A program made the translations under genes and the position numbers. The notes beneath the pieces are model-generated. The model did not search any database. It had not been told where the DNA came from and saw only the letters and a program-made list of their open reading frames with translations. Positions 1 to 64,000 of a stretch of DNA of 64,000 nucleotides are shown in pieces; within the stretch, counting starts at the first letter, position 1; each line of letters starts with the position of its first letter. The DNA is taken from NCBI RefSeq assembly GCF_003194625.1, contig NZ_QHKX01000003.1, forward strand, positions 434,001-498,000. The letters run 5' to 3'. This DNA comes from Nocardioides solisilvae (GTDB lineage Bacteria > Actinomycetota > Actinomycetes > Propionibacteriales > Nocardioidaceae).

Positions 1-1145
1 TAGACGCCGGCGTAGGAGGAGTCCGGGATCACCGCGAGGGTGTCCTGCTCCTCGCCCGCGGCGTTCCACATGTGGCCCGAGGTGCGGATCATCGCCGGCA
101 TGGAGGCGTCGATGATGACGTCGGAGGGCACGTGCAGGTTGGTGATGCCGCGGTCGGAGTCGACCATGGCCAGGGCCGGACCCTGCTGCAGGGCCGCCTC
201 GAACGCGGCCTTGATCTCGGCCCCGCCCTCGACCTGGTCGAGGCCCGAGAGGATCCCGCCGAGCCCGTCGTTGGCCGAGAGGCCCGCGGCGGCGAGCTGC
301 TCGCCGTACTTGTCGAAGACGTCGGCGAAGAAGACCTCCACCACGTGGCCGAAGATGATCGGGTCGGAGACCTTCATCATCGTGGCCTTGAGGTGGGCGG
401 AGAAGAGGACGCCCTCCTTCTCGGCCCGCTCCACCTGGGCGGCCAGGAAGGTGCGCAGCGCCGAGACGCTCATGAAGGTGCCGTCGACGACCTCGCCGGC
501 CAGGACCGGCACCGACTCCTTGAGCACGGTGGTCGAGCCGTCGGCGGCGACCAGCTGGATCTTCAGGGTGTCGTCGGCGGGGAGGACGACGGACTTCTCG
601 TTGTCGCGGAAGTCGTCCTTGCCCATGGTCGCGACGTTGGTCCGCGAGTCGCTGCTCCAGGCGCCCATCCGGTGCGGGTGGGTCTTGGCGTAGTTCTTCA
701 CCGAGGCGGGGGCGCGGCGGTCGGAGTTGCCTTCGCGCAGCACGGGGTTGACCGCGGAGCCCTTGACCTTGTCGTACTTGGCGCGGACCTCCCGCTCCTC
801 GTCGGTCTGCGGGTTCTCCGGGTAGTCGGGGAGGTCGTAGCCCTGCTCGCGCAGCTCCTTGACCGCGGCCTTGAGCTGCGGGATGGAGGCGGAGATGTTG
901 GGCAGCTTGATGATGTTGGCCTCGGGCTTCGTGGCCAGCTCGCCGAGCTCGGCGAGGGCGTCGTCGAGGCGCTGCTCCTCGGTGAGGCGCTCCGGGAACT
1001 GGGAGATGATCCGCCCGGCGAGCGAGATGTCGCGGGTCTCCACCTCGACGCCGGCCGTCCTGGCGTACGCCGAGATGACCGGGAGGAACGAGTACGTCGC
1101 GAGCAGCGGCGCCTCGTCGGTGTGGGTGTAGATGATCTTCGCCAT
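1..1145 (-). CDS. icd: NADP-dependent isocitrate dehydrogenase, monomeric type (5' part only)
   Basis: The enzyme oxidises isocitrate to 2-oxoglutarate with NADP in the citrate cycle. About 381 codons are present from the ATG at 1145; the gene leaves the window at base 1, and the family is about 740 residues, so roughly half is missing. The N-terminus [19 protein letters not shown] and the later stretch [20 protein letters not shown] are typical of the monomeric (Icd2) family, which is unrelated in size to the dimeric enzyme. A perfect 12-base palindrome lies 41 bases upstream of the start. The neighbouring mdh and sucCD make this a citrate-cycle neighbourhood, although each has its own transcript direction. 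The assignment is firm; the 3' end is unseen. Confidence 0.93.
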
Positions 1146-1185
1146 GGGGCAGCGACTCCTTGTCGGAAAGGGTCCGGATGGATTG

Positions 1186-1197
1186 CTTGACGTCAAG
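1186..1197. promoter_or_regulatory. Palindrome CTTGACGTCAAG in the icd upstream region
   Basis: Perfect 12-base inverted repeat between the divergent icd and aquaporin genes, 41 bases before the icd start. The TTGACG on either strand could also serve as a -35 box. The CTTGANNTCAAG shape resembles sites of MarR-family regulators; from memory, TamR in Streptomyces acts on citrate-cycle genes through such sites. The palindrome is seen; the regulator is inferred. Confidence 0.45.
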
Positions 1198-1256
1198 ATA
1201 CCCGACGGGCGGGGCGCTCCTAGCCTCGCACCCGACGGCATGGGAGGCTAGGGCCC

Positions 1257-2396
1257 ATGACTGGGGGAACCGCAGCAGAGACGACCCGCACGCCCGACGA
1301 GACGGCCGACGCGCCGACCACCGCCCAGAAGATCGCGGCCGAGGTGCTGGGCACCTTCGTGCTCGTGCTCTTCGGCTGCGGCGCAGCCGTGATGAGCGGT
1401 GACTACGTCACCACCGGGCTCTCCTTCGGCCTCGCCGTGCTCGTCATGGTGGCCGCCTTCGGGCGCATCTCGGGGGGCCACTTCAACCCGGCCGTCACCC
1501 TGGGCGCCGCCCTGGGCGGGCGGCTGGCCTGGCGGGACACACCCGTCTACATGGGTGCCCAGCTGCTCGGCGCGATCCTGGCCGGCGCCTGCCTGCTCGG
1601 CCTGATGCTCGGCTTCTCCGACTTCTCCGCGGGCGACAACCTCGGTCAGAACGCCTTCGGCGACCAGACCCTGCGCGACTACGCGTGGTGGGCCGCCCTG
1701 CTGCTCGAGCTGCTCATGACGATGCTCTTCGTCCTCGTCGTGCTCGGCGTCACCGACGCCCGCAACTCCACGCTCGCGGCGCTCGCCCCGATCGCCATCG
1801 GCCTCGCGCTGGCCGGCATCCACTTCGCGTCGATGAGCGCCACCGGCACGTCGGTGAACCCGGCCCGCTCCATCGGCGTGGCCCTCTTCGTCGACACCGA
1901 CGCGATGGCCCAGCTGTGGCTCTTCGTGCTGGCTCCGCTGCTCGGCGCCGCGATCGCCGGCACGACGTACCCCCTCCTCTTCGGCCAGGGCGCGGCCGCC
2001 GTCCCCGGCTCGGGCCTCTCCTTCTCCTCGCGCCCCAAGGCGCCGAAGGCGCAGCAGCTCCCCGGCTACGGGCAGCCCGCGCCGGGTGCCGCCTGGGCGG
2101 GCGTCGCCGGCCAGCCCCATCCCGGCCAGCCGCAGCCCGGCCAGTGGGGAGCACCCCCGCAGGCCCCGGCCCCGACCGGCCAGTGGGGTGCCCCCGACCC
2201 GCAGTGGGGCCAGGCCGCGCCCACCCAGACGCGCCAGCCCTACCAGGAGCAGGGCTACCCGCCGCCCCCGCAGCAGCCGCCGGCCCAGCAGCCCGGCCAG
2301 TGGGGCGCGCCCCCGCAGCAGCCCCAGCAGGGCTGGGGTGCGCCCCCGCCCCCCGACGAGGAGGACGGTCGCACCCAGATCCGCCCCGGCGGCTGA
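1257..2396 (+). CDS. aqpZ: Aquaporin (MIP family) with long Gln/Pro-rich C-terminal tail
   Basis: A membrane channel of the major intrinsic protein family, 379 residues. Both NPA boxes are present: GGHFNPAVT (Asn77) and GTSVNPARS (Asn201). His189, Thr198 and Arg204 occupy the places of the AqpZ selectivity filter, which favours water over glycerol. Six hydrophobic segments fill residues 25-245. The usual bacterial channel ends near there, but this one continues for about 115 residues rich in P, Q, G, A and W, with three GQWGAP units and an acidic end (DEEDGRTQIR). The tail is probably cytoplasmic and disordered; its role is unknown. The ATG at 1257 was taken as start because the N-terminal 25 residues are hydrophilic and lead straight into the first helix. 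The gene is divergent from icd. Confidence 0.88.
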   Translation: MTGGTAAETTRTPDETADAPTTAQKIAAEVLGTFVLVLFGCGAAVMSGDYVTTGLSFGLAVLVMVAAFGRISGGHFNPAVTLGAALGGRLAWRDTPVYMGAQLLGAILAGACLLGLMLGFSDFSAGDNLGQNAFGDQTLRDYAWWAALLLELLMTMLFVLVVLGVTDARNSTLAALAPIAIGLALAGIHFASMSATGTSVNPARSIGVALFVDTDAMAQLWLFVLAPLLGAAIAGTTYPLLFGQGAAAVPGSGLSFSSRPKAPKAQQLPGYGQPAPGAAWAGVAGQPHPGQPQPGQWGAPPQAPAPTGQWGAPDPQWGQAAPTQTRQPYQEQGYPPPPQQPPAQQPGQWGAPPQQPQQGWGAPPPPDEEDGRTQIRPGG

Positions 2397-2426
2397 GCGA
2401 CTCCGGCAGGCGCTGACGCCGGGGGG

Positions 2427-3143
2427 TCACTCCCCCGACTGGTGCTCCACGAGCTCGACCCGGCCCTCAGGCCCCTGGCGGAGCACCTCGCCGACGCCGC
2501 TCGCCGACCAGACCGTCCACTCCTCGTCGGCGCCGTCGGACCTCTCCGACCACGTGGTCTCCAGCAGGTCGGTGAACCGGCCGGCCGGCAGCGTCGCGGA
2601 GGCTTCGCGCTCGCCCACCAGGACCACCGCCCGGACCTCCTGCTCCTGCGCCCAGCGGGCGAAGCCGTCGCCGCGGCGCGGGTCGGCCGGCATCGCCAGG
2701 CCCGCCTCCGCACCGTCCTCCCCCGCCTCCCAGACCCCCTGCTCGCCGAGCAGCCAGACGTTGCCGCCGCGGTCCTGGGCGAACCACTCGACGCGGAGGT
2801 CGGCCGGGCCCGCCCCGCCGGCCCGCGCGGTGCGCACCTCGGTCGCCGTCACCCCTGCCACGCTGCGGGTGCCGGTCACCCGCGCCTCCTCCGTGCGGAC
2901 CCCGTCGGCCGACGTCACCCGGCGCGTCCACACCGACCCCGCGGTGAGGGGCAGCCACGGGTTGTCCACCTCGTCGACGAAGTCGGCGGGGTCCGGGGAG
3001 GGGGTCGGGACCACCAGCTCGTCCACCCCCGAGGGCGGGCTCGGCGGCGGGGCGGAGCCGCAGCCCGCCGCGAGCGCGAGGACGACGGCGGCGGCCGCCG
3101 GGGCGGCGTACCGGGCGGGGACGCGCGTCCTGGAGGCCGTCAT
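2427..3143 (-). CDS. Putative lipoprotein of unknown function
   Basis: 238 residues. The start MTASRTRVPARYAAP leads into a hydrophobic stretch ending in the lipobox LALAAGC, so export and lipid attachment at Cys28 are likely. A proline-rich linker follows and then a soluble domain with the opening PWLPLTAGSVWTRRV and a mixed beta-rich look. I do not recognise a family. It is convergent with the aquaporin gene (30 bases between the stops) and divergent from mdh. No partner gene is evident. Confidence 0.75.
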   Translation of the reverse strand: MTASRTRVPARYAAPAAAAVVLALAAGCGSAPPPSPPSGVDELVVPTPSPDPADFVDEVDNPWLPLTAGSVWTRRVTSADGVRTEEARVTGTRSVAGVTATEVRTARAGGAGPADLRVEWFAQDRGGNVWLLGEQGVWEAGEDGAEAGLAMPADPRRGDGFARWAQEQEVRAVVLVGEREASATLPAGRFTDLLETTWSERSDGADEEWTVWSASGVGEVLRQGPEGRVELVEHQSGE

Positions 3144-3249
3144 GGCAGGCCATGATGCCAGCGTGCGACCCCGCGCCGGCCCGGCGCCCGCACAGGACTA
3201 GAGTCGAACCGCTCATCCTTTTCGTCGAGTCACCATTCCAGGAGTCCTC

Positions 3250-4242
3250 GTGTCAACCAGCGCCCCGCTCAAGGTGGCCGTGACCGGTGCCGCCGGTCAG
3301 ATCGGCTACAGCCTGCTCTTCCGTCTCGCCAGCGGCTCGCTCCTCGGGCCCGACCGCCCGATCCAGCTGCAGCTCCTCGAGATCGAGCCCGCGCTCAAGG
3401 CCCTCGAGGGCGTCGTCATGGAGCTCGACGACTGCGCGTTCCCGACGCTGGCCGGCGTCGAGATCGGCGCCGACCCGGAGAAGATCTTCGACGGCGTCAA
3501 CCTGGCCCTGCTCGTCGGCGCCCGCCCCCGCGGCCCCGGCATGGAGCGCGGCGACCTGCTCTCGGCCAACGGCGCGATCTTCACCGCGCAGGGCAAGGCC
3601 CTCAACGCCGTCGCCGCCGACGACGTCCGGATCGGCGTGACCGGCAACCCGGCCAACACCAACGCGCTGATCGCGATGACCAACGCGCCCGACATCCCCC
3701 GCGACCGCTTCTCGGCCCTCACCCGCCTGGACCACAACCGCGCGATCTCGCAGCTCGCGGCCAGGACCGGCGCGGCCGTCACCGACATCAAGAAGATGAC
3801 GATCTGGGGCAACCACTCGGCCACCCAGTACCCCGACCTCTTCAACGCCGAGGTCAACGGTCAGAACGCCGCCGCCGCGGTGGACGACCAGGACTGGCTG
3901 GAGAACACCTTCATCCCGACCGTCGCCAAGCGCGGCGCGGCCATCATCGAGGCGCGCGGCTCCTCGTCGGCCGCCTCCGCCGCGTCGGCCACCATCGACG
4001 CCGCCCGCGACTGGCTGCTCGGCAGCGCCGAGGGCGACTGGGTCTCGATGGCGGTCGCCTCCGACGGCTCGTACGGCGTGCCCGAGGGCCTCATCTCCTC
4101 CTTCCCCGTCACCACCAAGGACGGCAACTGGGAAATCGTCCAGGGCCTCGAGGTCAACGACTTCTCCCGCGGCAGGATCGACGCCTCGGTCGCCGAGCTG
4201 GAGGACGAGCGCAAGGCAGTCACCGAGCTCGGCCTCATCTGA
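3250..4242 (+). CDS. mdh: Malate dehydrogenase
   Basis: Interconverts malate and oxaloacetate with NAD in the citrate cycle. The 330-residue length is normal for the actinobacterial enzyme. The nucleotide-binding loop TGAAGQIG (residues 12-19), the substrate-binding [14 protein letters not shown] segment, RLDHNR (Asp161, Arg164) and the catalytic histidine in WGNHSATQ (His189) are all present. Translation starts at GTG 3250, preceded by CAGGAG. The gene stands alone and is closed by a strong hairpin. In related genomes mdh lies next to the folD-purH cluster as it does here. Confidence 0.97.
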
Positions 4243-4261
4243 GCCCCACCAGCACAGCGCG

Positions 4262-4291
4262 CGGCGCCGGTCCCCTCGGGGGCCGGCGCCG
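4262..4291 (+). terminator. Rho-independent-type hairpin after mdh
   Basis: A 13-bp stem (CGGCGCCGGTCCC paired with GGGGCCGGCGCCG, one G-T pair) around the tetraloop CTCG, starting 19 bases after the mdh stop. There is no long T tract, as is usual in high-GC actinobacteria. Confidence 0.75.
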
Positions 4292-4402
4292 TCGTCGTAC
4301 CCCCCCGCCCCACGTCCACAGCGGGGGCGGCGGGGGTCGTCGTCCACAGGGATGCCGTACGACGCCGCGCGGGGGCGGCGAGCCCGCGACAGGCTCCGTG
4401 GC

Positions 4403-4898
4403 ATGGACCACCAGCTGCAGGCCCTGCTCCGCCGCGGTGAAAGAGCTCGTCACCCGCGAACAGATCGCGCTCGCCGGCGTCTCCCCCGACGAGCTCGCCC
4501 ATCTCGGCGACGTCCCGCTCCTGGGGTGGCCCGCACGGCGGTCGACCTGGCTCGCGAGCACGGAGCCCTCGTGGGGACGAGCGCGTGCGGCTGCTCGTGG
4601 CCTCGCTCGGGCACGGCGCGCCGCAGACCCAGTTCCCCGTGCGCCTCCGCCACGGCGTCGCGTGGTGCGACCTGCGACTGCACACGCACTTCTTCGAGAT
4701 CGACGGGCGCATCAAGTTCCGGCTCCGGGAGCACGGAGGCACGGCCACGGACCTGGAGGAGGTCGTCTGGCCCGAGCGCCAGCGCGAGCGGGAGGTGGAG
4801 CAGACTTCCGCCGCTTCGGGATCAACCTTCCCGAGCACATGGTCCGGTTCGCCGCTTCCATGGAGCCCGCCCGGCAAGCACGTCTCCGGACCCGCTGA
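4403..4898 (+). pseudogene. Decayed DUF559/AbiEi-like gene
   Basis: No single frame gives a whole protein, but consecutive pieces in different frames read like one family: [11 protein letters not shown] (from 4403), then [19 protein letters not shown] in the third frame, [16 protein letters not shown] back in the first, then [17 protein letters not shown] through [17 protein letters not shown] and [11 protein letters not shown] in another (about 4580-4800), and finally [18 protein letters not shown] to a stop at 4898. The LVTREQ opening and the EIDGRIKF / WPERQRE signature match the actinobacterial proteins with an AbiEi-like antitoxin N-terminus and a DUF559 nuclease-like C-terminus, which run near 300 residues. 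About 165 codons remain, so several frameshifts and a deletion have occurred. The family assignment is from pattern memory. Confidence 0.55.
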
Positions 4899-4951
4899 CC
4901 GCGCCCTCCCCCGACCTGGCCCCCGTCCCGGTGCGCCAGGCGGGGGCGGGG

Positions 4952-5326
4952 TCAGTCGGGCTGGTCGGGGATGGAGCTGGCGAGCACGACGAGGGCGGTG
5001 CCGACGGAGGCGAGGAGCCCGGCATCGACGGCCTTGCTGCGGACGGCGAGCATCCCGGCGTCCCGGGGGCCGAGGACCAGCCGCACGGCGGCGGCCACGA
5101 CGAGCACCCCGCCGAAGACGCGGATCCCGGTCCGCCACGAGCCCAGGACCACGACGACGAGGGCCACCACCACGACCGCGAGGAAGAGCAGGTAGAACGC
5201 GCCCCCGATGGTCGAGGGGTAGCTCCGCTCCTCGACCGCCTCGCCGTCGCGCAGCTCGCCGTCGACGAGCGACTCCGCCGAGACCGGCGGGACGTCCTCG
5301 GGGGGTCGGATCTCGCCGTCGGTCAC
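4952..5326 (-). CDS. DUF3017 membrane protein
   Basis: 124 residues, with a hydrophilic acidic N-terminus (1-40) and then three hydrophobic segments. A DUF3017 gene directly after folD is a conserved actinobacterial arrangement. The GTG start at 5326 overlaps the folD stop by four bases (GTGA), so translation is probably coupled. The function is unknown. The identification rests on position, size and the membrane pattern ([19 protein letters not shown]). Confidence 0.8.
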
Positions 5327-6180
5327 GCGCGCTGCGCCTGCTTCTCGGCCAGGGTCACGATGTTGGAGAGCAGCATGGCGCGGGTCATCGGGCCGACGCC
5401 GCCGGGGTTGGGCGAGACCCAGGCGGCCTTCTCCCAGACGTCCTCGGCGACGTCACCGGCGATCTTGCCGTCGACACGGGAGACCCCGACGTCGAGGACG
5501 GCCGCGCCGGGCTTCACCATGTCGCCGGTGATGATGCCGGGCACCCCCGCGGCGGCCACCACGATGTCGGCCTCGCGGACGTGGGCGGCCAGGTCGACGG
5601 TGCCGGTGTGGCAGAGCGTCACGGTCGCGTTCTCCGAGCGCCGGGTCAGCAGCAGGCCCAGGGGCCGGCCGACGGTCACCCCGCGCCCCACCACGACGAC
5701 CTCGGCCCCGTTGATCGGCACGTCGTGGCGGCGCAGCAGCTCGACGATGCCGAACGGCGTGCACGGCAGCGGCGCCTCCTTGCCGAGCACGAGCCACCCG
5801 AGGTTGGTCGGGTGCAGCCCGTCGGCGTCCTTGGCGGGGTCGATCATCCCGAGGACCCGGTTCTCGTCGCGGCCCCGCGGCAGCGGGAGCTGGACGATGT
5901 AGCCGGTGCACGCGGGGTCGGCGTTGAGGCCCGCCACCGCCTCCTCGATCTCCTCCTGCGAGGCGGTCTCGGGGAGGTCGACGCGGATCGACTCGATCCC
6001 GACCTCGGCGCAGTCCTTGTGCTTGCCGTTGACGTACCAGCGGGAGCCGGGGTCGTCACCGACGAGGACCGTGCCGAGGCCCGGGTGCAGGCCGCGCTCC
6101 TTGAGCGCGGCGACCCGCGCCGTGAGCTCCTGCTTGATCGCCGCCGCGGTGGCGGTGCCGTCGAGGCGCTGTGCTGTCAC
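5323..6180 (-). CDS. folD: Bifunctional methylenetetrahydrofolate dehydrogenase / methenyltetrahydrofolate cyclohydrolase
   Basis: Makes 10-formyl-tetrahydrofolate, the formyl donor used by PurN and PurH encoded just upstream. The 285-residue length is normal. The catalytic Tyr/Lys pair is in [14 protein letters not shown], the folate-pocket signature in [16 protein letters not shown], and the nucleotide-binding part in [20 protein letters not shown] start at 6180. It lies 50 bases after purH and overlaps the following DUF3017 gene, which suggests a single purine/one-carbon transcript. Confidence 0.97.
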
Positions 6181-6230
6181 GTCTGCATCCTAGGGATCTC
6201 GTCGTCCGGGCCCGTGGCCGGCCGAGGCGG

Positions 6231-7838
6231 TCAGTGGAAGAAGTGCCGGGTGCCGGTGAAGTACGTCGTCACGCCGGCCGCCGCGAGCGCCTCCACGACC
6301 TCGGCGTCGCGCACCGAGCCGCCGGGGGCGACGATCGCGCGCACCCCGGCGTCGACGAGGATCTGCGGGCCGTCGGCGAAGGGGAAGAAGGCGTCGGAGG
6401 CGGCCACCGACCCCGCGGCCCGCTCCCCCGCCCGCTCCACCGCGAGCCGGCAGGAGTCGACCCGGTTGACCTGGCCCATGCCGACGCCCACCGAGGCGCG
6501 GTCGGCGGCCAACAGGATGGCGTTGGACTTCACCGACCGGCAGGCCCGCCAGGCGAAGGCGAGGTCGGCGAGCACCTCGTCGGTCGCGGGCTCGCCGGCG
6601 ACGAGCCGCCACGCCGACGGGTCGTCCCCGCCGCCGTCGACGACGGCGTCCACAGCGTCGCGCCGCTGGAGCAGCAGGCCGCCGGAGACGGGCCGCATCT
6701 CGACCGCCGCACCGCCGCCGGGGGCGCACTCGAGCAGCCGGATGTTCTTCTTGGCGGTCAGCACCTCGACGGCGCCCTCCTCGTAGCCGGGCGCGACGAC
6801 GACCTCGGTGAAGACGTCGGCGACCTGGCGGGCCATCTCGACCGAGACGGGCACGTTGGTGGCGATCACGCCGCCGAAGGCCGACACGGGGTCACAGGCG
6901 TGCGCCTTGCGGTGGGCCTCGGCGACGTCGGCACCCACGGCGAGGCCGCACGGGTTGGCGTGCTTGATGATCGCGACCGCGGGCTCGGCGAAGTCGTACG
7001 CCGCCCGGCGCGCGGCGTCGGCGTCGACGTAGTTGTTGTAGGACATCTCCTTGCCGTGGAGCTGGACGGCCTGCGCCAGCCCGGGCTCCGGCACGTGGCC
7101 GGCGGTGTAGAGGGCGGCCGCCTGGTGCGGGTTCTCGCCGTAGCGCAGCACGGCCTGCTTCTCCCAGGTGGCGCCCATCCACGCCGGGAAGCCGCTGCCC
7201 TCGCCGGTGTCGACCAGCACGTTGCCCATCCACGAGGCGACGGCCACGTCGTACGACGCCGTGTGGACGAACGCCTCCGCCGCCAGGGACTGCCGCTCGG
7301 CCAGGGTGAACCCCTCGCCGGCCGCGGCGGCCAGGACGGCGGCGTACCGGGCGGGCGACGTGACGACCGCGACGGACGGGTGGTTCTTCGCCGCGGCGCG
7401 GACCATCGAGGGGCCGCCGATGTCGATCTGCTCGACGCACTCGTCGGGCGCCGCGCCGGAGGCGACCGTCTGGGTGAACGGGTAGAGGTTGCACACGACC
7501 AGGTCGAAGGGCTCGACCTCGAGCTCCTCGAGCTGGGCGACGTGGCTCTCCAACCGGCGGTCGGCGAGGATCCCGGCGTGCACCCGCGGGTGCAGGGTCT
7601 TCACCCGGCCGTCGAGGCACTCGGGGAAGCCGGTGAGCTCCTCCACCCGGGTCACCGGGAGGCCGAGGCCCTCGATCAGGGCGGCCGAGCCGCCGGTCGA
7701 GACGAGGGCGACGCCGGCCTCGTGCAGGCCGCGGACGAGCTCCTCGAGCCCGGTCTTGTCGTAGACCGACACCAGGGCCCGGCGGATCCGGATCCGGTCG
7801 GGCTGGTGGGCGGGAGCGGAGTGGGCGGGCTCGGACAC
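6231..7838 (-). CDS. purH: Bifunctional AICAR transformylase / IMP cyclohydrolase
   Basis: Catalyses the last two steps of IMP synthesis. 535 residues, full length. The N-terminal MGS-like cyclohydrolase domain contains [14 protein letters not shown] and [13 protein letters not shown]; the transformylase half carries the [13 protein letters not shown] motif with its catalytic Lys-His. The GTG start at 7838 is preceded by GAGGAG at a spacing of about seven bases. The 129-base gap before it holds a ZTP riboswitch, so this gene and probably folD respond to ZTP, the marker of 10-formyl-folate shortage. Confidence 0.97.
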
Positions 7839-7889
7839 GGGCGTCTCCTCGGCAGGGCGTCGGCGGGGGCTGCCGACATCGCGGACGTG

Positions 7890-7963
7890 AGGGCACCCAG
7901 GCGTTCGATGCCGCTCGACTTCACTCCCCGGTGGTGGCCCACCTGCGCCAGTCGTGTGCTCGC
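7890..7963 (-). promoter_or_regulatory. ZTP (pfl) riboswitch upstream of purH
   Basis: Read on the minus strand, the purN-purH gap contains the conserved pfl blocks in order: a CGACTGGCG pairing region, GGTGGGCCACCACCGGGGAG, a short variable linker, and CGCCTGGGTGCC about 60 bases before the purH start. These are the two halves of the pseudoknotted aptamer that binds ZTP/ZMP. In known cases it switches on purH, folD and related genes when formyl-folate is short, which fits the downstream purH-folD pair. The expression platform is not obvious to me. Confidence 0.85.
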
Positions 7964-7967
7964 AAGC

Positions 7968-8600
7968 CTACGTCGTGGGGGCGCCGAAGCGCACCTTGCG
8001 CCCCTCGACGGACAGGCCCTCGCGGGCGATCCGGCCCACCGCGTCGACCAGCATGGCGCGCTCCGCCGCCTTGATCCGCTCGTGCAGCGAGTCGACGTCG
8101 TCGTCGTCGGCCACCGGCACCGCGACCTGCGCCACGATGGGCCCGGTGTCGACCCCGCCGTCGACCACGAAGAGGGTCGCGCCGGTGACCTTGACCCCGT
8201 GCTCGAGGGCGTCGGCGGGCCCGCGGGTGCCGGGGAAGGACGGCGAGAGCGCGGGGTGGGTGTTGACCACCCGGCCCGGGAACTCAGCGAGGAACTCCTC
8301 GCTCACCAGCTTCATGAAGCCGGCCAGCACCACGAGGTCGGGCTCGAAGCCGGCGACGGCCCGGCGCATCGCGAGGTCCCAGTGGTCGCGCGTGTCGAAC
8401 TGCCCCAGCTGCTTGACGAAGGTGGGGACCCCGTGGCGCTCGGCCCGGGCCAGCCCCTCCACGCCCGGGCGGTCGGAGCCGACGCCGACGACGCGGGCCC
8501 CGTAGGCGGGGTCCTCGCAGGCGTCGAGCAGGGCCTGCAGGTTGGTCCCCGCACCGGAGACGAGCACGACCAGACGGGCGGGGGTGGGGGGCGTCGACAC
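7968..8600 (-). CDS. purN: Phosphoribosylglycinamide formyltransferase (GART)
   Basis: Transfers a formyl group from 10-formyl-tetrahydrofolate to GAR in purine synthesis. 210 residues, full length. Seen: GAGTNLQALLDACED at the phosphate site, the catalytic block VVNTHPALSPSFPG with His, and VDGGVDTGPI with the catalytic Asp. GTG start at 8600; the upstream DUF6350 gene stops 10 bases before, so the two are probably co-transcribed. purH follows after the riboswitch gap. Confidence 0.96.
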   Translation of the reverse strand: MSTPPTPARLVVLVSGAGTNLQALLDACEDPAYGARVVGVGSDRPGVEGLARAERHGVPTFVKQLGQFDTRDHWDLAMRRAVAGFEPDLVVLAGFMKLVSEEFLAEFPGRVVNTHPALSPSFPGTRGPADALEHGVKVTGATLFVVDGGVDTGPIVAQVAVPVADDDDVDSLHERIKAAERAMLVDAVGRIAREGLSVEGRKVRFGAPTT

Positions 8601-8610
8601 GCCGGGAAGT

Positions 8611-9933
8611 CTAGTGACCGTCGGGGGTGGGGCCGTCGCCGTCCACCGGCGCGGCCGGCTCGGCCGGCTCGTCGACCGGCTCGTCGGCCGGCTCGGAGGT
8701 GTGCCGCTGCCACCAGGTGACGGCCAGGCCGCCGAGCAGGCCGCCGATCCCCATGGCGGTGACCAGGTGGACGAGCACGTCGCCGGTCAGCGGCCCCACG
8801 AAGCGCATCCGGCCGGGCCCGGCCGCGCCCCCGGCGAGCGCGGTCAGGGCGGTGAGCACGAGCCCCGCACCCACTCCCCCGACGCAGCCCCGCAGCGCCC
8901 CGTGGTCCCAGCGCAGGGTCGGGCGGCGGCGCTGGGTGCGGACGGCGGCGACGGCCGCGACGGTGCCGGGCACCAGCATGACCAGCCACGGCCACGCCAG
9001 GGGCGCGCCCTCGTCGGGCAGGGCGGCCAGCAGGGGCAGCACCGGGAGCGGGCCGAGCACCACCGAGCCCGGCGAGACCAGCGTCGCGCCGCCGACCGCG
9101 AAGCCCGGGCCCGCCAGGAAGGCGCCGGCGCAGAGCACGGCGTTGGGCAGGAGGGCGAGCGAGACCAGGACGAGCAGCACCGTCTCGCCCGGCGAGGTGT
9201 GCAGCCGCTCGACGAGGTTGGCCGCCTCGTCGAGGTCGAGCAGCAGGGCGCCGAGCAGCAGCACGGTCGCGAGCAGCAGGTGGAGCAGCACGGCGTGCCG
9301 GGCCGTGCTCGCGGCGTGCCGCGCCCAGGGCGGCAGCCCGGTCGCCCACACCGACGCGCGGCCCGAGCCGGTCGCGACGGCGGGCCCGGCGACGAGCAGC
9401 GTGAGCGCCAGGACGCGCAGCAGGACCGACCCGCCGGCGGAGGGGAACGTCTCTCCGAGGGCCGAGCCGAGCGCCAGCGCCACCGCGGCGTACCCCGCCC
9501 CGAAGCCGGCGACGCCGACGGGGACCGTCCAGTCACGAGCACCGTCGGCCAGGTCGTGGGCGTCGGGCCCGTGGGCCCAGAGCCGCTCCCCCAGCCCGCG
9601 GGCCACCCGCCAGGTGCACCAGGCCGCGAGCAGGGTGAGCCCGAGGGGCACGAGCGTGACGGGGGCGCCGCGCACGACGATCCCCGACCCGTGGCCCACG
9701 AGCCACCCACCGGCCCCGGCGGCGAGCGCCGAGCGGGGCTCCCCGTGCACCCCGAGGTCGCTGAGGAACCAGCCGAGCAATGCCAGCAGGACGCAGACCA
9801 GCAGCGACAGCCCGGCCGCCAGGACGCCGGCGGACGAGGCCAGCAGCAGCACCGGGCGACGCCTCGGCCCGGCCGTGGGCTCGTCGGGGGTCGCCCGTCC
9901 CGCGGACGCGGTCGAGGGCAGCAGCGAGGTCAT
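8611..9933 (-). CDS. DUF6350 multi-pass membrane protein
   Basis: 440 residues with about ten hydrophobic segments and a short acidic C-terminal tail (SEPADEPVDEPAEPAAPVDG). A membrane protein of this kind upstream of purN is standard in actinobacteria (DUF6350). The frame stays open far upstream on this strand, but the ATG at 9933 is the right start: it gives MTSLLPSTAS, a basic stretch and then the first membrane helix, and everything before it is antisense to the next gene. Function unknown; it may share a transcript with purN. Confidence 0.8.
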   Translation of the reverse strand: MTSLLPSTASAGRATPDEPTAGPRRRPVLLLASSAGVLAAGLSLLVCVLLALLGWFLSDLGVHGEPRSALAAGAGGWLVGHGSGIVVRGAPVTLVPLGLTLLAAWCTWRVARGLGERLWAHGPDAHDLADGARDWTVPVGVAGFGAGYAAVALALGSALGETFPSAGGSVLLRVLALTLLVAGPAVATGSGRASVWATGLPPWARHAASTARHAVLLHLLLATVLLLGALLLDLDEAANLVERLHTSPGETVLLVLVSLALLPNAVLCAGAFLAGPGFAVGGATLVSPGSVVLGPLPVLPLLAALPDEGAPLAWPWLVMLVPGTVAAVAAVRTQRRRPTLRWDHGALRGCVGGVGAGLVLTALTALAGGAAGPGRMRFVGPLTGDVLVHLVTAMGIGGLLGGLAVTWWQRHTSEPADEPVDEPAEPAAPVDGDGPTPDGH

Positions 9934-10059
9934 GACCTCGTCATCATCACCCCGTCGCGGAGCCTCCCGGCGCAGGCACGCCGACCCCGTCGGGGCGCCG
10001 CCCGGGAATCCCGGACTCCGCTGCGGGCGCGAGGGGCGCTCCCGTACCGTGGACGTGCC

Positions 10060-11958
10060 ATGACGCACGCGGACGACTTCGACGACCTCTACAAGGCCGT
10101 GCGCGACCCCCTCCTGGCCGAGGCGTACGCCCTCACGGGCGACCTGCACGTCTCCCGGACGGCGGTCCGCGACGCCCTCGCCGTCGCCTGGCACCACTGG
10201 CACAAGGTGCGGCACCGCCGGGACCAGGTCGGGTGGCTGCGCCCGCTCGTCTGGAGCCGCGCCCGGCACCGCCACACGGCCCGCCCGTGGCACAAGGAGA
10301 AGGACGTGCCGGCGGGCGTGGCGGCGACGCTCGACGCTCTCGCCGGGCTGTCGGGCAACCAGCGCAAGGCGCTCGTCCTCACCCACCTGCCGGCCCTGCC
10401 CACGCCGGGCATCGCCCGCGAGGTGGGCGTCCCCGAGACCACCGCCCGCGAGCTGGTCCGTGCCGGCACGGCGGCGCTCGCCGCCGCCCGCGAGGTCCCC
10501 GAGGCCGAGGTGGGGGCGCTCTTCGAGGAGCTCCGGGCCACCACCGCCGGGGGTCGCTGGCCGCGCAGCACGATCCTGCGCCGCGCCGGCACCGCCCGGC
10601 GGCGTACCCACACGCTGCTCGGCGTCGTCGGCACTGCCGCGGCGGTCGTGCTCAGCGGCATGGTCGTGGCCCAGGGCGAGACCGTCGACGCGAGCCTCGG
10701 CGAGCAGGGCTTCGAGCGCCGGGCCACCCAGGTCGAGCCCGAGGAGGTCGTGCCCACCCTCAGCGAGGACTCGCTGCTGCAGGCCACGCAGGCCCGTCGC
10801 CTGGGCCGCGGCCTGGAGTGGGCCGAGGCCGACACCCACGACAACGCCGGCGGCGACGGCCTGGTGCTGCCCTGCCAGGCGACCCGGTACGCCGACCCGG
10901 AGGGCCTCGGCACGCTCGTCCGCTTCTTCGAGGGCAGCACCCGGCCCGAGACCGCCCCGTCCGGCGGCCGCGGCGACGGCGACGGCGGCAAGCAGCGGCG
11001 CGCCCGCCGAGCGGCCCCGCCCGAGGTGCGCGCGGACGCGATCCAGCTCACCGAGCTCTCCGCCTCCCCCGAGGCCGCGGCGACGGCGTTCCGCACGGTC
11101 CAGGACTGGGTCGCCGACTGCACCGCCCCCCGGCTGCAGCTGCTGGCCGCGCACGAGCTGCGCGGGGTGGGCGACGAGGCGCGCCTCTACACGCTCCGCA
11201 GCTGGCAGGGACCCACCCGGACCGTCCACCTCGGCGTCGCCCGTTCCGGCCAGCACGTGACCGTCACGTCCAGCCGGGTCCCCGGTCTGCGTCCCGCGCC
11301 CAAGCCGGCCGGACAGCTCCTCGCGGCGGCGGTCAACGCGTCCTGCGGCACCCCCGGCGCCGGCTCCTGCGCCACGCCTCCGCGCCCCCGTCCCGTCGCC
11401 GTCCCGGTCGCCGAGGCCGCCCCCGGCATGCTGACCGAGCTCGACCTGCCGCCGGTGGCCGGCGCGATCGGCCCCTGGGTCGGCACCGCCCCCAAGCCGG
11501 CGCGCACCAACACCGCGCAGACCCGCTGCGACCGGACCACCTTCCAGGCCAAGGGGCTGCGGGACAGCCGGACCCGCACGTTCCTCTTCCTCCAGGGCAA
11601 GCGGGCCGACGAGTTCGGGCTCACCCAGTCCGCCGCCGTCGCGCGGACGCCGAAGGTCGGCCGTGGGTTCGTCGAGCAGGTCCGCTCCCGGCTGGCCCAG
11701 TGCGCGCAGGAGGGCTTCGGCACCGAGGTCTCGCGGCTCTTCCACCGGACCGAGAAGAAGGTCGACCTCTCGGTCTGGCGCCTCGAGCTGGCGCTGCCCG
11801 ACGAGAGCTCCCTGGAGTTCCTCATGGCGATCATGCGCCACGGCGACAAGGTCGCGCAGGCGACCTTCACCCCGACCCAGGGACGCACGATGGGGCGCGA
11901 CGACTTCGTGTGGCTCTCCCGCCGCGCGGTGGAGCGCCTGCCCCGCTTCGCCCCCTGA
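10060..11958 (+). CDS. Sigma-70-like (SigE-type) protein fused to a membrane anchor and outer sensor-like domain
   Basis: 632 residues. Residues 1-150 look like an ECF sigma factor: a region-2-like part (DFDDLYKAVRDPLLAEAYAL ... AVAWHHWHKVRHR) and a region-4 helix-turn-helix (LSGNQRKALVLTHLP ... GIAREVGVPETTARELVR). One strong transmembrane helix follows at about 185-205, preceded by basic residues, so the sigma-like part faces the cytoplasm. The remaining 425 residues would lie outside and hold paired cysteines and two related blocks with a Trp-Cys pattern (VQDWVADCTAP; RLAQCAQEGFG), reminiscent of PknH-like sensor domains. There is no separate anti-sigma gene next to it. The start ATG 10060 is divergent from DUF6350 with 126 bases between. 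Whether the head still binds RNA polymerase or only DNA is unknown. Confidence 0.75.
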   Translation: MTHADDFDDLYKAVRDPLLAEAYALTGDLHVSRTAVRDALAVAWHHWHKVRHRRDQVGWLRPLVWSRARHRHTARPWHKEKDVPAGVAATLDALAGLSGNQRKALVLTHLPALPTPGIAREVGVPETTARELVRAGTAALAAAREVPEAEVGALFEELRATTAGGRWPRSTILRRAGTARRRTHTLLGVVGTAAAVVLSGMVVAQGETVDASLGEQGFERRATQVEPEEVVPTLSEDSLLQATQARRLGRGLEWAEADTHDNAGGDGLVLPCQATRYADPEGLGTLVRFFEGSTRPETAPSGGRGDGDGGKQRRARRAAPPEVRADAIQLTELSASPEAAATAFRTVQDWVADCTAPRLQLLAAHELRGVGDEARLYTLRSWQGPTRTVHLGVARSGQHVTVTSSRVPGLRPAPKPAGQLLAAAVNASCGTPGAGSCATPPRPRPVAVPVAEAAPGMLTELDLPPVAGAIGPWVGTAPKPARTNTAQTRCDRTTFQAKGLRDSRTRTFLFLQGKRADEFGLTQSAAVARTPKVGRGFVEQVRSRLAQCAQEGFGTEVSRLFHRTEKKVDLSVWRLELALPDESSLEFLMAIMRHGDKVAQATFTPTQGRTMGRDDFVWLSRRAVERLPRFAP

Positions 11959-12007
11959 TCCGGAGGGCGGGCACGGGGACGGGCACGGCAAGCGGCACGG
12001 ACGACGA

Positions 12008-12039
12008 ACGCCCCGACCACCTGGCGGCGGTCGGGGCGT
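12008..12039. terminator. Shared hairpin between convergent genes
   Basis: An 11-bp perfect stem (ACGCCCCGACC / GGTCGGGGCGT) with a 10-base loop between the sigma-like gene and sucD, which converge here. It can act in both directions. Confidence 0.7.
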
Positions 12040-12054
12040 CCGGTGAGCCTGGGC

Positions 12055-12936
12055 TCAGAGCTTCTCGAGGATCTCCCGCATCAGGGCGGCGGTCTCGGAC
12101 GGCGTCTTGCCGACCTTGACACCGGCAGCCTCGAGGGCCTCCTTCTTCGCCTGGGCGGTGCCCGAGGAGCCCGAGACGATGGCGCCGGCGTGGCCCATGG
12201 TCTTGCCCTCGGGAGCCGTGAAGCCCGCCACGTAGCCGACGACCGGCTTGGTGACGTGCTCCTTGATGTAGGCCGCGGCCCGCTCCTCGGCGTCGCCGCC
12301 GATCTCGCCGATCATCACGATCGCCTTGGTCTCCGGGTCGTTCTCGAAGGCCTCGAGGGCGTCGATGTGCGTGGTGCCGATGATCGGGTCGCCGCCGATA
12401 CCGATGGCGGTGGTGAAGCCGTAGTCCTTCAGCTCGTACATCATCTGGTAGGTCAGCGTGCCGGACTTGGAGACCAGGCCGACCGGGCCCTTGCCCGCGA
12501 TGGTGTGCGGCGTGATGCCGGCCAGCGACTCCTCGGGCGTGATGATGCCCGGGCAGTTGGGACCGATCATCCGGGTGGACTTGCCGTCGAGGTAGGCGAA
12601 GACCTCCGCGGTGTCCTGGACCGGGACGCCCTCGGTGATGACGACGAGCAGGCCGATGCCGGCGTCGATCGCCTCGATGCAGGCGTCCTTGGTGAAGGCC
12701 GGCGGGACGAAGACGACAGAGACGTCGGCCCCGGTCTCCTTCATGGCCTCGGCGACGCTGCCGAAGACCGGCAGCTCCTTGCCGCCGAGTTCGACCGACG
12801 TACCGGCCTTGCGGGCGTTGACGCCGCCCACGATGTTGGACCCCGCCTCGACCATGAGGGTGGTGTGCTTGGAGCCCATCCCACCCGTCATGCCCTGGAC
12901 GATGATCTTCGAGTCCTTGTTCAGGTAGATGCTCAT
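12055..12936 (-). CDS. sucD: Succinyl-CoA synthetase alpha subunit
   Basis: Forms the succinyl-CoA ligase with SucC, making ATP or GTP in the citrate cycle. 293 residues, full length. The CoA-binding start [28 protein letters not shown] and the phosphohistidine segment [15 protein letters not shown] are present. It follows sucC after 18 bases on the same strand, so they are one operon. Both end at the shared hairpin. Confidence 0.97.
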
Positions 12937-12954
12937 GCTTGTCGCTGCTCCGTC

Positions 12955-14121
12955 TCAGGCGTTCGCCAGCTCGGCGGCCTTGTCGGCCGCTCCGTCCATG
13001 GTGTCCACGAGGGTGACCAGCGGGTGGTTCGCCTCGGTGAGGATGCGGCGGCCCTCCTCGACGTTGTTGCCGTCGAGGCGGACGACCAGCGGCTTGGTGG
13101 CCTCGTCGCCGAGGATGCCGAGCGCGCCCACGATGCCGTTGGCGACCTCGTCGCAGGCGGTGATGCCGCCGAAGACGTTGACGAAGACGCTCTTGACCTG
13201 CGGGTCGTGGAGGATGACGTCGAGGCCGTCCGCCATGACCTGCGCGTTGGCGCCGCCACCGATGTCGAGGAAGTTGGCGGGGGTCACCCCACCGTGCGCC
13301 TCGCCGGCGTAGGCGACGACGTCCAGGGTCGACATGACCAGGCCCGCGCCGTTGCCGATGATGCCGACCTGGCCGTCGAGCTTGACGTAGTTGAGGCCCT
13401 TGTCCTTGGCCTTGGCCTCCAGCGGGTCCTCCTCGTCACGGATGACGAAGTCGGCGTGGTGGGCCTGGCGGAACTCGGCGTTCTCGTCGAGCGAGACCTT
13501 GCCGTCGAGCGCCTCGAGCTTGTCGCCCTCGAGGCGGGCCAGCGGGTTCACCTCGACGAGGGTCGCGTCCTCCTCGGTGTAGACCTTCCACAGCGCCTGG
13601 ACCATCTCGATGGCCTGGTCGCGCAGCTCGGCGGGGAACTTCGCCTCGTCGACGATCGCGGCGGCCTTCTCGGGCGTCACGCCCTCGAGGGCGTCGACGT
13701 TGATCTTGCGGACGGCCTCGGGGTTGGTCTTGGCGACCTCCTCGATCTCCACACCACCCTCGACCGAGGCGATGCACAGGTGCGAGCGGTTCGCGCGGTC
13801 CAGCAGGAAGGAGAAGTAGTACTCCTCCACCGGAGGCGTCGCCGGGGTCACGAGGACCCGGTTGACGCGCAGCCCCTTGATCTCCATGCCGAGGATGTTG
13901 GAGGCGTGCTCGAAGGCCTCGTCCGCGGTCTTCGCGAGCTTCACGCCGCCAGCCTTGCCACGGCCGCCGGCCTTGACCTGGGCCTTGACGACGGTGACGC
14001 CGCCCATCTCCTCCGCAGCGGCGCGCGCCTCCTCGGCGGTCTCCACGACCTTGCCGAGGGTCGTCGTGACGCCGTGCTTGGCGAAGAGCTCCTTCGCCTG
14101 GTACTCCATCAGGTCTGACAT
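12955..14121 (-). CDS. sucC: Succinyl-CoA synthetase beta subunit
   Basis: ATP-grasp subunit of succinyl-CoA ligase. 388 residues, full length. Seen: [14 protein letters not shown] at the N-terminus, [20 protein letters not shown] for the nucleotide, and [16 protein letters not shown] near the C-terminus. The ATG at 14121 (MSDLMEYQ) is preceded by an AGGA and an A-rich run; the internal ATG four codons on is an alternative. It is first in the sucCD operon and divergent from the photolyase gene. Confidence 0.97.
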
Positions 14122-14256
14122 CCACCCAGTCCTTTTTTTCTCATTGACAGTCCGGGGATTCCTCAGGGCACCCTAGACCCGGCCCCCGACGGTTCCCGAG
14201 TCCGGGGTCCGCGGTGGACGCGGCCCCGATTCCCGACCGGTGAGTAGCGTGGCGGG

Positions 14257-15612
14257 ATGACCGCCGTGACGTGGTTCCGCCGGGACCTGCGGACCCGCGA
14301 CCACCCGGCGCTGCTGGCCGCCCTGGAGCAGGGACCGTCGCTCGCGCTCTTCGTCCTGGACCCGCGCCTGCTGGCCCGGGCCTCCCCGGTGCGCCGCTCG
14401 TGGCTGGCGCTCACCCTGCGCGCCCTCGACGAGCGCCTGGGGGGCCGGCTCGTGGTGCGGGCGGGCGACCCGGTCGAGGTGGTGCCCCGCGTGGTCGCCG
14501 AGGTGGGCGCCGGCTCCGTGCACGTCTCGGCGGAGACCACGCCGTACGGCGCCGGGCGCGACCGCGCCGTGCAGGCGGCGCTGACGGAGCAGGGCCTGGC
14601 CGGCTGGGTGGCGACGGGATCGCCGTACGCCGTCGGGCCGGGCCGGGTGCGCAACGGCTCCGGGCAGCCCTACCGCGTGTTCACCCCCTGGGCGCGCGCG
14701 TGGCGCGAGGAGGGGTGGCCCGCCCCGGCCCGCACCCCCCGCTCCCCCGACCTGCTGGCAGGCGGCTCGGACCCCGACGCCGTCGCGCTCCTCGACGAGG
14801 CCCGCGCGGCCGCTCCCGCCTCCCTGCCGGGCGCGGGAGAGGAAGCCGCGTGGCGCCGGTGGCGCCACTTCCGCGACGACCTGCTCGACGGCTACGACGA
14901 GGGCCGCGACCGACCCGACCGGGACGGCACCTCCCGGCTCTCGCCCTGGCTCAGCCTCGGGGTGCTGCACCCCCGCTCGCTCCTGGCCGACCTGGCCGGG
15001 CGGCGCGGAGCGGGTGTCGACCGGTTCGTCACCGAGCTCGGCTGGCGGGAGTTCTACGCCGACGTGCTCCACCACCGTCCCGACTCCGCCTGGGCCGACC
15101 TGCGACCCGCGCTCGACGGACTCGACTACTCCCACGACCCCGAGGCGGTCGCCGCGTGGCAGGAGGGCCGCACGGGCTTCCCCTACGTCGACGCCGGGAT
15201 GCGCCAGATGCTGGCGGAGGGCTGGATGCACAACCGGCTGCGGATGGTCACCGCCAGCTTCCTCACCAAGGACCTGCACGTGTGGTGGCCGCTGGGCGCG
15301 CGGTGGTTCCTGGACCACCTCGTCGACGCCGACCTGGCCTCCAACAACCACGGCTGGCAGTGGGTGGCAGGGACGGGGACGGACGCCTCCCCCTACTTCC
15401 GCGTCTTCAACCCGGTCGGGCAGGGCCTGCGGTTCGACCCCGACGGCGACTACGTCCGACGGTGGGTGCCGGAGCTCGCGCACCTCCCCGGGGCGGCTGC
15501 CCACGAGCCCTGGCGACACCCCCAGGGCTACGCGCACGGCTACCCGGAGCGGGTCGTCGACCACGCGGAGGAACGGCGCGAGGCACTGCGCCGCTACGAG
15601 CAGGTGCGCTGA
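14257..15612 (+). CDS. phr: Deoxyribodipyrimidine photolyase
   Basis: Repairs UV-made cyclobutane pyrimidine dimers with blue light and FAD. 451 residues. The N-terminal Rossmann domain begins VTWFRRDLRTRDHPAL; the C-terminal FAD domain has WREFYADVL, GFPYVDAGMRQML, EGWMHNRLRMVTASFLTKDL, DADLASNNHGWQW and RVFNPVGQGLRFDPDG. The Asn-Trp pattern fits class I CPD photolyase rather than a plant-type cryptochrome. It is a single gene, divergent from sucC. The antenna chromophore cannot be told from sequence alone. Confidence 0.93.
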   Translation: MTAVTWFRRDLRTRDHPALLAALEQGPSLALFVLDPRLLARASPVRRSWLALTLRALDERLGGRLVVRAGDPVEVVPRVVAEVGAGSVHVSAETTPYGAGRDRAVQAALTEQGLAGWVATGSPYAVGPGRVRNGSGQPYRVFTPWARAWREEGWPAPARTPRSPDLLAGGSDPDAVALLDEARAAAPASLPGAGEEAAWRRWRHFRDDLLDGYDEGRDRPDRDGTSRLSPWLSLGVLHPRSLLADLAGRRGAGVDRFVTELGWREFYADVLHHRPDSAWADLRPALDGLDYSHDPEAVAAWQEGRTGFPYVDAGMRQMLAEGWMHNRLRMVTASFLTKDLHVWWPLGARWFLDHLVDADLASNNHGWQWVAGTGTDASPYFRVFNPVGQGLRFDPDGDYVRRWVPELAHLPGAAAHEPWRHPQGYAHGYPERVVDHAEERREALRRYEQVR

Positions 15613-15815
15613 CCCGTCCGTGTGATCCTGCCCACTCGGCCCGCGTGTCTGGACCGGGAGCACGGGCCCGTCCTGCGGTTTTGCCACGCGGGGTCGCCCG
15701 TTGTTCCACACTGGGAAGACGGGCATTCCGGAGGCGCGAGCGCATCCGGTACAGTCGCCCGAGTTGTCCGGCCTGCTGGCCCGTCGTACCCCCGACACTT
15801 GCGAGGTAAACCTCT

Positions 15816-17012
15816 ATGGGAAACCACCGAGCTGAGCGCGGCTCCCGCCGCGCAACCTCGGAGGTTCGCGCTGCGCGCAAGCCCCTGGTCACCCGGCGAT
15901 CCGCCACCGCCCCCGTGGAGGGTGCCGCCGTCCCCGCGGCCGTCCGCCCCGACGCCGTCGTCCGCGAGGTCGCCCCCTCCCTCCCGGCGAGCCAGCCGGC
16001 CGCCGCGGCCCACGCGGCCCCGGCCAACCGCCCGGGCAAGCGCGCCGCCCGCCCGGAGCCCAAGCGCGCTGCGCGCCCCGCCCGGTCCCTCTCCGCGCCG
16101 AAGGCCCGCCCCGCCCGCGTCTCCCGCGTCGAGGTCGAGCGCACCCCCGCTCCCGCGACGTCGCACCCCGGCCCCCTCCGCGTCTCCTCGCCCTCGGCGA
16201 CCACCGAGATCCTCACCCCGGCCACCGGTCGCCGTCGCGCCGCACGGACGCCGTCGGCCGACCGCGGCGCCTTCCTCAAGGCGCTCCCCTCCGGCCCGAT
16301 CCTCGCGGGTGTCGCCGCGCTGGCCGTCTCCGCCGGGGGCGCGCTCACGGTCGCCGGCCCCACCGCCGCCGACACCTCGCACTCCGCGACCTCGGGCATC
16401 ACCGCCGCCGCGGCGGTCTCCGACACCGGCGCCGCCGAGCAGATCCTCGAGGAACGCACCGGGGTCGTGAGCCGCGACTCGAGCCGCCTCGCGGCCGAGG
16501 AGCGCGTCGAGGCCAAGCTCGTCGCCAAGGCCGAGAAGGCCGCGGCCCAGCGTTCGAGGACGCTCGAGACGCTCACCGTCCAGGCCGACAAGCAGGCCGC
16601 CAAGATCGAGGCCAACCAGTGGGTGATGCCGGTCGAGGGCTACCGCCTCTCGGCCACCTTCGGCATGTCGAGCAGCCTCTGGTCCACCGTGCACACCGGG
16701 CTCGACTTCGCCGCGCCGTCCGGCACCCCGCTCCGCGCGGTCGCCAACGGGACCATCACCGAGGTCGGCTACGACGGCTCCTACGGCAACAAGACCGTGC
16801 TGACCCTCGAGGACGGCACCGAGCTCTGGTACTGCCACCAGGCGAGCATGCACGTGAGCGTCGGCGACCAGGTCGCCGGCGGCGACGTCATCGGCACGGT
16901 CGGCAGCACCGGCAACTCCACCGGTCCGCACCTCCACCTCGAGATCCGCCCCGGTGGCGGCGGCCCGGTGGATCCCTACGCGAGCCTCATGGAGCACGGC
17001 CTCACCCCCTGA
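15816..17012 (+). CDS. M23 family metallopeptidase, secreted or membrane-anchored
   Basis: 398 residues. Residues 1-165 are Ala/Arg/Pro-rich and basic, one hydrophobic segment lies at about 167-190 (GPILAGVAALAVSAGGAL), a charged, probably coiled region follows (EERVEAKLVAKAEKAAAQR) and the C-terminal 120 residues form an LytM/M23 domain. The zinc ligands are visible in HTGLDFAAPSGTPL and in GPHLHLEIRPGG. Such enzymes cut peptide cross-links in peptidoglycan or act as scaffolds for amidases. ATG 15816 is preceded by GCGAGG. The long cytoplasmic-looking basic N-terminus is unusual in length. I found no riboswitch in the 203 bases upstream. Confidence 0.88.
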   Translation: MGNHRAERGSRRATSEVRAARKPLVTRRSATAPVEGAAVPAAVRPDAVVREVAPSLPASQPAAAAHAAPANRPGKRAARPEPKRAARPARSLSAPKARPARVSRVEVERTPAPATSHPGPLRVSSPSATTEILTPATGRRRAARTPSADRGAFLKALPSGPILAGVAALAVSAGGALTVAGPTAADTSHSATSGITAAAAVSDTGAAEQILEERTGVVSRDSSRLAAEERVEAKLVAKAEKAAAQRSRTLETLTVQADKQAAKIEANQWVMPVEGYRLSATFGMSSSLWSTVHTGLDFAAPSGTPLRAVANGTITEVGYDGSYGNKTVLTLEDGTELWYCHQASMHVSVGDQVAGGDVIGTVGSTGNSTGPHLHLEIRPGGGGPVDPYASLMEHGLTP

Positions 17013-17036
17013 GCCTCACCCGCTGAGCCTCACCCG
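17009..17036. repeat. Two tandem 14-base units spanning the stop of the M23 gene
   Basis: The unit CTGAGCCTCACCCG occurs twice back to back. The gene's TGA lies in the first copy and a second TGA is carried in the next copy. Confidence 0.85.
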
Positions 17037-17074
17037 CCGGGCCCTGCCGCTGCGCCCTGCCCGGCCTCGCAGGC

Positions 17075-19525
17075 CTACAGCTTCTCGACGGGGGCGTAGC
17101 GCAGCAGCAGCCGCTTGACACCCTCGGAGCCGAAGTCGATGGACGCCACCGACTTCTCGGCCTCGCCCTCGAGGGTCACGACCGTGCCCAGGCCGAAGGA
17201 GTCGTGGACCACCCGGTCGCCCGGCGACAGCGAGGGGATCGGCCGCGACGGCCGGGCCTTGGCGGCGGCGTCGGCGCGGAGGGCGGCGGAGGAGAAGTTC
17301 CGTCGCCCGGCCGCGGTCGGGGAGCCGAGACCCGCCCGGGAGCCCGCCGACAGGTCGGGGCGCGACCACCGGGTCTGCGCGGCCTCGGTGCGACGCCAGT
17401 CGACGAGGTCGACCGGGAGCTCGTCGAGGAAGCGTGAGGCCGGGTTGTGCGAGGGGGCTCCCCAGGCGGAGCGGACCACCGCGCGGGAGATGTAGAGCCG
17501 CTCCCGGGCCCGGGTGATGCCGACGTAGGCGAGGCGCCGCTCCTCCTCGAGCTCGGTCTGGTCGCCCAGCGAGCGCATGTGGGGGAAGACGCCGTCCTCG
17601 AGCCCGGTGAGGAAGACGACCGGGAACTCCAGCCCCTTGGCAGTGTGCAGGGTCATCAGCGTGACGACGCCCTGGTCCTGCTCCTCGGGGCTGTCGGGGA
17701 TCTGGTCGCTGTCAGCGACGAGCGCGACCCGCTCGAGGAAGTCGGCCAGCCCCGGCGCCACGGTCCCGGCGTCGACGTCGGCCGGGTCGGCCGACGGGGC
17801 GGCGACCGGGTCCTCGGAGAACTCGCGGGCCACGGCCACCAGCTCGGCCAGGTTCTCCACCCGGGTGCCGTCCTGCGGGTCGTCGGAGGCCTCGAGCTCC
17901 GCGAGGTAGCCCGAGCGCTCCAGCACCGACTCGAGGACGACGTCGGCGCGCTCGCTTGCGGCCACCATCGACATCAGCTCCTGCACCACGGCCACGAAGG
18001 AGGCGATGCTGCGCAGCGACCGGGTCGCCAGCCCGGGGGCCTCCTCGGCCCGGACGAGCGCGTCCCAGAAGGTGGTGCCGTCGCGCTGGGCGAGCGCCGC
18101 GACGCACGCCTCGGCGCGCTCCCCGATCCCGCGCTTGGGCGTGTTGAGGATCCGGCGCAGCGAGATCTCGTCGTCGGGGTTGACCAGGACCCGGAGGTAG
18201 GCGAGGGCGTCGCGCACCTCCTTGCGCTCGTAGAACCGGACCCCGCCGACGACCTTGTAGGGCTGGCCGGTCCGGATGAAGACCTCCTCGAAGACCCGCG
18301 ACTGCGCGTTGGTGCGGTAGAAGACCGCCACGTCGGCCGCGCGCAGCCCGGTGTCGACGAGCTTGTCGATCTCGTCGGAGACGAAGCGCGCCTCGTCGTG
18401 CTCGTCGTCGGCGACGTACCCGACGATCCGCTCCCCCTCGCCGGCGTCGGTCCACAGCCGCTTCGGCTTGCGGCCCTTGTTGTTGCCGATGACCGCGTTG
18501 GCGGTGGTGAGGATCGTCTGGGTCGAGCGGTAGTTCTGCTCGAGCAGGATCGAGGTGGCGTCGGGGAAGTCCTGCTCGAAGTCGAGGATGTTGCGGATGT
18601 TGGCGCCGCGGAAGGCGTAGATCGACTGGTCGGCGTCGCCGACGACCATCAGCTCGGCAGGGTCGACCCGCTCCCCGGCCGGGGCGCTGCCGATCTCCTC
18701 GGGGTCGTGGGCGCAGAGCTGGTGGACCAGCGCGTACTGCGCGTGGTTGGTGTCCTGGTACTCGTCGACCAGGACGTGCCGGAAGCGGCGCCGGTAGGCC
18801 TCGCGGACCTCGGGGAAGGCTTGGAAGAGGTGGACCGTGTGCATGATGATGTCGTCGAAGTCCAGCGCGCTGGCCTCGCGCAGGCGCTGCTGGTACACCG
18901 AGTAGACCTTGGCGTAGGCCTCCTCGAACCCGTTGCGGGTGTCCTTCGCGGCGTCGTCGGGGTCGCGCAGCTCGTTCTTCTGGTCGGAGATCCAGTTGAG
19001 GACCGCGCCGGGCTGGTAGCGCTTGGGGTCGAGCTCGAGGTCGCGCAGCACCAGCGTCACGAGCCGCTTGGAGTCGGCCGCGTCGTAGATGGAGAAGCCG
19101 GACTTGTAGCCCAGCCGGTCGATCTCCTTGCGCAGGATCCGCACGCAGGCGGAGTGGAAGGTGGAGACCCACATCAGGCGGGCCCGCTTGCCGACCAGCT
19201 GCTCGACGCGCTCCTTCATCTCGGCCGCGGCCTTGTTGGTGAAGGTGATGGCCAGGATGGAGCCGGGGTGGGCCTGCCGCTGGGCGACCAGCCACGCGAT
19301 GCGCCGGGTCAGCACCCGGGTCTTGCCCGAGCCGGCGCCCGCGACCACCAGGAGGGGCGCACCCTCGTGGACGACGGCCTGGCGCTGGGGCTCGTTGAGG
19401 CCCTCGAGCAGCTGCTCGGGGGTCGGTCCGCGACCGGTTCCGCGACCGGGGGCGCCGCCTGGGGCGGAGGGCTGCTGGGGGGCCTGGAGGTGCTCGAGAC
19501 CGGGGAGGGTGAAGGGGCTGCTCAT
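17075..19525 (-). CDS. pcrA: ATP-dependent DNA helicase PcrA/UvrD
   Basis: Superfamily 1 3'-5' helicase for nucleotide-excision repair and clearing of replication obstacles. About 816 residues. Motifs seen: the Q-motif GLNEPQRQAVVHEGAPLLVV, Walker A AGAGSGKTRVLTRR, FTNKAAAEMKERV, DEYQDTNHAQYAL, GDADQSIYAFRGA, EQNYRSTQTIL, LMTLHTAKGLEFPVVFLTG, and the Tudor-like C-terminus GDRVVHDSFGLGTVV. I chose ATG 19525 (MSSPFTLPGLEHL) over an in-frame ATG nine codons upstream because the extra residues are not family-like. It is convergent with the M23 gene. Confidence 0.96.
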   Translation of the reverse strand: MSSPFTLPGLEHLQAPQQPSAPGGAPGRGTGRGPTPEQLLEGLNEPQRQAVVHEGAPLLVVAGAGSGKTRVLTRRIAWLVAQRQAHPGSILAITFTNKAAAEMKERVEQLVGKRARLMWVSTFHSACVRILRKEIDRLGYKSGFSIYDAADSKRLVTLVLRDLELDPKRYQPGAVLNWISDQKNELRDPDDAAKDTRNGFEEAYAKVYSVYQQRLREASALDFDDIIMHTVHLFQAFPEVREAYRRRFRHVLVDEYQDTNHAQYALVHQLCAHDPEEIGSAPAGERVDPAELMVVGDADQSIYAFRGANIRNILDFEQDFPDATSILLEQNYRSTQTILTTANAVIGNNKGRKPKRLWTDAGEGERIVGYVADDEHDEARFVSDEIDKLVDTGLRAADVAVFYRTNAQSRVFEEVFIRTGQPYKVVGGVRFYERKEVRDALAYLRVLVNPDDEISLRRILNTPKRGIGERAEACVAALAQRDGTTFWDALVRAEEAPGLATRSLRSIASFVAVVQELMSMVAASERADVVLESVLERSGYLAELEASDDPQDGTRVENLAELVAVAREFSEDPVAAPSADPADVDAGTVAPGLADFLERVALVADSDQIPDSPEEQDQGVVTLMTLHTAKGLEFPVVFLTGLEDGVFPHMRSLGDQTELEEERRLAYVGITRARERLYISRAVVRSAWGAPSHNPASRFLDELPVDLVDWRRTEAAQTRWSRPDLSAGSRAGLGSPTAAGRRNFSSAALRADAAAKARPSRPIPSLSPGDRVVHDSFGLGTVVTLEGEAEKSVASIDFGSEGVKRLLLRYAPVEKL

Positions 19526-19559
19526 CGCAGGCTCCACCCTACGCGGCGGCACCGACGGC

Positions 19560-19916
19560 TCATGCCGCGTGCGCGGGGCTCCAGAAGACGGCGACCGCGA
19601 TGTTGACGACGGTGAGCGCGAGCAGGCCGTAGTAGAGGCCGTCGGGGATGCGCGGCTTGCGCAGGTTGGCCATCACCAGGACGAGGATGACGAGCCCGAT
19701 CGCGAACTTCACGCCGATCTTGGCGTGGTCCGGGTCGCCCACCGACTCCAGGACGCCGACCAGCAGCAGGCCCGCGAGGAACGCGGTGCCGGCCCCGTCG
19801 CGCATCAGCGAGTTGACGCTCCGCTCGGAGGCGGAGAGCTGCACGAGCAGGCCACCGAGGAGGGCGGCGAAGCCGAGGACGTGGATGAAGAGCAGGACGA
19901 GCCGCAGGAGATCCAT
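19560..19916 (-). CDS. Small four-helix membrane protein
   Basis: 118 residues with four hydrophobic segments (LVLLFIHVLGFAALLGGLLV; GTAFLAGLLLVGVLES; VKFAIGLVILVLVMANL; YYGLLALTVVNIAVAVFW). Similar short hypothetical membrane proteins are common in actinobacteria. It lies 34 bases upstream of pcrA on the same strand and could share its transcript. Function unknown. Confidence 0.75.
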   Translation of the reverse strand: MDLLRLVLLFIHVLGFAALLGGLLVQLSASERSVNSLMRDGAGTAFLAGLLLVGVLESVGDPDHAKIGVKFAIGLVILVLVMANLRKPRIPDGLYYGLLALTVVNIAVAVFWSPAHAA

Positions 19917-19997
19917 GGCCGAAGGGTAGCCGTCGGCCTCGGGCCCGCCGCCCTCAGCCCTGCCTCGCTCGGCCCTTCTCCGCTCGACCTTCTCGGC

Positions 19998-20468
19998 TCA
20001 GCCCTTCTTCGAGGGACGCCGCGACCGCGGCGCCGGCCGGACTACCAGGACGGGGCAGGGCGCGTACTGCTGGACCCGCTGCGCCGTGCTGCCCAGCAGC
20101 ACCGTGTCGCTGATCCCCCGGCTGCCGCTCGCCACCACGACCAGACCGGCCTCGACCTGCTTGGCCAGCTTGAGGATCTCGTTGGCCGGCGACCCGCTCC
20201 GGATCCGCCGTTGCACCTTGGGGCCCCAGCCCTCGAACGCCTCGGCGACCTTGGCGACTGCGCTCTCGGCGGCGGAGCGGAAGGAGGCGGTGTCCGAGGC
20301 CTTCGCTCCCCCTGACGGGAGGTCGTCGGCGAAGGGCACCGCGGCGAGAGGACGCACCACCGCCACCACGGTGACGGTGGTGACCTTCGCCGGGTCGGCG
20401 AAGGCCTTCAGGTGACGGGCTGCGGCCAACGACTGCTTCGACCCGTCGGTCGCGACGACGACGTGCAT
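19998..20468 (-). CDS. Universal stress protein UspA family
   Basis: 156 residues with the Usp fold: MHVVVATDGSKQSLAAARHL at the start and the ATP-binding G-2x-G-9x-G(S/T) segment in VVVASGSRGISDTVLLGSTA, ending CPVLVVRP. I start it at ATG 20468, one base after the stop of the permease gene; the longer frame would overlap that gene needlessly. The tight spacing implies co-transcription, so it may modulate or serve the permease. Confidence 0.9.
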   Translation of the reverse strand: MHVVVATDGSKQSLAAARHLKAFADPAKVTTVTVVAVVRPLAAVPFADDLPSGGAKASDTASFRSAAESAVAKVAEAFEGWGPKVQRRIRSGSPANEILKLAKQVEAGLVVVASGSRGISDTVLLGSTAQRVQQYAPCPVLVVRPAPRSRRPSKKG

Positions 20469-20469
20469 C

Positions 20470-21879
20470 TCAGGCTGCCTTTCTCCGACTGACCACATAC
20501 TGCACCACGTAGAGGACGAGGCCCACCGCCACGAGGGCCGCGCACCACAGCAGGGACGACGGGTCGTCCCACACGACGTACCCCAGCAGCACCAGGTTGC
20601 CCACCAGTCCGACGCCGAGCAGGGGGCGGCTGGCCCGGAAGGTGTGCTCGTGCGCGTCCTGGTCGCCCAGCTTGAGCGCGGCCGTGATGACCAGCGCGTA
20701 GATGAAGAGCAGGAAGACGACCGTGACCGTGGCGAGGCGGGCGACCAGGTCCAGGCTGCCGTCGGTGGCCTCGGTGACCCAGGTGCCGATCACCAGCAGC
20801 AGGAGGAGGACCAGCGCCGAGAAGAGGAGGCCCACCCACGGGCTGCGCCGACCGGGGTGGATGCGGCCGAAGACCCGCGGGACGACGTCCTCCCGGGCCA
20901 TGCCGTAGAGGATCCGGGGCTGGGTGACCACGGCGACCAGGGTGGTGTTGGTGATCGCCACGCAGGCGATGACCGTGAAGAGGATGGTGAGGAAGCCGAG
21001 CGGGACCGGGACGAGGTCGGCCTTGACCACCTCGAGCAGGGCCACCTCGGACTCCTTGAGGGTGTCCACCCCGACGGTGAGGGCGGCGGTCACCGAGACC
21101 AGCACGTAGATGATGCCGGCGACCACCATGCCGCCGATCAGCGCGCGGGGGAACGCCTTCTCCGGCTCCTTGGTCTCCTCGGCGACGTTGACGGCGTTCT
21201 CGAAGCCGGTCATGGAGAAGAACGCCAGCGCCACGCCGGCGATGATCGCGAAGATCGCGTTCTCGCCCTCCGCGGTCTCGAACTCGGTCAGCACCCCGAA
21301 GTCGACCCCGCCCTGGGCGACGTGCCAGATGCCGATGGCGACGATGATGACCAGACCCGCCACCTCCACCCAGGTCATCACCAGGTTGGCGACCACCGAC
21401 TCGGTGATCCCGAGGAAGTTGACGAGCGTGAGCACCAGCAGGAAGACGATCGCGATCACCAGCGCGGGCGAGTCGAAGAGCTCGAGCTCGCCGAAGTAGC
21501 GCGCGAACCCCGTCGCCAGCGATCCGGCGGCGGCAAAGCTGGCGGCCAGGAAGCTGACGGTCACCAGGAAGGTGAGCGCGCGGTTGCCGAACGCCTGGTT
21601 GACGTAGAGCGCCGCCCCCGCGGCCCGGGGGTACTTCGTCGCCAGCTCGGCGTAGGCCAGGCCGGTGATCGCGGCCACCGAGACACCGACGCCGAAGGCG
21701 ATCCAGAACGCCCCGCCGACCACGCCGGCCACCGCACCGATGAGGACGTAGATCCCGGAGCCGAGGACGTCGCCGAGGACGTAGAAGAAGAGGAGGCGGC
21801 CGCTGATGGATCGCTTGAGCTCGGAGTCGTCGGTCTCCTGCCCGGCAGGAGCCGTGCTCGCCGTCGCGGAGTCGTTCAC
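20470..21879 (-). CDS. APC-family amino acid permease
   Basis: 469 residues with twelve predicted hydrophobic segments. The first-helix signature GDVLGSGIYVLIGAVAGVVG and the helix-6 region FFSMTGFENAVNVAEETKEP are typical of amino acid-polyamine-organocation transporters. The substrate is not evident. GTG start at 21879. It is the first gene of a pair with the UspA protein, an arrangement seen for permeases with separate or fused Usp domains. Confidence 0.88.
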   Translation of the reverse strand: MNDSATASTAPAGQETDDSELKRSISGRLLFFYVLGDVLGSGIYVLIGAVAGVVGGAFWIAFGVGVSVAAITGLAYAELATKYPRAAGAALYVNQAFGNRALTFLVTVSFLAASFAAAGSLATGFARYFGELELFDSPALVIAIVFLLVLTLVNFLGITESVVANLVMTWVEVAGLVIIVAIGIWHVAQGGVDFGVLTEFETAEGENAIFAIIAGVALAFFSMTGFENAVNVAEETKEPEKAFPRALIGGMVVAGIIYVLVSVTAALTVGVDTLKESEVALLEVVKADLVPVPLGFLTILFTVIACVAITNTTLVAVVTQPRILYGMAREDVVPRVFGRIHPGRRSPWVGLLFSALVLLLLLVIGTWVTEATDGSLDLVARLATVTVVFLLFIYALVITAALKLGDQDAHEHTFRASRPLLGVGLVGNLVLLGYVVWDDPSSLLWCAALVAVGLVLYVVQYVVSRRKAA

Positions 21880-21934
21880 CCCGCTGCGGTTCCCCCTCCC
21901 CCCGGGCGTGAAACGTCACCCTCGCGGCGACGGG

Positions 21935-22600
21935 TCAGAGCAGGCGACGCTCCGAGGCCCACCGGGCCAGCTCGTGGCGGGAGGAGAGCTGGAGCTTGCG
22001 GAGCACCGACGACATGTGGGTCTCCACGGTCTTGATCGAGATGAAGAGCTCGCGGGCGACCTCCTTGTAGGCGTAGCCGCGGGCGATGAGGCGCATCACC
22101 TCGCGCTCCCGCTCGGTCAGCCGGTCGAGGTCCTCGTCGACCGCGGAGACCTCGATGGTCCCCGCGAAGGCGTCGAGCACGAAGCCGGCCAGCCGCGGCG
22201 AGAAGACGGCGTCCCCGTCGGCGACGCGGCGGACGGCGTCGACCAGCTCGGCCCCGGTGATCGTCTTCGTCACGTACCCGCGGGCGCCGCCGCGGATCGT
22301 CCCGATCACGTCCTCGGCGGCGTCGCTGACGCTGAGCGCGAGGAAGCGCGGCGGTTCCGCGCCACCGGTCGGCCGCGCGGCCACCCGGCGCATCACCTCG
22401 ACACCGCCGCCCCCGGGCAGGTGGACGTCGAGGAGCACCACGTCGGGCCGGTGCTCGGCGACGGCGCGGACCGCCTCGTCGACGTCCCCGGCCTCGGCCA
22501 CCACCTCCACGACCCCGGCGCCGGCGGTCGCCAGCTCCGCGCGCACCCCGGCCCGGAACATCGCGTGGTCGTCGACCACCAGCACCCTGGTCACCTGCAC
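21935..22600 (-). CDS. NarL/LuxR-type response regulator
   Basis: 221 residues: a receiver domain (VLVVDDHAMFRAGVRAEL; phospho-acceptor Asp in DVVLLDVHLPGGGGVEV; ALSVSD; conserved Lys in GYVTKTI) and a C-terminal LuxR helix-turn-helix (LTEREREVMRLIARGYAYKEVA ... SIKTVETHMSSVLRKL). Start taken as GTG 22600, 11 bases after GGAGAG; a GTG two codons later is also possible. The longer open frame upstream is antisense noise. It follows the kinase gene after 17 bases and is clearly its partner. Confidence 0.92.
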   Translation of the reverse strand: MQVTRVLVVDDHAMFRAGVRAELATAGAGVVEVVAEAGDVDEAVRAVAEHRPDVVLLDVHLPGGGGVEVMRRVAARPTGGAEPPRFLALSVSDAAEDVIGTIRGGARGYVTKTITGAELVDAVRRVADGDAVFSPRLAGFVLDAFAGTIEVSAVDEDLDRLTEREREVMRLIARGYAYKEVARELFISIKTVETHMSSVLRKLQLSSRHELARWASERRLL

Positions 22601-22617
22601 GTCATCCCCGTCTCTCC

Positions 22618-23895
22618 TCACGCCTCGTCCAGCGGCATCCGCAGCCGCACCTCTGTCCCCGAGCCCGGAGCGGTGCGCACCTCGGCCGTGCCGCCGTGCC
22701 GCTCCATCCGGTCCATGATGCTCCCCCGCACCCCCATCCTGTCGTCGGGGACGGTCGCGAGGTCGAAGCCGGCGCCGCGGTCCCGGACGAAGACCTCGAC
22801 CGCCGTCGGCCCCGCCTCGGCGTAGACGTCGACGCGGCCGGTGCCGGCGTGCCGGGCCGCGTTCAGCACCGCCTCCCGTGCCGCGAGGACGAGGGGGCGC
22901 AACCGCGGGGCGAGCTCGGCGTCCCCCACGCTCACCACGTCGACGGTGACCCCGTGCTCGTCCTCGACCCGGGCAGCCGCCTCGCGCAGCGCCGCGGCCA
23001 CGGTCCCGCCGCCCTGCTCCTCCCCCGCGTACAGCCAGGCCCGCAGGTCGCGCTCCTGCGCCCGCGCCAGCCGGGCCACGGTCGGACCGTCGTCGGCGTT
23101 GCGCTGGATGAGGGCCAGGGTCTGCAGCACCGAGTCGTGCAGGTGTGCGGCCACGTCGGCCCGCTCCTGGCTGCGGATCCGCTCGGCGCGCTCGGCGCCC
23201 AGGTCGGCGGCGAGGCGCAGCACCCACGGGCCGAGCACGACACCGAGCCCGAGCACCCCCAGCAGGGCGGCCACGCCGACGTCGCGGGCGACGGCCAGTC
23301 CCTCGTCGCGCACGGCGAAGAGGGTGATGGCGGTGGCGACCAGCAACGCCCCCGCCACGACCCGCAGCCAGGACGCCCAGGTGCCGGTGCCGAAGCCCGC
23401 GCGCACCGGGCCCAGCCGGCCCGTCGTGTCGCGCCACCGCTCCCGCTGCGCCTCGTCGGCCTGCCGCCACAGCAGCGCCACCCCGACCCCGGCCAGGACC
23501 AGCGGCCACAGGAAGCCACCCGCGCCGACGAACGCCTGGAGCACCAGCAGCAGGCCGAACCCCAGCGCACCGAGCGCGATCGCGGGGCCGACGTCGGAGA
23601 TGCGGCGGACGGGTCCGGGGCGCTTCCCTGTGCGGGTCGCCCCCTCGAGCCCGGGGGCGGCGACCTCGAAGCGCGCGTCGGAGGGCAGGAAGAGCCACCA
23701 GGCGGCGTACAGGACGACGCCCAGACCGCCGACCGCCGTGGCGACCACGAAGGCCGCCCGGACCCAGAGCACGGGCAGGCCGAGGTGGCGTGCCAGGCCC
23801 GCGGCGACGCCCCCCAGGACGAGGTTCTCGGAGTCCCGGGTGGCGCGGCGGGGGGTCCAGCCGTCGAGGACGGGCGGGTGCAGGTCGGTGCTCAT
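22618..23895 (-). CDS. Sensor histidine kinase with N-terminal PspC domain
   Basis: 425 residues. A PspC domain comes first (ENLVLGGVAAGLARHLGLP ... VVLYAAWWLFLPSD, residues 24-75), then further membrane helices to about 210, a HisKA_3 phospho-acceptor (ADVAAHLHDSVLQTLALIQR) and an HATPase with VLAAREAVLNAARHAG and DRGAGFDLATVPDDRMGVRG. PspC fusions to NarL-type kinases are an actinobacterial envelope-stress arrangement. ATG at 23895. The gene is divergent from another PspC protein across 123 bases, so both may answer the regulator encoded next door. Confidence 0.92.
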   Translation of the reverse strand: MSTDLHPPVLDGWTPRRATRDSENLVLGGVAAGLARHLGLPVLWVRAAFVVATAVGGLGVVLYAAWWLFLPSDARFEVAAPGLEGATRTGKRPGPVRRISDVGPAIALGALGFGLLLVLQAFVGAGGFLWPLVLAGVGVALLWRQADEAQRERWRDTTGRLGPVRAGFGTGTWASWLRVVAGALLVATAITLFAVRDEGLAVARDVGVAALLGVLGLGVVLGPWVLRLAADLGAERAERIRSQERADVAAHLHDSVLQTLALIQRNADDGPTVARLARAQERDLRAWLYAGEEQGGGTVAAALREAAARVEDEHGVTVDVVSVGDAELAPRLRPLVLAAREAVLNAARHAGTGRVDVYAEAGPTAVEVFVRDRGAGFDLATVPDDRMGVRGSIMDRMERHGGTAEVRTAPGSGTEVRLRMPLDEA

Positions 23896-24018
23896 GACCC
23901 GCCAATCGTCGCAGGTGGCGACCCCCGGGGCCACGGGGTCGGACCCCGGTGCGACCCCGGGACAGGACCGGGGTCTCCCCCGATGGCGCGGGCGCTCGCA
24001 GGGCAGCAGGCTGGAGGC

Positions 24019-25284
24019 ATGAACGACACGACCGACCTCCCCGGTGCCCCCGGCGGCCCCGGCTCCCCCGGCGGCCCCGGCACCCCCGGCGCCGCCCCGT
24101 CGCCCGGCCCCCGGGTGGGGCGCGACGAGCTGCGCGACGTGGGGCGCCTGCGCCGGCCGCACGACCGCCAGGTGGCCGGCGTCGCCGCCGGCCTCGCCCG
24201 CCACCTCGACGTCGACCCCCTGGTGCTCCGGATCGCCTTCGTGGTCCTGGCCTTCTTCGGCGGCGCCGGGCTCGTGCTGTACGGCGCGCTGTGGCTGCTG
24301 CTGCCCGAGGACGGCGCCGACCGGGCGCCGCTCCACCTCGACGAGCGCAGCCGTGGGCTCGCGGTGGTCGGGGCGGGCGTGCTGGCCGCCCTCCTGCTGC
24401 TGGGCGACTCCTGGAACCTCTACTGGTTCCCGTGGCCGCTCGCGCTGCTCGCCCTGGCGGTCTGGTTCTTCTTCTTCCGCGACGGCGCCGGCAACGCCCC
24501 GGTCCCGCCCGCGCCCCCGACGTACGCCGGCTCCACGTCCGTCGACCCCGTCGACCCCGCCGGCCGCGCGGAGGCCGCTCCGGTCGCGCCCCCCGGCTCG
24601 TACGCCGCGACCTACGTCCGCACCCCGCTGCCGCCCCGCCCGCCGCTCACCCGCCCCCGGGACCCGCGCAGGCGCGGCCCCCGCCTCTTCTGGTTCACCT
24701 GCGCACTGGTGGTGCTGGCCCTCGGCGTGCTCGGGACGGTGGACCTGGCGGGAGCGCCCGTCACGGACAGCGCCTACCCCGCACTCGCCCTCGGGATCGT
24801 CGCCGTGCTGCTGGTCGTCGGGGCCTTCTGGGGTCGCGCCGGGGGCCTGGTCGCCCTCGGCCTGCTGGCCTCCGCGGTGATGGCGGGGAGCCTCGCGACC
24901 GAGGAGTTCCGCGGCGAGCACCTCGCCGTGGTGCCCGACACCGCGGCGCAGGTGCAGGCCGACTACGAGATGGGGGCCGGGGAGCTGGTGCTCGACCTGC
25001 GCGAGGTGGCCGACCTCGACGCGCTCGACGGCCGGCGGGTCCACGTCTCGGGCGGGGTCGGCCGGATCGAGGTCCTCCTCCCCGAGGAGCTCGGGGCCGT
25101 CGTCCGGGCGGACGTCGGGGGCCCCGGGCGGGTCACCCTCTTCGACTCCGTCGACCGCGGCGGCGTCGCGACCGGCGCCGAGGCGTCCGTCCGCGACGAC
25201 GGCGACCTGCCCGTCCTCGACCTCGACCTCGAGCTCGGGGTCGGCGAGGTCCTCGTGACCACCCCCGGAGGAGACGACCGATGA
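24019..25284 (+). CDS. PspC-domain membrane protein with LiaF-like C-terminus
   Basis: 421 residues. After a Gly/Pro-rich start (SPGGPGTPGAAPSPGPR), a PspC domain (RQVAGVAAGLARHLDVDPLV) and several membrane helices occupy residues 45-300. The last 120 residues are soluble and beta-rich (QADYEMGAGELVLDLREV ... VHVSGGVGRIEVLLPEE), like the C-terminus of LiaF-type proteins that sense cell-envelope damage. It faces the PspC kinase gene on the other strand, and the next small gene overlaps it by four bases. I infer a role in sensing or damping the envelope stress response. Confidence 0.85.
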   Translation: MNDTTDLPGAPGGPGSPGGPGTPGAAPSPGPRVGRDELRDVGRLRRPHDRQVAGVAAGLARHLDVDPLVLRIAFVVLAFFGGAGLVLYGALWLLLPEDGADRAPLHLDERSRGLAVVGAGVLAALLLLGDSWNLYWFPWPLALLALAVWFFFFRDGAGNAPVPPAPPTYAGSTSVDPVDPAGRAEAAPVAPPGSYAATYVRTPLPPRPPLTRPRDPRRRGPRLFWFTCALVVLALGVLGTVDLAGAPVTDSAYPALALGIVAVLLVVGAFWGRAGGLVALGLLASAVMAGSLATEEFRGEHLAVVPDTAAQVQADYEMGAGELVLDLREVADLDALDGRRVHVSGGVGRIEVLLPEELGAVVRADVGGPGRVTLFDSVDRGGVATGAEASVRDDGDLPVLDLDLELGVGEVLVTTPGGDDR

Positions 25285-25520
25285 ACCAGCACGAGCACAC
25301 CCACGACTCCGGGCTCCGCTCCGGACGTCACCCTCTCGAGGTCACCCACCTCGTGATGGGCATCGCCTTCCTCGGCTTCGTCGCCGTCTGGGCGGCGGTC
25401 ACCAGCGACCTGGTCCACGTCGACGACCTGCGGTGGCTGCTGCCGGTGCCGTGGGTGCTGGCCGGCCTGGGCGGCCTGCTGGCCCTCACCTTCCGGGGCC
25501 GTCGGTCCCGCGAGGAGTGA
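25281..25520 (+). CDS. Small two-helix membrane protein coupled to the PspC gene
   Basis: 79 residues, MNQHEHTHDSGLRSGRHPLE followed by two hydrophobic segments (LVMGIAFLGFVAVWAAV; WLLPVPWVLAGLGGLLALTF) and a basic end. The ATG at 25281 overlaps the preceding stop as ATGA, so it is translationally coupled to the PspC protein. Small two-helix proteins after PspC genes recur in actinobacteria. Function unknown; a membrane partner of the PspC protein is likely. Confidence 0.8.
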   Translation: MNQHEHTHDSGLRSGRHPLEVTHLVMGIAFLGFVAVWAAVTSDLVHVDDLRWLLPVPWVLAGLGGLLALTFRGRRSREE

Positions 25521-25534
25521 GGCGGGGCGACCCG

Positions 25535-26551
25535 TCAGACGGTCGCCCGCACCAGGGGCAGGACGAGCTCGGGGTGGTCGGTGATCAGCCCGTCGACCCC
25601 GGCGTCGAGGAACGCCTGCGCCTCGCGTCCGAGGTCGCCGTGGGCGGCGGGCCCCCCGGGGCCCGCCAGGTCGGCGGGCAGGTGGTGGTTCTCGGCCCGC
25701 AGCGTCCACACGTGGACGGTGAGCAGCTCCCGGTGGGCGGCCGCGACGAGGCCGGACGGCGACCCGAGCCGTCCGCCCGGACCCGGCGGCAGCACGAGCT
25801 CCTTCGCCACGCCCAGGCCGTCGGCGTACTCCCCGACCTCGGCGAGCCCCTCGGGGGTGAGCAGGTCCCGCCACGTCCGCGGGTCGCCGGCGACGGCGTG
25901 GTCGGGCGGTCCTCCGGCCCCGCGGTCGACCAGCTGGACGACCTGCGCGCGGCTGCGCGCCGCGAGCTCGCGCAGGACCCCGGTCTCGAACGACATCAGG
26001 GTCACCCGGGAGCGGGGGTGGTCCAGCCCGTGCCGGGCGAGGTCGGCCAGGAGCGGCTCGACGACCGGGAGGCCACGCGCGGCGAGGTGCGCGGCGTGCT
26101 TGAGCTCGAGCATCACGCCGACCGTGCTGCCCCGGCGCACCGACTCGGCCTGCACCATGGCGAGCACCTCGGTCAGGGCCGGGACGCCGTCGCAGCCGTC
26201 GTGGACGGCGCTCCCGGGGCGCAGGTGCGGAGACCGCTCCCGGGCGGCCAGCCGCTTGACCTGGGCCAGCGTGAGGTCCTCGGCGAACCAGCCGGAGAGG
26301 CGCCGGCCGTCGACCACCCGGGTGGTCCGCAGGTGCGCGAGCCCGGGGTGGTCGGCCACGTCGGTGGTGAGGGAGAGCTCGTTCTCGTGACGGGCGACCA
26401 GGGCGCCGTCGCGGGTGAGCACCAGGTCGAGCTCGATGTCGTCGACCCCCGCCCGGATCGCCGCGCGGTAGGCGGAGAGGGTGTGCTCGGGCCGGTGTCC
26501 GCTGGCGCCGCGGTGGGCCACCACCGCCGGGGTCACCACGAGGCTGCGCAT
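25535..26551 (-). CDS. Glycerophosphodiester phosphodiesterase family protein
   Basis: 338 residues of the GDPD TIM-barrel. The catalytic opening VVAHRGASGHRPEHTLSAY supplies the His-Arg pair; the metal ligands are in DDIELDLVLTRDGALVARHE; LMSFE and the ending GVDGLITDHPEL complete the pattern. No signal peptide is evident, so it is probably cytoplasmic. The likely role is hydrolysis of glycerophosphodiesters to glycerol-3-phosphate, but other phosphodiester substrates occur in the family. ATG at 26551. It ends 14 bases from the convergent small membrane gene. Confidence 0.92.
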   Translation of the reverse strand: MRSLVVTPAVVAHRGASGHRPEHTLSAYRAAIRAGVDDIELDLVLTRDGALVARHENELSLTTDVADHPGLAHLRTTRVVDGRRLSGWFAEDLTLAQVKRLAARERSPHLRPGSAVHDGCDGVPALTEVLAMVQAESVRRGSTVGVMLELKHAAHLAARGLPVVEPLLADLARHGLDHPRSRVTLMSFETGVLRELAARSRAQVVQLVDRGAGGPPDHAVAGDPRTWRDLLTPEGLAEVGEYADGLGVAKELVLPPGPGGRLGSPSGLVAAAHRELLTVHVWTLRAENHHLPADLAGPGGPAAHGDLGREAQAFLDAGVDGLITDHPELVLPLVRATV

Positions 26552-26661
26552 GCTCCGAGGCTGCTGGGCGACGACGACGCCGCGGGGGTCGCGCCGCGTC
26601 GGCGCGGTGACGGTCAGGTGAACCGTGGGTGGCGCGGCCCCGCCTGGCCTACCGTCTGTCC

Positions 26662-27171
26662 ATGCAGCACGAGCCGGGGCACGAGTACCGCGACGAGACG
26701 CCGGGCGAGCGAGTCGACCGACAGTGGGGCGAGCTCCTCCAGGAGCTGAGGGTGATGCAGACCGGCGCCCAGCTCACCGCCGGCTTCCTGCTCACCCTGC
26801 CCTTCACCCCGGCCTTCGGCGACCTCGACCGGTGGCAGCGGGGCGTCTACCTCTGCCTGGTGCTGCTGGCCGGCCTCATCACGGTGCTCGTCCTCACCCC
26901 CGTCGCCACCCACCGGCGGCTCTCCGGGGAGCACGTCAAGGAGCGGCTCGTCCTGGCCGCGCACCGCGTGGTCTCCGTGGTCCTGGGGCTGCTGTCGGCC
27001 CTCGTCGTCGGGATGGTGGTGCTCATCATCGACATCGCGGTGGGTCGCACGCCCGCGGTGGTCGCCGGCGCCGGGATCGTGGCGCTGGTGCTCGTGCTGA
27101 TGGTGCTCGTCCCCTCCCGGCTCGCGCGGGACGCGACCTCTCCGGCAGAGGGCGCGCCCGACAGGAAATGA
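26662..27171 (+). CDS. DUF6328 family membrane protein
   Basis: 169 residues. A hydrophilic start MQHEPGHEYRDETPGERVDR precedes WGELLQELRVMQTGAQLTAGF, a recognised opening of DUF6328, and four membrane segments. ATG 26662 was preferred to an in-frame ATG 11 codons upstream because the family proteins start with a similar acidic stretch. Function unknown. The ABC exporter genes follow after 37 bases. Confidence 0.8.
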   Translation: MQHEPGHEYRDETPGERVDRQWGELLQELRVMQTGAQLTAGFLLTLPFTPAFGDLDRWQRGVYLCLVLLAGLITVLVLTPVATHRRLSGEHVKERLVLAAHRVVSVVLGLLSALVVGMVVLIIDIAVGRTPAVVAGAGIVALVLVLMVLVPSRLARDATSPAEGAPDRK

Positions 27172-27208
27172 TTCGTCGGCGGGGCGGCCGAGTCGTAAAG
27201 TTGCCCCA

Positions 27209-28939
27209 GTGCGCAACCTCCCCCTGACCGACCCCGGGACCCCGGACCACTCCTCCCCCGGTCGGTTCCTCTGGTGGATGGCGAGGGGGCAGGCGCGGAC
27301 GCTCGCGGGCGGGATGGCCTTCGGCATCGTCTGGATGGGCGCGCAGGCCGTGATGCCCGCCGTGCTCGGCCGGGCGATCGACCGCGGCGTGGCCGCCCGC
27401 GACGGCGACCAGCTGCTGCTGTGGGCCGCGGTGATGCTCGGCCTCGGGCTGGTGCAGGCCGGTAGCGGGATCATGCGGCACCGGTTCGCGGTGACCAACT
27501 GGCTCGTCGCCGCCTACCGGACCGTGCAGCTCGTGGGGCGGCAGGCCGTCCACCTCGGCGGCACCCTGCCCCGCAAGGTCTCGACCGGCGAGGTGGTCGC
27601 CATCGGCACCAGCGACCTCTCCCACCTGGGCCAGGTGATGGACGTGAGCGCCCGGTTCAGCGGCGCGGTCGTCTCCTTCTTCCTGGTCTCGGTCATCCTG
27701 CTCTCGACCTCGGTCCCGCTCGGCCTCGTGGTCCTCGTCGGCGTCCCGCTGATGATGCTGCTGATCGGCCCGCTGCTGCGTCCCCTCAACCGGCGCAGCG
27801 CCCACCAGCGGCAGCTGATGGGCGACCTCGCCAACTCGGCGACCGACATCGTCAGCGGCCTGCGGGTGCTGCGCGGGATCGGCGGCGAGCAGGTCTTCCT
27901 CGACCGCTACCGACGGCAGTCCCAGACCACCCGGCAGGCCGGGGTCCGGGTGGCCCGGGTGCAGTCGGTGCTCGACGCCCTGCAGGTCTTCCTGCCCGGC
28001 TTCTTCGTGGTGCTCGTCGTCTGGCTGGGCGCCCGGGCGGCGGCCGCGGGGAGCCTCACGGCCGGCGAGCTGGTCGCGTTCTACGGGTACGCCGCCTTCC
28101 TGGTGATCCCGCTGCGCACCGTCACCGAGTTCGCCAACAAGTTCATCCGCGCGCGGGTCTCGGCCCGCCGCGTCTGCACCGTCCTGGCCCTGCGCCCCGA
28201 CCACACCGACCCGGCGGCCCCGGCCCCGTCGCCGCCGCCGGGGGCCGAGCTGCGCGACGCCCGCTCGGGGCTGCGGGTCCGGCCGGGCCGGCTCGTCGCC
28301 GTGGCCTGCGACCGCCCCGACGAGTCCGCCCTGCTCGCCGACCGGCTGGGGATGGCCGCGGCCGAGCTGGACGACGAGGTCACGCTGGGCGGCGTCCCGC
28401 TGACGGCGCTGCGCCGCGCCGAGGTACGGCGTCGCGTCGTCGTCTCCGACACGGGCTCCGCCCTCTTCTCCGGCCGGCTGGGCGACGGGCTCGACCTCTC
28501 CGGCCGGGGCGAGCAGGCCGTCCGGGAGGCGCTGGCCACCGCCAGCGCCGAGGACGTCCTCGAGGCGCTGCCCGAGGGCCTCGACACCGAGGTCGCCGAG
28601 CGCGGCCGCAGCTTCTCGGGCGGGCAGCGGCAGCGCCTCGTCCTGGCGCGGGTGCTGGCCGCCGACCCCGAGGTGCTGGTCCTGGTGGAGCCCACGTCGG
28701 CCATCGACGCGCACACCGAGGCCCGGATCGCCGCCCGCTTCCGCCGGCACCGGGTCGCGCGTCCCGACCGGAGCACGGTGGTCGTGACCACCAGCCCGCT
28801 GCTGCTCGACGCCGCCGACGAGGTGGTCCTGCTCGACGGGGGCGAGGTCTGCGCCAGCGGCACGCACGCGGAGCTGCTCGAGACGTGCCCGGCGTACCGG
28901 GCCGTCGTGACCCGCGAGGTCGCGGAGGCCGTCGGATGA
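27209..28939 (+). CDS. ABC exporter half-transporter with degenerate Walker motifs (subunit 1)
   Basis: 576 residues: a six-helix export domain (1-320) and a nucleotide-binding domain. Where Walker A (GxxGxGKS/T) should be (about residues 360-375) the text reads VACDRPDESALLADRL, so no P-loop remains. Walker B reads VLVLVEPTSAID, with Val493 in place of the Asp, and the H-loop histidine is replaced (VVTTSPLLL). The signature motif FSGGQRQRLVLARVL is intact. Such a subunit cannot bind ATP normally in its own site and must work with the next gene product, whose start overlaps its stop (ATGA). GTG start at 27209. Substrate unknown; export of a lipid, peptide or drug is typical of the family. Confidence 0.9.
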   Translation: MRNLPLTDPGTPDHSSPGRFLWWMARGQARTLAGGMAFGIVWMGAQAVMPAVLGRAIDRGVAARDGDQLLLWAAVMLGLGLVQAGSGIMRHRFAVTNWLVAAYRTVQLVGRQAVHLGGTLPRKVSTGEVVAIGTSDLSHLGQVMDVSARFSGAVVSFFLVSVILLSTSVPLGLVVLVGVPLMMLLIGPLLRPLNRRSAHQRQLMGDLANSATDIVSGLRVLRGIGGEQVFLDRYRRQSQTTRQAGVRVARVQSVLDALQVFLPGFFVVLVVWLGARAAAAGSLTAGELVAFYGYAAFLVIPLRTVTEFANKFIRARVSARRVCTVLALRPDHTDPAAPAPSPPPGAELRDARSGLRVRPGRLVAVACDRPDESALLADRLGMAAAELDDEVTLGGVPLTALRRAEVRRRVVVSDTGSALFSGRLGDGLDLSGRGEQAVREALATASAEDVLEALPEGLDTEVAERGRSFSGGQRQRLVLARVLAADPEVLVLVEPTSAIDAHTEARIAARFRRHRVARPDRSTVVVTTSPLLLDAADEVVLLDGGEVCASGTHAELLETCPAYRAVVTREVAEAVG

Positions 28940-30693
28940 GCGCGCCCACGACCCTCCCGGTGGCCCGCGGCCGTGCGGTGGGCCGGTACGCCGTCGCCGT
29001 CGCGCGCCGGCACCCCCGGCTGCTGGTCGGCGTCCTCGTGCTGCACGCGCTGGCCGCGGTCGCTGCCCTCGCCGCCCCGCGCCTGCTGGGCGAGCTGGTC
29101 GAGGCGGTGGAGGGCGGCACGACGGCGGGCCACGTGGACCGCGTCGTGCTGCTGCTGGCCGGCTTCCTCCTGCTGCAGACCGTGCTCACGCGCTACGCCC
29201 GGCTGGTCGGGCAGGTGCTGGGCGAGGAGGTCCTCGCCGAGCTCCGCGAGGACTTCGTCGACCACGCGCTCGCCCTGCCGATCGGCACCGTCGAGGCCGC
29301 CGGGTCGGGCGACCTGCTGACCCGCACCAGCCGCGACGTGGAGCAGCTGGGCTGGTCGGTCCGGTGGGCGCTGCCCGAGTGGACCACCGCGGTGATCACC
29401 GCGACGCTCACGCTCGGCGCGGCGATCAGCGTCGGCTGGTGGGTGGCGCTCCCCTGCCTGCTGGCCCTGCCGCCGCTCGTCGTCGGGCTGCGCTGGTACC
29501 TCGCCCGCGCCAAGGACGGCTACCTGCGCGAGTCGGCGACGTACTCCCGGATCAACGCCACGCTCACCGAGACCGTCGAGGGCGCCCGCACCGTCGAGGC
29601 GCTCGGCCTCGCCGACGAGCGGGTGCGCCGGATCGACGACGACTGCCGCGACTCCTTCGAGGCGGAGCGCTACACGCTCTCGCTGCGGACCCGGTTCTTC
29701 CCCAGCATGGAGATCTCCTACCTGCTGCCGACGGTCGCCACGCTGCTGCTCGGCGGGTGGCTGTACGCCGAGGGGCGGGTCGGGCTCGGAGAGGTCACGG
29801 CGGCGACGCTCTACGTGCAGATGCTCATCGACCCGGTCGACCGGATGGTGGCGATCCTCGACGAGCTGCAGATGGGGGCCGCCTCCCTGGCCCGGCTGCT
29901 CGGCGTCGCCCAGGTGCCGGAGGACCGGGTGGCGGGCGACGCCCGGCCGGCCGACGAGCGGCTCGAGGCCGACACCGTGCGGTTCTCCTACGTGCCGGAC
30001 CGGCCGGTGCTGCACGACGTCTCGCTCGACGTCGGGGTCGGGGAGCGGATCGCGATGGTGGGGCCCTCGGGGGCGGGCAAGTCGACGCTCGGCCGGCTGC
30101 TGGCCGGGATCCACCCGCCGGACTCCGGCTCGGTGACGGTGGGCGGGGTCCCGCTGACCGCGCTGCCCCTCGACGACCTGCGCGGCCACGTCGCGCTGGT
30201 GACCCAGGAGCACCACGTCTTCGTCGGCACCCTGCGCGAGAACCTCGCGCTGGCGGTGCCGACCGGCCGGGTGGCCACCGATGCCGACGTCCTGGCCGCC
30301 CTGGACGCCGTCGACGCGCTGGAGTGGGCGCTCGCGCTCCCCGCCGGGCTGGACACCGAGGTCGGCTCGGGCGGCGTGGCGCTCACCCCGCCGCAGGCGC
30401 AGCAGCTCGCGCTGGCGCGGCTGGTCCTGGCCGACCCGCACACGCTGGTGCTGGACGAGGCCACCTCGCTCATCGACCCCCGGGCGGCCCGCCACCTCGA
30501 GCGGTCGCTCGCCGCGGTGCTCGAGGGCCGCACGGTGGTGGCCATCGCCCACCGCCTCTTCAGCGCCCACGACGCCGACCGGGTGGCCGTGGTGGAGGAG
30601 GGGCGGATCACCGAGCTGGGCTCCCACGACGAGCTGGTCGCGGCGGGCGGCTCCTACGCCGCGCTCTGGGACTCCTGGCACGGGCGCGACTGA
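28936..30693 (+). CDS. ABC exporter half-transporter with degenerate signature motif (subunit 2)
   Basis: 585 residues, with the same layout as subunit 1. Walker A is intact (GPSGAGKST, 376-384), as is Walker B (LVLDEA, 504-509), and the H-loop is AIAHR. The LSGGQ signature is lost and reads LTPPQAQQL (483-491). Together with subunit 1 (intact signature, lost Walker A and B) this gives exactly one complete ATPase site and one dead site, as in heterodimeric exporters such as TM287/288. It is translationally coupled to subunit 1 by a four-base overlap. Substrate unknown. Confidence 0.92.
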   Translation: MSAPTTLPVARGRAVGRYAVAVARRHPRLLVGVLVLHALAAVAALAAPRLLGELVEAVEGGTTAGHVDRVVLLLAGFLLLQTVLTRYARLVGQVLGEEVLAELREDFVDHALALPIGTVEAAGSGDLLTRTSRDVEQLGWSVRWALPEWTTAVITATLTLGAAISVGWWVALPCLLALPPLVVGLRWYLARAKDGYLRESATYSRINATLTETVEGARTVEALGLADERVRRIDDDCRDSFEAERYTLSLRTRFFPSMEISYLLPTVATLLLGGWLYAEGRVGLGEVTAATLYVQMLIDPVDRMVAILDELQMGAASLARLLGVAQVPEDRVAGDARPADERLEADTVRFSYVPDRPVLHDVSLDVGVGERIAMVGPSGAGKSTLGRLLAGIHPPDSGSVTVGGVPLTALPLDDLRGHVALVTQEHHVFVGTLRENLALAVPTGRVATDADVLAALDAVDALEWALALPAGLDTEVGSGGVALTPPQAQQLALARLVLADPHTLVLDEATSLIDPRAARHLERSLAAVLEGRTVVAIAHRLFSAHDADRVAVVEEGRITELGSHDELVAAGGSYAALWDSWHGRD

Positions 30694-30718
30694 GGCGTCC
30701 GGGGCGACCGGCGTCGGC

Positions 30719-31036
30719 TCAGGCGTCGATCGTGCCCATGTCCCCGTAGCGGTCGCCGACGACCGCGTCGACCGGGACGGCCTCCGCCAGGGCGGCGAGC
30801 TCGGCGTCGCCCAGCGTCACCTCCAGGGCGGCGACGTTCTCCTCGAGGTAGCGGACCCGCTTCGTCCCGGGGATCGGCACGAGGGCGGTCCCGGGGCCAG
30901 CACCGCGAGCCGGTGCCGGCGCAGCAGCTCGAGGCGCTCCGCCTCGTTGCCGGAGCCGGACCGCACGAGGGCGGCGTACCGTCGCACGTCGCGGACCGGC
31001 ATGCCGGGAGCGCACTCCAGGGCAAGGGTGGTGTCA
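30719..31036 (-). pseudogene. Fused remnant of a MerR regulator and an aldo/keto reductase
   Basis: Two gene pieces lie head to tail on the minus strand. From about 31003 to 30900 the text reads ECAPGMPVRDVRRYAALVRS and then GNEAERLELLRRHRLAVLA, the middle of a MerR-family regulator. From 30886 to the stop at 30719, in another frame, it reads ALVPIPGTKRVRYLEENVAA through GDRYGDMGTIDA, the C-terminal 55 residues of an aldo/keto reductase. Neither has its N-terminus. MerR/reductase pairs are common neighbours in actinobacteria, so one or more deletions have collapsed such a pair. No complete reading frame exists. Confidence 0.75.
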
Positions 31037-31037
31037 A
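31004..31037 (-). promoter_or_regulatory. MerR-type operator remnant
   Basis: The minus strand carries TTGACA (31037-31032) and then the dyad CCTGGAG-TGCG-CTCCCGG (31021-31004; one mismatch). GGAGTGCGCTCC dyads in the promoter spacer are typical of MerR regulators that control aldo/keto reductase genes. The dyad runs straight into the MerR coding remnant, so the regulator's start has been deleted. Confidence 0.5.
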
Positions 31038-31053
31038 GGGGGTGGTGACCAGG

Positions 31054-31494
31054 TCAGCGGCCCCGGTAGGGGTATCCGGCGAGGACCTGGTCGACGTGGG
31101 CCCGGGTGCGCGCGCCCCACGCGGGGTCCAGGCCCGCCATCAGCTCGACCCAGCGGGGGAACCACCTGCGCCGGGAGTCCCGCCGCGACCAGAGCCGGCG
31201 CCGCGCCAGCTCCTCGCGCTGGGCGACCTGCTTGGTGACCTTCTCGAAGCAGAGGTACAGGAGCTCGTCGAGCTCGGTGGCCTCCTGGCGGAAGCACTCC
31301 CGCCCCCGCTCGTGCGCGAGCAGCAGCAGCTTCTCGCCCTCGATCCGGAGGAACGGGTACCCGGCGTCCCGGTTCACGAAGTCGGGCAGGTCGGTGGGGC
31401 GCACGCCCGGCAGGCGCGCCGCCACCTCGGCGACCGCGCGCTCCACCTGCTCGCGCGTGAAGGTCGCCCGCGAGCCGTCCGCGCCGTCGCTCAC
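31054..31494 (-). CDS. Imm63-like protein
   Basis: 146 residues. The block YPFLRIEGEKLLLLAHERGR followed by ATELDELLYLCFEKVTKQVA and the ending ARTRAHVDQVLAGYPYRGR matches my memory of the Imm63 family, small immunity proteins of contact-dependent or polymorphic toxin systems. No toxin gene lies beside it. The GTG start at 31494 overlaps the stop of the LysM gene (GTGA), so the two are translated together. If the family call is right, it is an orphan immunity gene or has another job with the LysM protein. Confidence 0.55.
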   Translation of the reverse strand: MSDGADGSRATFTREQVERAVAEVAARLPGVRPTDLPDFVNRDAGYPFLRIEGEKLLLLAHERGRECFRQEATELDELLYLCFEKVTKQVAQREELARRRLWSRRDSRRRWFPRWVELMAGLDPAWGARTRAHVDQVLAGYPYRGR

Positions 31495-32003
31495 CCGAGG
31501 ACCGGGATCCGCAGCCGCCAGCCCACCTTGATCTTGTCGGGGTCGGTGATCCTCGGGTTGGCCGCGACGACCTGCTTGACCGTCGCCCTCGTGAGCGCCC
31601 GGTGCGTGCGCAGGATCGAGGTGAGCGTGTCGCCGCGCTCGACGCGGTGGAGCAGGAAGCCGGCCATCGAGCCGAAGACGATCACCTCGACCTCGCGCAG
31701 GTCGAACCCGGGGTCGGGGCCCTCCCCCGGCAGGCCCGGGTTGTCCCCGAAGACCTGCACGGTCACCCGCGTCCCGGGCCGTGGCACCTGGTCGAGCCGG
31801 ACGGTGGTGGCGAAGTCGCCGACCCCCGCCATCCCGCCGCTGGACTGGGCCGAGCCGGTGCCGAGCACCCGGCCGTTGCCGCCCAGCACGCGGATGCCGA
31901 TCGTCCCCTCGAAGCCGTGGCCGATCCCGGCCACCACGAAGCCGTCCGCCACCAGGTCGTCGGCCTTCGGCTGCCGCACCCGCACGTCCGTCACCAGCGC
32001 CAT
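31491..32003 (-). CDS. Gmad2-LysM domain protein
   Basis: 170 residues. The N-terminal two thirds (VRVRQPKADDLVADGFVVAG ... TGSAQSSGGMAGVGDF) resemble the immunoglobulin-like Gmad2 domain. Residues 117-168 form a LysM domain (HRVERGDTLTSILRTHR ... VKQVVAANPRITDPDKIKVG), which binds peptidoglycan or chitin-like glycans. ATG 32003 (MALVTDVRVRQ) was chosen because the longer frame adds no signal peptide. There is no obvious export signal, so the place of action is unclear. The Imm63-like gene overlaps its end. Confidence 0.8.
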   Translation of the reverse strand: MALVTDVRVRQPKADDLVADGFVVAGIGHGFEGTIGIRVLGGNGRVLGTGSAQSSGGMAGVGDFATTVRLDQVPRPGTRVTVQVFGDNPGLPGEGPDPGFDLREVEVIVFGSMAGFLLHRVERGDTLTSILRTHRALTRATVKQVVAANPRITDPDKIKVGWRLRIPVLG

Positions 32004-32101
32004 CGTGCTCCCCTCACCGGTGCACGACCCCGTGTGCACCACCCCGGCGGCCCCGAGCCGCGCGACTCGTCCGAGCATAGGGCTTCACCGGCCCGTCGTA
32101 C

Positions 32102-32122
32102 TGTGACAGTGTTCCTGTCACA
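32102..32122. promoter_or_regulatory. Perfect palindrome upstream of the lipid-oxidation pair
   Basis: TGTGACAG-N5-CTGTCACA, 8-base arms, 79 bases before the LLM oxidoreductase start. The size and symmetry suit a TetR-family repressor. No TetR gene is in the window, so the regulator must act from elsewhere. Confidence 0.65.
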
Positions 32123-32200
32123 ATCACCACGGACTACCCCATCGGCCCGCACGCGCCCACCCCGGGCCGCCGCCGGGACCACGACAGAGAAGGAACGGCG

Positions 32201-33241
32201 ATGAAGCTCGCGACCCAGCTGATGTACGACGGCAACCCCCGTGCCACGGCCGACACGGTGGCCGGCTGGGAGAAGGCCGGCCTCGACGTCGTGTGGGTGG
32301 CCGAGGCCTACGGCTTCGACTCCCCCACCCTCATGGGGTACCTCGCCGCCAAGACCGAGACGGTGCAGATCGGCTCGGCCATCCTCAACATCTACTCGCG
32401 CACCCCGGGGGCCCTGCTGCAGACCGCGGCCGGCCTCGACAACGTCTCGGGCGGGCGCGCCATCCTCGGCCTCGGCGCCTCGGGCCCGCAGGTCATCGAG
32501 GGCTTCCACGGCGTCCCCTACAGCAAGCCGCTGGGTCGCACCGGCGAGATCATCGACCTCGTGCGCCGGGGCCTCAAGCGCGAGCCGCTCACCCACGACG
32601 GCATCTTCCACCTCCCCCTCGACAAGGAGCACGGCGCCGTCACGGGGCTGGGCAAGCCGCTGAAGATCCTCACCCACCCGCAGCGCGACACCATCCCGAT
32701 CTGGATCGCCGCCCTCGGCGCCAAGAGCGTCGAGCAGACCGCCGAGATCGCCGACGGCTGGATCCCCCACCTCTTCCACCCCGAGAAGGCCCACCTGGTC
32801 TGGGGCGACGCGCTCGAGGCCGGCAAGGCCAAGCGGCTGCCGGGCCTCGACCCGCTGCAGATCACCGCCGGCGGCATGGTCGCGATCGGCGAGGGCCCCG
32901 ACACCAAGGCGCTCCTCGACTTCGCCCGCCCCCTCTTCGCCCTCTACGTCGGCGGCATGGGCGCCAAGGGGAAGAACTTCTACAACGACGTCGCCAAGTC
33001 CTACGGCTACGAGAAGGAGGCCGAGGAGATCCAGGACCTCTACCTCTCGGGCAAGAAGAAGGAGGCGGAGGCGCTGATCCCCACCGACTGGCTCGAGGCG
33101 GCCAACCTCGTGGGCCCCGCGTCGTACGTCAAGGAGCGGATCGCGGCCTTCGAGGAGGCCGGCGTCACCCACCTCAACATCACCCCTGTCAGCGACGACC
33201 CCACCGCCACCATGGCGCAGGTGAAGGAAATGATCTCCTGA
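32201..33241 (+). CDS. LLM class F420-dependent oxidoreductase
   Basis: 346 residues of the luciferase-like monooxygenase TIM-barrel: MKLATQLMYDGNPRATADTV at the start, WVAEAYGFDSPT, and a C-terminal segment that closes the barrel (ASYVKERIAAFEEAGVTHLN). In actinobacteria most such proteins use the deazaflavin F420. The substrate is unknown. It starts 21 bases after AGAGAAGGA and overlaps the acyl-CoA dehydrogenase by one base (TGATG), so the two are one operon, which points to oxidation of a lipid-type or acyl substrate. The palindrome upstream probably controls both. Confidence 0.88.
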   Translation: MKLATQLMYDGNPRATADTVAGWEKAGLDVVWVAEAYGFDSPTLMGYLAAKTETVQIGSAILNIYSRTPGALLQTAAGLDNVSGGRAILGLGASGPQVIEGFHGVPYSKPLGRTGEIIDLVRRGLKREPLTHDGIFHLPLDKEHGAVTGLGKPLKILTHPQRDTIPIWIAALGAKSVEQTAEIADGWIPHLFHPEKAHLVWGDALEAGKAKRLPGLDPLQITAGGMVAIGEGPDTKALLDFARPLFALYVGGMGAKGKNFYNDVAKSYGYEKEAEEIQDLYLSGKKKEAEALIPTDWLEAANLVGPASYVKERIAAFEEAGVTHLNITPVSDDPTATMAQVKEMIS

Positions 33242-34389
33242 TGGCCACGACCAGCACGGTCTTCGAGGCCGAGCACGAGGACTTCCGGCAGACCGCCCGG
33301 GCCTTCATGGAGAAGGAGGTCGTCCCCCACCACGCCGAGTGGGACGCTGCCGGGATCGTGCCGCGCGAGCTGTGGCGCAAGGCCGGCGACGCCGGGCTGC
33401 TCTGCTTCGACGTGCCCGAGGAGTACGGCGGCCCCGGGATCGACGACTTCCGGTTCAACGTGATCGTCTCCGAGGAGGCCACCAGGGTCGGCGCGAGCGG
33501 CCCCGGCTTCTCGGTGCACACCGACATCATCGTCCCCTACCTCGTCGCCCTCGGGACCGAGGAGCAGAAGCAGCGCTGGCTGCCCGGGTGCGTCTCCGGC
33601 GAGATCATCACCGCCATCGCGATGACCGAGCCGGGCGCCGGCTCCGACCTCCAGGGGATCCGCAGCACCGCGGTCGACGCGGGCGACCACTACGTGCTCA
33701 ACGGCTCCAAGACCTTCATCTCCAACGGCATCAACGCCGACCTGGTGATCGTCGTCGCCCGCACCGACCCCGACGCCGGCCACCAGGGGATCAGCCTGCT
33801 CGTCGTCGAGCGCGGGATGGAGGGCTTCGAGCGCGGCCGCAACCTGGAGAAGATCGGGCTGCACGCGCAGGACACCGCCGAGCTCTCCTTCACCGACGTC
33901 CGGGTGCCCAAGGAGAACCTGCTCGGCGAGGCCGGCCAGGGCTTCGTCTACCTGATGATGAACCTCCCCCAGGAGCGTCTGATCATCGGCGCCCAGGCGG
34001 TGGCGGCGGCGGAGTACGTCGTGGGCCTCTGCCTCGACTACGCCAAGGAGCGGGAGGCCTTCGGCCGGCCGATCGGGAAGTTCCAGCACAACCGGTTCCT
34101 GCTGGCCGAGATGGCCACCGAGGCACGGGTGGCGCGGGCCTTCCTCGACGACTGCCTGCGCAAGCACCTGGCCAAGGAGCTCACCACCGTCGACGCCGCG
34201 ATGATCAAGTGGTGGGCGACCGAGCTGCAGAACAAGCTGGTCAACCAGGGCGTGCAGCTCCACGGCGGCTACGGCTACATGATGGAGTACCCGATCGCCC
34301 GGGCGTACCTGGACAGCCGGATCTCCACGATCTACGGCGGCACGACCGAGATCCAGAAGGAGATCATCGGCCGGAGCCTCGGCATCTGA
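33241..34389 (+). CDS. Acyl-CoA dehydrogenase
   Basis: 382 residues, full length; FAD enzyme that introduces the 2,3-double bond of acyl-CoA thioesters. Seen: AIAMTEPGAGSDLQGIRSTA (FAD and substrate site), TFISNGINADLVIVVART, REAFGRPIGKFQHNRFLLAEM, and the C-terminal VQLHGGYGYMMEYPIARAYL and IYGGTTEIQKEIIGRSLG. ATG 33241 shares its A with the stop of the LLM gene; the same frame stays open upstream but only as antisense-like noise over that gene. Chain-length preference cannot be told. Confidence 0.95.
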   Translation: MATTSTVFEAEHEDFRQTARAFMEKEVVPHHAEWDAAGIVPRELWRKAGDAGLLCFDVPEEYGGPGIDDFRFNVIVSEEATRVGASGPGFSVHTDIIVPYLVALGTEEQKQRWLPGCVSGEIITAIAMTEPGAGSDLQGIRSTAVDAGDHYVLNGSKTFISNGINADLVIVVARTDPDAGHQGISLLVVERGMEGFERGRNLEKIGLHAQDTAELSFTDVRVPKENLLGEAGQGFVYLMMNLPQERLIIGAQAVAAAEYVVGLCLDYAKEREAFGRPIGKFQHNRFLLAEMATEARVARAFLDDCLRKHLAKELTTVDAAMIKWWATELQNKLVNQGVQLHGGYGYMMEYPIARAYLDSRISTIYGGTTEIQKEIIGRSLGI

Positions 34390-34391
34390 GT

Positions 34392-34429
34392 CCGCCGCCC
34401 GCCCGACGCGGGACGGACTCGGGCGGCGG
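34392..34429 (+). terminator. Hairpin after the acyl-CoA dehydrogenase gene
   Basis: A 10-bp stem CCGCCGCCCG / CGGGCGGCGG with an 18-base loop that itself holds CCCG/CGGG, three bases after the stop codon. Confidence 0.6.
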
Positions 34430-34522
34430 GCGCCGGGGGCGAGACGCGCCGGAGGGCGCGAGTGCGGACCCCTAGCCTCGTCCGAGCCGGCGCGCAGGGG
34501 GCGCGCCCGTCCGGGGGGAACC

Positions 34523-34993
34523 GTGTCCACTCGCCTGCCCAGCCGTCCGTCCAGCTGTTCGACTCGCCTTCCGAGTCGGCGTACGCCACGCCGCCCGTCC
34601 CGATTCGTGCCGTTCGCCCGGGACGCCGTCCTCACCGCGACCGCGGCGGCCGCGCTCTCGTCGTGCGGCTTCGCGCTCGACGCCCTGGCAGGCCCACCGG
34701 GCTCCGGTCTGACCTGCGAGGACCTCGAGCAGGAGGCGCTCGCCATGTCGGCAGAGGAGAAGGAGTCCACCGAGGGTTCCTGGAAGGCCGAGCTGCGCGA
34801 GGTCGAGGACCTCGAGATGACCACCGACCACCGCGACGAGGTGGAGGTCCCGGACGAGGGCGACGACCGAGCGGTGATCCTCGTCTGCGAGGGCAAGGCG
34901 AAGTGGGACCTCGGCTTCCTGGACGGGCCCATCGAGATCACCGCGACCTTGGACTCCGACGAGGAGGTCTGGATCGGCTACCAGGGCGAGTAG
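34523..34993 (+). CDS. Putative small lipoprotein
   Basis: 156 residues from GTG 34523. A basic Ser/Arg-rich start leads to VLTATAAAALSSCGFAL, with a lipobox LSSC near residue 48; the pre-sequence is longer than usual, so the true start may be downstream. The mature part is acidic (MSAEEKESTEGSWKAEL ... DRAVILVCEGKAKWDLGFLD). No family recognised. It stands between two terminator-like regions as a single gene. Confidence 0.6.
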   Translation: MSTRLPSRPSSCSTRLPSRRTPRRPSRFVPFARDAVLTATAAAALSSCGFALDALAGPPGSGLTCEDLEQEALAMSAEEKESTEGSWKAELREVEDLEMTTDHRDEVEVPDEGDDRAVILVCEGKAKWDLGFLDGPIEITATLDSDEEVWIGYQGE

Positions 34994-35054
34994 CCCGTCC
35001 CACCCCGAGCAACGCGCTGGGGGGCGGCGGGGGCGGCGAGGGGACGGCGGGGGG

Positions 35055-35348
35055 TCAGGGCCGCGGTTCGGTCCCGGGGGCGTCCTCGCCGAGGGTCTGG
35101 GTCGACTCCGCGCGCGTCCCGGAGGGGTCGTCGGTCCGCTCGGCGGACTCCTCGAGGATCACCCGGGCCTGGGCCTCGGGGTCCTCGCTGCCCACCGCCT
35201 GCTCCTCGGGCAGGAGCTCGGCGCGCTGGTCCACGTCGCGCTGGTCCACGTCGTGCGGGTCCACGTCGTGCGGGTCCACGTCGGGCCGGGCCGAGCCGGC
35301 CTGCTCGGAGTCGTGCCGGGCGTCGTCTGACGGGGTCTGCTCGCTCAT
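35055..35348 (-). CDS. Small acidic protein with DVDxx repeats
   Basis: 97 residues, strongly acidic and without hydrophobic segments, so it is cytoplasmic and probably disordered in its N-terminal half. Residues 22-41 are four five-residue units (DVDPH, DVDPH, DVDQR, DVDQR) encoded by a 15-base tandem repeat. The second half (AELLPEEQAVGSEDPEAQAR) resembles small actinobacterial proteins of unknown role. ATG 35348 lies divergent from the acyl-CoA ligase gene. Function unknown. Confidence 0.65.
   Translation of the reverse strand: MSEQTPSDDARHDSEQAGSARPDVDPHDVDPHDVDQRDVDQRAELLPEEQAVGSEDPEAQARVILEESAERTDDPSGTRAESTQTLGEDAPGTEPRP
35229..35288. repeat. Four tandem 15-base units inside the acidic protein gene
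   Basis: Units of GTCCACGTCG followed by five variable bases occur four times in a row; the second and third are identical. The unit is a multiple of three, so copy changes keep the frame. Confidence 0.85.
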
Positions 35349-35466
35349 GGCAGCCCCGTACCTTGCGCGGAGCGCCCACAAACCCTTGTCGGGTACGCCG
35401 AAGCGCTTGCGGACATACCCGGGGCAGGTGAGACTCACGTCACACCCGATCCCCCGGAGGAGCAAC

Positions 35467-37311
35467 ATGACCGACGTCCTGGCCGAGCGCGACCGCATCG
35501 AGAAGCAGGTAGCGGGCCGCACCCTCATCGACTCACTGGCCGACACGGTCGAGCGCTTCGGCGACGAGCCGGCGTACTCGGACCGCAACCGCGTCGAGGA
35601 GGGCTGGCGCACGCTGACCTGGCGGGAGACCCGCGAGCTCGCCCTCGACGTCGCCGAGGGACTTGCCGCGATGGGCGTCCAGCCGGGCGACCCGGTCGCC
35701 GTGATGGCGAGCAACCGGATCGAGCACGCCGTCGCCGACATGGGCGCGGTCCACGCCGCGGCCGTCCCGATGTCGATCTACCAGACCCTCTCCCCCGAGC
35801 AGGTCTCCTTCGTCGCCCAGCACTCGGGCACCAAGGTCGCGATCCTCGAGACCGACGACCACCTCGGCCGGTGGAAGTCCGCCCTCGACGCCGACGCCGA
35901 CATCCGGGTCGTGCTGATCGACGCCCCCTCCCCCGGTGGCGACCGCTTCTCGACCTGGGACGAGCTGGTCGCGGCCGGCCGCGCCCGCCGCGCCGAGAAC
36001 CCCGGCGAGCTCGAGGAGCGCCACCAGGCCCTCACCCCCGAGAGCCCGGCCACGATCCTCTACACCTCCGGCACCACCGGCAACCCCAAGGGCGTCGTCC
36101 TCACCCACCACAACGTGCAGTTCGAGGCGGTGAGCACGCTGGAGGCCGCGGGGCTGCTCGAGGAGCGCCAGAAGCAGATCAGCTACCTGCCGCTGGCCCA
36201 CATCGCCGAGCGGATCCTCGGCGTCTACGGCCCGCAGATGCAGGGCAGCCACCAGTACTGCATCGCCGACCCCTCGCTGCTGCTGGCGACGCTGGGCGAG
36301 GTGCACCCGACGGCCTTCTTCGGCGTCCCGCGGGTCTGGGAGAAGATCCAGACCGGCATCTCGGCCAAGCTCGCGGCCGACCCGAACCCCGACAACGTCA
36401 AGATGGTCCAGGAGTCGATGGCCGCCGGACTGGCCTGGGTGGAGGCCCAGGAGGTCGGCGGCACGATGACCCCCGAGATCGAGGAGGCCTACCGCAAGGC
36501 CGACGAGGCGATCCTGGGCTTCCTCAAGCTGCTGCTGGGCCTCGACCAGGTCCGCTGGGCCGGCTCGGCGTCGGCCCCCATGCCGGTGGAGACGACCCGC
36601 TTCATGGCAGGCCTGGGGCTCAAGGTGTACGACGTCTACGGGATGACCGAGACCTGCGGCGCGGTCACCGCCAACGGGCCGGGCGGCTTCCGGATGGGCA
36701 CGGTGGGTCGCGCCACCCCCGGCATGGAGGTGACGCTCGGCGACGACGGCGAGGTGCTGGTGCGCGGACCGGTCAACACGCCGGGCTACCACAAGCAGGA
36801 CGACGCGACCCGTGCGCTGATCGACGAGGACGGCTGGCTGCACACGGGCGACATCGGGACCATCGACGAGGACGGCTTCGTCTCGATCGTGGACCGCAAG
36901 AAGGAGCTGATCATCACCTCGCAGGGCAAGAACATCGCGCCCTCCAACATCGAGAACTACCTCAAGGAGTCCCCGATCATCGGCCACGCGATGGCCATCG
37001 GCGACGGTCGGCCCTACGTCGTGGCGGTGCTGACCCTGGACGGCGAGGTCGCCCCCGTGGTGGCCCAGCAGATGGGCCTGGAGTTCACCGACCTCGCCGA
37101 CCTCGCGTCGAGGCCGGAGATCCGGGCGATGGCCCAGCAGGCCGTCGACAAGGCCAACGAGCGGCTCTCGCGCCCCGAGCAGGTCAAGGCGTTCGAGCTC
37201 CTGGGCACCGAGTGGACCGCGGAGTCCGAGGAGCTCACCCCGACGCTCAAGCTCAAGCGGCGCGTGGTGAACCGCAAGTACTCCGACCTGGTCGACCGCC
37301 TCTACGCCTGA
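35467..37311 (+). CDS. Long-chain acyl-CoA synthetase (FadD15-like AMP-dependent ligase)
   Basis: Activates fatty acids to acyl-CoA with ATP. 614 residues. Seen: the P-loop ILYTSGTTGNPKGVVLTH, the FFGVPRVWEKI segment, DVYGMTETCG, the hinge DRKKELIITSQGKNIAPSNIE and the catalytic lysine in LTPTLKLKRRVVNRKY. These fit the FadD15/FACL family. The ATG at 35467 follows CCCGGAGGAGC at an ideal distance. It is a single gene between a divergent small protein and a perfect 17-bp hairpin. A GTGAG-A-CTCAC palindrome (35428-35438) upstream may be an operator. Confidence 0.94.
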   Translation: MTDVLAERDRIEKQVAGRTLIDSLADTVERFGDEPAYSDRNRVEEGWRTLTWRETRELALDVAEGLAAMGVQPGDPVAVMASNRIEHAVADMGAVHAAAVPMSIYQTLSPEQVSFVAQHSGTKVAILETDDHLGRWKSALDADADIRVVLIDAPSPGGDRFSTWDELVAAGRARRAENPGELEERHQALTPESPATILYTSGTTGNPKGVVLTHHNVQFEAVSTLEAAGLLEERQKQISYLPLAHIAERILGVYGPQMQGSHQYCIADPSLLLATLGEVHPTAFFGVPRVWEKIQTGISAKLAADPNPDNVKMVQESMAAGLAWVEAQEVGGTMTPEIEEAYRKADEAILGFLKLLLGLDQVRWAGSASAPMPVETTRFMAGLGLKVYDVYGMTETCGAVTANGPGGFRMGTVGRATPGMEVTLGDDGEVLVRGPVNTPGYHKQDDATRALIDEDGWLHTGDIGTIDEDGFVSIVDRKKELIITSQGKNIAPSNIENYLKESPIIGHAMAIGDGRPYVVAVLTLDGEVAPVVAQQMGLEFTDLADLASRPEIRAMAQQAVDKANERLSRPEQVKAFELLGTEWTAESEELTPTLKLKRRVVNRKYSDLVDRLYA

Positions 37312-37319
37312 CCCACCCC

Positions 37320-37365
37320 AGCACCGGACCAGAGTAATCCGAGCGATCTACTCTGGTCCGGTGCT
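37320..37365 (+). terminator. Perfect 17-bp hairpin after the acyl-CoA ligase gene
   Basis: AGCACCGGACCAGAGTA pairs without mismatch with TACTCTGGTCCGGTGCT across a 12-base loop, beginning nine bases after the stop. No T tract follows. The length and symmetry would also suit a protein-binding site for the next unit. Confidence 0.65.
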
Positions 37366-37570
37366 TGTGCGTCTCGGGGGCGCGCACCGCACGGACGACC
37401 CAGGAACAGGAGGAGCAGCGTGGAGCAGGACCCCGGGGCAGCCCCCGCCCCGCGCAGGAGCGGCGCTCCCGTCGCCGTGGAGGTAAATCGTCCGGGCGGC
37501 CGAGCGTGGGCGTTCGGGGCTCGGGGTAAACCCTGATGCGCTCTCGTCAACACGGTGCTCCACTGGCGGG
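37366..37570. other. Intergenic stretch with one possible 38-codon frame
   Basis: Between the hairpin and the broken MMPL gene. A frame from GTG 37420 to TGA 37536 follows a strong ribosome-binding site (AGGAGGAGC) but reads EQDPGAAPAPRRSGAPVAVE and resembles no family. It may be the truncated start of a lost regulator, since MMPL genes often have a TetR or MarR neighbour. Nothing else is recognisable. Confidence 0.25.
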
Positions 37571-39619
37571 ATGCACCGACAGCTCGCCGGCCGGCTCACC
37601 GGCCCCGTGACGAAGTGGCTCGTGGTCGCCCTCTAGCTGGGGCTCACCGTCGGCTCCTCGGCCTTCGCCGCCAAGCTGGTGGACGAGCAGGACAACCAGG
37701 CCAGCTCGTGGCTCCCGGAGAGCGCGGAGTCGACCCGCGCGCTCGAGGAGCTCACCGCCTTCCAGGATCCCGACGCCATCCCGACGGTGCTGGTCTACGA
37801 GCGGGCCGAGGGCCTCACCGGGGCGGACGTGGCCGCGGCGACGGCGCAGGTCGAGGAGATCGCCCGGCTGGCCGCGGTCGAGGGCGAGGTGGTCGGCCCG
37901 ATCCCCTCGGAGGACGGCGCGGCGATGCAGACGGTCCTCACCGTCAACGTCGGCCCCGAGGGGTGGAACCTCATGCCCGACGTCGCCAACGACCTGCGCG
38001 AGATCGCGGCGATCGACGGGGTGGACGTCCACGTCGCCGGACCCGGCGGCCAGGCCGCGGACTCGGCCGAGGCGTTCGGCGGCATCGACACCACCCTGCT
38101 CCTGGCCACCCTCTCGGTGGTCGTCGTGATCCTGCTGCTCACCTACCGCAGCCCCGTCCTGTGGGTGCTGCCGATCGTCTGCGCCGGGGTGGCGCTCTTC
38201 GGCGCGCAGGCCCTCATCTACTTCCTGGCGCGCTACGCCGACCTCACCGTCAACGGGCAGAGCTACGCGATCCTCACCATCCTCGTGATCGGCGCGGGGA
38301 CCGACTACGCCCTGCTCCTCGTCGCGCGCTACCGGGAGGAGCTGCGCCGGCACGCCGACCGGCACGAGGCGATGGCGTTCGCGCTGCACCGGGCCGCCCC
38401 CGCGATCCTCGCCAGCGCCGGGACGGTCACCCTCGAGATCTGCCTCGTGGTGGCCGAGATGAACTCGACCGCCGGGCTGGGACCCGTGGCCGCGATCGGC
38501 ATCGCCGTCACCTTCCTGGTCCAGGTCACGCTGCTCCCCGCCCTGCTGGTGGTCTGCGGGCGCTGGGTCTTCTGGCCGAAGGTCCCCACTTTCGGCTCGC
38601 CCGAGCCGACGAGGACCGGGATCTGGGCGCGGGTCGGCCGGGCGATCCAGCCGCGGCCGCGCCGGGTCTGGGCCGTCACGACCCTGCTGCTGGGCGTGGC
38701 CTGCCTCGGGCTCTTCCGGCTCGACACCTCCGGCCTGTCCACCGAGGACTCCTACACCGAGGAGTTCAGCTCGATCACCGGCCAGCGGGCTCGAGGAGCC
38801 CGCGGAGCCCGTGGTGCGCGACGGCGTCGCGTTCGTCGAGGCGGTCGTCACCCACGACGTCTCCTCCCCCGAGGCGTTCGCCGTCGTGGAGGACGTGCGG
38901 GCGGCGACGCACGCCGTGCCGGGGGCCGACGCCCTGGTCGGCGGGGGCTCGGCGTTCTACCTCGACACCAAGGAGGCGTCGGCCCGGGACAACCGCGTGA
39001 TCATCCCGACCATCCTGGCGGTGGTCTTCGTGATCCTCGGCTGCTGCTCCGGGCGCTGCTCTCGCCGCTGGTCCTGGTCGCGACGGTGGTGCTCTCCTTC
39101 GGGGCGGCCATGGGGATCTCGGCCGTGGTCTTCGAGCAGGTCTTCGGCTTCGCCGGCTCCGACCCCTCGTTCCCGCTCTTCGCCTTCGTCTTCCTGGTCG
39201 CGCTCGGCATCGACTACAACATCTTCCTGATGACCCGGGTCCGCGAGGAGACGCTCGCCTCCGACACCCGCACGGGCTCCCTGGTCGCGCTCACCTCGAC
39301 CGGCGGCGTCATCACCTCGGCCGGCCTCGTGCTGGCGGCGACGTTCCTGGTCCTCGGCACGATCCCGGTCGTCTTCCTCGCTGAGCTCGGCTTCGCGGTG
39401 GCGCTCGGGGTCGTCCTCGACACGATGGTCGTGCGCTCGGTGCTGGTCACGGCGATCAACCTCGACCTCGGCGCACGCATCTGGTGGCCCAGCCGGCTCG
39501 ACCGGTCGCGGGAGCCGCAGGACCCGGCGGACGGACGCCGTACGCCGCCGGCTCAGCGCAGCGCGAGCGCCTCGCAGGGCGCCGTGAGCTCGGCGGGGCA
39601 GACCTCGTCGAGCCCGTAG
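37571..39619 (+). pseudogene. Broken MMPL-family (RND-type) transporter gene
   Basis: The text encodes most of an MMPL lipid/drug exporter but with three lesions. First, codon 22 after ATG 37571 is TAG (37634), inside the first membrane helix (KWLVVAL*LGLTVGSS). Second, near 38785-38790 the frame jumps and about 50 residues of the second outer loop are missing (ends ...SSITGQ, resumes LEEPAEPVVRDGVAFVE). Third, near 39040 one base is lost (ILG then LLLRALLSPLVLVATV in the next frame). Family marks remain: LVIGAGTDYALLLVARYREE and VALGIDYNIFLMTRVREE. The tail runs past the end of the convergent gene. Unless a sequencing error explains all three, it is not functional. Confidence 0.8.
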
Positions 39620-40578
39620 ACGCCGTCATGGACGACGGTGCGCGCGAGCGTCGCGCCCGTCACCGGGACCGGCTGGAGCAGGAACGCGGGGACTCCCTCG
39701 TAGTCGACCGCACCGGAGACCTCGGCGCCCGACATCAGGTCCACCGCGACCTCGGCCGCCCGGCGGGCCAGGTCGGGCAGGGGCTTGTAGACCGTCATCC
39801 CCTGCTCGCCAGCCACGATCCGGTGGACGGCGTCGAGCTGCGCGTCCTGGCCGGTGAGGAACGGCGCGTCCCGCCCGAGGCCGAGCGACGCGAAGGCCGC
39901 GGCCACGCCCCCGGCCTGCGTGTCGTTGGCGGCCACGACCGCGTCCACGTCCCGGAGCCCGCGCCGGCCCAGGCCCTCCACGAACTCCCGCGCCTCCTGC
40001 TCGCCCCACGTGTCGGGGGCGAGGTCGTCCACCACCCGCACGTCGGCCGCCGACAGCACCTCGTCGAGCGCCGAGCGGATCGCCCCGGCGTTGGCGTCGC
40101 CCCGCGCGCCGTCGACCACCACGACCCGGGCCCGACGCCCGACCGCGTCGACCACCGACTCGCCCATCTGCCGACCGATCTCGCCCGGGTCGACGGAGAC
40201 GAACCAGTCCGCCCCGGCGACGTACCGGTCGTAGGCGACCACCGGGACGTCCCCGGTGGCCAGCACCATCCGCTCGCCCGCCTCGGAGTCCACGGCGTTG
40301 AGCACCACGACGTCGGCCCCGGCCTCGAGCGCCTCCTCCAGCTGCGCCTCCTGGCGGGCCGCGTCCTGCTCGGCGTTGAAGGTGAGGTAGTCGCAGCCCC
40401 GGCACGTCTCCTCGACGTGCTCGCGGAAGACGGGCTCGTCCACCAGCTCCCAGCGGTCCGCCTGGGTCGAGGCGAGCAGGAAGGCGACCACCGCGCGGTC
40501 CGGCTTCACGCACGCCGAGAGCGCGGCGCACAGGGCGAGGCACAACCCCAGCGCGAGCAGCCTCCTGGGCGTGGGCAC
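39553..40578 (-). CDS. Sugar-binding (XylF/RbsB-like) lipoprotein, no transporter nearby
   Basis: 341 residues from GTG 40578, which follows GAGAGGAG at the right distance; a signal peptide (LLALGLCLALCAALSAC) with lipobox LSAC follows. The mature part is a periplasmic-binding fold of the ribose/xylose type: QEAQLEEALEAGADVVVLNA, VPVVAYDRYVAGADWFVSVD, DVDAVVAANDTQAGGVAAA, PFLTGQDAQLDAVHRIVAGE. It should capture a monosaccharide for an ABC importer, but no permease or ATPase lies in the window. A longer in-frame start at 40647 has no signal-peptide logic. Confidence 0.85.
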   Translation of the reverse strand: MPTPRRLLALGLCLALCAALSACVKPDRAVVAFLLASTQADRWELVDEPVFREHVEETCRGCDYLTFNAEQDAARQEAQLEEALEAGADVVVLNAVDSEAGERMVLATGDVPVVAYDRYVAGADWFVSVDPGEIGRQMGESVVDAVGRRARVVVVDGARGDANAGAIRSALDEVLSAADVRVVDDLAPDTWGEQEAREFVEGLGRRGLRDVDAVVAANDTQAGGVAAAFASLGLGRDAPFLTGQDAQLDAVHRIVAGEQGMTVYKPLPDLARRAAEVAVDLMSGAEVSGAVDYEGVPAFLLQPVPVTGATLARTVVHDGVYGLDEVCPAELTAPCEALALR

Positions 40579-40656
40579 GGCGGGGCTCCTCTCGGCGCGG
40601 GCGGACGGGTCGCCCGGGACGCTAGCGCAGCCCGCGCCGCCGCGCACCCGGCGGTG

Positions 40657-41199
40657 TCACTCGAACGGGAGGAACCCGTCGCCCTCGGGACAGGTCCCCC
40701 CGACCTGGAGGTCGCGGCTCGAGGCGAACGCTCCCCACCGCCCGATCTCGAGACCGGCGAGCGGACCCTCGTCGCGGGGGAAGACCGCCGTGACCCGGTC
40801 GCCGTCGACCTCGGCCTCGAGGTCCAGCTGCACCTGGGCGTAGTCCTCGAACACGGTGACCAGCTGGCCCACCTGCTCGCCGTCGCGGAAGACCAGGTTG
40901 AGCTGCGCCTGCGCCACCCCCTCGTCGTCGGCGACCTGGACGCCGAAGTCGAACTGGTCGGACGCCGGGACCTCGTGGCCCTCCCACGTCACCGTGAGGT
41001 CGTCCTCGGTCGCCACCACCGTCGCCGTGCCTGGTCCAGACCCCTCGAGCTGGCAGGAGACCTCGACGGTCCCCGCGTCGCCCGCCTCCGTCGCGTCCCC
41101 CGACCCGCTGCACCCGACCAGCCCGGCCGACAGCACGACCGCCGCCGCGGCGGCACGACAGCGCCGGATCCCCCGCAGGCCCCGCACCGTGGTCCTCAC
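40657..41199 (-). CDS. Putative lipoprotein coupled to guaA
   Basis: 180 residues from GTG 41199, which overlaps the guaA stop as GTGA. A twin-basic start and hydrophobic stretch end in the lipobox LVGC ([18 protein letters not shown]). The mature part is a small beta-rich domain ([19 protein letters not shown] ... [19 protein letters not shown]). No family recognised. Co-translation with guaA is odd for a lipoprotein and probably reflects compact packing. Confidence 0.75.
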
Positions 41200-42782
41200 T
41201 CCCACTCGATCGTGCCCGGGGGCTTCGAGGTGATGTCGACGGTGACCCTGTTGACCTCGGCCACCTCGTTGGTGATCCGGGTGGAGATCCGCTCCATCAC
41301 CTCGTAGGGCAGGCGGGCCCAGTCGGCGGTCATGGCGTCCTCGGAGGTGACCGGGCGCAGCACGACCGGGTGGCCGTAGGTGCGGCCGTCGCCCTGGACG
41401 CCGACCGAGCGGACGTCGGCGAGCAGCACCACCGGCATCTGCCAGATGTCGCGGTCCAGGCCGGCCCGGGTCAGCTCCTCGCGGGCGATGGCGTCGGCCT
41501 CGCGGAGCAGGTCGAGCCGCTCGCGGGTCACCTCGCCGATGATCCGGATCCCGAGGCCCGGGCCCGGGAAGGGCTGGCGCCAGACGATCTCCGACGGCAG
41601 GCCGAGCTGCTCCCCGACCTGGCGGACCTCGTCCTTGAAGAGGGTGCGCAGCGGCTCGACGAGCTCGAACTCGAGGTCGTCGGGGAGCCCGCCCACGTTG
41701 TGGTGGGACTTGATGTTGGAGGTGCCGGCACCGCCGCCGGACTCCACGACGTCGGGGTAAAGCGTGCCCTGGACCAGGAAGGCGACCTTGGCGCCCTCCT
41801 CGGCGGCGTTCTTCGCCAGCACGTCGGCCTCGGCCGCCTCGAAGACCCGGATGAACTCGCGGCCGATGACCTTGCGCTTCTCCTCGGGGTCGGTGACCCC
41901 GGCGAGGGCCGACATGAACCGCTCCTCGGCGTCGACGACGTGCAGGTTGACGCCGGTGGCGGCCACGAAGTCGCGCTCGACCTGCTCGGCCTCGCCCTTG
42001 CGGAGCAGGCCGTGGTCGACGAAGACGCAGTCGAGGCGGTCCCCGATCGCGCGCTGCACGAGCGCGGCGGCGACGGCGGAGTCGACACCGCCCGACAACC
42101 CGCAGATCGCGCGGCCGGTGTCACCGACCTGCTCGCGGATCCGCTCGATCTGCTCCTCCACGATGTTGACCATCGTCCAGGTCGGCCGGCAGCCCGCGAT
42201 CTCGTGCAGGAAGTGCTCGAGCACCCGCTGGCCGTGCTCGGAGTGGAGCACCTCGGGGTGCCACTGCACGCCCGCGAGGCGGCGCGAGGTGTCCTCGAAG
42301 GCCGCGACGGGGGTGACGTCGGTGGCGGCGAGCACGGTGAAGCCCTCGGGCGCCGACTGCACCGAGTCGCCGTGCGACATCCACACCTTGTGCTCCTCGG
42401 GGAGCTCGGCCAGCAGCGTGCCCGGCTCGACGACCCGGACCGGGGTCCGGCCGTACTCCCGGGCGCCGGTGTGGGCGACCTCGCCGCCGAGGCCCTGGGC
42501 CATCAGCTGGAAGCCGTAGCACATGCCGAAGGTCGGGACCCCGGCGTCGAAGAGGGAGGTGTCCAGCGAGGGCGCGCCCTCGGCGTACACGCTGGACGGG
42601 CCGCCGGAGAGGATGATCGCGGCCGGCTTGCGGGCGAGCATCTCGGCGACCGGCATGGTGTGCGGCACGATCTCGGAGTAGACCCGGGCCTCGCGGACGC
42701 GGCGGGCGATCAGCTGCGCGTACTGCGCCCCGAAGTCGACCACCAGGACCAGGTCGTGCTCAGCGGCAGCAGGCGCAGTCAT
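41196..42782 (-). CDS. guaA: GMP synthase (glutamine-hydrolysing)
   Basis: Converts XMP to GMP with glutamine and ATP. 528 residues. The class I amidotransferase half has the catalytic cysteine in [18 protein letters not shown] and the His-Glu in [14 protein letters not shown]. The synthetase half has the PP-loop [16 protein letters not shown] and ends with [10 protein letters not shown] as usual. ATG 42782. The guaB and guaB3 genes lie 7 kb away on the same strand, completing GMP synthesis in this region. Confidence 0.97.
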
Positions 42783-42822
42783 GGTCGCACTCTAGCGAGC
42801 CTCCCGCACCCGGAAATGCACC

Positions 42823-42857
42823 AGGGCCCGACCGGGGAGGGAGGTTGGTCGAGCCCT
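42823..42857 (-). terminator. Hairpin between the GMC oxidoreductase gene and guaA
   Basis: An 11-bp stem on the minus strand (AGGGCTCGACC / GGTCGGGCCCT, one U-G pair), 13-base loop. It lies 117 bases after the GMC stop and 41 bases before guaA, so it may end the upstream transcript or act as an attenuator for guaA. A second, weaker stem (CCCGGCA / TGCCGGG, 42894-42921) lies beside it. Confidence 0.45.
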
Positions 42858-42973
42858 GATCGTCCACGCCGCTCGGGACGCCCTGGACGAAGACCCGGCA
42901 GCTATGGGAGGGAGTGCCGGGCCTGCACTGGTGACAACGATGCACCACCGCGCAAAGTTACGCCGGGATTCGA

Positions 42974-44779
42974 CTATTTCTGCGCGAGCCTCTCGCTGCC
43001 CTGCGCCGCGCCCTGCCCCGCGCGCTGCCCCGCCGCGAGGGGCCGACCTCCCGACGTGACGGCGACCACGGGCAGCCGCAGCGCCGCGGGCGCGTGCTCG
43101 GGCACCGCCGGCCGGAGCGGCCGCACGGGCTCCACGGGTCGGTACCCCTCACCCAGGGCCGGCCGGGGGTCGACCTCGCCCTTGTTGGGCCACAGCGCCA
43201 TGGCGCGCTCGGCCTGCGCCGTGATGGTCAGCGACGGGTTCACCCCGAGGTTCGCCGAGATCGCCGACCCGTCGACGACGTGCACGCCCTCGTGGCCGTA
43301 GAGCCGCTGGTAGGGGTCGATGACGCCGGTCTCGGGCGAGTCGCCGATCGTGCAGCCGCCGATGAAGTGGGCGGTCAGCGGGCGCTCGAAGGGCTCGCCG
43401 ATGTTGCCGCCGGGAGTCCCGCCGATGGCCTTGGCCATCAGCCGGGCCGCCTCGTAGGCCTGCGGGATGTAGGTCGGGTTGGGCTCGCCGTGGCCCTGCC
43501 TGCTCGACATCCGCCAGCCGAGGGGCGTCCGCACCCGGATGGTGGTGATGGAGTTGTCGAGCGTCTGCATGACCAGCGCGATCACCGAGCGCTCCGACCA
43601 GTGCTTGAGGTCGTAGAGGTCGAGCGCGTTGGCCCGCTCCCGCCACATCTCCCGCAGCCAGGTCCGGACCCGCGACTCCCCCGGCACCGGGTCGGCGAGC
43701 ACGGTCTGCATGAGGGCCATCACGTTGCTGCCCCGGCCGTAGCGCACCGGCTCCACGTGGGTGTGATCGTCGGGGTGGAACGAGGAGGTGATCGCCACGC
43801 CGCGGCTGTAGTCGGTGGAGAGGTCGGGCGCCAGCGCTCCGAGGATCGCCTCGGAGTTGGTCCGCGCCAGCACGCCGAGCCGGTCTGAGACGTGCGGGAG
43901 GTCGCCGGTGGCCTTGAGCTGGTGCAGCAGCTTCTGGGTGCCGAGCGCGGCGGCGGAGAAGACCACCTGGTCGCAGGTGAACTCCTTGACGGCGCTGCGC
44001 CGCGAGAGCTTCGCCTTGGTCCAGCGCGCCTGGACCGTGTAGCCCCCGCCCGGCCGCGGGCGGACCCGGGTGACGGTAGTGAGCGGGTGGACGACGGCGC
44101 CCAGCTGCTCGGCGAGGTGCAGGTAGTTCTTCACCAGCGTGTTCTTGGCGTTGTGCCGGCACCCGGTCATGCACTCGCCGCAGCCGAGGCAGGCGTTCCG
44201 CGCCGGACCGGCCCCGCCGAAGTAGGGATCGGCGGACTCCTCCCCCGGTTCCTGCCCGGGCCCGCCGAAGAAGACCCCGACCGGGGTCGGGTGGAAGGTG
44301 TCGCCCACCCCCATCTCCTCGGCGACCCGCTGCATCACGTCGTCCGACGGGGTGCGCAGCGGGTTCTCGACCACGCCGAGCATCCGCTTGGCCTGGTCGT
44401 AGTACGGCGCCAGCTCGGCCTTCCAGTCGGTGATGTGCGACCACGACGGGTCGCGGTAGAAGGCGTCGAGCGGCTCGTAGAGCGTGTTGGCGTAGACCAG
44501 GGAGCCGCCGCCCACCCCCGCGCCGGCCAGGATCAGGCAGTTGCGCAGCACGTCGATCCGCTGGATGCCGTAGAGGCCGGCGGCCGGCATGTAGAGGTAG
44601 CGCTTGAGGTCGAACGACGTGGAGGCGAAGTCGGCGTCGGTGAACCGGGCCCCGGCCTCGAGCACGCCGACCCGGTAGCCCTTCTCCGAGAGCCGCAGCG
44701 CGCTCACCGAGCCGCCGAAGCCCGACCCGATGACCAGGACGTCGTAGTGCATCGGGGTGCGGGCACCGGGACGGGCCAT
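42974..44779 (-). CDS. GMC-family FAD oxidoreductase (cholesterol-oxidase-like)
   Basis: 601 residues. The FAD-binding start YDVLVIGSGFGGSVSALRL, the GVGGGSLVYANTLYEP segment and the C-terminal FIGGCTIGDSPETGVIDPYQ and DGSAISANLGVNPSLTITA mark the cholesterol-oxidase branch of GMC oxidoreductases. The cysteine-rich segment NACLGCGECMTGCRHNAKNT looks like a ferredoxin-type cluster site and is typical of this subgroup. ATG 44779 shares a base with the stop of the dehydrogenase gene upstream (TGATG). The alcohol or sterol substrate is unknown. The last 80 residues (Ala/Pro/Arg-rich) are an extra tail. Confidence 0.88.
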   Translation of the reverse strand: MARPGARTPMHYDVLVIGSGFGGSVSALRLSEKGYRVGVLEAGARFTDADFASTSFDLKRYLYMPAAGLYGIQRIDVLRNCLILAGAGVGGGSLVYANTLYEPLDAFYRDPSWSHITDWKAELAPYYDQAKRMLGVVENPLRTPSDDVMQRVAEEMGVGDTFHPTPVGVFFGGPGQEPGEESADPYFGGAGPARNACLGCGECMTGCRHNAKNTLVKNYLHLAEQLGAVVHPLTTVTRVRPRPGGGYTVQARWTKAKLSRRSAVKEFTCDQVVFSAAALGTQKLLHQLKATGDLPHVSDRLGVLARTNSEAILGALAPDLSTDYSRGVAITSSFHPDDHTHVEPVRYGRGSNVMALMQTVLADPVPGESRVRTWLREMWRERANALDLYDLKHWSERSVIALVMQTLDNSITTIRVRTPLGWRMSSRQGHGEPNPTYIPQAYEAARLMAKAIGGTPGGNIGEPFERPLTAHFIGGCTIGDSPETGVIDPYQRLYGHEGVHVVDGSAISANLGVNPSLTITAQAERAMALWPNKGEVDPRPALGEGYRPVEPVRPLRPAVPEHAPAALRLPVVAVTSGGRPLAAGQRAGQGAAQGSERLAQK

Positions 44780-46398
44780 CAGGCGCGACCCAGCTTGTTG
44801 AGCAGGCGGAGGCTGACCGTCATCATCTTGGCGTAGGCCTCCTCCGACATCCCGGCGGGCGGCCGGATCGGCAGGCCCCGCTGGGTGCCGACCGACTGGG
44901 TCTCGGTGTAGCGCAGGATCCCCTCCTGGCCCTGCCGGCGGCCGAGCCCGGACTCGCGCATCCCGCCCATCGGGGCCGCGAGCGTGCCGAACGCGGCGCC
45001 GTACGGCTCGTTGACGTTGACGGTGCCGGCCTTCAGCTGGCGGGCCAGCTCGCGGCCGCGGGTGCCGTCGGAGGTGTAGACCGACGCGTTGAGGCCGTAG
45101 CTGCCCTGGTTGGCCCGCGCGACGGCGTCGGCCTCGTCGTGGAACCGGTAGAGCGAGACCACCGGGCCGAAGGTCTCGGTGCCGAAGCAGGCCATGTCGG
45201 GCGTGACGCCCTCGAGCACCGTCGGCTCGTAGTAGTAGGGGCCGAGGTCGGGCCGGGCCTTGCCGCCGGTGAGCACCCGCGCGCCCTTGGCGACGGCGTC
45301 CTCGACGTGGGCGGTCACGGCCTCGAGCTGGCGGGCGCTGATCAGGGTGCCCATGTCGACCTCCCAGTCGGTGCTGGCGCCGAGCGCCAGGGCCTGGGTG
45401 CGCGCCACGAAGCGGTCGACGAAGCGGTCGTAGACCTGGTCGGCGACGTACATCCGCTCCATCGAGATGCAGAGCTGGCCGGAGTTGGAGAAGGCGCCGC
45501 GGACCGCCCCCTCGGCGGCCCGCTCGACCGGGGCGTCGCGCAGCACGAGCATGGGGTTCTTGCCGCCCAGCTCCAGCGAGCAGCCGATCAGCCGCTCGGC
45601 GCACTGCTGCGCGATCACCTTGCCGGTGGCGGTGGAGCCGGTGAAGCAGAGGTAGTCGATCCCCGCGATCAGCGGGGTGCCGACCTCCGCGCCCTGGCCC
45701 GCCACGACCTGCCACAGGTCGGCCGGGAAGCCGGCCTCCTCGAGCAGCTGGGCGCCCAGGAGCGCCGTCAGCGTGGTCTGGGAGTCGGGCTTCGCCACCA
45801 CGGCGTTGCCGGCCATCAGGGCCGGCAGGCCGTCGCAGAGCGCCAGGGTGAAGGGGTAGTTCCAGGGCGAGATGATCCCGACCACGCCCTTGGGGATCCG
45901 GTTGACGTCGACCCGGGTGAGCCCGGGGAACATCCCGGGGACGCGACGGGTGGCCAGGTGGGAGGCGCTGGTGCGGGCGTAGTACCGCGCCGTCATCGCC
46001 ACGTGGGCGACCTCGAGGAAGGCGTCCTTGCGGGCCTTGCCCGACTCCAGGCAGACCAGCTCGGTGATCTCGTCCTGCCGGTCGAGGACGAGGTCGTGGA
46101 AGCGCAGCATCATCCGGGAGCGCTCGGCCACCGACGTCCGGGACCACGCCTCCTGGACCCGGCGGGCCCGGGCCAGGGCCCGCTCCACGTCCTGGGGAGT
46201 GCTCTGCGGCACGTGCGCCAGGGGCGCCTCGTCGAGAGGTGAGCGGACCTCGTGGGTGGGCTGGGCCCCCGGCGTGGCCACGACTCGGCCCGTCAGGCGT
46301 CCCACGTAGTCGGGCTCCAGCGCCCAGCTGGCGCGCGGGTCGTGCTCGGGGTCGCGCGGGCCGTCGGTCAGGGGGCCTCGGGGCGAGCTCGCAGTCAT
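44779..46398 (-). CDS. Succinate-semialdehyde-dehydrogenase-type aldehyde dehydrogenase (GabD2-like)
   Basis: 539 residues of the aldehyde dehydrogenase superfamily. Seen: VVGIISPWNYPFTLALCDGL (NAD(P) site), the catalytic Glu in LELGGKNPMLVL, the catalytic Cys in NSGQLCISMERMYV and the FGTETFGPVVSLYRF segment. It matches the actinobacterial GabD2 group, annotated as NADP succinate-semialdehyde dehydrogenase, although several members act on other aldehydes. It is the first gene of a two-gene operon with the GMC oxidoreductase, which suggests an alcohol-aldehyde-acid oxidation route. ATG 46398. Confidence 0.9.
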   Translation of the reverse strand: MTASSPRGPLTDGPRDPEHDPRASWALEPDYVGRLTGRVVATPGAQPTHEVRSPLDEAPLAHVPQSTPQDVERALARARRVQEAWSRTSVAERSRMMLRFHDLVLDRQDEITELVCLESGKARKDAFLEVAHVAMTARYYARTSASHLATRRVPGMFPGLTRVDVNRIPKGVVGIISPWNYPFTLALCDGLPALMAGNAVVAKPDSQTTLTALLGAQLLEEAGFPADLWQVVAGQGAEVGTPLIAGIDYLCFTGSTATGKVIAQQCAERLIGCSLELGGKNPMLVLRDAPVERAAEGAVRGAFSNSGQLCISMERMYVADQVYDRFVDRFVARTQALALGASTDWEVDMGTLISARQLEAVTAHVEDAVAKGARVLTGGKARPDLGPYYYEPTVLEGVTPDMACFGTETFGPVVSLYRFHDEADAVARANQGSYGLNASVYTSDGTRGRELARQLKAGTVNVNEPYGAAFGTLAAPMGGMRESGLGRRQGQEGILRYTETQSVGTQRGLPIRPPAGMSEEAYAKMMTVSLRLLNKLGRA

Positions 46399-46462
46399 GT
46401 ACTGAGGGTATGTGACCCACGTCTCCGGCGGCTACCCCTCGGTAACGCTCCGGCAGGCGGAT

Positions 46463-46481
46463 CGGGTGGTGGATCCACCCG
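46463..46481 (-). terminator. Short hairpin after glpD
   Basis: Perfect 7-bp stem CGGGTGG / CCACCCG with a 5-base loop, in the 115-base gap between glpD and the dehydrogenase gene. Confidence 0.4.
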
Positions 46482-46513
46482 GGCCCCGGGCGGGGTTGGA
46501 CGGACCCACCGGC

Positions 46514-48265
46514 TCAGGCGGAGCCCCCGCTGACGATCTCGGGGGCCTGGACCCGTGCCTCGTCGGCCTCCTGGTCCGTCGCCTTCAGCTGGCTCTGACG
46601 CTCGGCCTCGACCCGGCGCAGGTAGTGGTCGACCTCGTTGGCGACCGTCGCCTCGTCCCAGCCGAGCTCGCCGGCCATCAGCTCGGCCACCTGCCGAGCG
46701 GCGCGCGTGCCGCGGTCGAAGGTCTCGATCGAGATCCGGGTACGCCGGGTGAGGACGTCGTCGAGGTGTCGGGCGCCCTCGTGGGTGACGGCGTAGACGA
46801 CCTCCGCGGCCAGGTAGCCGGGGGCGTGGCGCAGGGGCTCACCGAGCTCGGGTCGCGACTCCACCAGGGCGAGCACCTCGTCGACCAGGCCGCCGTACCG
46901 ACCGAGCAGGTGGTCGACGCGGCCGACGTCGAGGCCGGAGGCACGCGCCAGCGCGACCCGCTGGTTGGTCCGGGTCTCGTAGCCGTAGGCGCCCATCAGG
47001 GGAACCCGGTCGGTGATGCTGGGCATCACGCCCTCGACGCCGTCGAAGGCGACGTCGACGGCGTCGCGAGCCATCACCCGGTACGTCGTGAGCTTGCCGC
47101 CGGCGATCAGCACGAGGCCGGGCACGGGGCTGATCGTGGTGTGCTCGCGCGAGAGCTTGGTCGTCTCGGCCTCCGCCCCCGCCTTCCGCATCGGCTTGAG
47201 CAGCGGCCGCAGCCCGGCGTAGACGCCGACCACGTCCTGCAGGTCGAGCGGCACCTTGAGCAGCCCGTTGAGCTGGTCGAGCAAGTAGGTGATGTCGGTG
47301 CGGCTGGCTGCGGGGTGGGCCAGGTCGAGGTCCCACGGGGTGTCGGTCGTGCCGATGATCCAGAAGGCTCCCCACGGGATCACGAAGAGCACCGACTTCT
47401 CGGTCTTGGTGATGAACCCGCACTCCGAGCGGATCCGGTCGCGGGGCACCACCACGTGGATCCCCTTGGACGCGTCGACGTCGAGCGACCCCTCGCCGCC
47501 CATCATCTCCTGGATCTGGTCGGTCCAGACGCCGGCGGCGTTGATCACCCGGCGCGCCCGGATCTCGAGGTCGACGCCGTTCTCCAGGTCCCGCGCGGTG
47601 ACGCCGACGACCCGGCCCGGCCCCTGTCCTGGTCCGGTGGCCGGCTCGCGGAGGAAGCCGGTCACCTTGGTGCGGGTCGCGACGTGGGCCCCGTTGTTGG
47701 CCGCGGTGCGGGCGACCGTCATCACGAGCCGGGCGTCGTCGACCTGGCAGTCGTAGTAGCGGATCGCCCCGTGCAGGTCGTCGGTGCGCAGGTCCGGCGC
47801 CATCCGGGCGAGCTGCCTGCGGAAGAGGTGCTTGTGCTTCGGCACCCCCATGTCGTACTTCCCGGCCATCGCCATCGAGTCGTAGAGCGCGACACCGGCC
47901 CCGACGTAGGGGCGCTCCCAGGCGTGCTCGAGGGGGTAGAGGAACGGGACCGGTCGGACCAGGTGCGGGGCCAGGCGGGTGAGCAGCAGCCCGCGCTCCT
48001 CCAGCGCCTCCTTGACCAGCGCGAAGTCCAGCATCTCGAGGTAGCGCAGGCCGCCGTGGACCAGCTTGGAGCTGCGGCTGCTGGTGCCGCTGGCCAGGTC
48101 GCGCTGCTCCACGAGCCCGGTGCTGAGGCCCCGGGTCACGGCGTCGAGGGCAGCCCCCACCCCCACGATGCCGCCGCCGACCACCAGGACGTCGAGCTCT
48201 CCCTCGATCATCGCCGAGAGGGCGGCCGCGCGGGAGTCCGGATTCAGGGCGATGGGGGTGCTCAC
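46514..48265 (-). CDS. glpD: Glycerol-3-phosphate dehydrogenase, FAD-dependent
   Basis: Oxidises glycerol-3-phosphate to dihydroxyacetone phosphate and feeds electrons to quinones at the inner face of the membrane. 583 residues. Seen: the FAD site LDVLVVGGGIVGVGAALDA, SSRSSKLVHGGLRYLE, VINAAGVWTDQI, SKGIHVVVPRDRI, IIGTTDTPWD and GGKLTTYRVMARDAVD. I start it at GTG 48265 (MSTPIALNPDSR); the open frame further upstream is antisense-like noise. No other glycerol genes are next to it. Confidence 0.95.
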   Translation of the reverse strand: MSTPIALNPDSRAAALSAMIEGELDVLVVGGGIVGVGAALDAVTRGLSTGLVEQRDLASGTSSRSSKLVHGGLRYLEMLDFALVKEALEERGLLLTRLAPHLVRPVPFLYPLEHAWERPYVGAGVALYDSMAMAGKYDMGVPKHKHLFRRQLARMAPDLRTDDLHGAIRYYDCQVDDARLVMTVARTAANNGAHVATRTKVTGFLREPATGPGQGPGRVVGVTARDLENGVDLEIRARRVINAAGVWTDQIQEMMGGEGSLDVDASKGIHVVVPRDRIRSECGFITKTEKSVLFVIPWGAFWIIGTTDTPWDLDLAHPAASRTDITYLLDQLNGLLKVPLDLQDVVGVYAGLRPLLKPMRKAGAEAETTKLSREHTTISPVPGLVLIAGGKLTTYRVMARDAVDVAFDGVEGVMPSITDRVPLMGAYGYETRTNQRVALARASGLDVGRVDHLLGRYGGLVDEVLALVESRPELGEPLRHAPGYLAAEVVYAVTHEGARHLDDVLTRRTRISIETFDRGTRAARQVAELMAGELGWDEATVANEVDHYLRRVEAERQSQLKATDQEADEARVQAPEIVSGGSA

Positions 48266-48320
48266 CCCTCCAGTGTCCCAGTCGCTGGTCGCCGCGGACG
48301 AACCGCGGCCGTCGGGGTCC

Positions 48321-50066
48321 TCAGGCTCCGGGCAGCGCCTCCGCCTCGTCGAGCCGGCGCTGCCAGAAGGCCCGCTCGTCGGGCCCGCCCTCGGCCCGGG
48401 CCACCTGCGCGGCGAGGTGCTCGACGGCCGACGTCCGGTCCCGCGCTTCCAGCGCCAGCAGCCCCACGACGGCGCGCCGCGCCGGACCGCCCGGGGCGCC
48501 ACGCTGCCGGGCGCCCGGCGGGGTCCCGGCTCCGGTGAGCAGGTGGTCCTGGGCCAGGGCGTGCACGGCGAACGTGTCCAGGAAGGGCAGCACGCGGCGG
48601 CGGAGGTGGTCGGCGCACCGGTCCAGGTCGTCGGGCGCCGCCGTCCAGCGTTCGTCGAGGCTGACGTCCAGGTGGTGGGCGAGGATGCGGGAGCGGTCCA
48701 CGCCCCGCGGGCGGTCCGACGGGTGCGCGGCGTCGAACCGGACCCCGTAGACCAGGCTGAGGGCGTCCCGCGACGAGCCCAGGTGCACCAGGTCGACCCG
48801 GTCGTCGTGGGGTCGTCGCCAGGTCCGGCCGCCGCCCTCGAAGCCGGCCGCTCGCAGCGTCGGCAGCAGGTGGCTGCGGAGCAACGCATCCACCGCGGCC
48901 CGCGCACGCGCGGGCGCGGGGTCCGCCCTCCGTCGCACCTGCGCCGCCTTCGACCGCCGCAGCTCGTCGTCCCGACATCCCACGGCGGCCGGAGTCACCT
49001 CGGCCTCCCGGCGGGCCGCGAGCGCAGCGCCGACCTTGCGGACGAGGTCGCGCCGGGTGAGGTCCTGGAAGAGCTCCGTCAGCACTGCCACCTCCCCCGC
49101 ACCGCCGCGCACGACGAGGGTGTCGACCGCCGCCCCGGCCACCTTGAGCGCCAGGGCCGTCGTGGCACCGGGGCCGCTCGGCGCGGCTCCGCGCCGGGCC
49201 AGGAAGCCGAGCACCCGAGGGACCCACTCCTCCTCGTCCGGAAGGGTGCGCGTCGCCAGGACCGCGGCACGCACCACGTCCTCGTTGCCGGGGGCGAGGA
49301 GCCGCTGCGTCTCCCCGTCGTCGCGGTCGGTCGCCCTTCCGGGCTCGGTCACGGCCGCCTCCTCGAGCCACGCCCGCAGCAGGCCTCGCGCCTCGGCGAC
49401 AGCCAGGGCGGCCCCGACCTCGCGCAGCCAGCGCTGCGACGGGGAGCGATGGCCGAGCCCGCCCAGCGCCCGCACGAGCGGCCCGACCGCCTCCACCGGG
49501 GCGACGCGCGCGGCCTCGCGCGCCAAGGGGCCCCACCCGTCCCCGGGCTGGACCAGCGAGAGGTCCAGCAGGTCGGGCGGGGTGGTGGCAGAGAGGGCCC
49601 GGGCGGCGGCCCGGCGGGCAGCGTGCAGCCCGTGGCGGTGGGGCACGGCGTGCAGCCACGCGTCGAAGCGTCGGAGCGCGTCGACCATCGCGGCGTCGGC
49701 GCCACCGGCGGCACCCACCTCCTGCGCGGCCGCCAGCACGACGCCGGCCCCACGATCGTCGAACGTCCGCCGTGAGACCGCGGCCAGCCCGAGGCGGACA
49801 GTCGCGGCGTCCCACGGGAGCGCGCCGCGGCGCAACCGGTCGATCACCCCGTCGGCGGCGGTCCCCAGGACCTGGTTGACGTCGTCACCGACGTCGGGCC
49901 GGTGCACGACGTGCTCGGGCACGGAGAGCAGGAGGAGCAGCGCGGCCAGCCGGTCGCGGGACGTCCAGCCCGCCGTGGCGGCCACCTCCGGCCAGGCGTC
50001 CCACCCGTGACCGGAGGCCGCCAGCGCCTGGTCGACGACGTCGCGCGCGGCATCCAGGTCCCTCAC
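48321..50066 (-). CDS. Large hypothetical protein with DUF4304-like C-terminus
   Basis: 581 residues, very rich in Ala, Arg, Leu and Asp, without a signal peptide or membrane segment. The first 400 residues look like helical repeats (HEAT-like spacing, no clear family). From about 400 the pattern LLRSHLLPTLRAAGFEGGGR, then TWRRPHDDRVDLVHLGSSRD and SLVYGVRF matches DUF4304. It is a single gene between glpD and guaB3. Function unknown; the assignment of the C-terminal domain is from memory of the family pattern. Confidence 0.65.
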   Translation of the reverse strand: MRDLDAARDVVDQALAASGHGWDAWPEVAATAGWTSRDRLAALLLLLSVPEHVVHRPDVGDDVNQVLGTAADGVIDRLRRGALPWDAATVRLGLAAVSRRTFDDRGAGVVLAAAQEVGAAGGADAAMVDALRRFDAWLHAVPHRHGLHAARRAAARALSATTPPDLLDLSLVQPGDGWGPLAREAARVAPVEAVGPLVRALGGLGHRSPSQRWLREVGAALAVAEARGLLRAWLEEAAVTEPGRATDRDDGETQRLLAPGNEDVVRAAVLATRTLPDEEEWVPRVLGFLARRGAAPSGPGATTALALKVAGAAVDTLVVRGGAGEVAVLTELFQDLTRRDLVRKVGAALAARREAEVTPAAVGCRDDELRRSKAAQVRRRADPAPARARAAVDALLRSHLLPTLRAAGFEGGGRTWRRPHDDRVDLVHLGSSRDALSLVYGVRFDAAHPSDRPRGVDRSRILAHHLDVSLDERWTAAPDDLDRCADHLRRRVLPFLDTFAVHALAQDHLLTGAGTPPGARQRGAPGGPARRAVVGLLALEARDRTSAVEHLAAQVARAEGGPDERAFWQRRLDEAEALPGA

Positions 50067-50117
50067 CCGGACGAGTATCTCCGAGCGTCGGGCCGCCCGC
50101 CGCGGGTTTGGAGCAGG

Positions 50118-51224
50118 TCAGCCGACGACGACCTCGACGCGCTGGAACTCCTTGAGCTCGGTGTAGCCGGTGGTGGCCATGGAGCGCTTCAGGGCGCCGA
50201 TCAGGTTCATCGTGCCGTCGGCGACGTGGGAGGGACCGAAGAGGATCTCCTCCAGGGAGCCCACGGGCTCGAACTCGACGCGCTGGCCGCGCGGCAGGTC
50301 GGCGTGGTGGGCCTCGGTACCCCAGTGGAAGCCACGACCCGGCGCCTCCTTGGCGCGCGCGAGCGGCGAGCCGACCATCACCGCGTCGGCGCCGCAGGCG
50401 ATGGCCTTCGCCACGTCGCCCGACCTGCCGATCGAGCCGTCGGCGATGACGTGGACGTAGCGGCCGCCCGACTCGTCGAGGTAGTCGCGGCGGGCGGCGG
50501 CGACGTCGGCCACCGCGCTCGCCATCGGGACGGCGACGCCCAGGACGGTGCGGGTCGTGTGCGCCGCTCCCCCGCCGAAGCCGACCAGCACGCCGGCCGC
50601 GCCGGTCCGCATCAGGTGGAGCGCGGCCTGGTAGGTCGCGCAGCCGCCGACGACCACCGGCACGTCGAGCTCGTAGATGAACTCCTTGAGGTTGAGCGGC
50701 TCGGCCTGGCTGGAGACGTGCTCGGCCGAGACCGTCGTCCCGCGGATCACGAACATGTCGACGCCCGCGTCGACGACCGTCTTGGCGAACTCCTTGGTCC
50801 GCTGCGGCGAGAGCGAGCCCGCGACGGTGACCCCGGAGTCACGCATGTGGCGCAGCCGCTCGGTGATCAGCTCGGCCTTCACCGGCTCGGTGTAGATCTC
50901 CTGCATCCGCGCGGTGGCGTCGACCCCGCGCAGCGAGGCGACCTCCTCCAGCAGCGAGGTCGGGTCCTCGTAGCGGGTCCACAGGCCCTCGAGGTTGAGC
51001 ACGCCCAGGCCGCCGAGGCGGCCGAGCTGGATCGCGGTCTCGGGCGACATCACCGAGTCCATCGGCGCGGCCAGCACGGGGAGGTCGAACCGGTAGGCGT
51101 CGATCTGCCACGCCACGCTCACCTCCTCGGGGTCGCGGGTGCGCCGGGAGGGCACGATCGCCACGTCGTCGAAGGCGTAGGCGCGACGCGCGCGCTTGTT
51201 CTTGCCGATCTCGATCTCGGTCAC
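50118..51224 (-). CDS. guaB3: GuaB3-type IMP dehydrogenase homologue
   Basis: 368 residues. The barrel of the IMPDH/GMP reductase family is recognisable (YAFDDVAIVPSRRTRDPEEV, VLAAPMDSVMSPETAIQLGR, VIADGSIGRSGDVAKAIACG) but there are no CBS domains, and the catalytic loop reads GGGAAHTTR (217-225), with His222 where IMP dehydrogenase has its cysteine. It is therefore unlikely to be an ordinary IMP dehydrogenase; GMP-reductase-like activity has been reported for cyanobacterial GuaB3 as I recall. It follows guaB after 12 bases on the same strand, as in other actinobacteria. GTG start at 51224. Confidence 0.92.
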   Translation of the reverse strand: MTEIEIGKNKRARRAYAFDDVAIVPSRRTRDPEEVSVAWQIDAYRFDLPVLAAPMDSVMSPETAIQLGRLGGLGVLNLEGLWTRYEDPTSLLEEVASLRGVDATARMQEIYTEPVKAELITERLRHMRDSGVTVAGSLSPQRTKEFAKTVVDAGVDMFVIRGTTVSAEHVSSQAEPLNLKEFIYELDVPVVVGGCATYQAALHLMRTGAAGVLVGFGGGAAHTTRTVLGVAVPMASAVADVAAARRDYLDESGGRYVHVIADGSIGRSGDVAKAIACGADAVMVGSPLARAKEAPGRGFHWGTEAHHADLPRGQRVEFEPVGSLEEILFGPSHVADGTMNLIGALKRSMATTGYTELKEFQRVEVVVG

Positions 51225-51236
51225 TGGTGGACCCTC

Positions 51237-52748
<1,512 letters not shown>

Positions 52749-52814
52749 CTACTTTGACCGGCCGACCGCCCGACCACCATGCTGACCCCCGGTCGCACAC
52801 GCTTCGGGGGGACG

Positions 52815-54308
52815 ATGCAGGTACCGCAGCACCACCGCTGGGTGGTCGGCGCCTGCGCACTCGCCGTGGTCCTGCTCCGGCTGCTCGGCCTCGGCCAGTC
52901 GCCAGGCGCCGACGAGGCGGGCTTCATGCTGGTCGCCCAGAGCTGGGACCCCGCGCCGGACTCCGTCTACGGCCACTACTTCGTGGACCGTCCGCCGTTC
53001 CTGCTGCTCGTGCTCAAGGTGCTGGGCGCGGTCGACGGCACCACCGCGGTGCGGCTCGCCGGCGCGCTGGGCTGCGCGCTGACCGTGCTGCTGGCGGCCG
53101 GGGCCGCGCGGACCGTGGCGGGCGGGCGGGCGCCCCGCTGGGTCGCCCTGTGCACGGCCGCCATCCTGGCCAACCCCCTGATCGACCCCGTGGACGTCAA
53201 GGGCGAGGTGCTCGGTCTCCCCCTGCTGATGGGCAGCTGCTGGCTCTCGCTGCTCGCGCTGCGCCGCGAGACCGGCCGCCGGGCGTGGCTGCTGGCGCTG
53301 CTCGCCGGGGTGACGGGCTCGCTGGCCGCCGGCCTCAAGCAGAGCATGGTCGGGGCCCTGGTCTTCGCCGGGGTGCTGCTGGTCGCCTCGCTGGCCACCG
53401 GGCGTCTCGGGTGGTCCTCGTTCGCCCGGCTGGCGACGGCCGGGCTGGTCGGCGCGGTGCTGCACCCGCTGGCGACCGTCGGGTGGGCGCTGTGGGCGGG
53501 CGTCGAGCTCGACACCCTCTCGTACGCCGTCCTGGGGTTCCGCGCCGACGCCAACGCCGTGCTCGAGGCCAGGCCCTCGTCGGCCAACGAGTGGCGGGCG
53601 CTGGTCCTGGCCCTCGTGGCGGTCTTCTCCGGCGTCGCGGTCGTCCTCGCCTGCTTCGTCGCCGTGCTCCCCCGGCTCTGGCGGTCCAACCCGGCCCTCA
53701 CGGCCGCCATCGCGGGCATGGTCGCCTGGGAGCTGTGGGTGATCACCGCCAGCGGCAGCTTCTGGCGGGACTACCTCTTCGCGCTGGTGCCGGCGACCGC
53801 GCTGGCGGTGGCCGGGGCCTGCGGGGCGCTGGAGCGGGGAGCCCTGCTCGTGCCGGTGCCGATCCTGGCCATCACCGCCTCCAGCCTGGTCTGCGCCACG
53901 ATCTGGGTGGCCGCCGACCCGGGCTGGATGGGCAGCGCCAAGGAGGACGACACCGGGCAGGCGATCGCCGAGGTGGCCGAGCCCGGCGACACCCTCACGG
54001 TCTTCGGAGGGCGCGCGGACGTCCAGGCGACCAGCGGCCTGCCGTCGCCGTACCGGCACCTGTGGAGCCTGCCGATGCGCACCCTCGACCCCGACCTCGA
54101 GGAGCTCCTCGCCCTGGTCGAGGGCCCCGACGCGCCGACCTGGCTGGTGGAGGTGGCGCACTTCGAGGTCTGGAACAGGCCCGCCGGCGCCCGCCTGCGG
54201 GACGCCGTCGAGGCGCGGTACGACGTGACCGTGCCGGGGTGCGGGATGGCGCAGCGGATCTGGCACCTCTCCACCGCCGACCGGGCCGAGCCGCGGCCGC
54301 GCTGCTGA
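52815..54308 (+). CDS. GT39-like multi-pass membrane glycosyltransferase
   Basis: About 497 residues with ten or more hydrophobic segments and a soluble C-terminal domain (from about 390). Near the start, SPGADEAGFMLVAQSW resembles the acidic catalytic loop of protein O-mannosyltransferase/ArnT-type (GT39/GT83) enzymes, which use polyprenyl-phosphate sugars on the outer face of the membrane. HYFVDRPPFLLLVLKVLG supports this. Donor and acceptor are unknown. ATG 52815 follows GGGGGGAC; an ATG 12 codons upstream is an alternative. The stop lies inside a tandem repeat. Confidence 0.7.
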   Translation: MQVPQHHRWVVGACALAVVLLRLLGLGQSPGADEAGFMLVAQSWDPAPDSVYGHYFVDRPPFLLLVLKVLGAVDGTTAVRLAGALGCALTVLLAAGAARTVAGGRAPRWVALCTAAILANPLIDPVDVKGEVLGLPLLMGSCWLSLLALRRETGRRAWLLALLAGVTGSLAAGLKQSMVGALVFAGVLLVASLATGRLGWSSFARLATAGLVGAVLHPLATVGWALWAGVELDTLSYAVLGFRADANAVLEARPSSANEWRALVLALVAVFSGVAVVLACFVAVLPRLWRSNPALTAAIAGMVAWELWVITASGSFWRDYLFALVPATALAVAGACGALERGALLVPVPILAITASSLVCATIWVAADPGWMGSAKEDDTGQAIAEVAEPGDTLTVFGGRADVQATSGLPSPYRHLWSLPMRTLDPDLEELLALVEGPDAPTWLVEVAHFEVWNRPAGARLRDAVEARYDVTVPGCGMAQRIWHLSTADRAEPRPRC

Positions 54309-54356
54309 CGGGCTGCTGACGGGCTGCTGACGGGCTGCAGACGGGCTGCCGACCGG
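54302..54356. repeat. Five tandem 11-base units between two convergent genes
   Basis: Three exact copies of CTGCTGACGGG are followed by two variants (CTGCAGACGGG, CTGCCGACCGG). The stop codon of the membrane protein gene is inside the first copy and the stop of the HAD gene begins two bases after the last. Confidence 0.9.
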
Positions 54357-54357
54357 C

Positions 54358-54876
54358 TCAGCTGCGGCCGTCCTCCTCCTGGGCCCGGCGCAGCGCGACC
54401 GCGTCGTCGCGGTCCTCGGGCATCCAGGTCGCGGGCAGCACGTCGAAACCCGCCGCGCGGGAGGCGGCCACCACCTCGGGGTCGTCGTCGACGTGGACGA
54501 CGACCTCGGCGTCCCGGGCGATCCGCCGCAGCTCGGCCACCTTGAGCACCCGGGCCGGCCGGCGGTCCCGGGCGGGCCGCAGCCGCAGCTCGCCCTCGGG
54601 CAGGCCGTGGCGGCGGAACCACTCCTCGGTGTCGCGCCGGCACTGCTCCGGCCGGCCCGACAGGTAGACGATCCCGTAGACCTCGGCCAGCCGCCGGACC
54701 ACCTCCAGGCCCTCGGCCAGCGGCGGGTCGTGCCGGGCGGCCGCGAAGAAGGCGCCCCAGTCCTTGGGCGACTCCCGGACGTGGTGCAGCCGGTGCCGGA
54801 CGTCGGCGAGGACGCCGTCGATGTCGACGACGGCGACCTGGCGGCCGGGGGCGGGCTGCTGGCGGGGGGCGGGCAC
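54358..54876 (-). CDS. HAD-family phosphatase (polynucleotide-kinase 3'-phosphatase-like)
   Basis: 172 residues. Motif I is VAVVDIDGVLADVRHR with the nucleophile and acid Asp, motif II IVYLSGRPEQCRRDTEEW, and the later acidic motif VVVHVDDDPEVVAASRAAG. The size and the RHRL...W pattern resemble the small HAD proteins related to the phosphatase part of phage polynucleotide kinase. The substrate is unknown. GTG start at 54876. It is a single gene between groEL and the GT39-like gene. Confidence 0.8.
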   Translation of the reverse strand: MPAPRQQPAPGRQVAVVDIDGVLADVRHRLHHVRESPKDWGAFFAAARHDPPLAEGLEVVRRLAEVYGIVYLSGRPEQCRRDTEEWFRRHGLPEGELRLRPARDRRPARVLKVAELRRIARDAEVVVHVDDDPEVVAASRAAGFDVLPATWMPEDRDDAVALRRAQEEDGRS

Positions 54877-54892
54877 GCGCCCACCGTACGGC

Positions 54893-54932
54893 GCAGCGGC
54901 CCGCCACCCCGGTCGGGGTGACGGGCCGCTGC
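54893..54932 (-). terminator. Strong hairpin upstream of the HAD gene, after groEL
   Basis: An 18-bp stem with one mismatch, GCAGCGGCCCG-C-CACCCC paired with GGGGTG-A-CGGGCCGCTGC around GGTC, 43 bases after the groEL stop. It probably ends the groES-groEL transcript. Confidence 0.75.
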
Positions 54933-54974
54933 GGTGCTGCGGTGTTGCTGGGTGCTGCTGGGTCGTGCGGGCGC

Positions 54975-56672
<1,698 letters not shown>

Positions 56673-56697
56673 TCATGACGACCGGGCGGAAGGAGGT

Positions 56698-56994
56698 TCA
56701 GGAGACGATGGCCAGCACGTCGCGGCTGGAGAGGATGAGGTACTCCCCGCCCGAGTACTTGACCTCGGTGCCGCCGTACTTGCTGTAGATCACCTTGTCG
56801 CCCACGGAGATGTCCATGGGGATGCGCTCGCTGCCGGCGTCGCCGAAGCGGCCGGGGCCCACGGCCACGACCTCGCCCTCCTGGGGCTTCTCCTTGGCGG
56901 TGTCCGGGATGACCAGGCCGGAAGCCGTGGTCTGCTCGGCGTCGAGGGGCTTGACGACGATGCGGTCCTCGAGGGGCTTGATGTTGACCGACAC
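56698..56994 (-). CDS. groES: Co-chaperonin GroES
   Basis: 98 residues, full length: [20 protein letters not shown] at the start and [20 protein letters not shown] near the end. I start it at GTG 56994 because GGAGG lies eight bases before it and it gives the usual family N-terminus; an in-frame GTG at 57018 would add eight residues that include the ribosome-binding site. First gene of the groES-groEL operon. Confidence 0.96.
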
Positions 56995-57105
56995 GATGTC
57001 GACCTCCACTTTCTCCACGTAGCGGGCGCCCGCAGGGGGCGCGGACTGTCTGGGACCTCGCTGCCGACCAACGCCGTCGCGGGGGTCGCGGGCCGATCAC
57101 GAGTG

Positions 57106-57132
57106 TTGGCACCCTCGGGTCGAGAGTGCCAG
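57106..57132. promoter_or_regulatory. CIRCE operator 1 (HrcA site)
   Basis: TTGGCACCC-N9-GAGTGCCAG, a slightly degenerate CIRCE element upstream of groES. HrcA represses chaperonin genes through this site in related bacteria. Confidence 0.8.
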
Positions 57133-57140
57133 TGGAAACG

Positions 57141-57167
57141 TTAGCACTCCCCCTGATCGAGTGCCAG
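57141..57167. promoter_or_regulatory. CIRCE operator 2 (HrcA site)
   Basis: TTAGCACTC-N9-GAGTGCCAG; the left half is the exact consensus. Its centre is 35 bases from that of operator 1. It also lies 30 bases before the start of the divergent methyltransferase gene. Confidence 0.9.
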
Positions 57168-57196
57168 CGCCCTCCTCCCCTGCCACACTGGCGCCC

Positions 57197-58393
57197 GTGG
57201 ACCTGGAGACCTTTCGCTGGCTGCTGACCGACGACGGCCAGCGGCTTCTCGACCGGGCCACCCACGCGTACGCCGACGCCGAGGGCGACCCGCTGCGCGC
57301 CACCGCCGCCGTGCGGCGCACCGAGCCCGACGCCGACCGCGCTGCCGCCGCGCTGACCACCGTGCAGCTGCGGGTGCGCGCGGTGCCCAAGATGGGCGAG
57401 GACGCGGTGCGGATGTACTTCACCCCCGACGCGCTCGAGCAGGCCACCCGACGCCGGGTGGCCGACCACCGGGCGGCCCGGCTCGCCGCCGCCCGCCCCG
57501 CCTCCGTGGTCGACCTCGGCTGCGGCATCGGCGGCGACCTCGCGGCGTTCTCGCGCGCCGGGCTGGTCAGCGCGGGCGTCGACCTCGACCCGGTCCGCGC
57601 CGCCATGGCGGAGGCCAACCTCGCCGCCCTGGGGCTGGCCGGCGCCGTGATGTCCACCGACGCCACCGAGCTCGACCTCGGCGCCTTCGGCGCGGTCTTC
57701 GCCGACCCCGCGCGCCGGGGGGCCCGGGGCCGGGTCTTCGACCAGGACGGGTGGACCCCGCCGTGGTCGTTCGTCGAGGAGCTGCTGACGGGTGGCCGCG
57801 CCGCCGCCGCCGTGGTCAAGGTGGCGCCGGGCATCCCCCACGACCTGGTCCCCGAGGGCGTCGAGGCGGAGTGGGTGAGCGACGACGGGGAGGTCAAGGA
57901 GGCGGCCCTGTGGTCGTCGTCCCTGGCCACGACCCAGCGGCGGGCCACCGTGATCTCCGGCGGCGGGCTCGCCTCGCTCACCGCCGAGGACGACCCGTAC
58001 GACGGCCTCGAGCGGCCCGTCCGGCCGCTCGGCCAGCACCTCTACGAGCCCGACGGTGCGGTGATCCGAGCCGGCCTGGTGACGGCGGTGGCCGCCGGGG
58101 TGGAGGGCGGGCTGCTCGACCCGCACATCGCCTACGTCACCTCCGACAAGTCCTTCCGCAGCCCCTTCATGCGTGCCTACTACGTCGTCGACGAGCTCCC
58201 CTTCCGCGAGAAGCAGCTGCGAGCGGCGCTCGTCGAGCGCAACGTCGGGCCGATCACCATCAAGAAGCGAGGCGTCGACGTCGTCCCCGAGCAGCTGCGC
58301 AAGCGGCTGGCCCTGACCGGCGACGAGGAGGCGACCGTGGTGCTCACCCGGGTCGACGGCGTCGGCCGGGCACTGCTGGTCCGTCCCTTCTGA
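57197..58393 (+). CDS. Class I SAM-dependent methyltransferase with THUMP-like C-terminus
   Basis: 398 residues. After an N-terminal helical part (METFRWLLTDDGQRLLDRA-like), motif I is VVDLGCGIGGDLAAFSRAG with the acidic SAVGVDLDP-type position as AGVDLDPVRAAMAEANL; FADPARRGARGR follows as motif IV. The C-terminus (IKKRGVDVVPEQLRKRLALT) corresponds to the THUMP-like domain of this actinobacterial family. RNA is a likely but unproven substrate. GTG start at 57197; longer starts would run into the CIRCE site. Confidence 0.88.
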   Translation: MDLETFRWLLTDDGQRLLDRATHAYADAEGDPLRATAAVRRTEPDADRAAAALTTVQLRVRAVPKMGEDAVRMYFTPDALEQATRRRVADHRAARLAAARPASVVDLGCGIGGDLAAFSRAGLVSAGVDLDPVRAAMAEANLAALGLAGAVMSTDATELDLGAFGAVFADPARRGARGRVFDQDGWTPPWSFVEELLTGGRAAAAVVKVAPGIPHDLVPEGVEAEWVSDDGEVKEAALWSSSLATTQRRATVISGGGLASLTAEDDPYDGLERPVRPLGQHLYEPDGAVIRAGLVTAVAAGVEGGLLDPHIAYVTSDKSFRSPFMRAYYVVDELPFREKQLRAALVERNVGPITIKKRGVDVVPEQLRKRLALTGDEEATVVLTRVDGVGRALLVRPF

Positions 58394-58415
58394 GGGCCGG
58401 GCGGGAGCCGGCCGC

Positions 58416-60038
58416 TCAGCAGCCGCGCCGGGCCACGCCCGGCACGCGCACCGGGAGCCGGCCGGGCGCCCGGTCGCGACCGACCAGCACCCGGACCACC
58501 GCCCGCATCGCAAGCGGGGTGTCGCCGTACGCCGCGAGCTCGACGCGCGAGCGCGAGCGGGCGAGCACCCAGGGCGCCTCGACGGCGACCGTCACGGCGG
58601 CCGGCACGGCGCGGCCGCCGGGGCGGAGGAAGGCCACCCGGGTGCCGCCGCGGCCCACCCGCAGGCCCGCCGCGCGCGCCGCCGGCACGAAGGCGCGGAC
58701 CGCCCGGGCGTCCCCGGCCGGGGTCACCCGACGCCCGACGAGGCGGCCGCTGCACGGTCCGGTCGCCACGGTGACCGCCGCCCGCGACCACGCGGCGGCC
58801 GCGCGCCGCGCCGTCCCCGGCGGGGCACCCCGCGCCGCGCGGTGGTGCAGCAGCAGGGCGACCTGGCGGGCGGCGGCCTGCTCGAGCCGCCGGCGCGGCA
58901 GCACCCCGGCGCGGACCGCGCGCACCACCCCGGCGTGGGCGCGCGACACGTCCTCGGGCATGAGCAGGACGTCGGCGCCCGCGCGCAGCGCCCGCACCGC
59001 CACCCGGTCGGCGGGCTGGCGGGCGACCGCGCCCATGGCGAGCGAGTCGGTGACCACGAGGCCCTGGAAGCCGAGGTCGCGGCGCAGGAGTCCGTCGACC
59101 ACGCGGCGCGACAACGACGAGGGCACGCCGGGGTCGACGGCGCGGACGTCGAGGTGGCCCAGCATCACCGCGGAGGCGCCGCCGGCGACCGCCTCGGAGA
59201 AGGGGCGCAGGTCCCGTTCCCGCAGACGTGGCAGCGGGACCGTCTGCCGGGGCAGGGTGTGGTGGCTGTCGGCACGCACGGAGCCGTGGCCCGGGAAGTG
59301 CTTGAGCGGGGAGACCAGGCCGGCGTCCGCGAGGCCGCGCGACGCGGCCAGCGCCTGGACGGCCGCCTGCGCCGGTGAGGAGGACGCCGAGCGGGCCCCG
59401 ATCGTGGGGTCGGCGGGCCCGATCGTGACGTCGGCGACCGGGGCGAAGACGGCGGTGAACCCCAGGGCCCTCAGCTCGCGGCCGCTCGCCCGCGCGACGT
59501 CCCGGGTGAGCCGTGGGGTGCGCGCGGCCCCGGAGGTCATGAAGCTCGGCAGGCGGGTGACCCCGCGGTCGAGCCGGGCGACGGCACCGCCCTCCTGGTC
59601 CACGCCGACCAGGAGCGGCCAGCCCCGGTCGGCCGTCGCCCGGCGCAGCGCCCGGTTGGTGCGCCGCACCTGGGCGGGCGAGACGACGTTGTCGCCGAAC
59701 CAGATGACGCCCCCGAGGTGGTGGCGGCCGACCAGCCCGGTCGGCGCCCGGGTGCCCGACCACGGGGCGACGATGACCTGGCCGGCCAGCTCGCGCAGCG
59801 TGAGCCCGGCCACGAGGGTGGCCGCCGCGTCGAGCTCCCCCGCCGAGGGGCCCCACCCCTCGACCAGGCCCAGGGCGGAGGCGGGGTCGGCAGGATCAGC
59901 GGCGGTCGGGTCGGAGGGAGCGAGGGCGGACGGCGGTGCGGTCGGGCCGGCGTCCGTCGCGCCGTCGGGCGCGGCTCCGCTGCACGCGGCCAGCGCGGCG
60001 GCCACGGCGTACGTCGCGAGGACCCGGAGCGCGCGCAT
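58416..60038 (-). CDS. Glycoside hydrolase family 3 lipoprotein (NagZ-like)
   Basis: 540 residues from ATG 60038. The signal peptide VLATYAVAAALAAC gives a lipobox LAAC, so it is anchored outside the membrane. The family-3 barrel shows LLVGVDQEGGAVARLDRG, SPLKHFPGHGSVRADSH with the His of the NagZ loop, and the nucleophile Asp in GLVVTDSLAMGAV. The expected job is removing beta-N-acetylglucosamine from cell-wall fragments. About 150 residues after the barrel form a basic Ala/Arg-rich beta domain of the kind found in longer actinobacterial members. It is convergent with the methyltransferase gene. Confidence 0.9.
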   Translation of the reverse strand: MRALRVLATYAVAAALAACSGAAPDGATDAGPTAPPSALAPSDPTAADPADPASALGLVEGWGPSAGELDAAATLVAGLTLRELAGQVIVAPWSGTRAPTGLVGRHHLGGVIWFGDNVVSPAQVRRTNRALRRATADRGWPLLVGVDQEGGAVARLDRGVTRLPSFMTSGAARTPRLTRDVARASGRELRALGFTAVFAPVADVTIGPADPTIGARSASSSPAQAAVQALAASRGLADAGLVSPLKHFPGHGSVRADSHHTLPRQTVPLPRLRERDLRPFSEAVAGGASAVMLGHLDVRAVDPGVPSSLSRRVVDGLLRRDLGFQGLVVTDSLAMGAVARQPADRVAVRALRAGADVLLMPEDVSRAHAGVVRAVRAGVLPRRRLEQAAARQVALLLHHRAARGAPPGTARRAAAAWSRAAVTVATGPCSGRLVGRRVTPAGDARAVRAFVPAARAAGLRVGRGGTRVAFLRPGGRAVPAAVTVAVEAPWVLARSRSRVELAAYGDTPLAMRAVVRVLVGRDRAPGRLPVRVPGVARRGC

Positions 60039-60095
60039 GGGGAGCGAGTCTAGGGGCGTCCGGGAGGGGCGCCGAACGGCGTCCGCACGCGCAGA

Positions 60096-60123
60096 TCGGC
60101 CCGCCCCCTGAGGGGCGGGCCGA
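60096..60123 (-). terminator. Hairpin after the two-palindrome membrane gene
   Basis: A perfect 12-bp stem TCGGCCCGCCCC / GGGGCGGGCCGA around the tetraloop CTGA, 14 bases beyond the stop of the leftward membrane protein gene. Confidence 0.75.
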
Positions 60124-60137
60124 CCTTTCCGGACCAC

Positions 60138-60761
60138 TCAGGCCTCCGCGCGGGCGACCTTGCGCGAGTGGGCGAGACCGAGCAGGCCCAGGACCAGGAA
60201 CAGTGCGGCTCCAACGAAGGCGGCGATCGCGGCGTAGCCGGCGATGGTGCCGATCGTGGCGAAGGCGTATCCGTAGAGGAGCAGGCCACGCAGGGTGTTG
60301 CCCATGAAGAGCGACTCGCGCAGGTCCATCCAGGCCTGGGCGTCGGCGGTCTCCTCCTCGGTGGCGTCGGGGTTCTCCGCGACGGCGGCCATCTTCTCGC
60401 GGCCGATGCTGGAGGCCTGCTCGTAGGTGACGGGGTCGCCGTCGTTGAGCGCGGCGCCCTGGCCGTTCATGTGCGCGAGGATGTAGTGGTCGGAGTACGC
60501 CTTGGCGGCGGGACCGTTGTCGAGGGTCTCCCCCGCGAACTCCTCCAGCGCCTTGCCGTCCGCCTCGCTGATGGCGCCGCCGGCGACCTGGCCGTCGATC
60601 GCCTCCTGGGTCGGCATGGTGATGTCCTGCGCGGAAAACTGCTCCTCCACCTGGTCGCCGATGAACATGTTGGCCCAGGTCAGCAGTCCGCCGGCCACGA
60701 GCAGTACCAGGGCCAGCAGGAGGCCGATCCCGGAGAGGACCTTGTCGAGAGTGGCACGCAT
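60138..60761 (-). CDS. Two-to-four-helix membrane protein with acidic central domain
   Basis: 207 residues. One helix near the N-terminus (SGIGLLLALVLLVAGGLLTWA), an outer acidic domain of about 120 residues (EEQFSAQDITMPTQEAIDGQ ... SDHYILAHMNGQGAALNDGD) and two helices at the end. The layout recalls actinobacterial membrane proteins that are often labelled LigA-like without basis. ATG 60761 has an excellent AAGGAG at seven bases; a longer start upstream has none. Two identical palindromes lie 49-90 bases before the start, so it is probably tightly regulated. Function unknown. Confidence 0.78.
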   Translation of the reverse strand: MRATLDKVLSGIGLLLALVLLVAGGLLTWANMFIGDQVEEQFSAQDITMPTQEAIDGQVAGGAISEADGKALEEFAGETLDNGPAAKAYSDHYILAHMNGQGAALNDGDPVTYEQASSIGREKMAAVAENPDATEEETADAQAWMDLRESLFMGNTLRGLLLYGYAFATIGTIAGYAAIAAFVGAALFLVLGLLGLAHSRKVARAEA

Positions 60762-60809
60762 CGTCTTGCTCCTTCTTGTTCGGATGTCCGGCCCACTCCG
60801 GATCATCAA

Positions 60810-60851
60810 CTACTACGGAGAGTAGTAGATAACTACTACGTCAAGTAGTAG
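60810..60851. promoter_or_regulatory. Twin palindromic operators CTACTAC-N5-GTAGTAG
   Basis: Two perfect copies, 60810-60828 and 60833-60851, with different spacers (GGAGA, GTCAA) and 23 bases between centres, about two helical turns. A TTGACG on the minus strand (60844-60839) overlaps the distal copy and may be the -35 box of the leftward membrane gene. Confidence 0.8.
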
Positions 60852-60921
60852 ACCGCGGCGATCCCCCGGGAGACGCCGCTCACACTCTCCGCCCACCCAC
60901 CCTTCGCGGACGGATATGTGG

Positions 60922-60951
60922 TTGACAATAGTGTGTGTGACACACCATTGT
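60922..60951 (+). promoter_or_regulatory. PadR gene promoter with overlapping palindrome
   Basis: TTGACA (60922-60927), an 18-base spacer and CATTGT (60946-60951) form a plausible promoter. The spacer holds ATAGTGTGT-GTG-ACACACCAT (60928-60948), a near-perfect palindrome that would let PadR repress its own gene. Transcription would begin at or next to the ATG at 60959, and no ribosome-binding site is visible. Confidence 0.6.
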
Positions 60952-60958
60952 GTGATGC

Positions 60959-61282
60959 ATGGACGACGACCTCCTGGGCGGCCACCTGCAGGAGCTGCGA
61001 CGCGGCACGGTGGTGGTCGCCGCCCTGGCCACGCTGCGTCGCCCCACCTACGGCTACGCCCTGCTCGAGCGGCTCGCGGAGGCGGGGTTCCCCGTCGACG
61101 CCAACACGCTCTACCCGCTGCTCCGGCGCCTCGAGAAGCAGGGGGTGCTCACCAGCGAGTGGAACACCGAGGAGGCGCGACCGCGCAAGTTCTACTCCGT
61201 CACTGCCGACGGCGCCGCCCTGCTCGAGGCCCTGCTCGACGAGTGGCAGACCCTCCACACGTCCATCGGAAAGCTCAGGTGA
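60959..61282 (+). CDS. PadR-family transcriptional regulator
   Basis: 107 residues. The winged helix is clear: GTVVVAALATLRRPTYGYAL, ANTLYPLLRRLEKQGVLTSE, and the wing ARPRKFYSVTADG, ending in a short dimerisation helix. The family usually represses its own operon and is released by ligands or stress. It begins an operon with the next membrane protein gene, a common PadR arrangement in actinobacteria. Confidence 0.92.
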   Translation: MDDDLLGGHLQELRRGTVVVAALATLRRPTYGYALLERLAEAGFPVDANTLYPLLRRLEKQGVLTSEWNTEEARPRKFYSVTADGAALLEALLDEWQTLHTSIGKLR

Positions 61283-61286
61283 TCGC

Positions 61287-62252
61287 ATGCACTCCTTGAC
61301 CGACCGCTACGTCCATGCGGCCACCCGCACCCTCCCCGAGGAGCAGCGCGCCGACGTGGCGCGCGAGCTGGAGGCCGGCATCGCCGACCGGGTCGACGCA
61401 GTCCTGGCCGAGCGGCCCGACCTCGGACCGACCGAGGCGGAGCGCCGTGCGCTGGTGGAGCTCGGCGACCCCGACCGGCTCGCCGCCGGGTACGCCGGCT
61501 CCCCGCTGCACCTGGTCGGACCCGCGCTCTACCCGGCCTACGTCCGCACCCTCAAGGGCGTCACCGTGGTCGCGGTGCCCACCGCCACCGCGGCTCTCGC
61601 GGTGATCGAGGCGCTGGACGGCGCCGGCTGGGGCGGAGTCCTGGGGCGTGCCGCCTGGATGGCGTTCACCCTCACGGTGCAGATCGCCTTCTGGGTCACC
61701 CTCGCCTTCGCCGTCGTCGAGCGCAGCGACGCACCCGCCCGGCAGGCCGAGGGCCTCGGCGTCGGGGAGTGGGACCCCGACAGCCTCCCCGCAGTGCCGG
61801 CGGACCGGGCCTCCCTGGGCGAGGCCGTCTTCAACGTCGTGTGGCTCGGCCTGCTCGCCGCCGCGATCGGCTGGCAGCACCTCTCCTCCCCGCTGTGGCG
61901 CGACGGCGAGCGGGTCCCGGTGCTCGACCCCGACCTGTGGAGCTTCTGGCTCCCGCTGGTGCTGGTGCTGCTCGTCGTCGAGGCGGCCTTCGAGGTGGTC
62001 AAGCACGCCGCGGGTCGCGGCTGGACCCGCGGTTTCGCCGCGGCCAACACGGCCCTGGGGGCGCTCTTCGCCGCTCCGGTCGTGCTCCTCGCGGCCGAGG
62101 GGCGGCTGCTGAACCCGACCGCCGTCGCTGAGATCCAGGAGGGCTGGTCCGGCTTCGACCCCGGCACCGTCCACACCGTGGTGCTCCTCGCCGCGGTGGG
62201 GATCTGGGTGTGGGACTCGGTCGAGGGATGGCGCCGGGCGCGCTCGGCCTGA
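61287..62252 (+). CDS. Permease-prefix-domain membrane protein of a PadR operon
   Basis: 321 residues. The N-terminal 75 residues (LTDRYVHAATRTLPEEQRAD ... ALVELGDPDRLAAGY) are the helical prefix domain that commonly follows PadR regulators, often fused to permeases or DUF1700-like proteins. Five or six membrane segments follow. ATG 61287 lies four bases after the PadR stop. The role is unknown; it probably acts in the membrane response that PadR controls. Confidence 0.85.
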   Translation: MHSLTDRYVHAATRTLPEEQRADVARELEAGIADRVDAVLAERPDLGPTEAERRALVELGDPDRLAAGYAGSPLHLVGPALYPAYVRTLKGVTVVAVPTATAALAVIEALDGAGWGGVLGRAAWMAFTLTVQIAFWVTLAFAVVERSDAPARQAEGLGVGEWDPDSLPAVPADRASLGEAVFNVVWLGLLAAAIGWQHLSSPLWRDGERVPVLDPDLWSFWLPLVLVLLVVEAAFEVVKHAAGRGWTRGFAAANTALGALFAAPVVLLAAEGRLLNPTAVAEIQEGWSGFDPGTVHTVVLLAAVGIWVWDSVEGWRRARSA

Positions 62253-62343
62253 GACGACCGTCGGTGCGCGGTGCGTGCGGTGCGCGGTGCGTGCTCGGAG
62301 GCCGTGGCCGCGGGTCGCGGCCCCGGCCCCGCGGCCTACGACC

Positions 62344-63009
62344 TCAGCGCCACTCGAAGGTGGGCAGTACCGAGGCCATCAGCTCCTCGCGCTCCCGCGG
62401 CGCCGCGTCCTTGGCGAAGTCGAACCGGATCGTCACGTCCATCCCCTCGTGGCTGACCCCGAGCTGCTCGCGCCAGTTGGCGCCGTTGGGTCCGGAGATG
62501 TGGTAGAACTCCACGCCGTCGAGCACGACGTTGTCGAGGGCCTTCACCTTCCCGGGCTCCGGGCGCACGCTGATCGCGTTCTGGGCGAGCTCGTCGGGCG
62601 TCATCGGCCCGTTCAGCTGACCGTAGGTGTCGACCCGGGTGGCCAGCGAGACGGACGTCGGCTGCCGCCGGTGCGCGGCGAGCTGCAGGAAGTCCAGCTC
62701 GGTGTCGTAGCGCCACCCCTTCGGCCCCCGGAGCCGGGCCAGCTCGGTGGTCAGGTACTTGCCAGAGGCCGGCTCCACGCCGAGGTCCGCACCCGGCAGC
62801 CCCGCGTCGGTCCCCGACCCGTCCTCCGCGTCGTCCTCCTGGCCCGACCCGTCCGACGGCGACTCGCTCGCCCCGTCCGACGCGCTCACCGTGGGCTCGT
62901 CGGCCGAGCCGCCCCCGTCCGCGTCGTCCCCGCACCCGACCAGCACCAGGGAGGCCAGCACCGCCCCCACCAGCGCAGCCAGCGCCTTCCGCCCGAGCCT
63001 CGACCGCAC
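62344..63009 (-). CDS. Putative lipoprotein
   Basis: 221 residues from GTG 63009, preceded by GGAGGCGGAG. The signal peptide LAALVGAVLASLVLVGC ends in a lipobox. A Ser/Asp/Gly-rich linker (SASDGASESPSDGSGQEDD) follows, then a domain with GKYLTTELARLRGPKGWRYD and NVVLDGVEFYHISGPNGAN. No family recognised. It is divergent from the WXG-like genes across a structured leader and convergent with the PadR operon. Confidence 0.8.
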   Translation of the reverse strand: MRSRLGRKALAALVGAVLASLVLVGCGDDADGGGSADEPTVSASDGASESPSDGSGQEDDAEDGSGTDAGLPGADLGVEPASGKYLTTELARLRGPKGWRYDTELDFLQLAAHRRQPTSVSLATRVDTYGQLNGPMTPDELAQNAISVRPEPGKVKALDNVVLDGVEFYHISGPNGANWREQLGVSHEGMDVTIRFDFAKDAAPREREELMASVLPTFEWR

Positions 63010-63189
63010 GTTCTCCGCCTCCCGCCGCCTCGCCGGGCGCGAGCGCGCCCGTCGGCGTCGACGCCGGTGCGTCGACGCGGACGACGATAGCGACTCCGGC
63101 CGAACCGTCCCGACGCGCGGCGCTGGCCGTCCCGCCGACGTGCACGGGGTGACGCGCCGCGGGTAACGTCGCGGCGTACCGGATTTTTT

Positions 63190-63253
63190 CGACTTCCTGC
63201 GGCCAGGAGGTGTAGATCCCCACGAAGCGGGGAATGACGGCCCGCAGGAGTCG
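63190..63253 (+). ncRNA. Folded leader element upstream of the WXG-like genes
   Basis: CGACTTCCTGCGG (63190-63202) pairs with CCGCAGGAGTCG (63242-63253), 12 bp with one bulged T, and two more G-C pairs inside. The enclosed 40 bases hold an inner stem TCCCC-N7-GGGGA (63217-63233). The element ends 22 bases before the start codon of the first small protein, so it could be a regulatory leader, a processing site or a protein-binding site. No known riboswitch matches it in my reading. Confidence 0.55.
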
Positions 63254-63275
63254 TCTCGTGGGGGAAAGGTAGGAC

Positions 63276-63734
63276 ATGACGCAGGAACAGGTGCTCGCAC
63301 AGACCGTGGCTGCGAGCGTGGGGCTGGGTCCCGTCGGAGTGGCCATCGGCGCGGCCGCCGGGCTGGCCCAGGCCGTGGCGACGGTCGACGCCGTGATGGC
63401 CGAGCTCGAGCGGGCCTCCGACGACCTCAAGGCGGCCGGGATGGCCGAGGTCGGGGTCAACGACTTCGGTGCGTCGTGGGCCGGCACGAACCTCGGCACG
63501 CACGCGCAGAAGGCGCAGCAGAACGTCATCCAGCAGCTCGACCAGCTCTCCGCGGGCCTCGCCCAGTACAAGGAGGACCTGATCGCGAGCGCGAAGGACT
63601 GGCAGGACACCGACGACACCGTCGCCCAGCCGTTCGTCGCCATCAACTCGATGACGTCGTGCGTCGCGGAGGACTTCACCTCCGACTCCGGCCGCAACCT
63701 CGACAACCAGTGCCTGCCCGGGGAGGACCGCTGA
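63276..63734 (+). CDS. WXG100-like small helical protein
   Basis: 152 residues, largely helical: TVAASVGLGPVGVAIGAAAG then AVMAELERASDDLKAAGMAE, a turn with SWAGTNLG, then a second helix NVIQQLDQLSAGLAQYKEDL. Two helices joined near a Trp-Ala/Gly turn suggest an ESX/WXG-type secreted protein, though the exact W-x-G is not present. It is followed with TGATG overlap by a similar protein. A folded leader precedes it. No ESX core gene is in the window. Confidence 0.6.
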   Translation: MTQEQVLAQTVAASVGLGPVGVAIGAAAGLAQAVATVDAVMAELERASDDLKAAGMAEVGVNDFGASWAGTNLGTHAQKAQQNVIQQLDQLSAGLAQYKEDLIASAKDWQDTDDTVAQPFVAINSMTSCVAEDFTSDSGRNLDNQCLPGEDR

Positions 63735-64000
63735 TGTCCCGCTACCAGCGTTCGCGGCTCGAGACCGCCGTCCAGGGGGCCAAGCGGGGCAAGCTCAGCG
63801 CCGCTGCGACGGACTGGGGGAAGAAGGCCCAGGTGATGGCCGAGGTGGCGGAGTCCCTCGCCAAGTTCGGCCCCCAGATGGAGGCCCTGCCGATGGTCAA
63901 GACGGGTGCGGCCGTGAAGACCGCCTTCCTCGAGACGTCGCAGGACATGACCAGCCGTGCCGAGATCCTCCAGCAGGGCAAGGAGGCCCTCGAGGCCGCC
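63734..64000 (+). CDS. Second WXG-like helical protein (3' end outside the window)
   Basis: The first 89 codons are visible: MSRYQRSRLETAVQGAKRGK, then LSAAATDWGKKAQVMAEVAE and SLAKFGPQMEALPMVKTGAA, all helical and with a DWGKK turn. ATG 63734 shares a base with the stop of the gene before it, so they are co-translated. The size and end are unknown; it could be a second WXG partner or the N-terminal part of a larger secreted protein. Confidence 0.6.
   Translation, partial: MSRYQRSRLETAVQGAKRGKLSAAATDWGKKAQVMAEVAESLAKFGPQMEALPMVKTGAAVKTAFLETSQDMTSRAEILQQGKEALEAA

What the first reader, a model, noticed from the sequence alone, without database searches (positions are those of the whole stretch)
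10060..11958. Sigma-factor-like head fused to a membrane helix and an outer sensor-like domain
One polypeptide appears to join ECF region-2 and region-4-like sequences, a transmembrane helix and a 425-residue outer part with two related Cys/Trp blocks. That would be a one-protein transmembrane transcription switch with no separate anti-sigma factor, or a membrane-held DNA binder.
Basis: partly seen in the sequence, partly recalled or inferred. Interest (0 to 1): 0.65.

Follow-up and report, generated by a model that had tools for sequence, protein, structure and literature searches.

The report
Membrane sensor with decayed sigma-factor head
A two-gene switch found in many actinobacteria (a sigma factor plus its membrane sensor) has become one protein here, and its sigma part, although strongly preserved, has lost the residues a sigma factor normally uses to grip promoters, so it has probably become a signalling part of a membrane receptor.

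Summary
In detail: 10060-11958 (+) encodes one 632-residue protein with an ECF-type sigma2/sigma4-like head (1-143), a basic juxtamembrane segment, one transmembrane helix (186-204, head inside) and a two-part outer domain with six conserved cysteines. The second outer half belongs to the PknH_C family.

Relatives lie at the same place (purH-purN-DUF6350 | X | sucD-sucC) in most same-family genomes. In other families X is two overlapping genes: an ordinary SigE-type ECF sigma factor and a separate membrane sensor whose N-terminus and outer domain match the rest of the window protein. The window gene is an in-place fusion of that pair. In two other families of the order the sensor persists with no sigma head.

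The head is not an ordinary sigma. The region-2.2 Gln (19/19 standalone relatives) is kept in 1/30 heads. The region-4.2 T-[VI]-K motif (19/19) is lost in 30/30, and that helix changed net charge from +2.7 to -1.2. Yet sigma2 is the most constrained part of the protein (dN/dS 0.11).

Best reading: a transmembrane receptor with a sigma-derived signalling domain (sigma mimic or tether) rather than a releasable promoter-reading sigma. Membrane-fused ECFs are already known (ECF48/52/53, IutY). This is a new variant. Partner and signal are unknown.

The parts
10060..11958 (+). Fused gene: sigma-like head + juxtamembrane segment + TM helix + two-part outer domain, 632 aa
   Evidence: full-length relatives in about 136/150 same-family genomes; synteny
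10045..10050 (+). TACCGT, sigma70-type -10-like element 9-10 nt before the ATG; near-leaderless transcript inferred
   Evidence: TANNNT at this distance in 34/44 relatives against 2% of shuffled upstreams
10060..10299 (+). sigma2-like part, residues 1-80
   Evidence: TIGR02983 match 3-143; dN/dS 0.11
10168..10170 (+). Arg37 where the standalone SigE-type relatives have an invariant Gln (region 2.2)
   Evidence: Q in 19/19 standalone, 1/30 heads
10321..10488 (+). sigma4-like part, residues 88-143
   Evidence: Sigma70_r4_2; AlphaFold confidence mostly 70-90 over about 81-160
10435..10479 (+). Decayed recognition helix of region 4.2 (residues 126-140, ETTARELVRAGTAAL)
   Evidence: T-[VI]-K motif 19/19 standalone, 0/30 heads; mean net charge -1.2 against +2.7
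10501..10605 (+). Basic juxtamembrane segment, residues 148-182, homologous to the N-terminus of the standalone membrane partner
   Evidence: hhalign of 149-205 against partner N-termini, E 9.8e-10
10615..10671 (+). Transmembrane helix, residues 186-204
   Evidence: hydropathy 2.26, corresponding place in all members scanned
10753..11334 (+). Outer domain, first half (232-425; W254, C272, C354); carries a Gly/Arg-rich insert (about 301-325) that most relatives lack
11371..11955 (+). Outer domain, second half (438-632; C490, C548), PknH_C-like
   Evidence: PF14032 in 18/30 members
8611..9936 (-). Upstream divergent neighbour, DUF6350 membrane protein
   Evidence: PF19877 5e-63
12055..12936 (-). 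Downstream convergent neighbour, sucD

Best explanation
The gene is an in-place fusion of an ancestral two-gene module: a SigE-type ECF sigma factor overlapping the gene of its single-pass membrane sensor/anti-sigma partner. Shown: same locus, same gene order, homology of all three segments, and the unfused version in other families. The fused protein is a receptor: the cysteine-rich, PknH_C-type outer domain senses something at or outside the membrane, the TM helix carries the signal in, and the sigma-derived head is the cytosolic signalling part. Because the head has lost the region-2.2 Gln and the -35 recognition motif while its sigma2 part stays the most constrained part of the protein, it most likely no longer reads promoters but still docks on a sigma-type partner surface (the RNA polymerase beta' clamp, or an anti-sigma factor), acting as a membrane-held sigma mimic whose availability the outer domain controls. 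Shown: anatomy, origin, loss of the sigma signatures, constraint. Inferred: loss of promoter reading, the docking partner, the direction of control.
For: Same locus purH-purN-DUF6350|X|sucD-sucC throughout. In families f4 (L167, L168) and f23 (L163-L165, L182) X is a standalone canonical ECF plus a separate membrane gene overlapping it by about 8-14 nt. Outer domains of the fused and unfused proteins are homologous along their length (hhalign probability 99.7, E 1e-26), and the juxtamembrane segments too (E 1e-9). Heads form one clade (98/99) within a subfamily shared with the locus standalones and set apart (100/100) from the genome's own SigE paralogues. Loss of the Gln, T-[VI]-K and basic recognition helix. 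dN/dS: sigma2 0.11, sigma4 0.33, juxtamembrane+TM 0.14, outer halves 0.47/0.36.
Against: No binding or expression data. Gln to Arg need not abolish core binding, and sigma2 regions 2.3-2.4 remain recognisable and basic. sigma4 could read another -35 sequence or none. If the partner were the anti-sigma of the second ECF module found beside the gene in some relatives, the window genome would have no partner, because that module is absent there. Full-length structure prediction is of low confidence except around residues 81-160.
Confidence: 0.55

Rival explanations
1. A working one-component membrane sigma factor: the outer signal triggers regulated intramembrane proteolysis, the freed head binds RNA polymerase and starts transcription at promoters with an altered or absent -35 element, as proposed for ECF52 and shown for IutY.
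For: Same overall layout as fused ECFs (PMC8999054; SCO4117, PMC5826349); sigma2 strongly conserved; best Foldseek matches are ECF sigma factors.
Against: Invariant Gln and -35 motif lost in essentially all heads; head scores less than half of the curated SigE cut-off; the gene's own upstream carries a sigma70-type -10 element and no ECF-like promoter was recognised there; no zinc-finger anti-sigma domain.
Confidence: 0.25
2. The head is a leftover: the conserved job is that of the outer domain and TM helix, and the head serves only as a cytosolic anchor.
For: In families f3 and f2 of the same order the sensor persists at the same locus with no sigma head, only a short basic or a long disordered N-terminus.
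Against: In the window's own family the head is the most conserved part of the protein (identity; dN/dS).
Confidence: 0.13
3. Partner switch with the neighbouring second module: the head is a decoy that binds the anti-sigma/membrane partner of an intact SigE-type ECF encoded just downstream.
For: In many same-family genomes an intact ECF plus membrane partner follows the fused gene; in f23/g86 a half-decayed ECF with its sensor is likewise followed by an intact ECF and its own membrane partner.
Against: The intact ECF is present in only 40 of 150 same-family genomes and absent from the window's, while the fused gene is in about 136.
Confidence: 0.07

Closest known systems
ECF48, ECF52 (SCO4117) and ECF53 membrane-fused ECF sigma factors of Actinobacteria
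   Same: ECF domain N-terminal, TM region, long outer extension, predicted head inside, no separate anti-sigma gene
   Different: They carry a zinc-finger anti-sigma domain and recognisable sigma domains (ECF52: carbohydrate-binding outer module; PMC5826349, PMC8999054). Here there is no zinc finger, the outer domain is PknH_C-like, and the sigma signatures are lost.
IutY (ECF243) of Pseudomonas putida
   Same: Sigma factor fused to its former membrane anti-sigma factor
   Different: IutY remains a working sigma released by Prc and RseP and belongs to a siderophore cell-surface signalling system (PMC8999054); no such components were seen here
SigE-family ECF sigma factor plus separate membrane partner (TIGR02983 type) at the same locus in other families
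   Same: Orthologous locus; homologous head, juxtamembrane segment, TM helix and outer domain
   Different: Two overlapping genes; the sigma keeps Gln and GT[VI]K and scores 140-154 bits
PhyR sigma-like domain (sigma mimicry, NepR partner switch)
   Same: Sigma-derived domain used for protein binding instead of promoter reading; weak PhyR-family match in 23/30 heads
   Different: PhyR is soluble with a receiver domain; here a membrane sensor, no receiver domain, no NepR identified
PknH extracellular sensor domain of mycobacteria (PF14032, PDB 4ESQ)
   Same: Second outer half matches it in 18/30 relatives; conserved cysteines
   Different: There it sits on a Ser/Thr kinase or a lipoprotein; here on a sigma-like head, with an extra first half

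Membership tests
SigE-family ECF sigma factor (TIGR02983) | Sequence homology over sigma2 and sigma4 | tested here: met
   30/30 members match, window 3.9e-18 over 3-143
SigE-family ECF sigma factor (TIGR02983) | Score above the curated cut-off of 141.55 bits | tested here: not met
   63-66 bits for the window; locus standalones 140-154
SigE-family ECF sigma factor (TIGR02983) | Region 2.2 Gln | tested here: not met
   Arg37 in the window; 1/30 heads against 19/19 standalone
SigE-family ECF sigma factor (TIGR02983) | Region 4.2 T-[VI]-K motif with a basic recognition helix | tested here: not met
   Lys 0/30 heads against 19/19; charge -1.2 against +2.7
SigE-family ECF sigma factor (TIGR02983) | Binds core RNA polymerase and starts transcription | not testable with these tools
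   needs biochemistry
Membrane-fused ECF groups ECF48/52/53 | ECF domain followed in one chain by one or two TM helices and a long extension | tested here: met
Membrane-fused ECF groups ECF48/52/53 | Zinc-finger anti-sigma domain between head and TM | tested here: not met
   no Pfam zinc finger; residues 144-185 contain no Cys
Membrane-fused ECF groups ECF48/52/53 | Assignment by ECF group profile | not tested
   ECF group models are not in the libraries at hand
PknH_C (PF14032) | Pfam profile match of the outer domain | tested here: inconclusive
   18/30 relatives match (best 5.4e-8); the window sequence itself gives no match; first half never
PhyR-type sigma mimic | Receiver domain fused to the sigma-like domain | tested here: not met
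   no such Pfam match
PhyR-type sigma mimic | Binds an anti-sigma factor | not testable with these tools
   -

The most novel reading that the evidence does not exclude
A sigma factor has been turned, by fusion with its own membrane partner and decay of its promoter-reading surfaces, into the cytosolic signalling domain of a transmembrane receptor: a membrane-bound sigma mimic that acts on RNA polymerase or on anti-sigma factors without reading promoters.
Probability: 0.4. Interest if true: 0.72.

Novelty: new variant of a known kind. Interest (0 to 1): 0.5.

Why it matters
One genomic address shows a two-gene sigma/sensor module in several states: intact (f4, f23, f31), first copy half-decayed next to an intact second (f23/g86), fused and decayed (the window's family; a short head+TM form in f22/g68), and with the sigma lost altogether (f2, f3). 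That gives a natural series for asking what a sigma domain can do once it stops reading promoters, and whether annotations that call such proteins 'sigma factor' are wrong. The gene is near-universal in the window's family, so a knockout in one tractable species would inform many.

Tried and rejected
AlphaFold of residues 1-182 as a single sequence: pLDDT 41, not used. AlphaFold of full length with one relative: only about 81-160 confident; the Foldseek result is therefore only supporting, and its weak Mog1/PsbP/DcrB-type hits, possibly from the first outer half, were not followed. Relatives from the genome search were not handed to structure prediction because its rule does not list them. PDB profile searches with the outer halves gave nothing credible. 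'ECF2 decoy' as the general function: rejected as the main reading because ECF2 is absent from the window genome and most relatives. Chance ORF or frame artefact: rejected by conservation and dN/dS. Some of the 142/150 matches (E weaker than 1e-10) are probably other ECFs: of six such genomes, the three re-tested with the outer-domain profile had no outer domain, so 136 is used. Rfam over the locus: nothing. A paper search for the region-2.2 Gln (Q406) found no paper on that residue, so its role in core binding rests on general knowledge plus its 19/19 invariance here.

Full report
Check of the observation. The open frame at 10060-11958 (+) codes for 632 residues. It lies between a divergent DUF6350 membrane-protein gene (8611-9936, -) and sucD/sucC (12055-14121, -), with purN and purH beyond DUF6350. 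The TM helix (186-204 in the window) is at the corresponding place in every relative scanned and follows a strongly basic segment, which puts the head inside by the positive-inside rule.

The head. Residues 3-143 match the SigE-family ECF model TIGR02983 (2.3e-17 full length, 3.9e-18 alone), as do all 30 relatives tested (best 8.7e-20); the window scores 63-66 bits against a curated cut-off of 141.55. Pfam sees sigma region 4 in 23/30 but region 2 in only 1/30. A profile of the head finds ECF sigma factors in the PDB (SigF fragment 4e-5, CnrH, SigL, SigK). The AlphaFold model from two sequences is poor overall (mean pLDDT 41) but confident at about 81-160; Foldseek ranks SigW first (E 9.8e-4), with SigE, AlgU, SigH and BldN among the following matches.

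The outer part. Across 17 members of three families the outer domain keeps six invariant cysteines (window C272, C354, C429, C437, C490, C548) and invariant Trp and Arg residues. The second half matches PknH_C in 18 of 30 relatives (best 5.4e-8), although not in the window sequence itself; the first half matches nothing. The two halves resemble each other only weakly (hhalign E 1e-3, probability 22%). PknH's sensor has two disulfides and a cleft proposed to bind a small molecule (PMC3601408), which makes a ligand sensor a reasonable guess.

Where it comes from. The locus purH-purN-DUF6350|X|sucD-sucC is conserved widely in the class, so X can be compared between families. In families f4 (L167, L168) and f23 (L163, L164, L165, L182) X is two genes: a standalone ECF with all SigE signatures (140-154 bits) and a membrane protein whose start codon overlaps the ECF end by about 8-14 nt. 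The membrane protein's N-terminus is homologous to residues 149-205 of the fused protein (hhalign E 1e-9) and its outer domain to the fused outer domain (probability 99.7, E 1e-26); some members match PknH_C weakly (4e-5 to 0.03). A family f31 genome (L184) has the same two-gene form. In f23/g86 (L158, L159, L161, L162) the first ECF is half-decayed (keeps Gln, has lost GTVK) and an intact second ECF follows. In the window's family the pair is fused. In f3 (L109-L111, L115) and f2 (L112-L114, L137, L148, L149, L151, L152) the membrane sensor persists with no sigma head; f2 has long acidic or Pro-rich heads. In f22/g68 (L180, L181) a sigma-like head plus TM helix with almost no outer part occupies the same place; the other five genomes of that genus searched encode a relative too, whose neighbourhood was not read. 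A maximum-likelihood tree puts all heads in one clade (98/99), in a subfamily with the locus standalones and the second-module ECFs and apart (100/100, branch 1.5) from the six SigE paralogues of the window's genome. Whether fusion preceded or followed duplication is not resolved.

Is the head a working sigma? In an alignment with 19 standalone SigE-type sigmas, the region-2.2 Gln is invariant in the standalones and present in 1 of 30 heads (Arg in 21). The T-[VI]-K of region 4.2 is invariant in the standalones and its Lys is absent from all heads. The net charge of the recognition helix falls from +2.7 to -1.2. These are the surfaces that bind the beta' clamp and the -35 element in sigma factors of known structure (general knowledge). 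The head is nevertheless not junk: in 55 close pairs dN/dS is 0.11 for sigma2, 0.33 for sigma4, 0.14 for the juxtamembrane and TM stretch, and 0.36-0.47 for the outer halves. So a sigma2-type surface is preserved while promoter reading was probably given up.

Expression. TACCGT, a sigma70-type -10, ends 9 nt before the ATG in the window, and TANNNT stands at that distance in 34 of 44 relatives against 2% in shuffles; this suggests housekeeping, near-leaderless transcription rather than sigma autoregulation.

Mechanism. I commit to a receptor whose sigma-derived head docks on a sigma-binding surface (RNA polymerase clamp or an anti-sigma factor) under control of the outer domain. The working one-component sigma released by proteolysis is the main rival; vestigial head and partner switch with the neighbouring ECF module are minor ones. 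The last is weakened because the second module is found in only 40 of 150 genomes and not in this one.

Comparison with the known. Single-chain membrane ECFs are known: ECF48, ECF52, ECF53, some ECF36, and IutY (PMC8999054), ECF52 with a zinc finger and a carbohydrate-binding domain (PMC5826349). The fusion idea is therefore not new. Different here are the absence of a zinc finger, the PknH_C-type sensor, the unfused orthologue at the same address, and the lost sigma signatures. PhyR is the known precedent for a sigma-derived domain used for binding, but it is soluble and has a receiver domain. Verdict: new variant of a known kind.

Noticed in passing
L084, L085, L087, L088, L091, L092, L104-L108, L117 (between fused gene and sucD): An intact SigE-type ECF overlapping its own membrane partner gene stands after the fused gene in many relatives (a tandem second module); found in 40/150 same-family genomes, absent in the window's genome.
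   Followed up: yes
L180, L181 (f22/g68, same locus); other g68 genomes G318, G335, G350, G365, G376: A shorter sigma-like head fused to a TM helix with almost no outer domain sits at the same locus; relatives found in all seven g68 genomes searched.
   Followed up: partly
L112, L113, L114, L137 (f2, same locus): The sensor carries a long acidic, disordered-looking N-terminus with a recurring D-E-[TDS]-x-T-T-L-L-P-[RA]-T motif instead of a sigma head; it looks like a kinase or FHA-type docking motif (guess).
   Followed up: no
L158, L159, L161, L162 (f23/g86): A half-decayed ECF (Gln kept, GTVK lost) with its sensor stands next to an intact second ECF: a natural intermediate of the decay.
   Followed up: partly
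window 9977-9983 and upstream regions of relatives: CACGCCG is present in 36/44 intergenic regions between DUF6350 and the fused gene, apparently at a fixed distance (about 45 bp, by eye) from the DUF6350 start; possibly part of the DUF6350 promoter.
   Followed up: no
L079-L083, downstream of the fused gene: A lipoprotein-like gene with an IPDDFPL-like motif stands where other relatives have the second ECF module.
   Followed up: no
L031, about 6440-6500: The reading frame of the relative in this MAG breaks near residue 497 (the remainder is in another frame), probably an assembly or sequencing frameshift.
   Followed up: no
window about 10960-11034: Gly/Arg-rich insert of about 25 residues in the first outer half, absent from most relatives.
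   Followed up: no

What the first reader, a model, noticed from the sequence alone, without database searches (positions are those of the whole stretch)
60810..60851. Two identical CTACTAC-N5-GTAGTAG operators
Two perfect 7-base palindromes spaced 23 bp apart, with unlike spacers, stand before a membrane protein of unknown function. The repeat of the arms but not of the spacers says they are protein sites rather than a simple duplication. No regulator of a matching type is adjacent except PadR, whose own candidate site is different.
Basis: partly seen in the sequence, partly recalled or inferred. Interest (0 to 1): 0.6.

Follow-up and report, generated by a model that had tools for sequence, protein, structure and literature searches.

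The report
Twin operator of a respiration-linked repressor
Two short mirror-image DNA sites in front of an uncharacterised membrane-protein gene match the switch sites of a repressor (BlaI) that sits beside the genes of a back-up respiratory enzyme, which suggests that the unknown protein is turned on together with that enzyme when respiration is impaired.

Summary
In detail: CTACTAC-N5-GTAGTAG occurs twice (60810-60828, 60833-60851) and nowhere else in the 3.58-Mb genome. The core TACTAC-N5-GTAGTA, up to one mismatch, occurs three times: these two and one between cydA (cytochrome bd) and a divergent blaI-blaR-like pair. In relatives such dyads stand in the cydA/blaI gap (19 of 20 loci) and before mycobacterial blaI genes (20 of 24). 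In a scan of genome contigs, twin dyads lie at cydA in 27 of 35 hits and before a qcrB-like gene in 4. So the sites are most likely BlaI operators acting in trans; PadR is not the regulator. Twin sites exactly 23 bp apart precede 7 of 56 scored orthologous membrane-protein genes (6 genomes). Of the other 49, 34 carry a DevR/OsdR-like hypoxia box instead; none of the 7 does. The gene seems to have changed regulators while staying under respiration-linked control. Binding, derepression and the protein's role are untested. Verdict: a new target of a known kind of regulator, with an apparent rewiring.

The parts
60810..60828 (.). Operator dyad nearer the membrane gene, CTACTAC-GGAGA-GTAGTAG
   Evidence: Exact; core kept at 12 of 12 bases in all 7 site-bearing loci
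60833..60851 (.). Operator dyad farther from the membrane gene, CTACTAC-GTCAA-GTAGTAG
   Evidence: Exact; 11 or 12 of 12 core bases and pitch 23 in all 7 site-bearing loci
60138..60761 (-). Gene of the controlled membrane protein, 207 aa: N-terminal hydrophobic helix, about 130-residue polar part, hydrophobic C-terminal part; no known family
   Evidence: frame with start taken at ATG 60761, which aligns with orthologue starts; hydropathy; no Pfam or NCBIfam match
60959..61282 (+). Divergent PadR-family regulator gene, not thought to use these sites
   Evidence: PF03551, 64 bits; not beside the sites in G023 and G028

Best explanation
The two dyads are operators of the BlaI/MecI-family repressor encoded at G000:C4:49439, which is followed by a BlaR-like membrane protease gene and divergent from cydA. 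BlaI dimers are proposed to occupy both dyads, 49 to 90 bp before the start codon, and to block transcription of the membrane-protein gene, as they would block cydA and blaI itself. When the BlaR-like protease is activated (signal unknown; respiratory impairment is the likely one, judged by the company of the genes), BlaI is removed and the membrane protein is made together with cytochrome bd. Shown here: the sites, their match to the cydA/blaI sites, their near-exclusive genomic location, their conservation in a clade. Inferred: binding, repression, the signal, and any role of the membrane protein in respiratory stress.
For: Own genome: the core with up to one mismatch has three places, the two window sites and one in the cydA/blaI gap; only one strong PF03965 gene (103 bits; a second hit of 21.5 bits is under the cut-off of 22.6). 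Genus: dyads before 19 of 20 cydA-linked blaI genes and 0 of 10 other BlaI-like genes. Exact core sites in 59 genomes: 25, of which 19 at cydA/blaI and 5 at this membrane gene. Genome contigs: twin dyads at cydA in 27 of 35 stretches, 16 of them with blaI adjacent, and before qcrB-like genes in 4, these with pitch 23 as here. Mycobacterial blaI upstreams: dyad in 20 of 24 loci; the closest solved chain to this BlaI is 2g9w, E 1.8e-25 (that 2g9w is M. tuberculosis BlaI is recalled). The presumed recognition helix is near-identical in cydA-linked and mycobacterial BlaI (AYTTVMTVxxRLAxK) and differs in the 10 paralogues (NLH or KLx in place of RLA). Among the 19 genus genomes with the membrane gene, 3 of 3 with sites have cydA-linked BlaI against 2 of 16 without (Fisher p 0.010, kinship not corrected).
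Against: No binding or expression data. Only 7 of 56 scored orthologues have the sites. Two genomes with both cydA-linked BlaI and the membrane gene (G066, G017) lack them. Two members of the site-bearing clade, G447 and G520, lack them. The pitch here is 23 bp, while at cydA in the genus it is 19 bp in 14 of 20 loci. The cydA/blaI gap of this very genome has one dyad plus direct half-sites, not a twin dyad. Whether G446, G453 and G441 have cydA-linked BlaI was not tested. No promoter was recognised beside the sites.
Confidence: 0.85

Rival explanations
1. The divergent PadR (60959-61282) binds the two dyads and controls both genes.
For: PadR is the adjacent regulator and the sites lie in the gap between the two genes.
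Against: The sites stay with the membrane gene where PadR is not upstream (G023, both G028 copies); in G023 a PadR-like frame lies on the far side of the membrane gene, beyond the HAAS-like gene. The same dyads stand at cydA and blaI in many genomes. A different near-palindrome (about 60925-60951) lies before padR.
Confidence: 0.05
2. An unidentified regulator of another family, which shares the BlaI-like half-site, controls the gene.
For: No protein-DNA data here; 4 of 35 twin-dyad stretches lie in genomes or places without cydA, qcrB or an adjacent BlaI.
Against: In this genome the only other place with the core pattern is the gap next to the one strong BlaI-family gene.
Confidence: 0.07
3. 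The palindromes act as RNA hairpins in a leader transcript rather than as DNA sites.
For: Each can form a 7-bp stem with a 5-base loop (sequence).
Against: In the six other site-bearing loci one arm of the outer dyad is changed (TACGAC or GTCGTA) with no matching change in the other arm, which breaks the stem but keeps BlaI-like half-sites. The same dyads stand in divergent gaps. No terminator-like site was found.
Confidence: 0.02

Closest known systems
BlaI-BlaR system of Mycobacterium tuberculosis (Rv1846c-Rv1845c)
   Same: Related repressor and same dyad type before mycobacterial blaI genes (20 of 24 loci). Published passages: BlaI binds promoters of cytochrome bd and ATP synthase genes, and mycobacterial BlaR lacks the beta-lactam sensor domain (PMC5473688, passages); BlaI represses Rv1303 before the ATP synthase genes (PMC12565901, abstract and passages).
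   Different: Here blaI-blaR lies beside cydA, and the target is a membrane protein for which my searches showed no published link to BlaI. The motif printed for M. tuberculosis BlaI is in a figure I could not see, and the primary paper (Sala et al. 2009) was not read.
BlaI/MecI operators of staphylococci
   Same: Inverted repeat with TAC/GTA half-sites bound by a dimer, two operators per control region (recalled, not tested).
   Different: Those serve beta-lactam resistance genes; these dyads lie at respiratory genes and no beta-lactamase was looked for.
DevR/DosR and OsdR hypoxia boxes
   Same: A GGG[AC]C-N4-G[GT]CCC box, like the OsdR consensus AGGGCCGATCGGCCCT (PMC5069765, passages), precedes 34 of 49 orthologues that lack the CTACTAC sites.
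   Different: None of the 7 loci with the CTACTAC sites has such a box.

Membership tests
BlaI-type operator (actinobacterial, cydA-linked) | Dyad TAC[TG]AC-N5-GT[AC]GTA | tested here: met
   Both sites, 12 of 12 core bases
BlaI-type operator (actinobacterial, cydA-linked) | Same dyad in the control region of the blaI gene of the same genome | tested here: met
   TACTAC-ACACG-GTAGTA at C4:49243-49259, in the cydA/blaI gap
BlaI-type operator (actinobacterial, cydA-linked) | Twin dyads at the pitch usual at cydA (19 bp) | tested here: not met
   Pitch is 23 bp; 19 bp in 14 of 20 cydA loci of the genus, 23 bp before qcrB-like genes in 4 mycobacterial genomes. I do not hold this pitch to be a defining feature
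BlaI-type operator (actinobacterial, cydA-linked) | Bound by BlaI and released by BlaR action | not testable with these tools
   Needs a binding assay and expression data
PadR operator | Sites stay beside padR in relatives | tested here: not met
   Kept in G023 and both G028 copies without padR upstream
DevR/OsdR regulon member | Box GGG[AC]C-N4-G[GT]CCC, at least 9 of 10, between -150 and -60 | tested here: not met
   Best 7 of 10 at the window gene; 0 of 7 site-bearing loci

The most novel reading that the evidence does not exclude
An uncharacterised actinobacterial membrane protein is a conserved part of the response to low oxygen or a blocked respiratory chain: ancestrally under DevR/OsdR control, it was handed over in one lineage to the BlaI repressor of cytochrome bd. 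A regulator swap that keeps the physiological input would point to a role beside the alternative respiratory chain.
Probability: 0.45. Interest if true: 0.65.

Novelty: new member of a known kind. Interest (0 to 1): 0.5.

Why it matters
It names the likely regulator of an orphan operator and puts a nameless membrane protein into a very small regulon whose other visible target is cytochrome bd. Two unrelated operator types, DevR-like and BlaI-like, stand before the same gene in different lineages and both point to respiration, which makes the protein's role directly testable. It also fits the view that many actinobacterial BlaI systems serve respiration: of 35 twin-dyad stretches found in genome contigs, 31 lie at cydA or before qcrB-like genes.

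Tried and rejected
PadR as binder: rejected on neighbourhood. RNA hairpins: rejected because changes in the arms are not compensated. Chance: rejected. Five other two-mismatch hits in the genome (L006-L009, L011): all lie in long open frames, and in each one frame reads the TACTAC as tyrosine codons or a tyrosine-containing stretch, so I took them as coding, which is not proven. The three-mismatch list was cut short by the tool and was not used. Five single-mismatch core hits in G023 and G028 outside the cydA and membrane loci were looked at: two look coding, one lies at the end of an S4-like ribosomal protein gene, and two in G023 lie before genes that look like copper-resistance genes (my reading; the one fragment scanned had no Pfam match).

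A first tree of 22 rows made the site-bearing proteins one clade; with 56 rows they fall in a 9-row clade that also holds G447 (neither box) and G520 (a 9 of 10 DevR-like box), so one gain with two losses, or two gains. The DevR-like pattern and its interval were chosen after looking at the first upstreams; of the 34 site-less loci fetched afterwards, 24 score 9 or 10 of 10 (my count of the rows). An earlier, stricter pattern gave weaker results. L034 was dropped (contig end), so 56 of 57 matches were scored. In one search, L140, L142 and L149 were left out of 19 loci from other genera because the match does not begin at a plain gene start.

The structure of the membrane protein from its single sequence was poor (pTM 0.38), so no fold search was made. 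Paper searches: the listings showed no report of this motif at cydA outside mycobacteria or of BlaI control of this protein; I opened passages of six papers only. Sala et al. 2009, the primary BlaI paper, was not read.

Full report
Observation. The two sites are exact and at the stated coordinates. Single 7-bp palindromes with a 5-bp spacer are common in this 74% GC window (35), but no other arm recurs. In the whole genome the 14-base pattern has these two copies only, against about 0.0008 expected from composition.

Regulator. The genome has one clear BlaI/MecI-family gene (PF03965, 103 bits). It is followed by a BlaR-like protease gene (Peptidase_M48 33.8 bits, over its cut-off of 20.3; Peptidase_M56 28.9 bits, under its cut-off of 31) and is divergent from cydA (PF01654, 520 bits). 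In the gap lies TACTAC-ACACG-GTAGTA, then six more GTAGTA half-sites at a pitch of 14 bp. With up to one mismatch the core pattern has three places in the genome: the two window sites and this one (the reversed control pattern has 12 places).

Relatives, BlaI side. In 59 genomes of the genus the BlaI query has 45 matches in 28 genomes; 30 were given as loci. The 20 best-scoring lie beside cydA and the other 10 do not. A dyad TAC[TG]AC-N5-GT[AC]GTA precedes 19 of the 20 and 0 of the 10: two dyads 19 bp apart in 14, 22 bp apart in 1, one dyad in 4, none in 1. The exact core has 25 places in 17 of 59 genomes: 19 at cydA/blaI, 5 at the membrane gene, 1 between a ResB-family gene and a weakly redoxin-like frame in G013. 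The reversed control has 23 places (my sum), so the count alone is not special; the location is. Mycobacterial BlaI genes have the dyad in 20 of 24 upstreams, with TACGAC as first arm in those shown.

Scan of genome contigs (84,980 species by the tool's description). 35 stretches carry a twin dyad: 27 within 64 bp of the cydA match, 16 of these with blaI adjacent; 4 in Mycobacterium or Mycobacteroides before a cytochrome b (qcrB-like) gene, with pitch 23; 4 others (Anaerolineales, Propionibacteriaceae and Bacteroidetes MAGs, and Enterococcus) without such genes. Of 17 of these loci whose genomes I asked for, 16 genomes were held: 36 exact core sites, 35 at the cydA or qcrB-like locus and 1 before a small four-helix protein in Antrihabitans; reversed control 14 (my sums).

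The membrane gene. Orthologues occur in 54 of 215 genomes of the genus (57 matches, 56 scored) and in 30 of 296 of the phylum. Seven loci in six genomes (G000, G028 twice, G446, G023, G453, G441) have twin dyads with 12 of 12 and 11 or 12 of 12 core bases, always 23 bp apart, starting at -66 to -70 and -89 to -93 from the ATG; all others score at most 9 of 12. Of the other 49, 34 have a DevR/OsdR-like box at 9 or 10 of 10 within -150 to -60, where shuffles give 4.6 on average; of the seven, none (Fisher p 0.0007, not corrected for kinship). In other genera 9 of 16 scored upstreams have it, shuffle mean 1.1, and none of 19 has the twin dyad. In the tree of 56 proteins the seven lie in a nine-row clade (100/93) with G447 and G520, inside a larger group whose other members mostly carry the DevR-like box. 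A change from DevR-like to BlaI-like control is therefore likely, but it rests on a midpoint root and on sequence boxes only.

Mechanism. I take BlaI to bind both dyads and repress the gene, with release by the BlaR-like protease together with cydA. Published passages say that M. tuberculosis BlaI binds cytochrome bd and ATP synthase promoters and that mycobacterial BlaR lacks the beta-lactam sensor domain (PMC5473688, passages), and that BlaI represses Rv1303 (PMC12565901, abstract and passages). The BlaR-like protein here is short (292 aa), which fits. The signal, the binding and the function of the membrane protein remain inferred. No sigma-70-like promoter was recognised, which says little in this GC-rich group.

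Verdict. It is a new target of a known regulator family, made more interesting by the apparent exchange of one respiration-linked operator for another. The organism is not told; the genus is probably Nocardioides (inference from the named loci and their identity to the cydA and BlaI of this genome).

Noticed in passing
L004:1304-1405 (G000:C4:49242 onward); also the upstream of L040 (G028): In the cydA/blaI gap the first dyad is followed by head-to-tail GTAGTAC half-sites at exactly 14-bp pitch: seven GTAGTA in all in this genome, four in G028. It looks like a growing or shrinking operator array.
   Followed up: partly
Upstream of L021-L037, L193-L227 (gene at 1501 or 401 in gene orientation): Orthologues of the membrane gene without CTACTAC sites mostly have a DevR/OsdR-like box, typically at -110 to -122.
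   Followed up: yes
L094:2648, L107:7103, L116:3202, L117:4044: Mycobacterium/Mycobacteroides: a pitch-23 twin BlaI-like dyad directly before a qcrB-like cytochrome b gene; these genomes have no other exact core site.
   Followed up: partly
L121:1501-1517: Antrihabitans: a single core dyad before a 146-aa predicted four-helix membrane protein with conserved-looking histidines and no Pfam family over its cut-off.
   Followed up: partly
L186:1501-1517: G013: an exact core dyad between a ResB-family gene and a weakly redoxin-like frame, a few kb from a BlaI paralogue.
   Followed up: partly
60925-60951: Near-palindrome ACAATAGTGTGTGTGACACACCATTGT just before padR, the likely PadR operator.
   Followed up: no
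63180-63275: Non-coding leader with complementary segments (CCTGCGGCC / GGCCCGCAGG, CCCCACGAAGCGGGG) before a small gene at 63276-63734; might be a structured RNA. Not searched.
   Followed up: no
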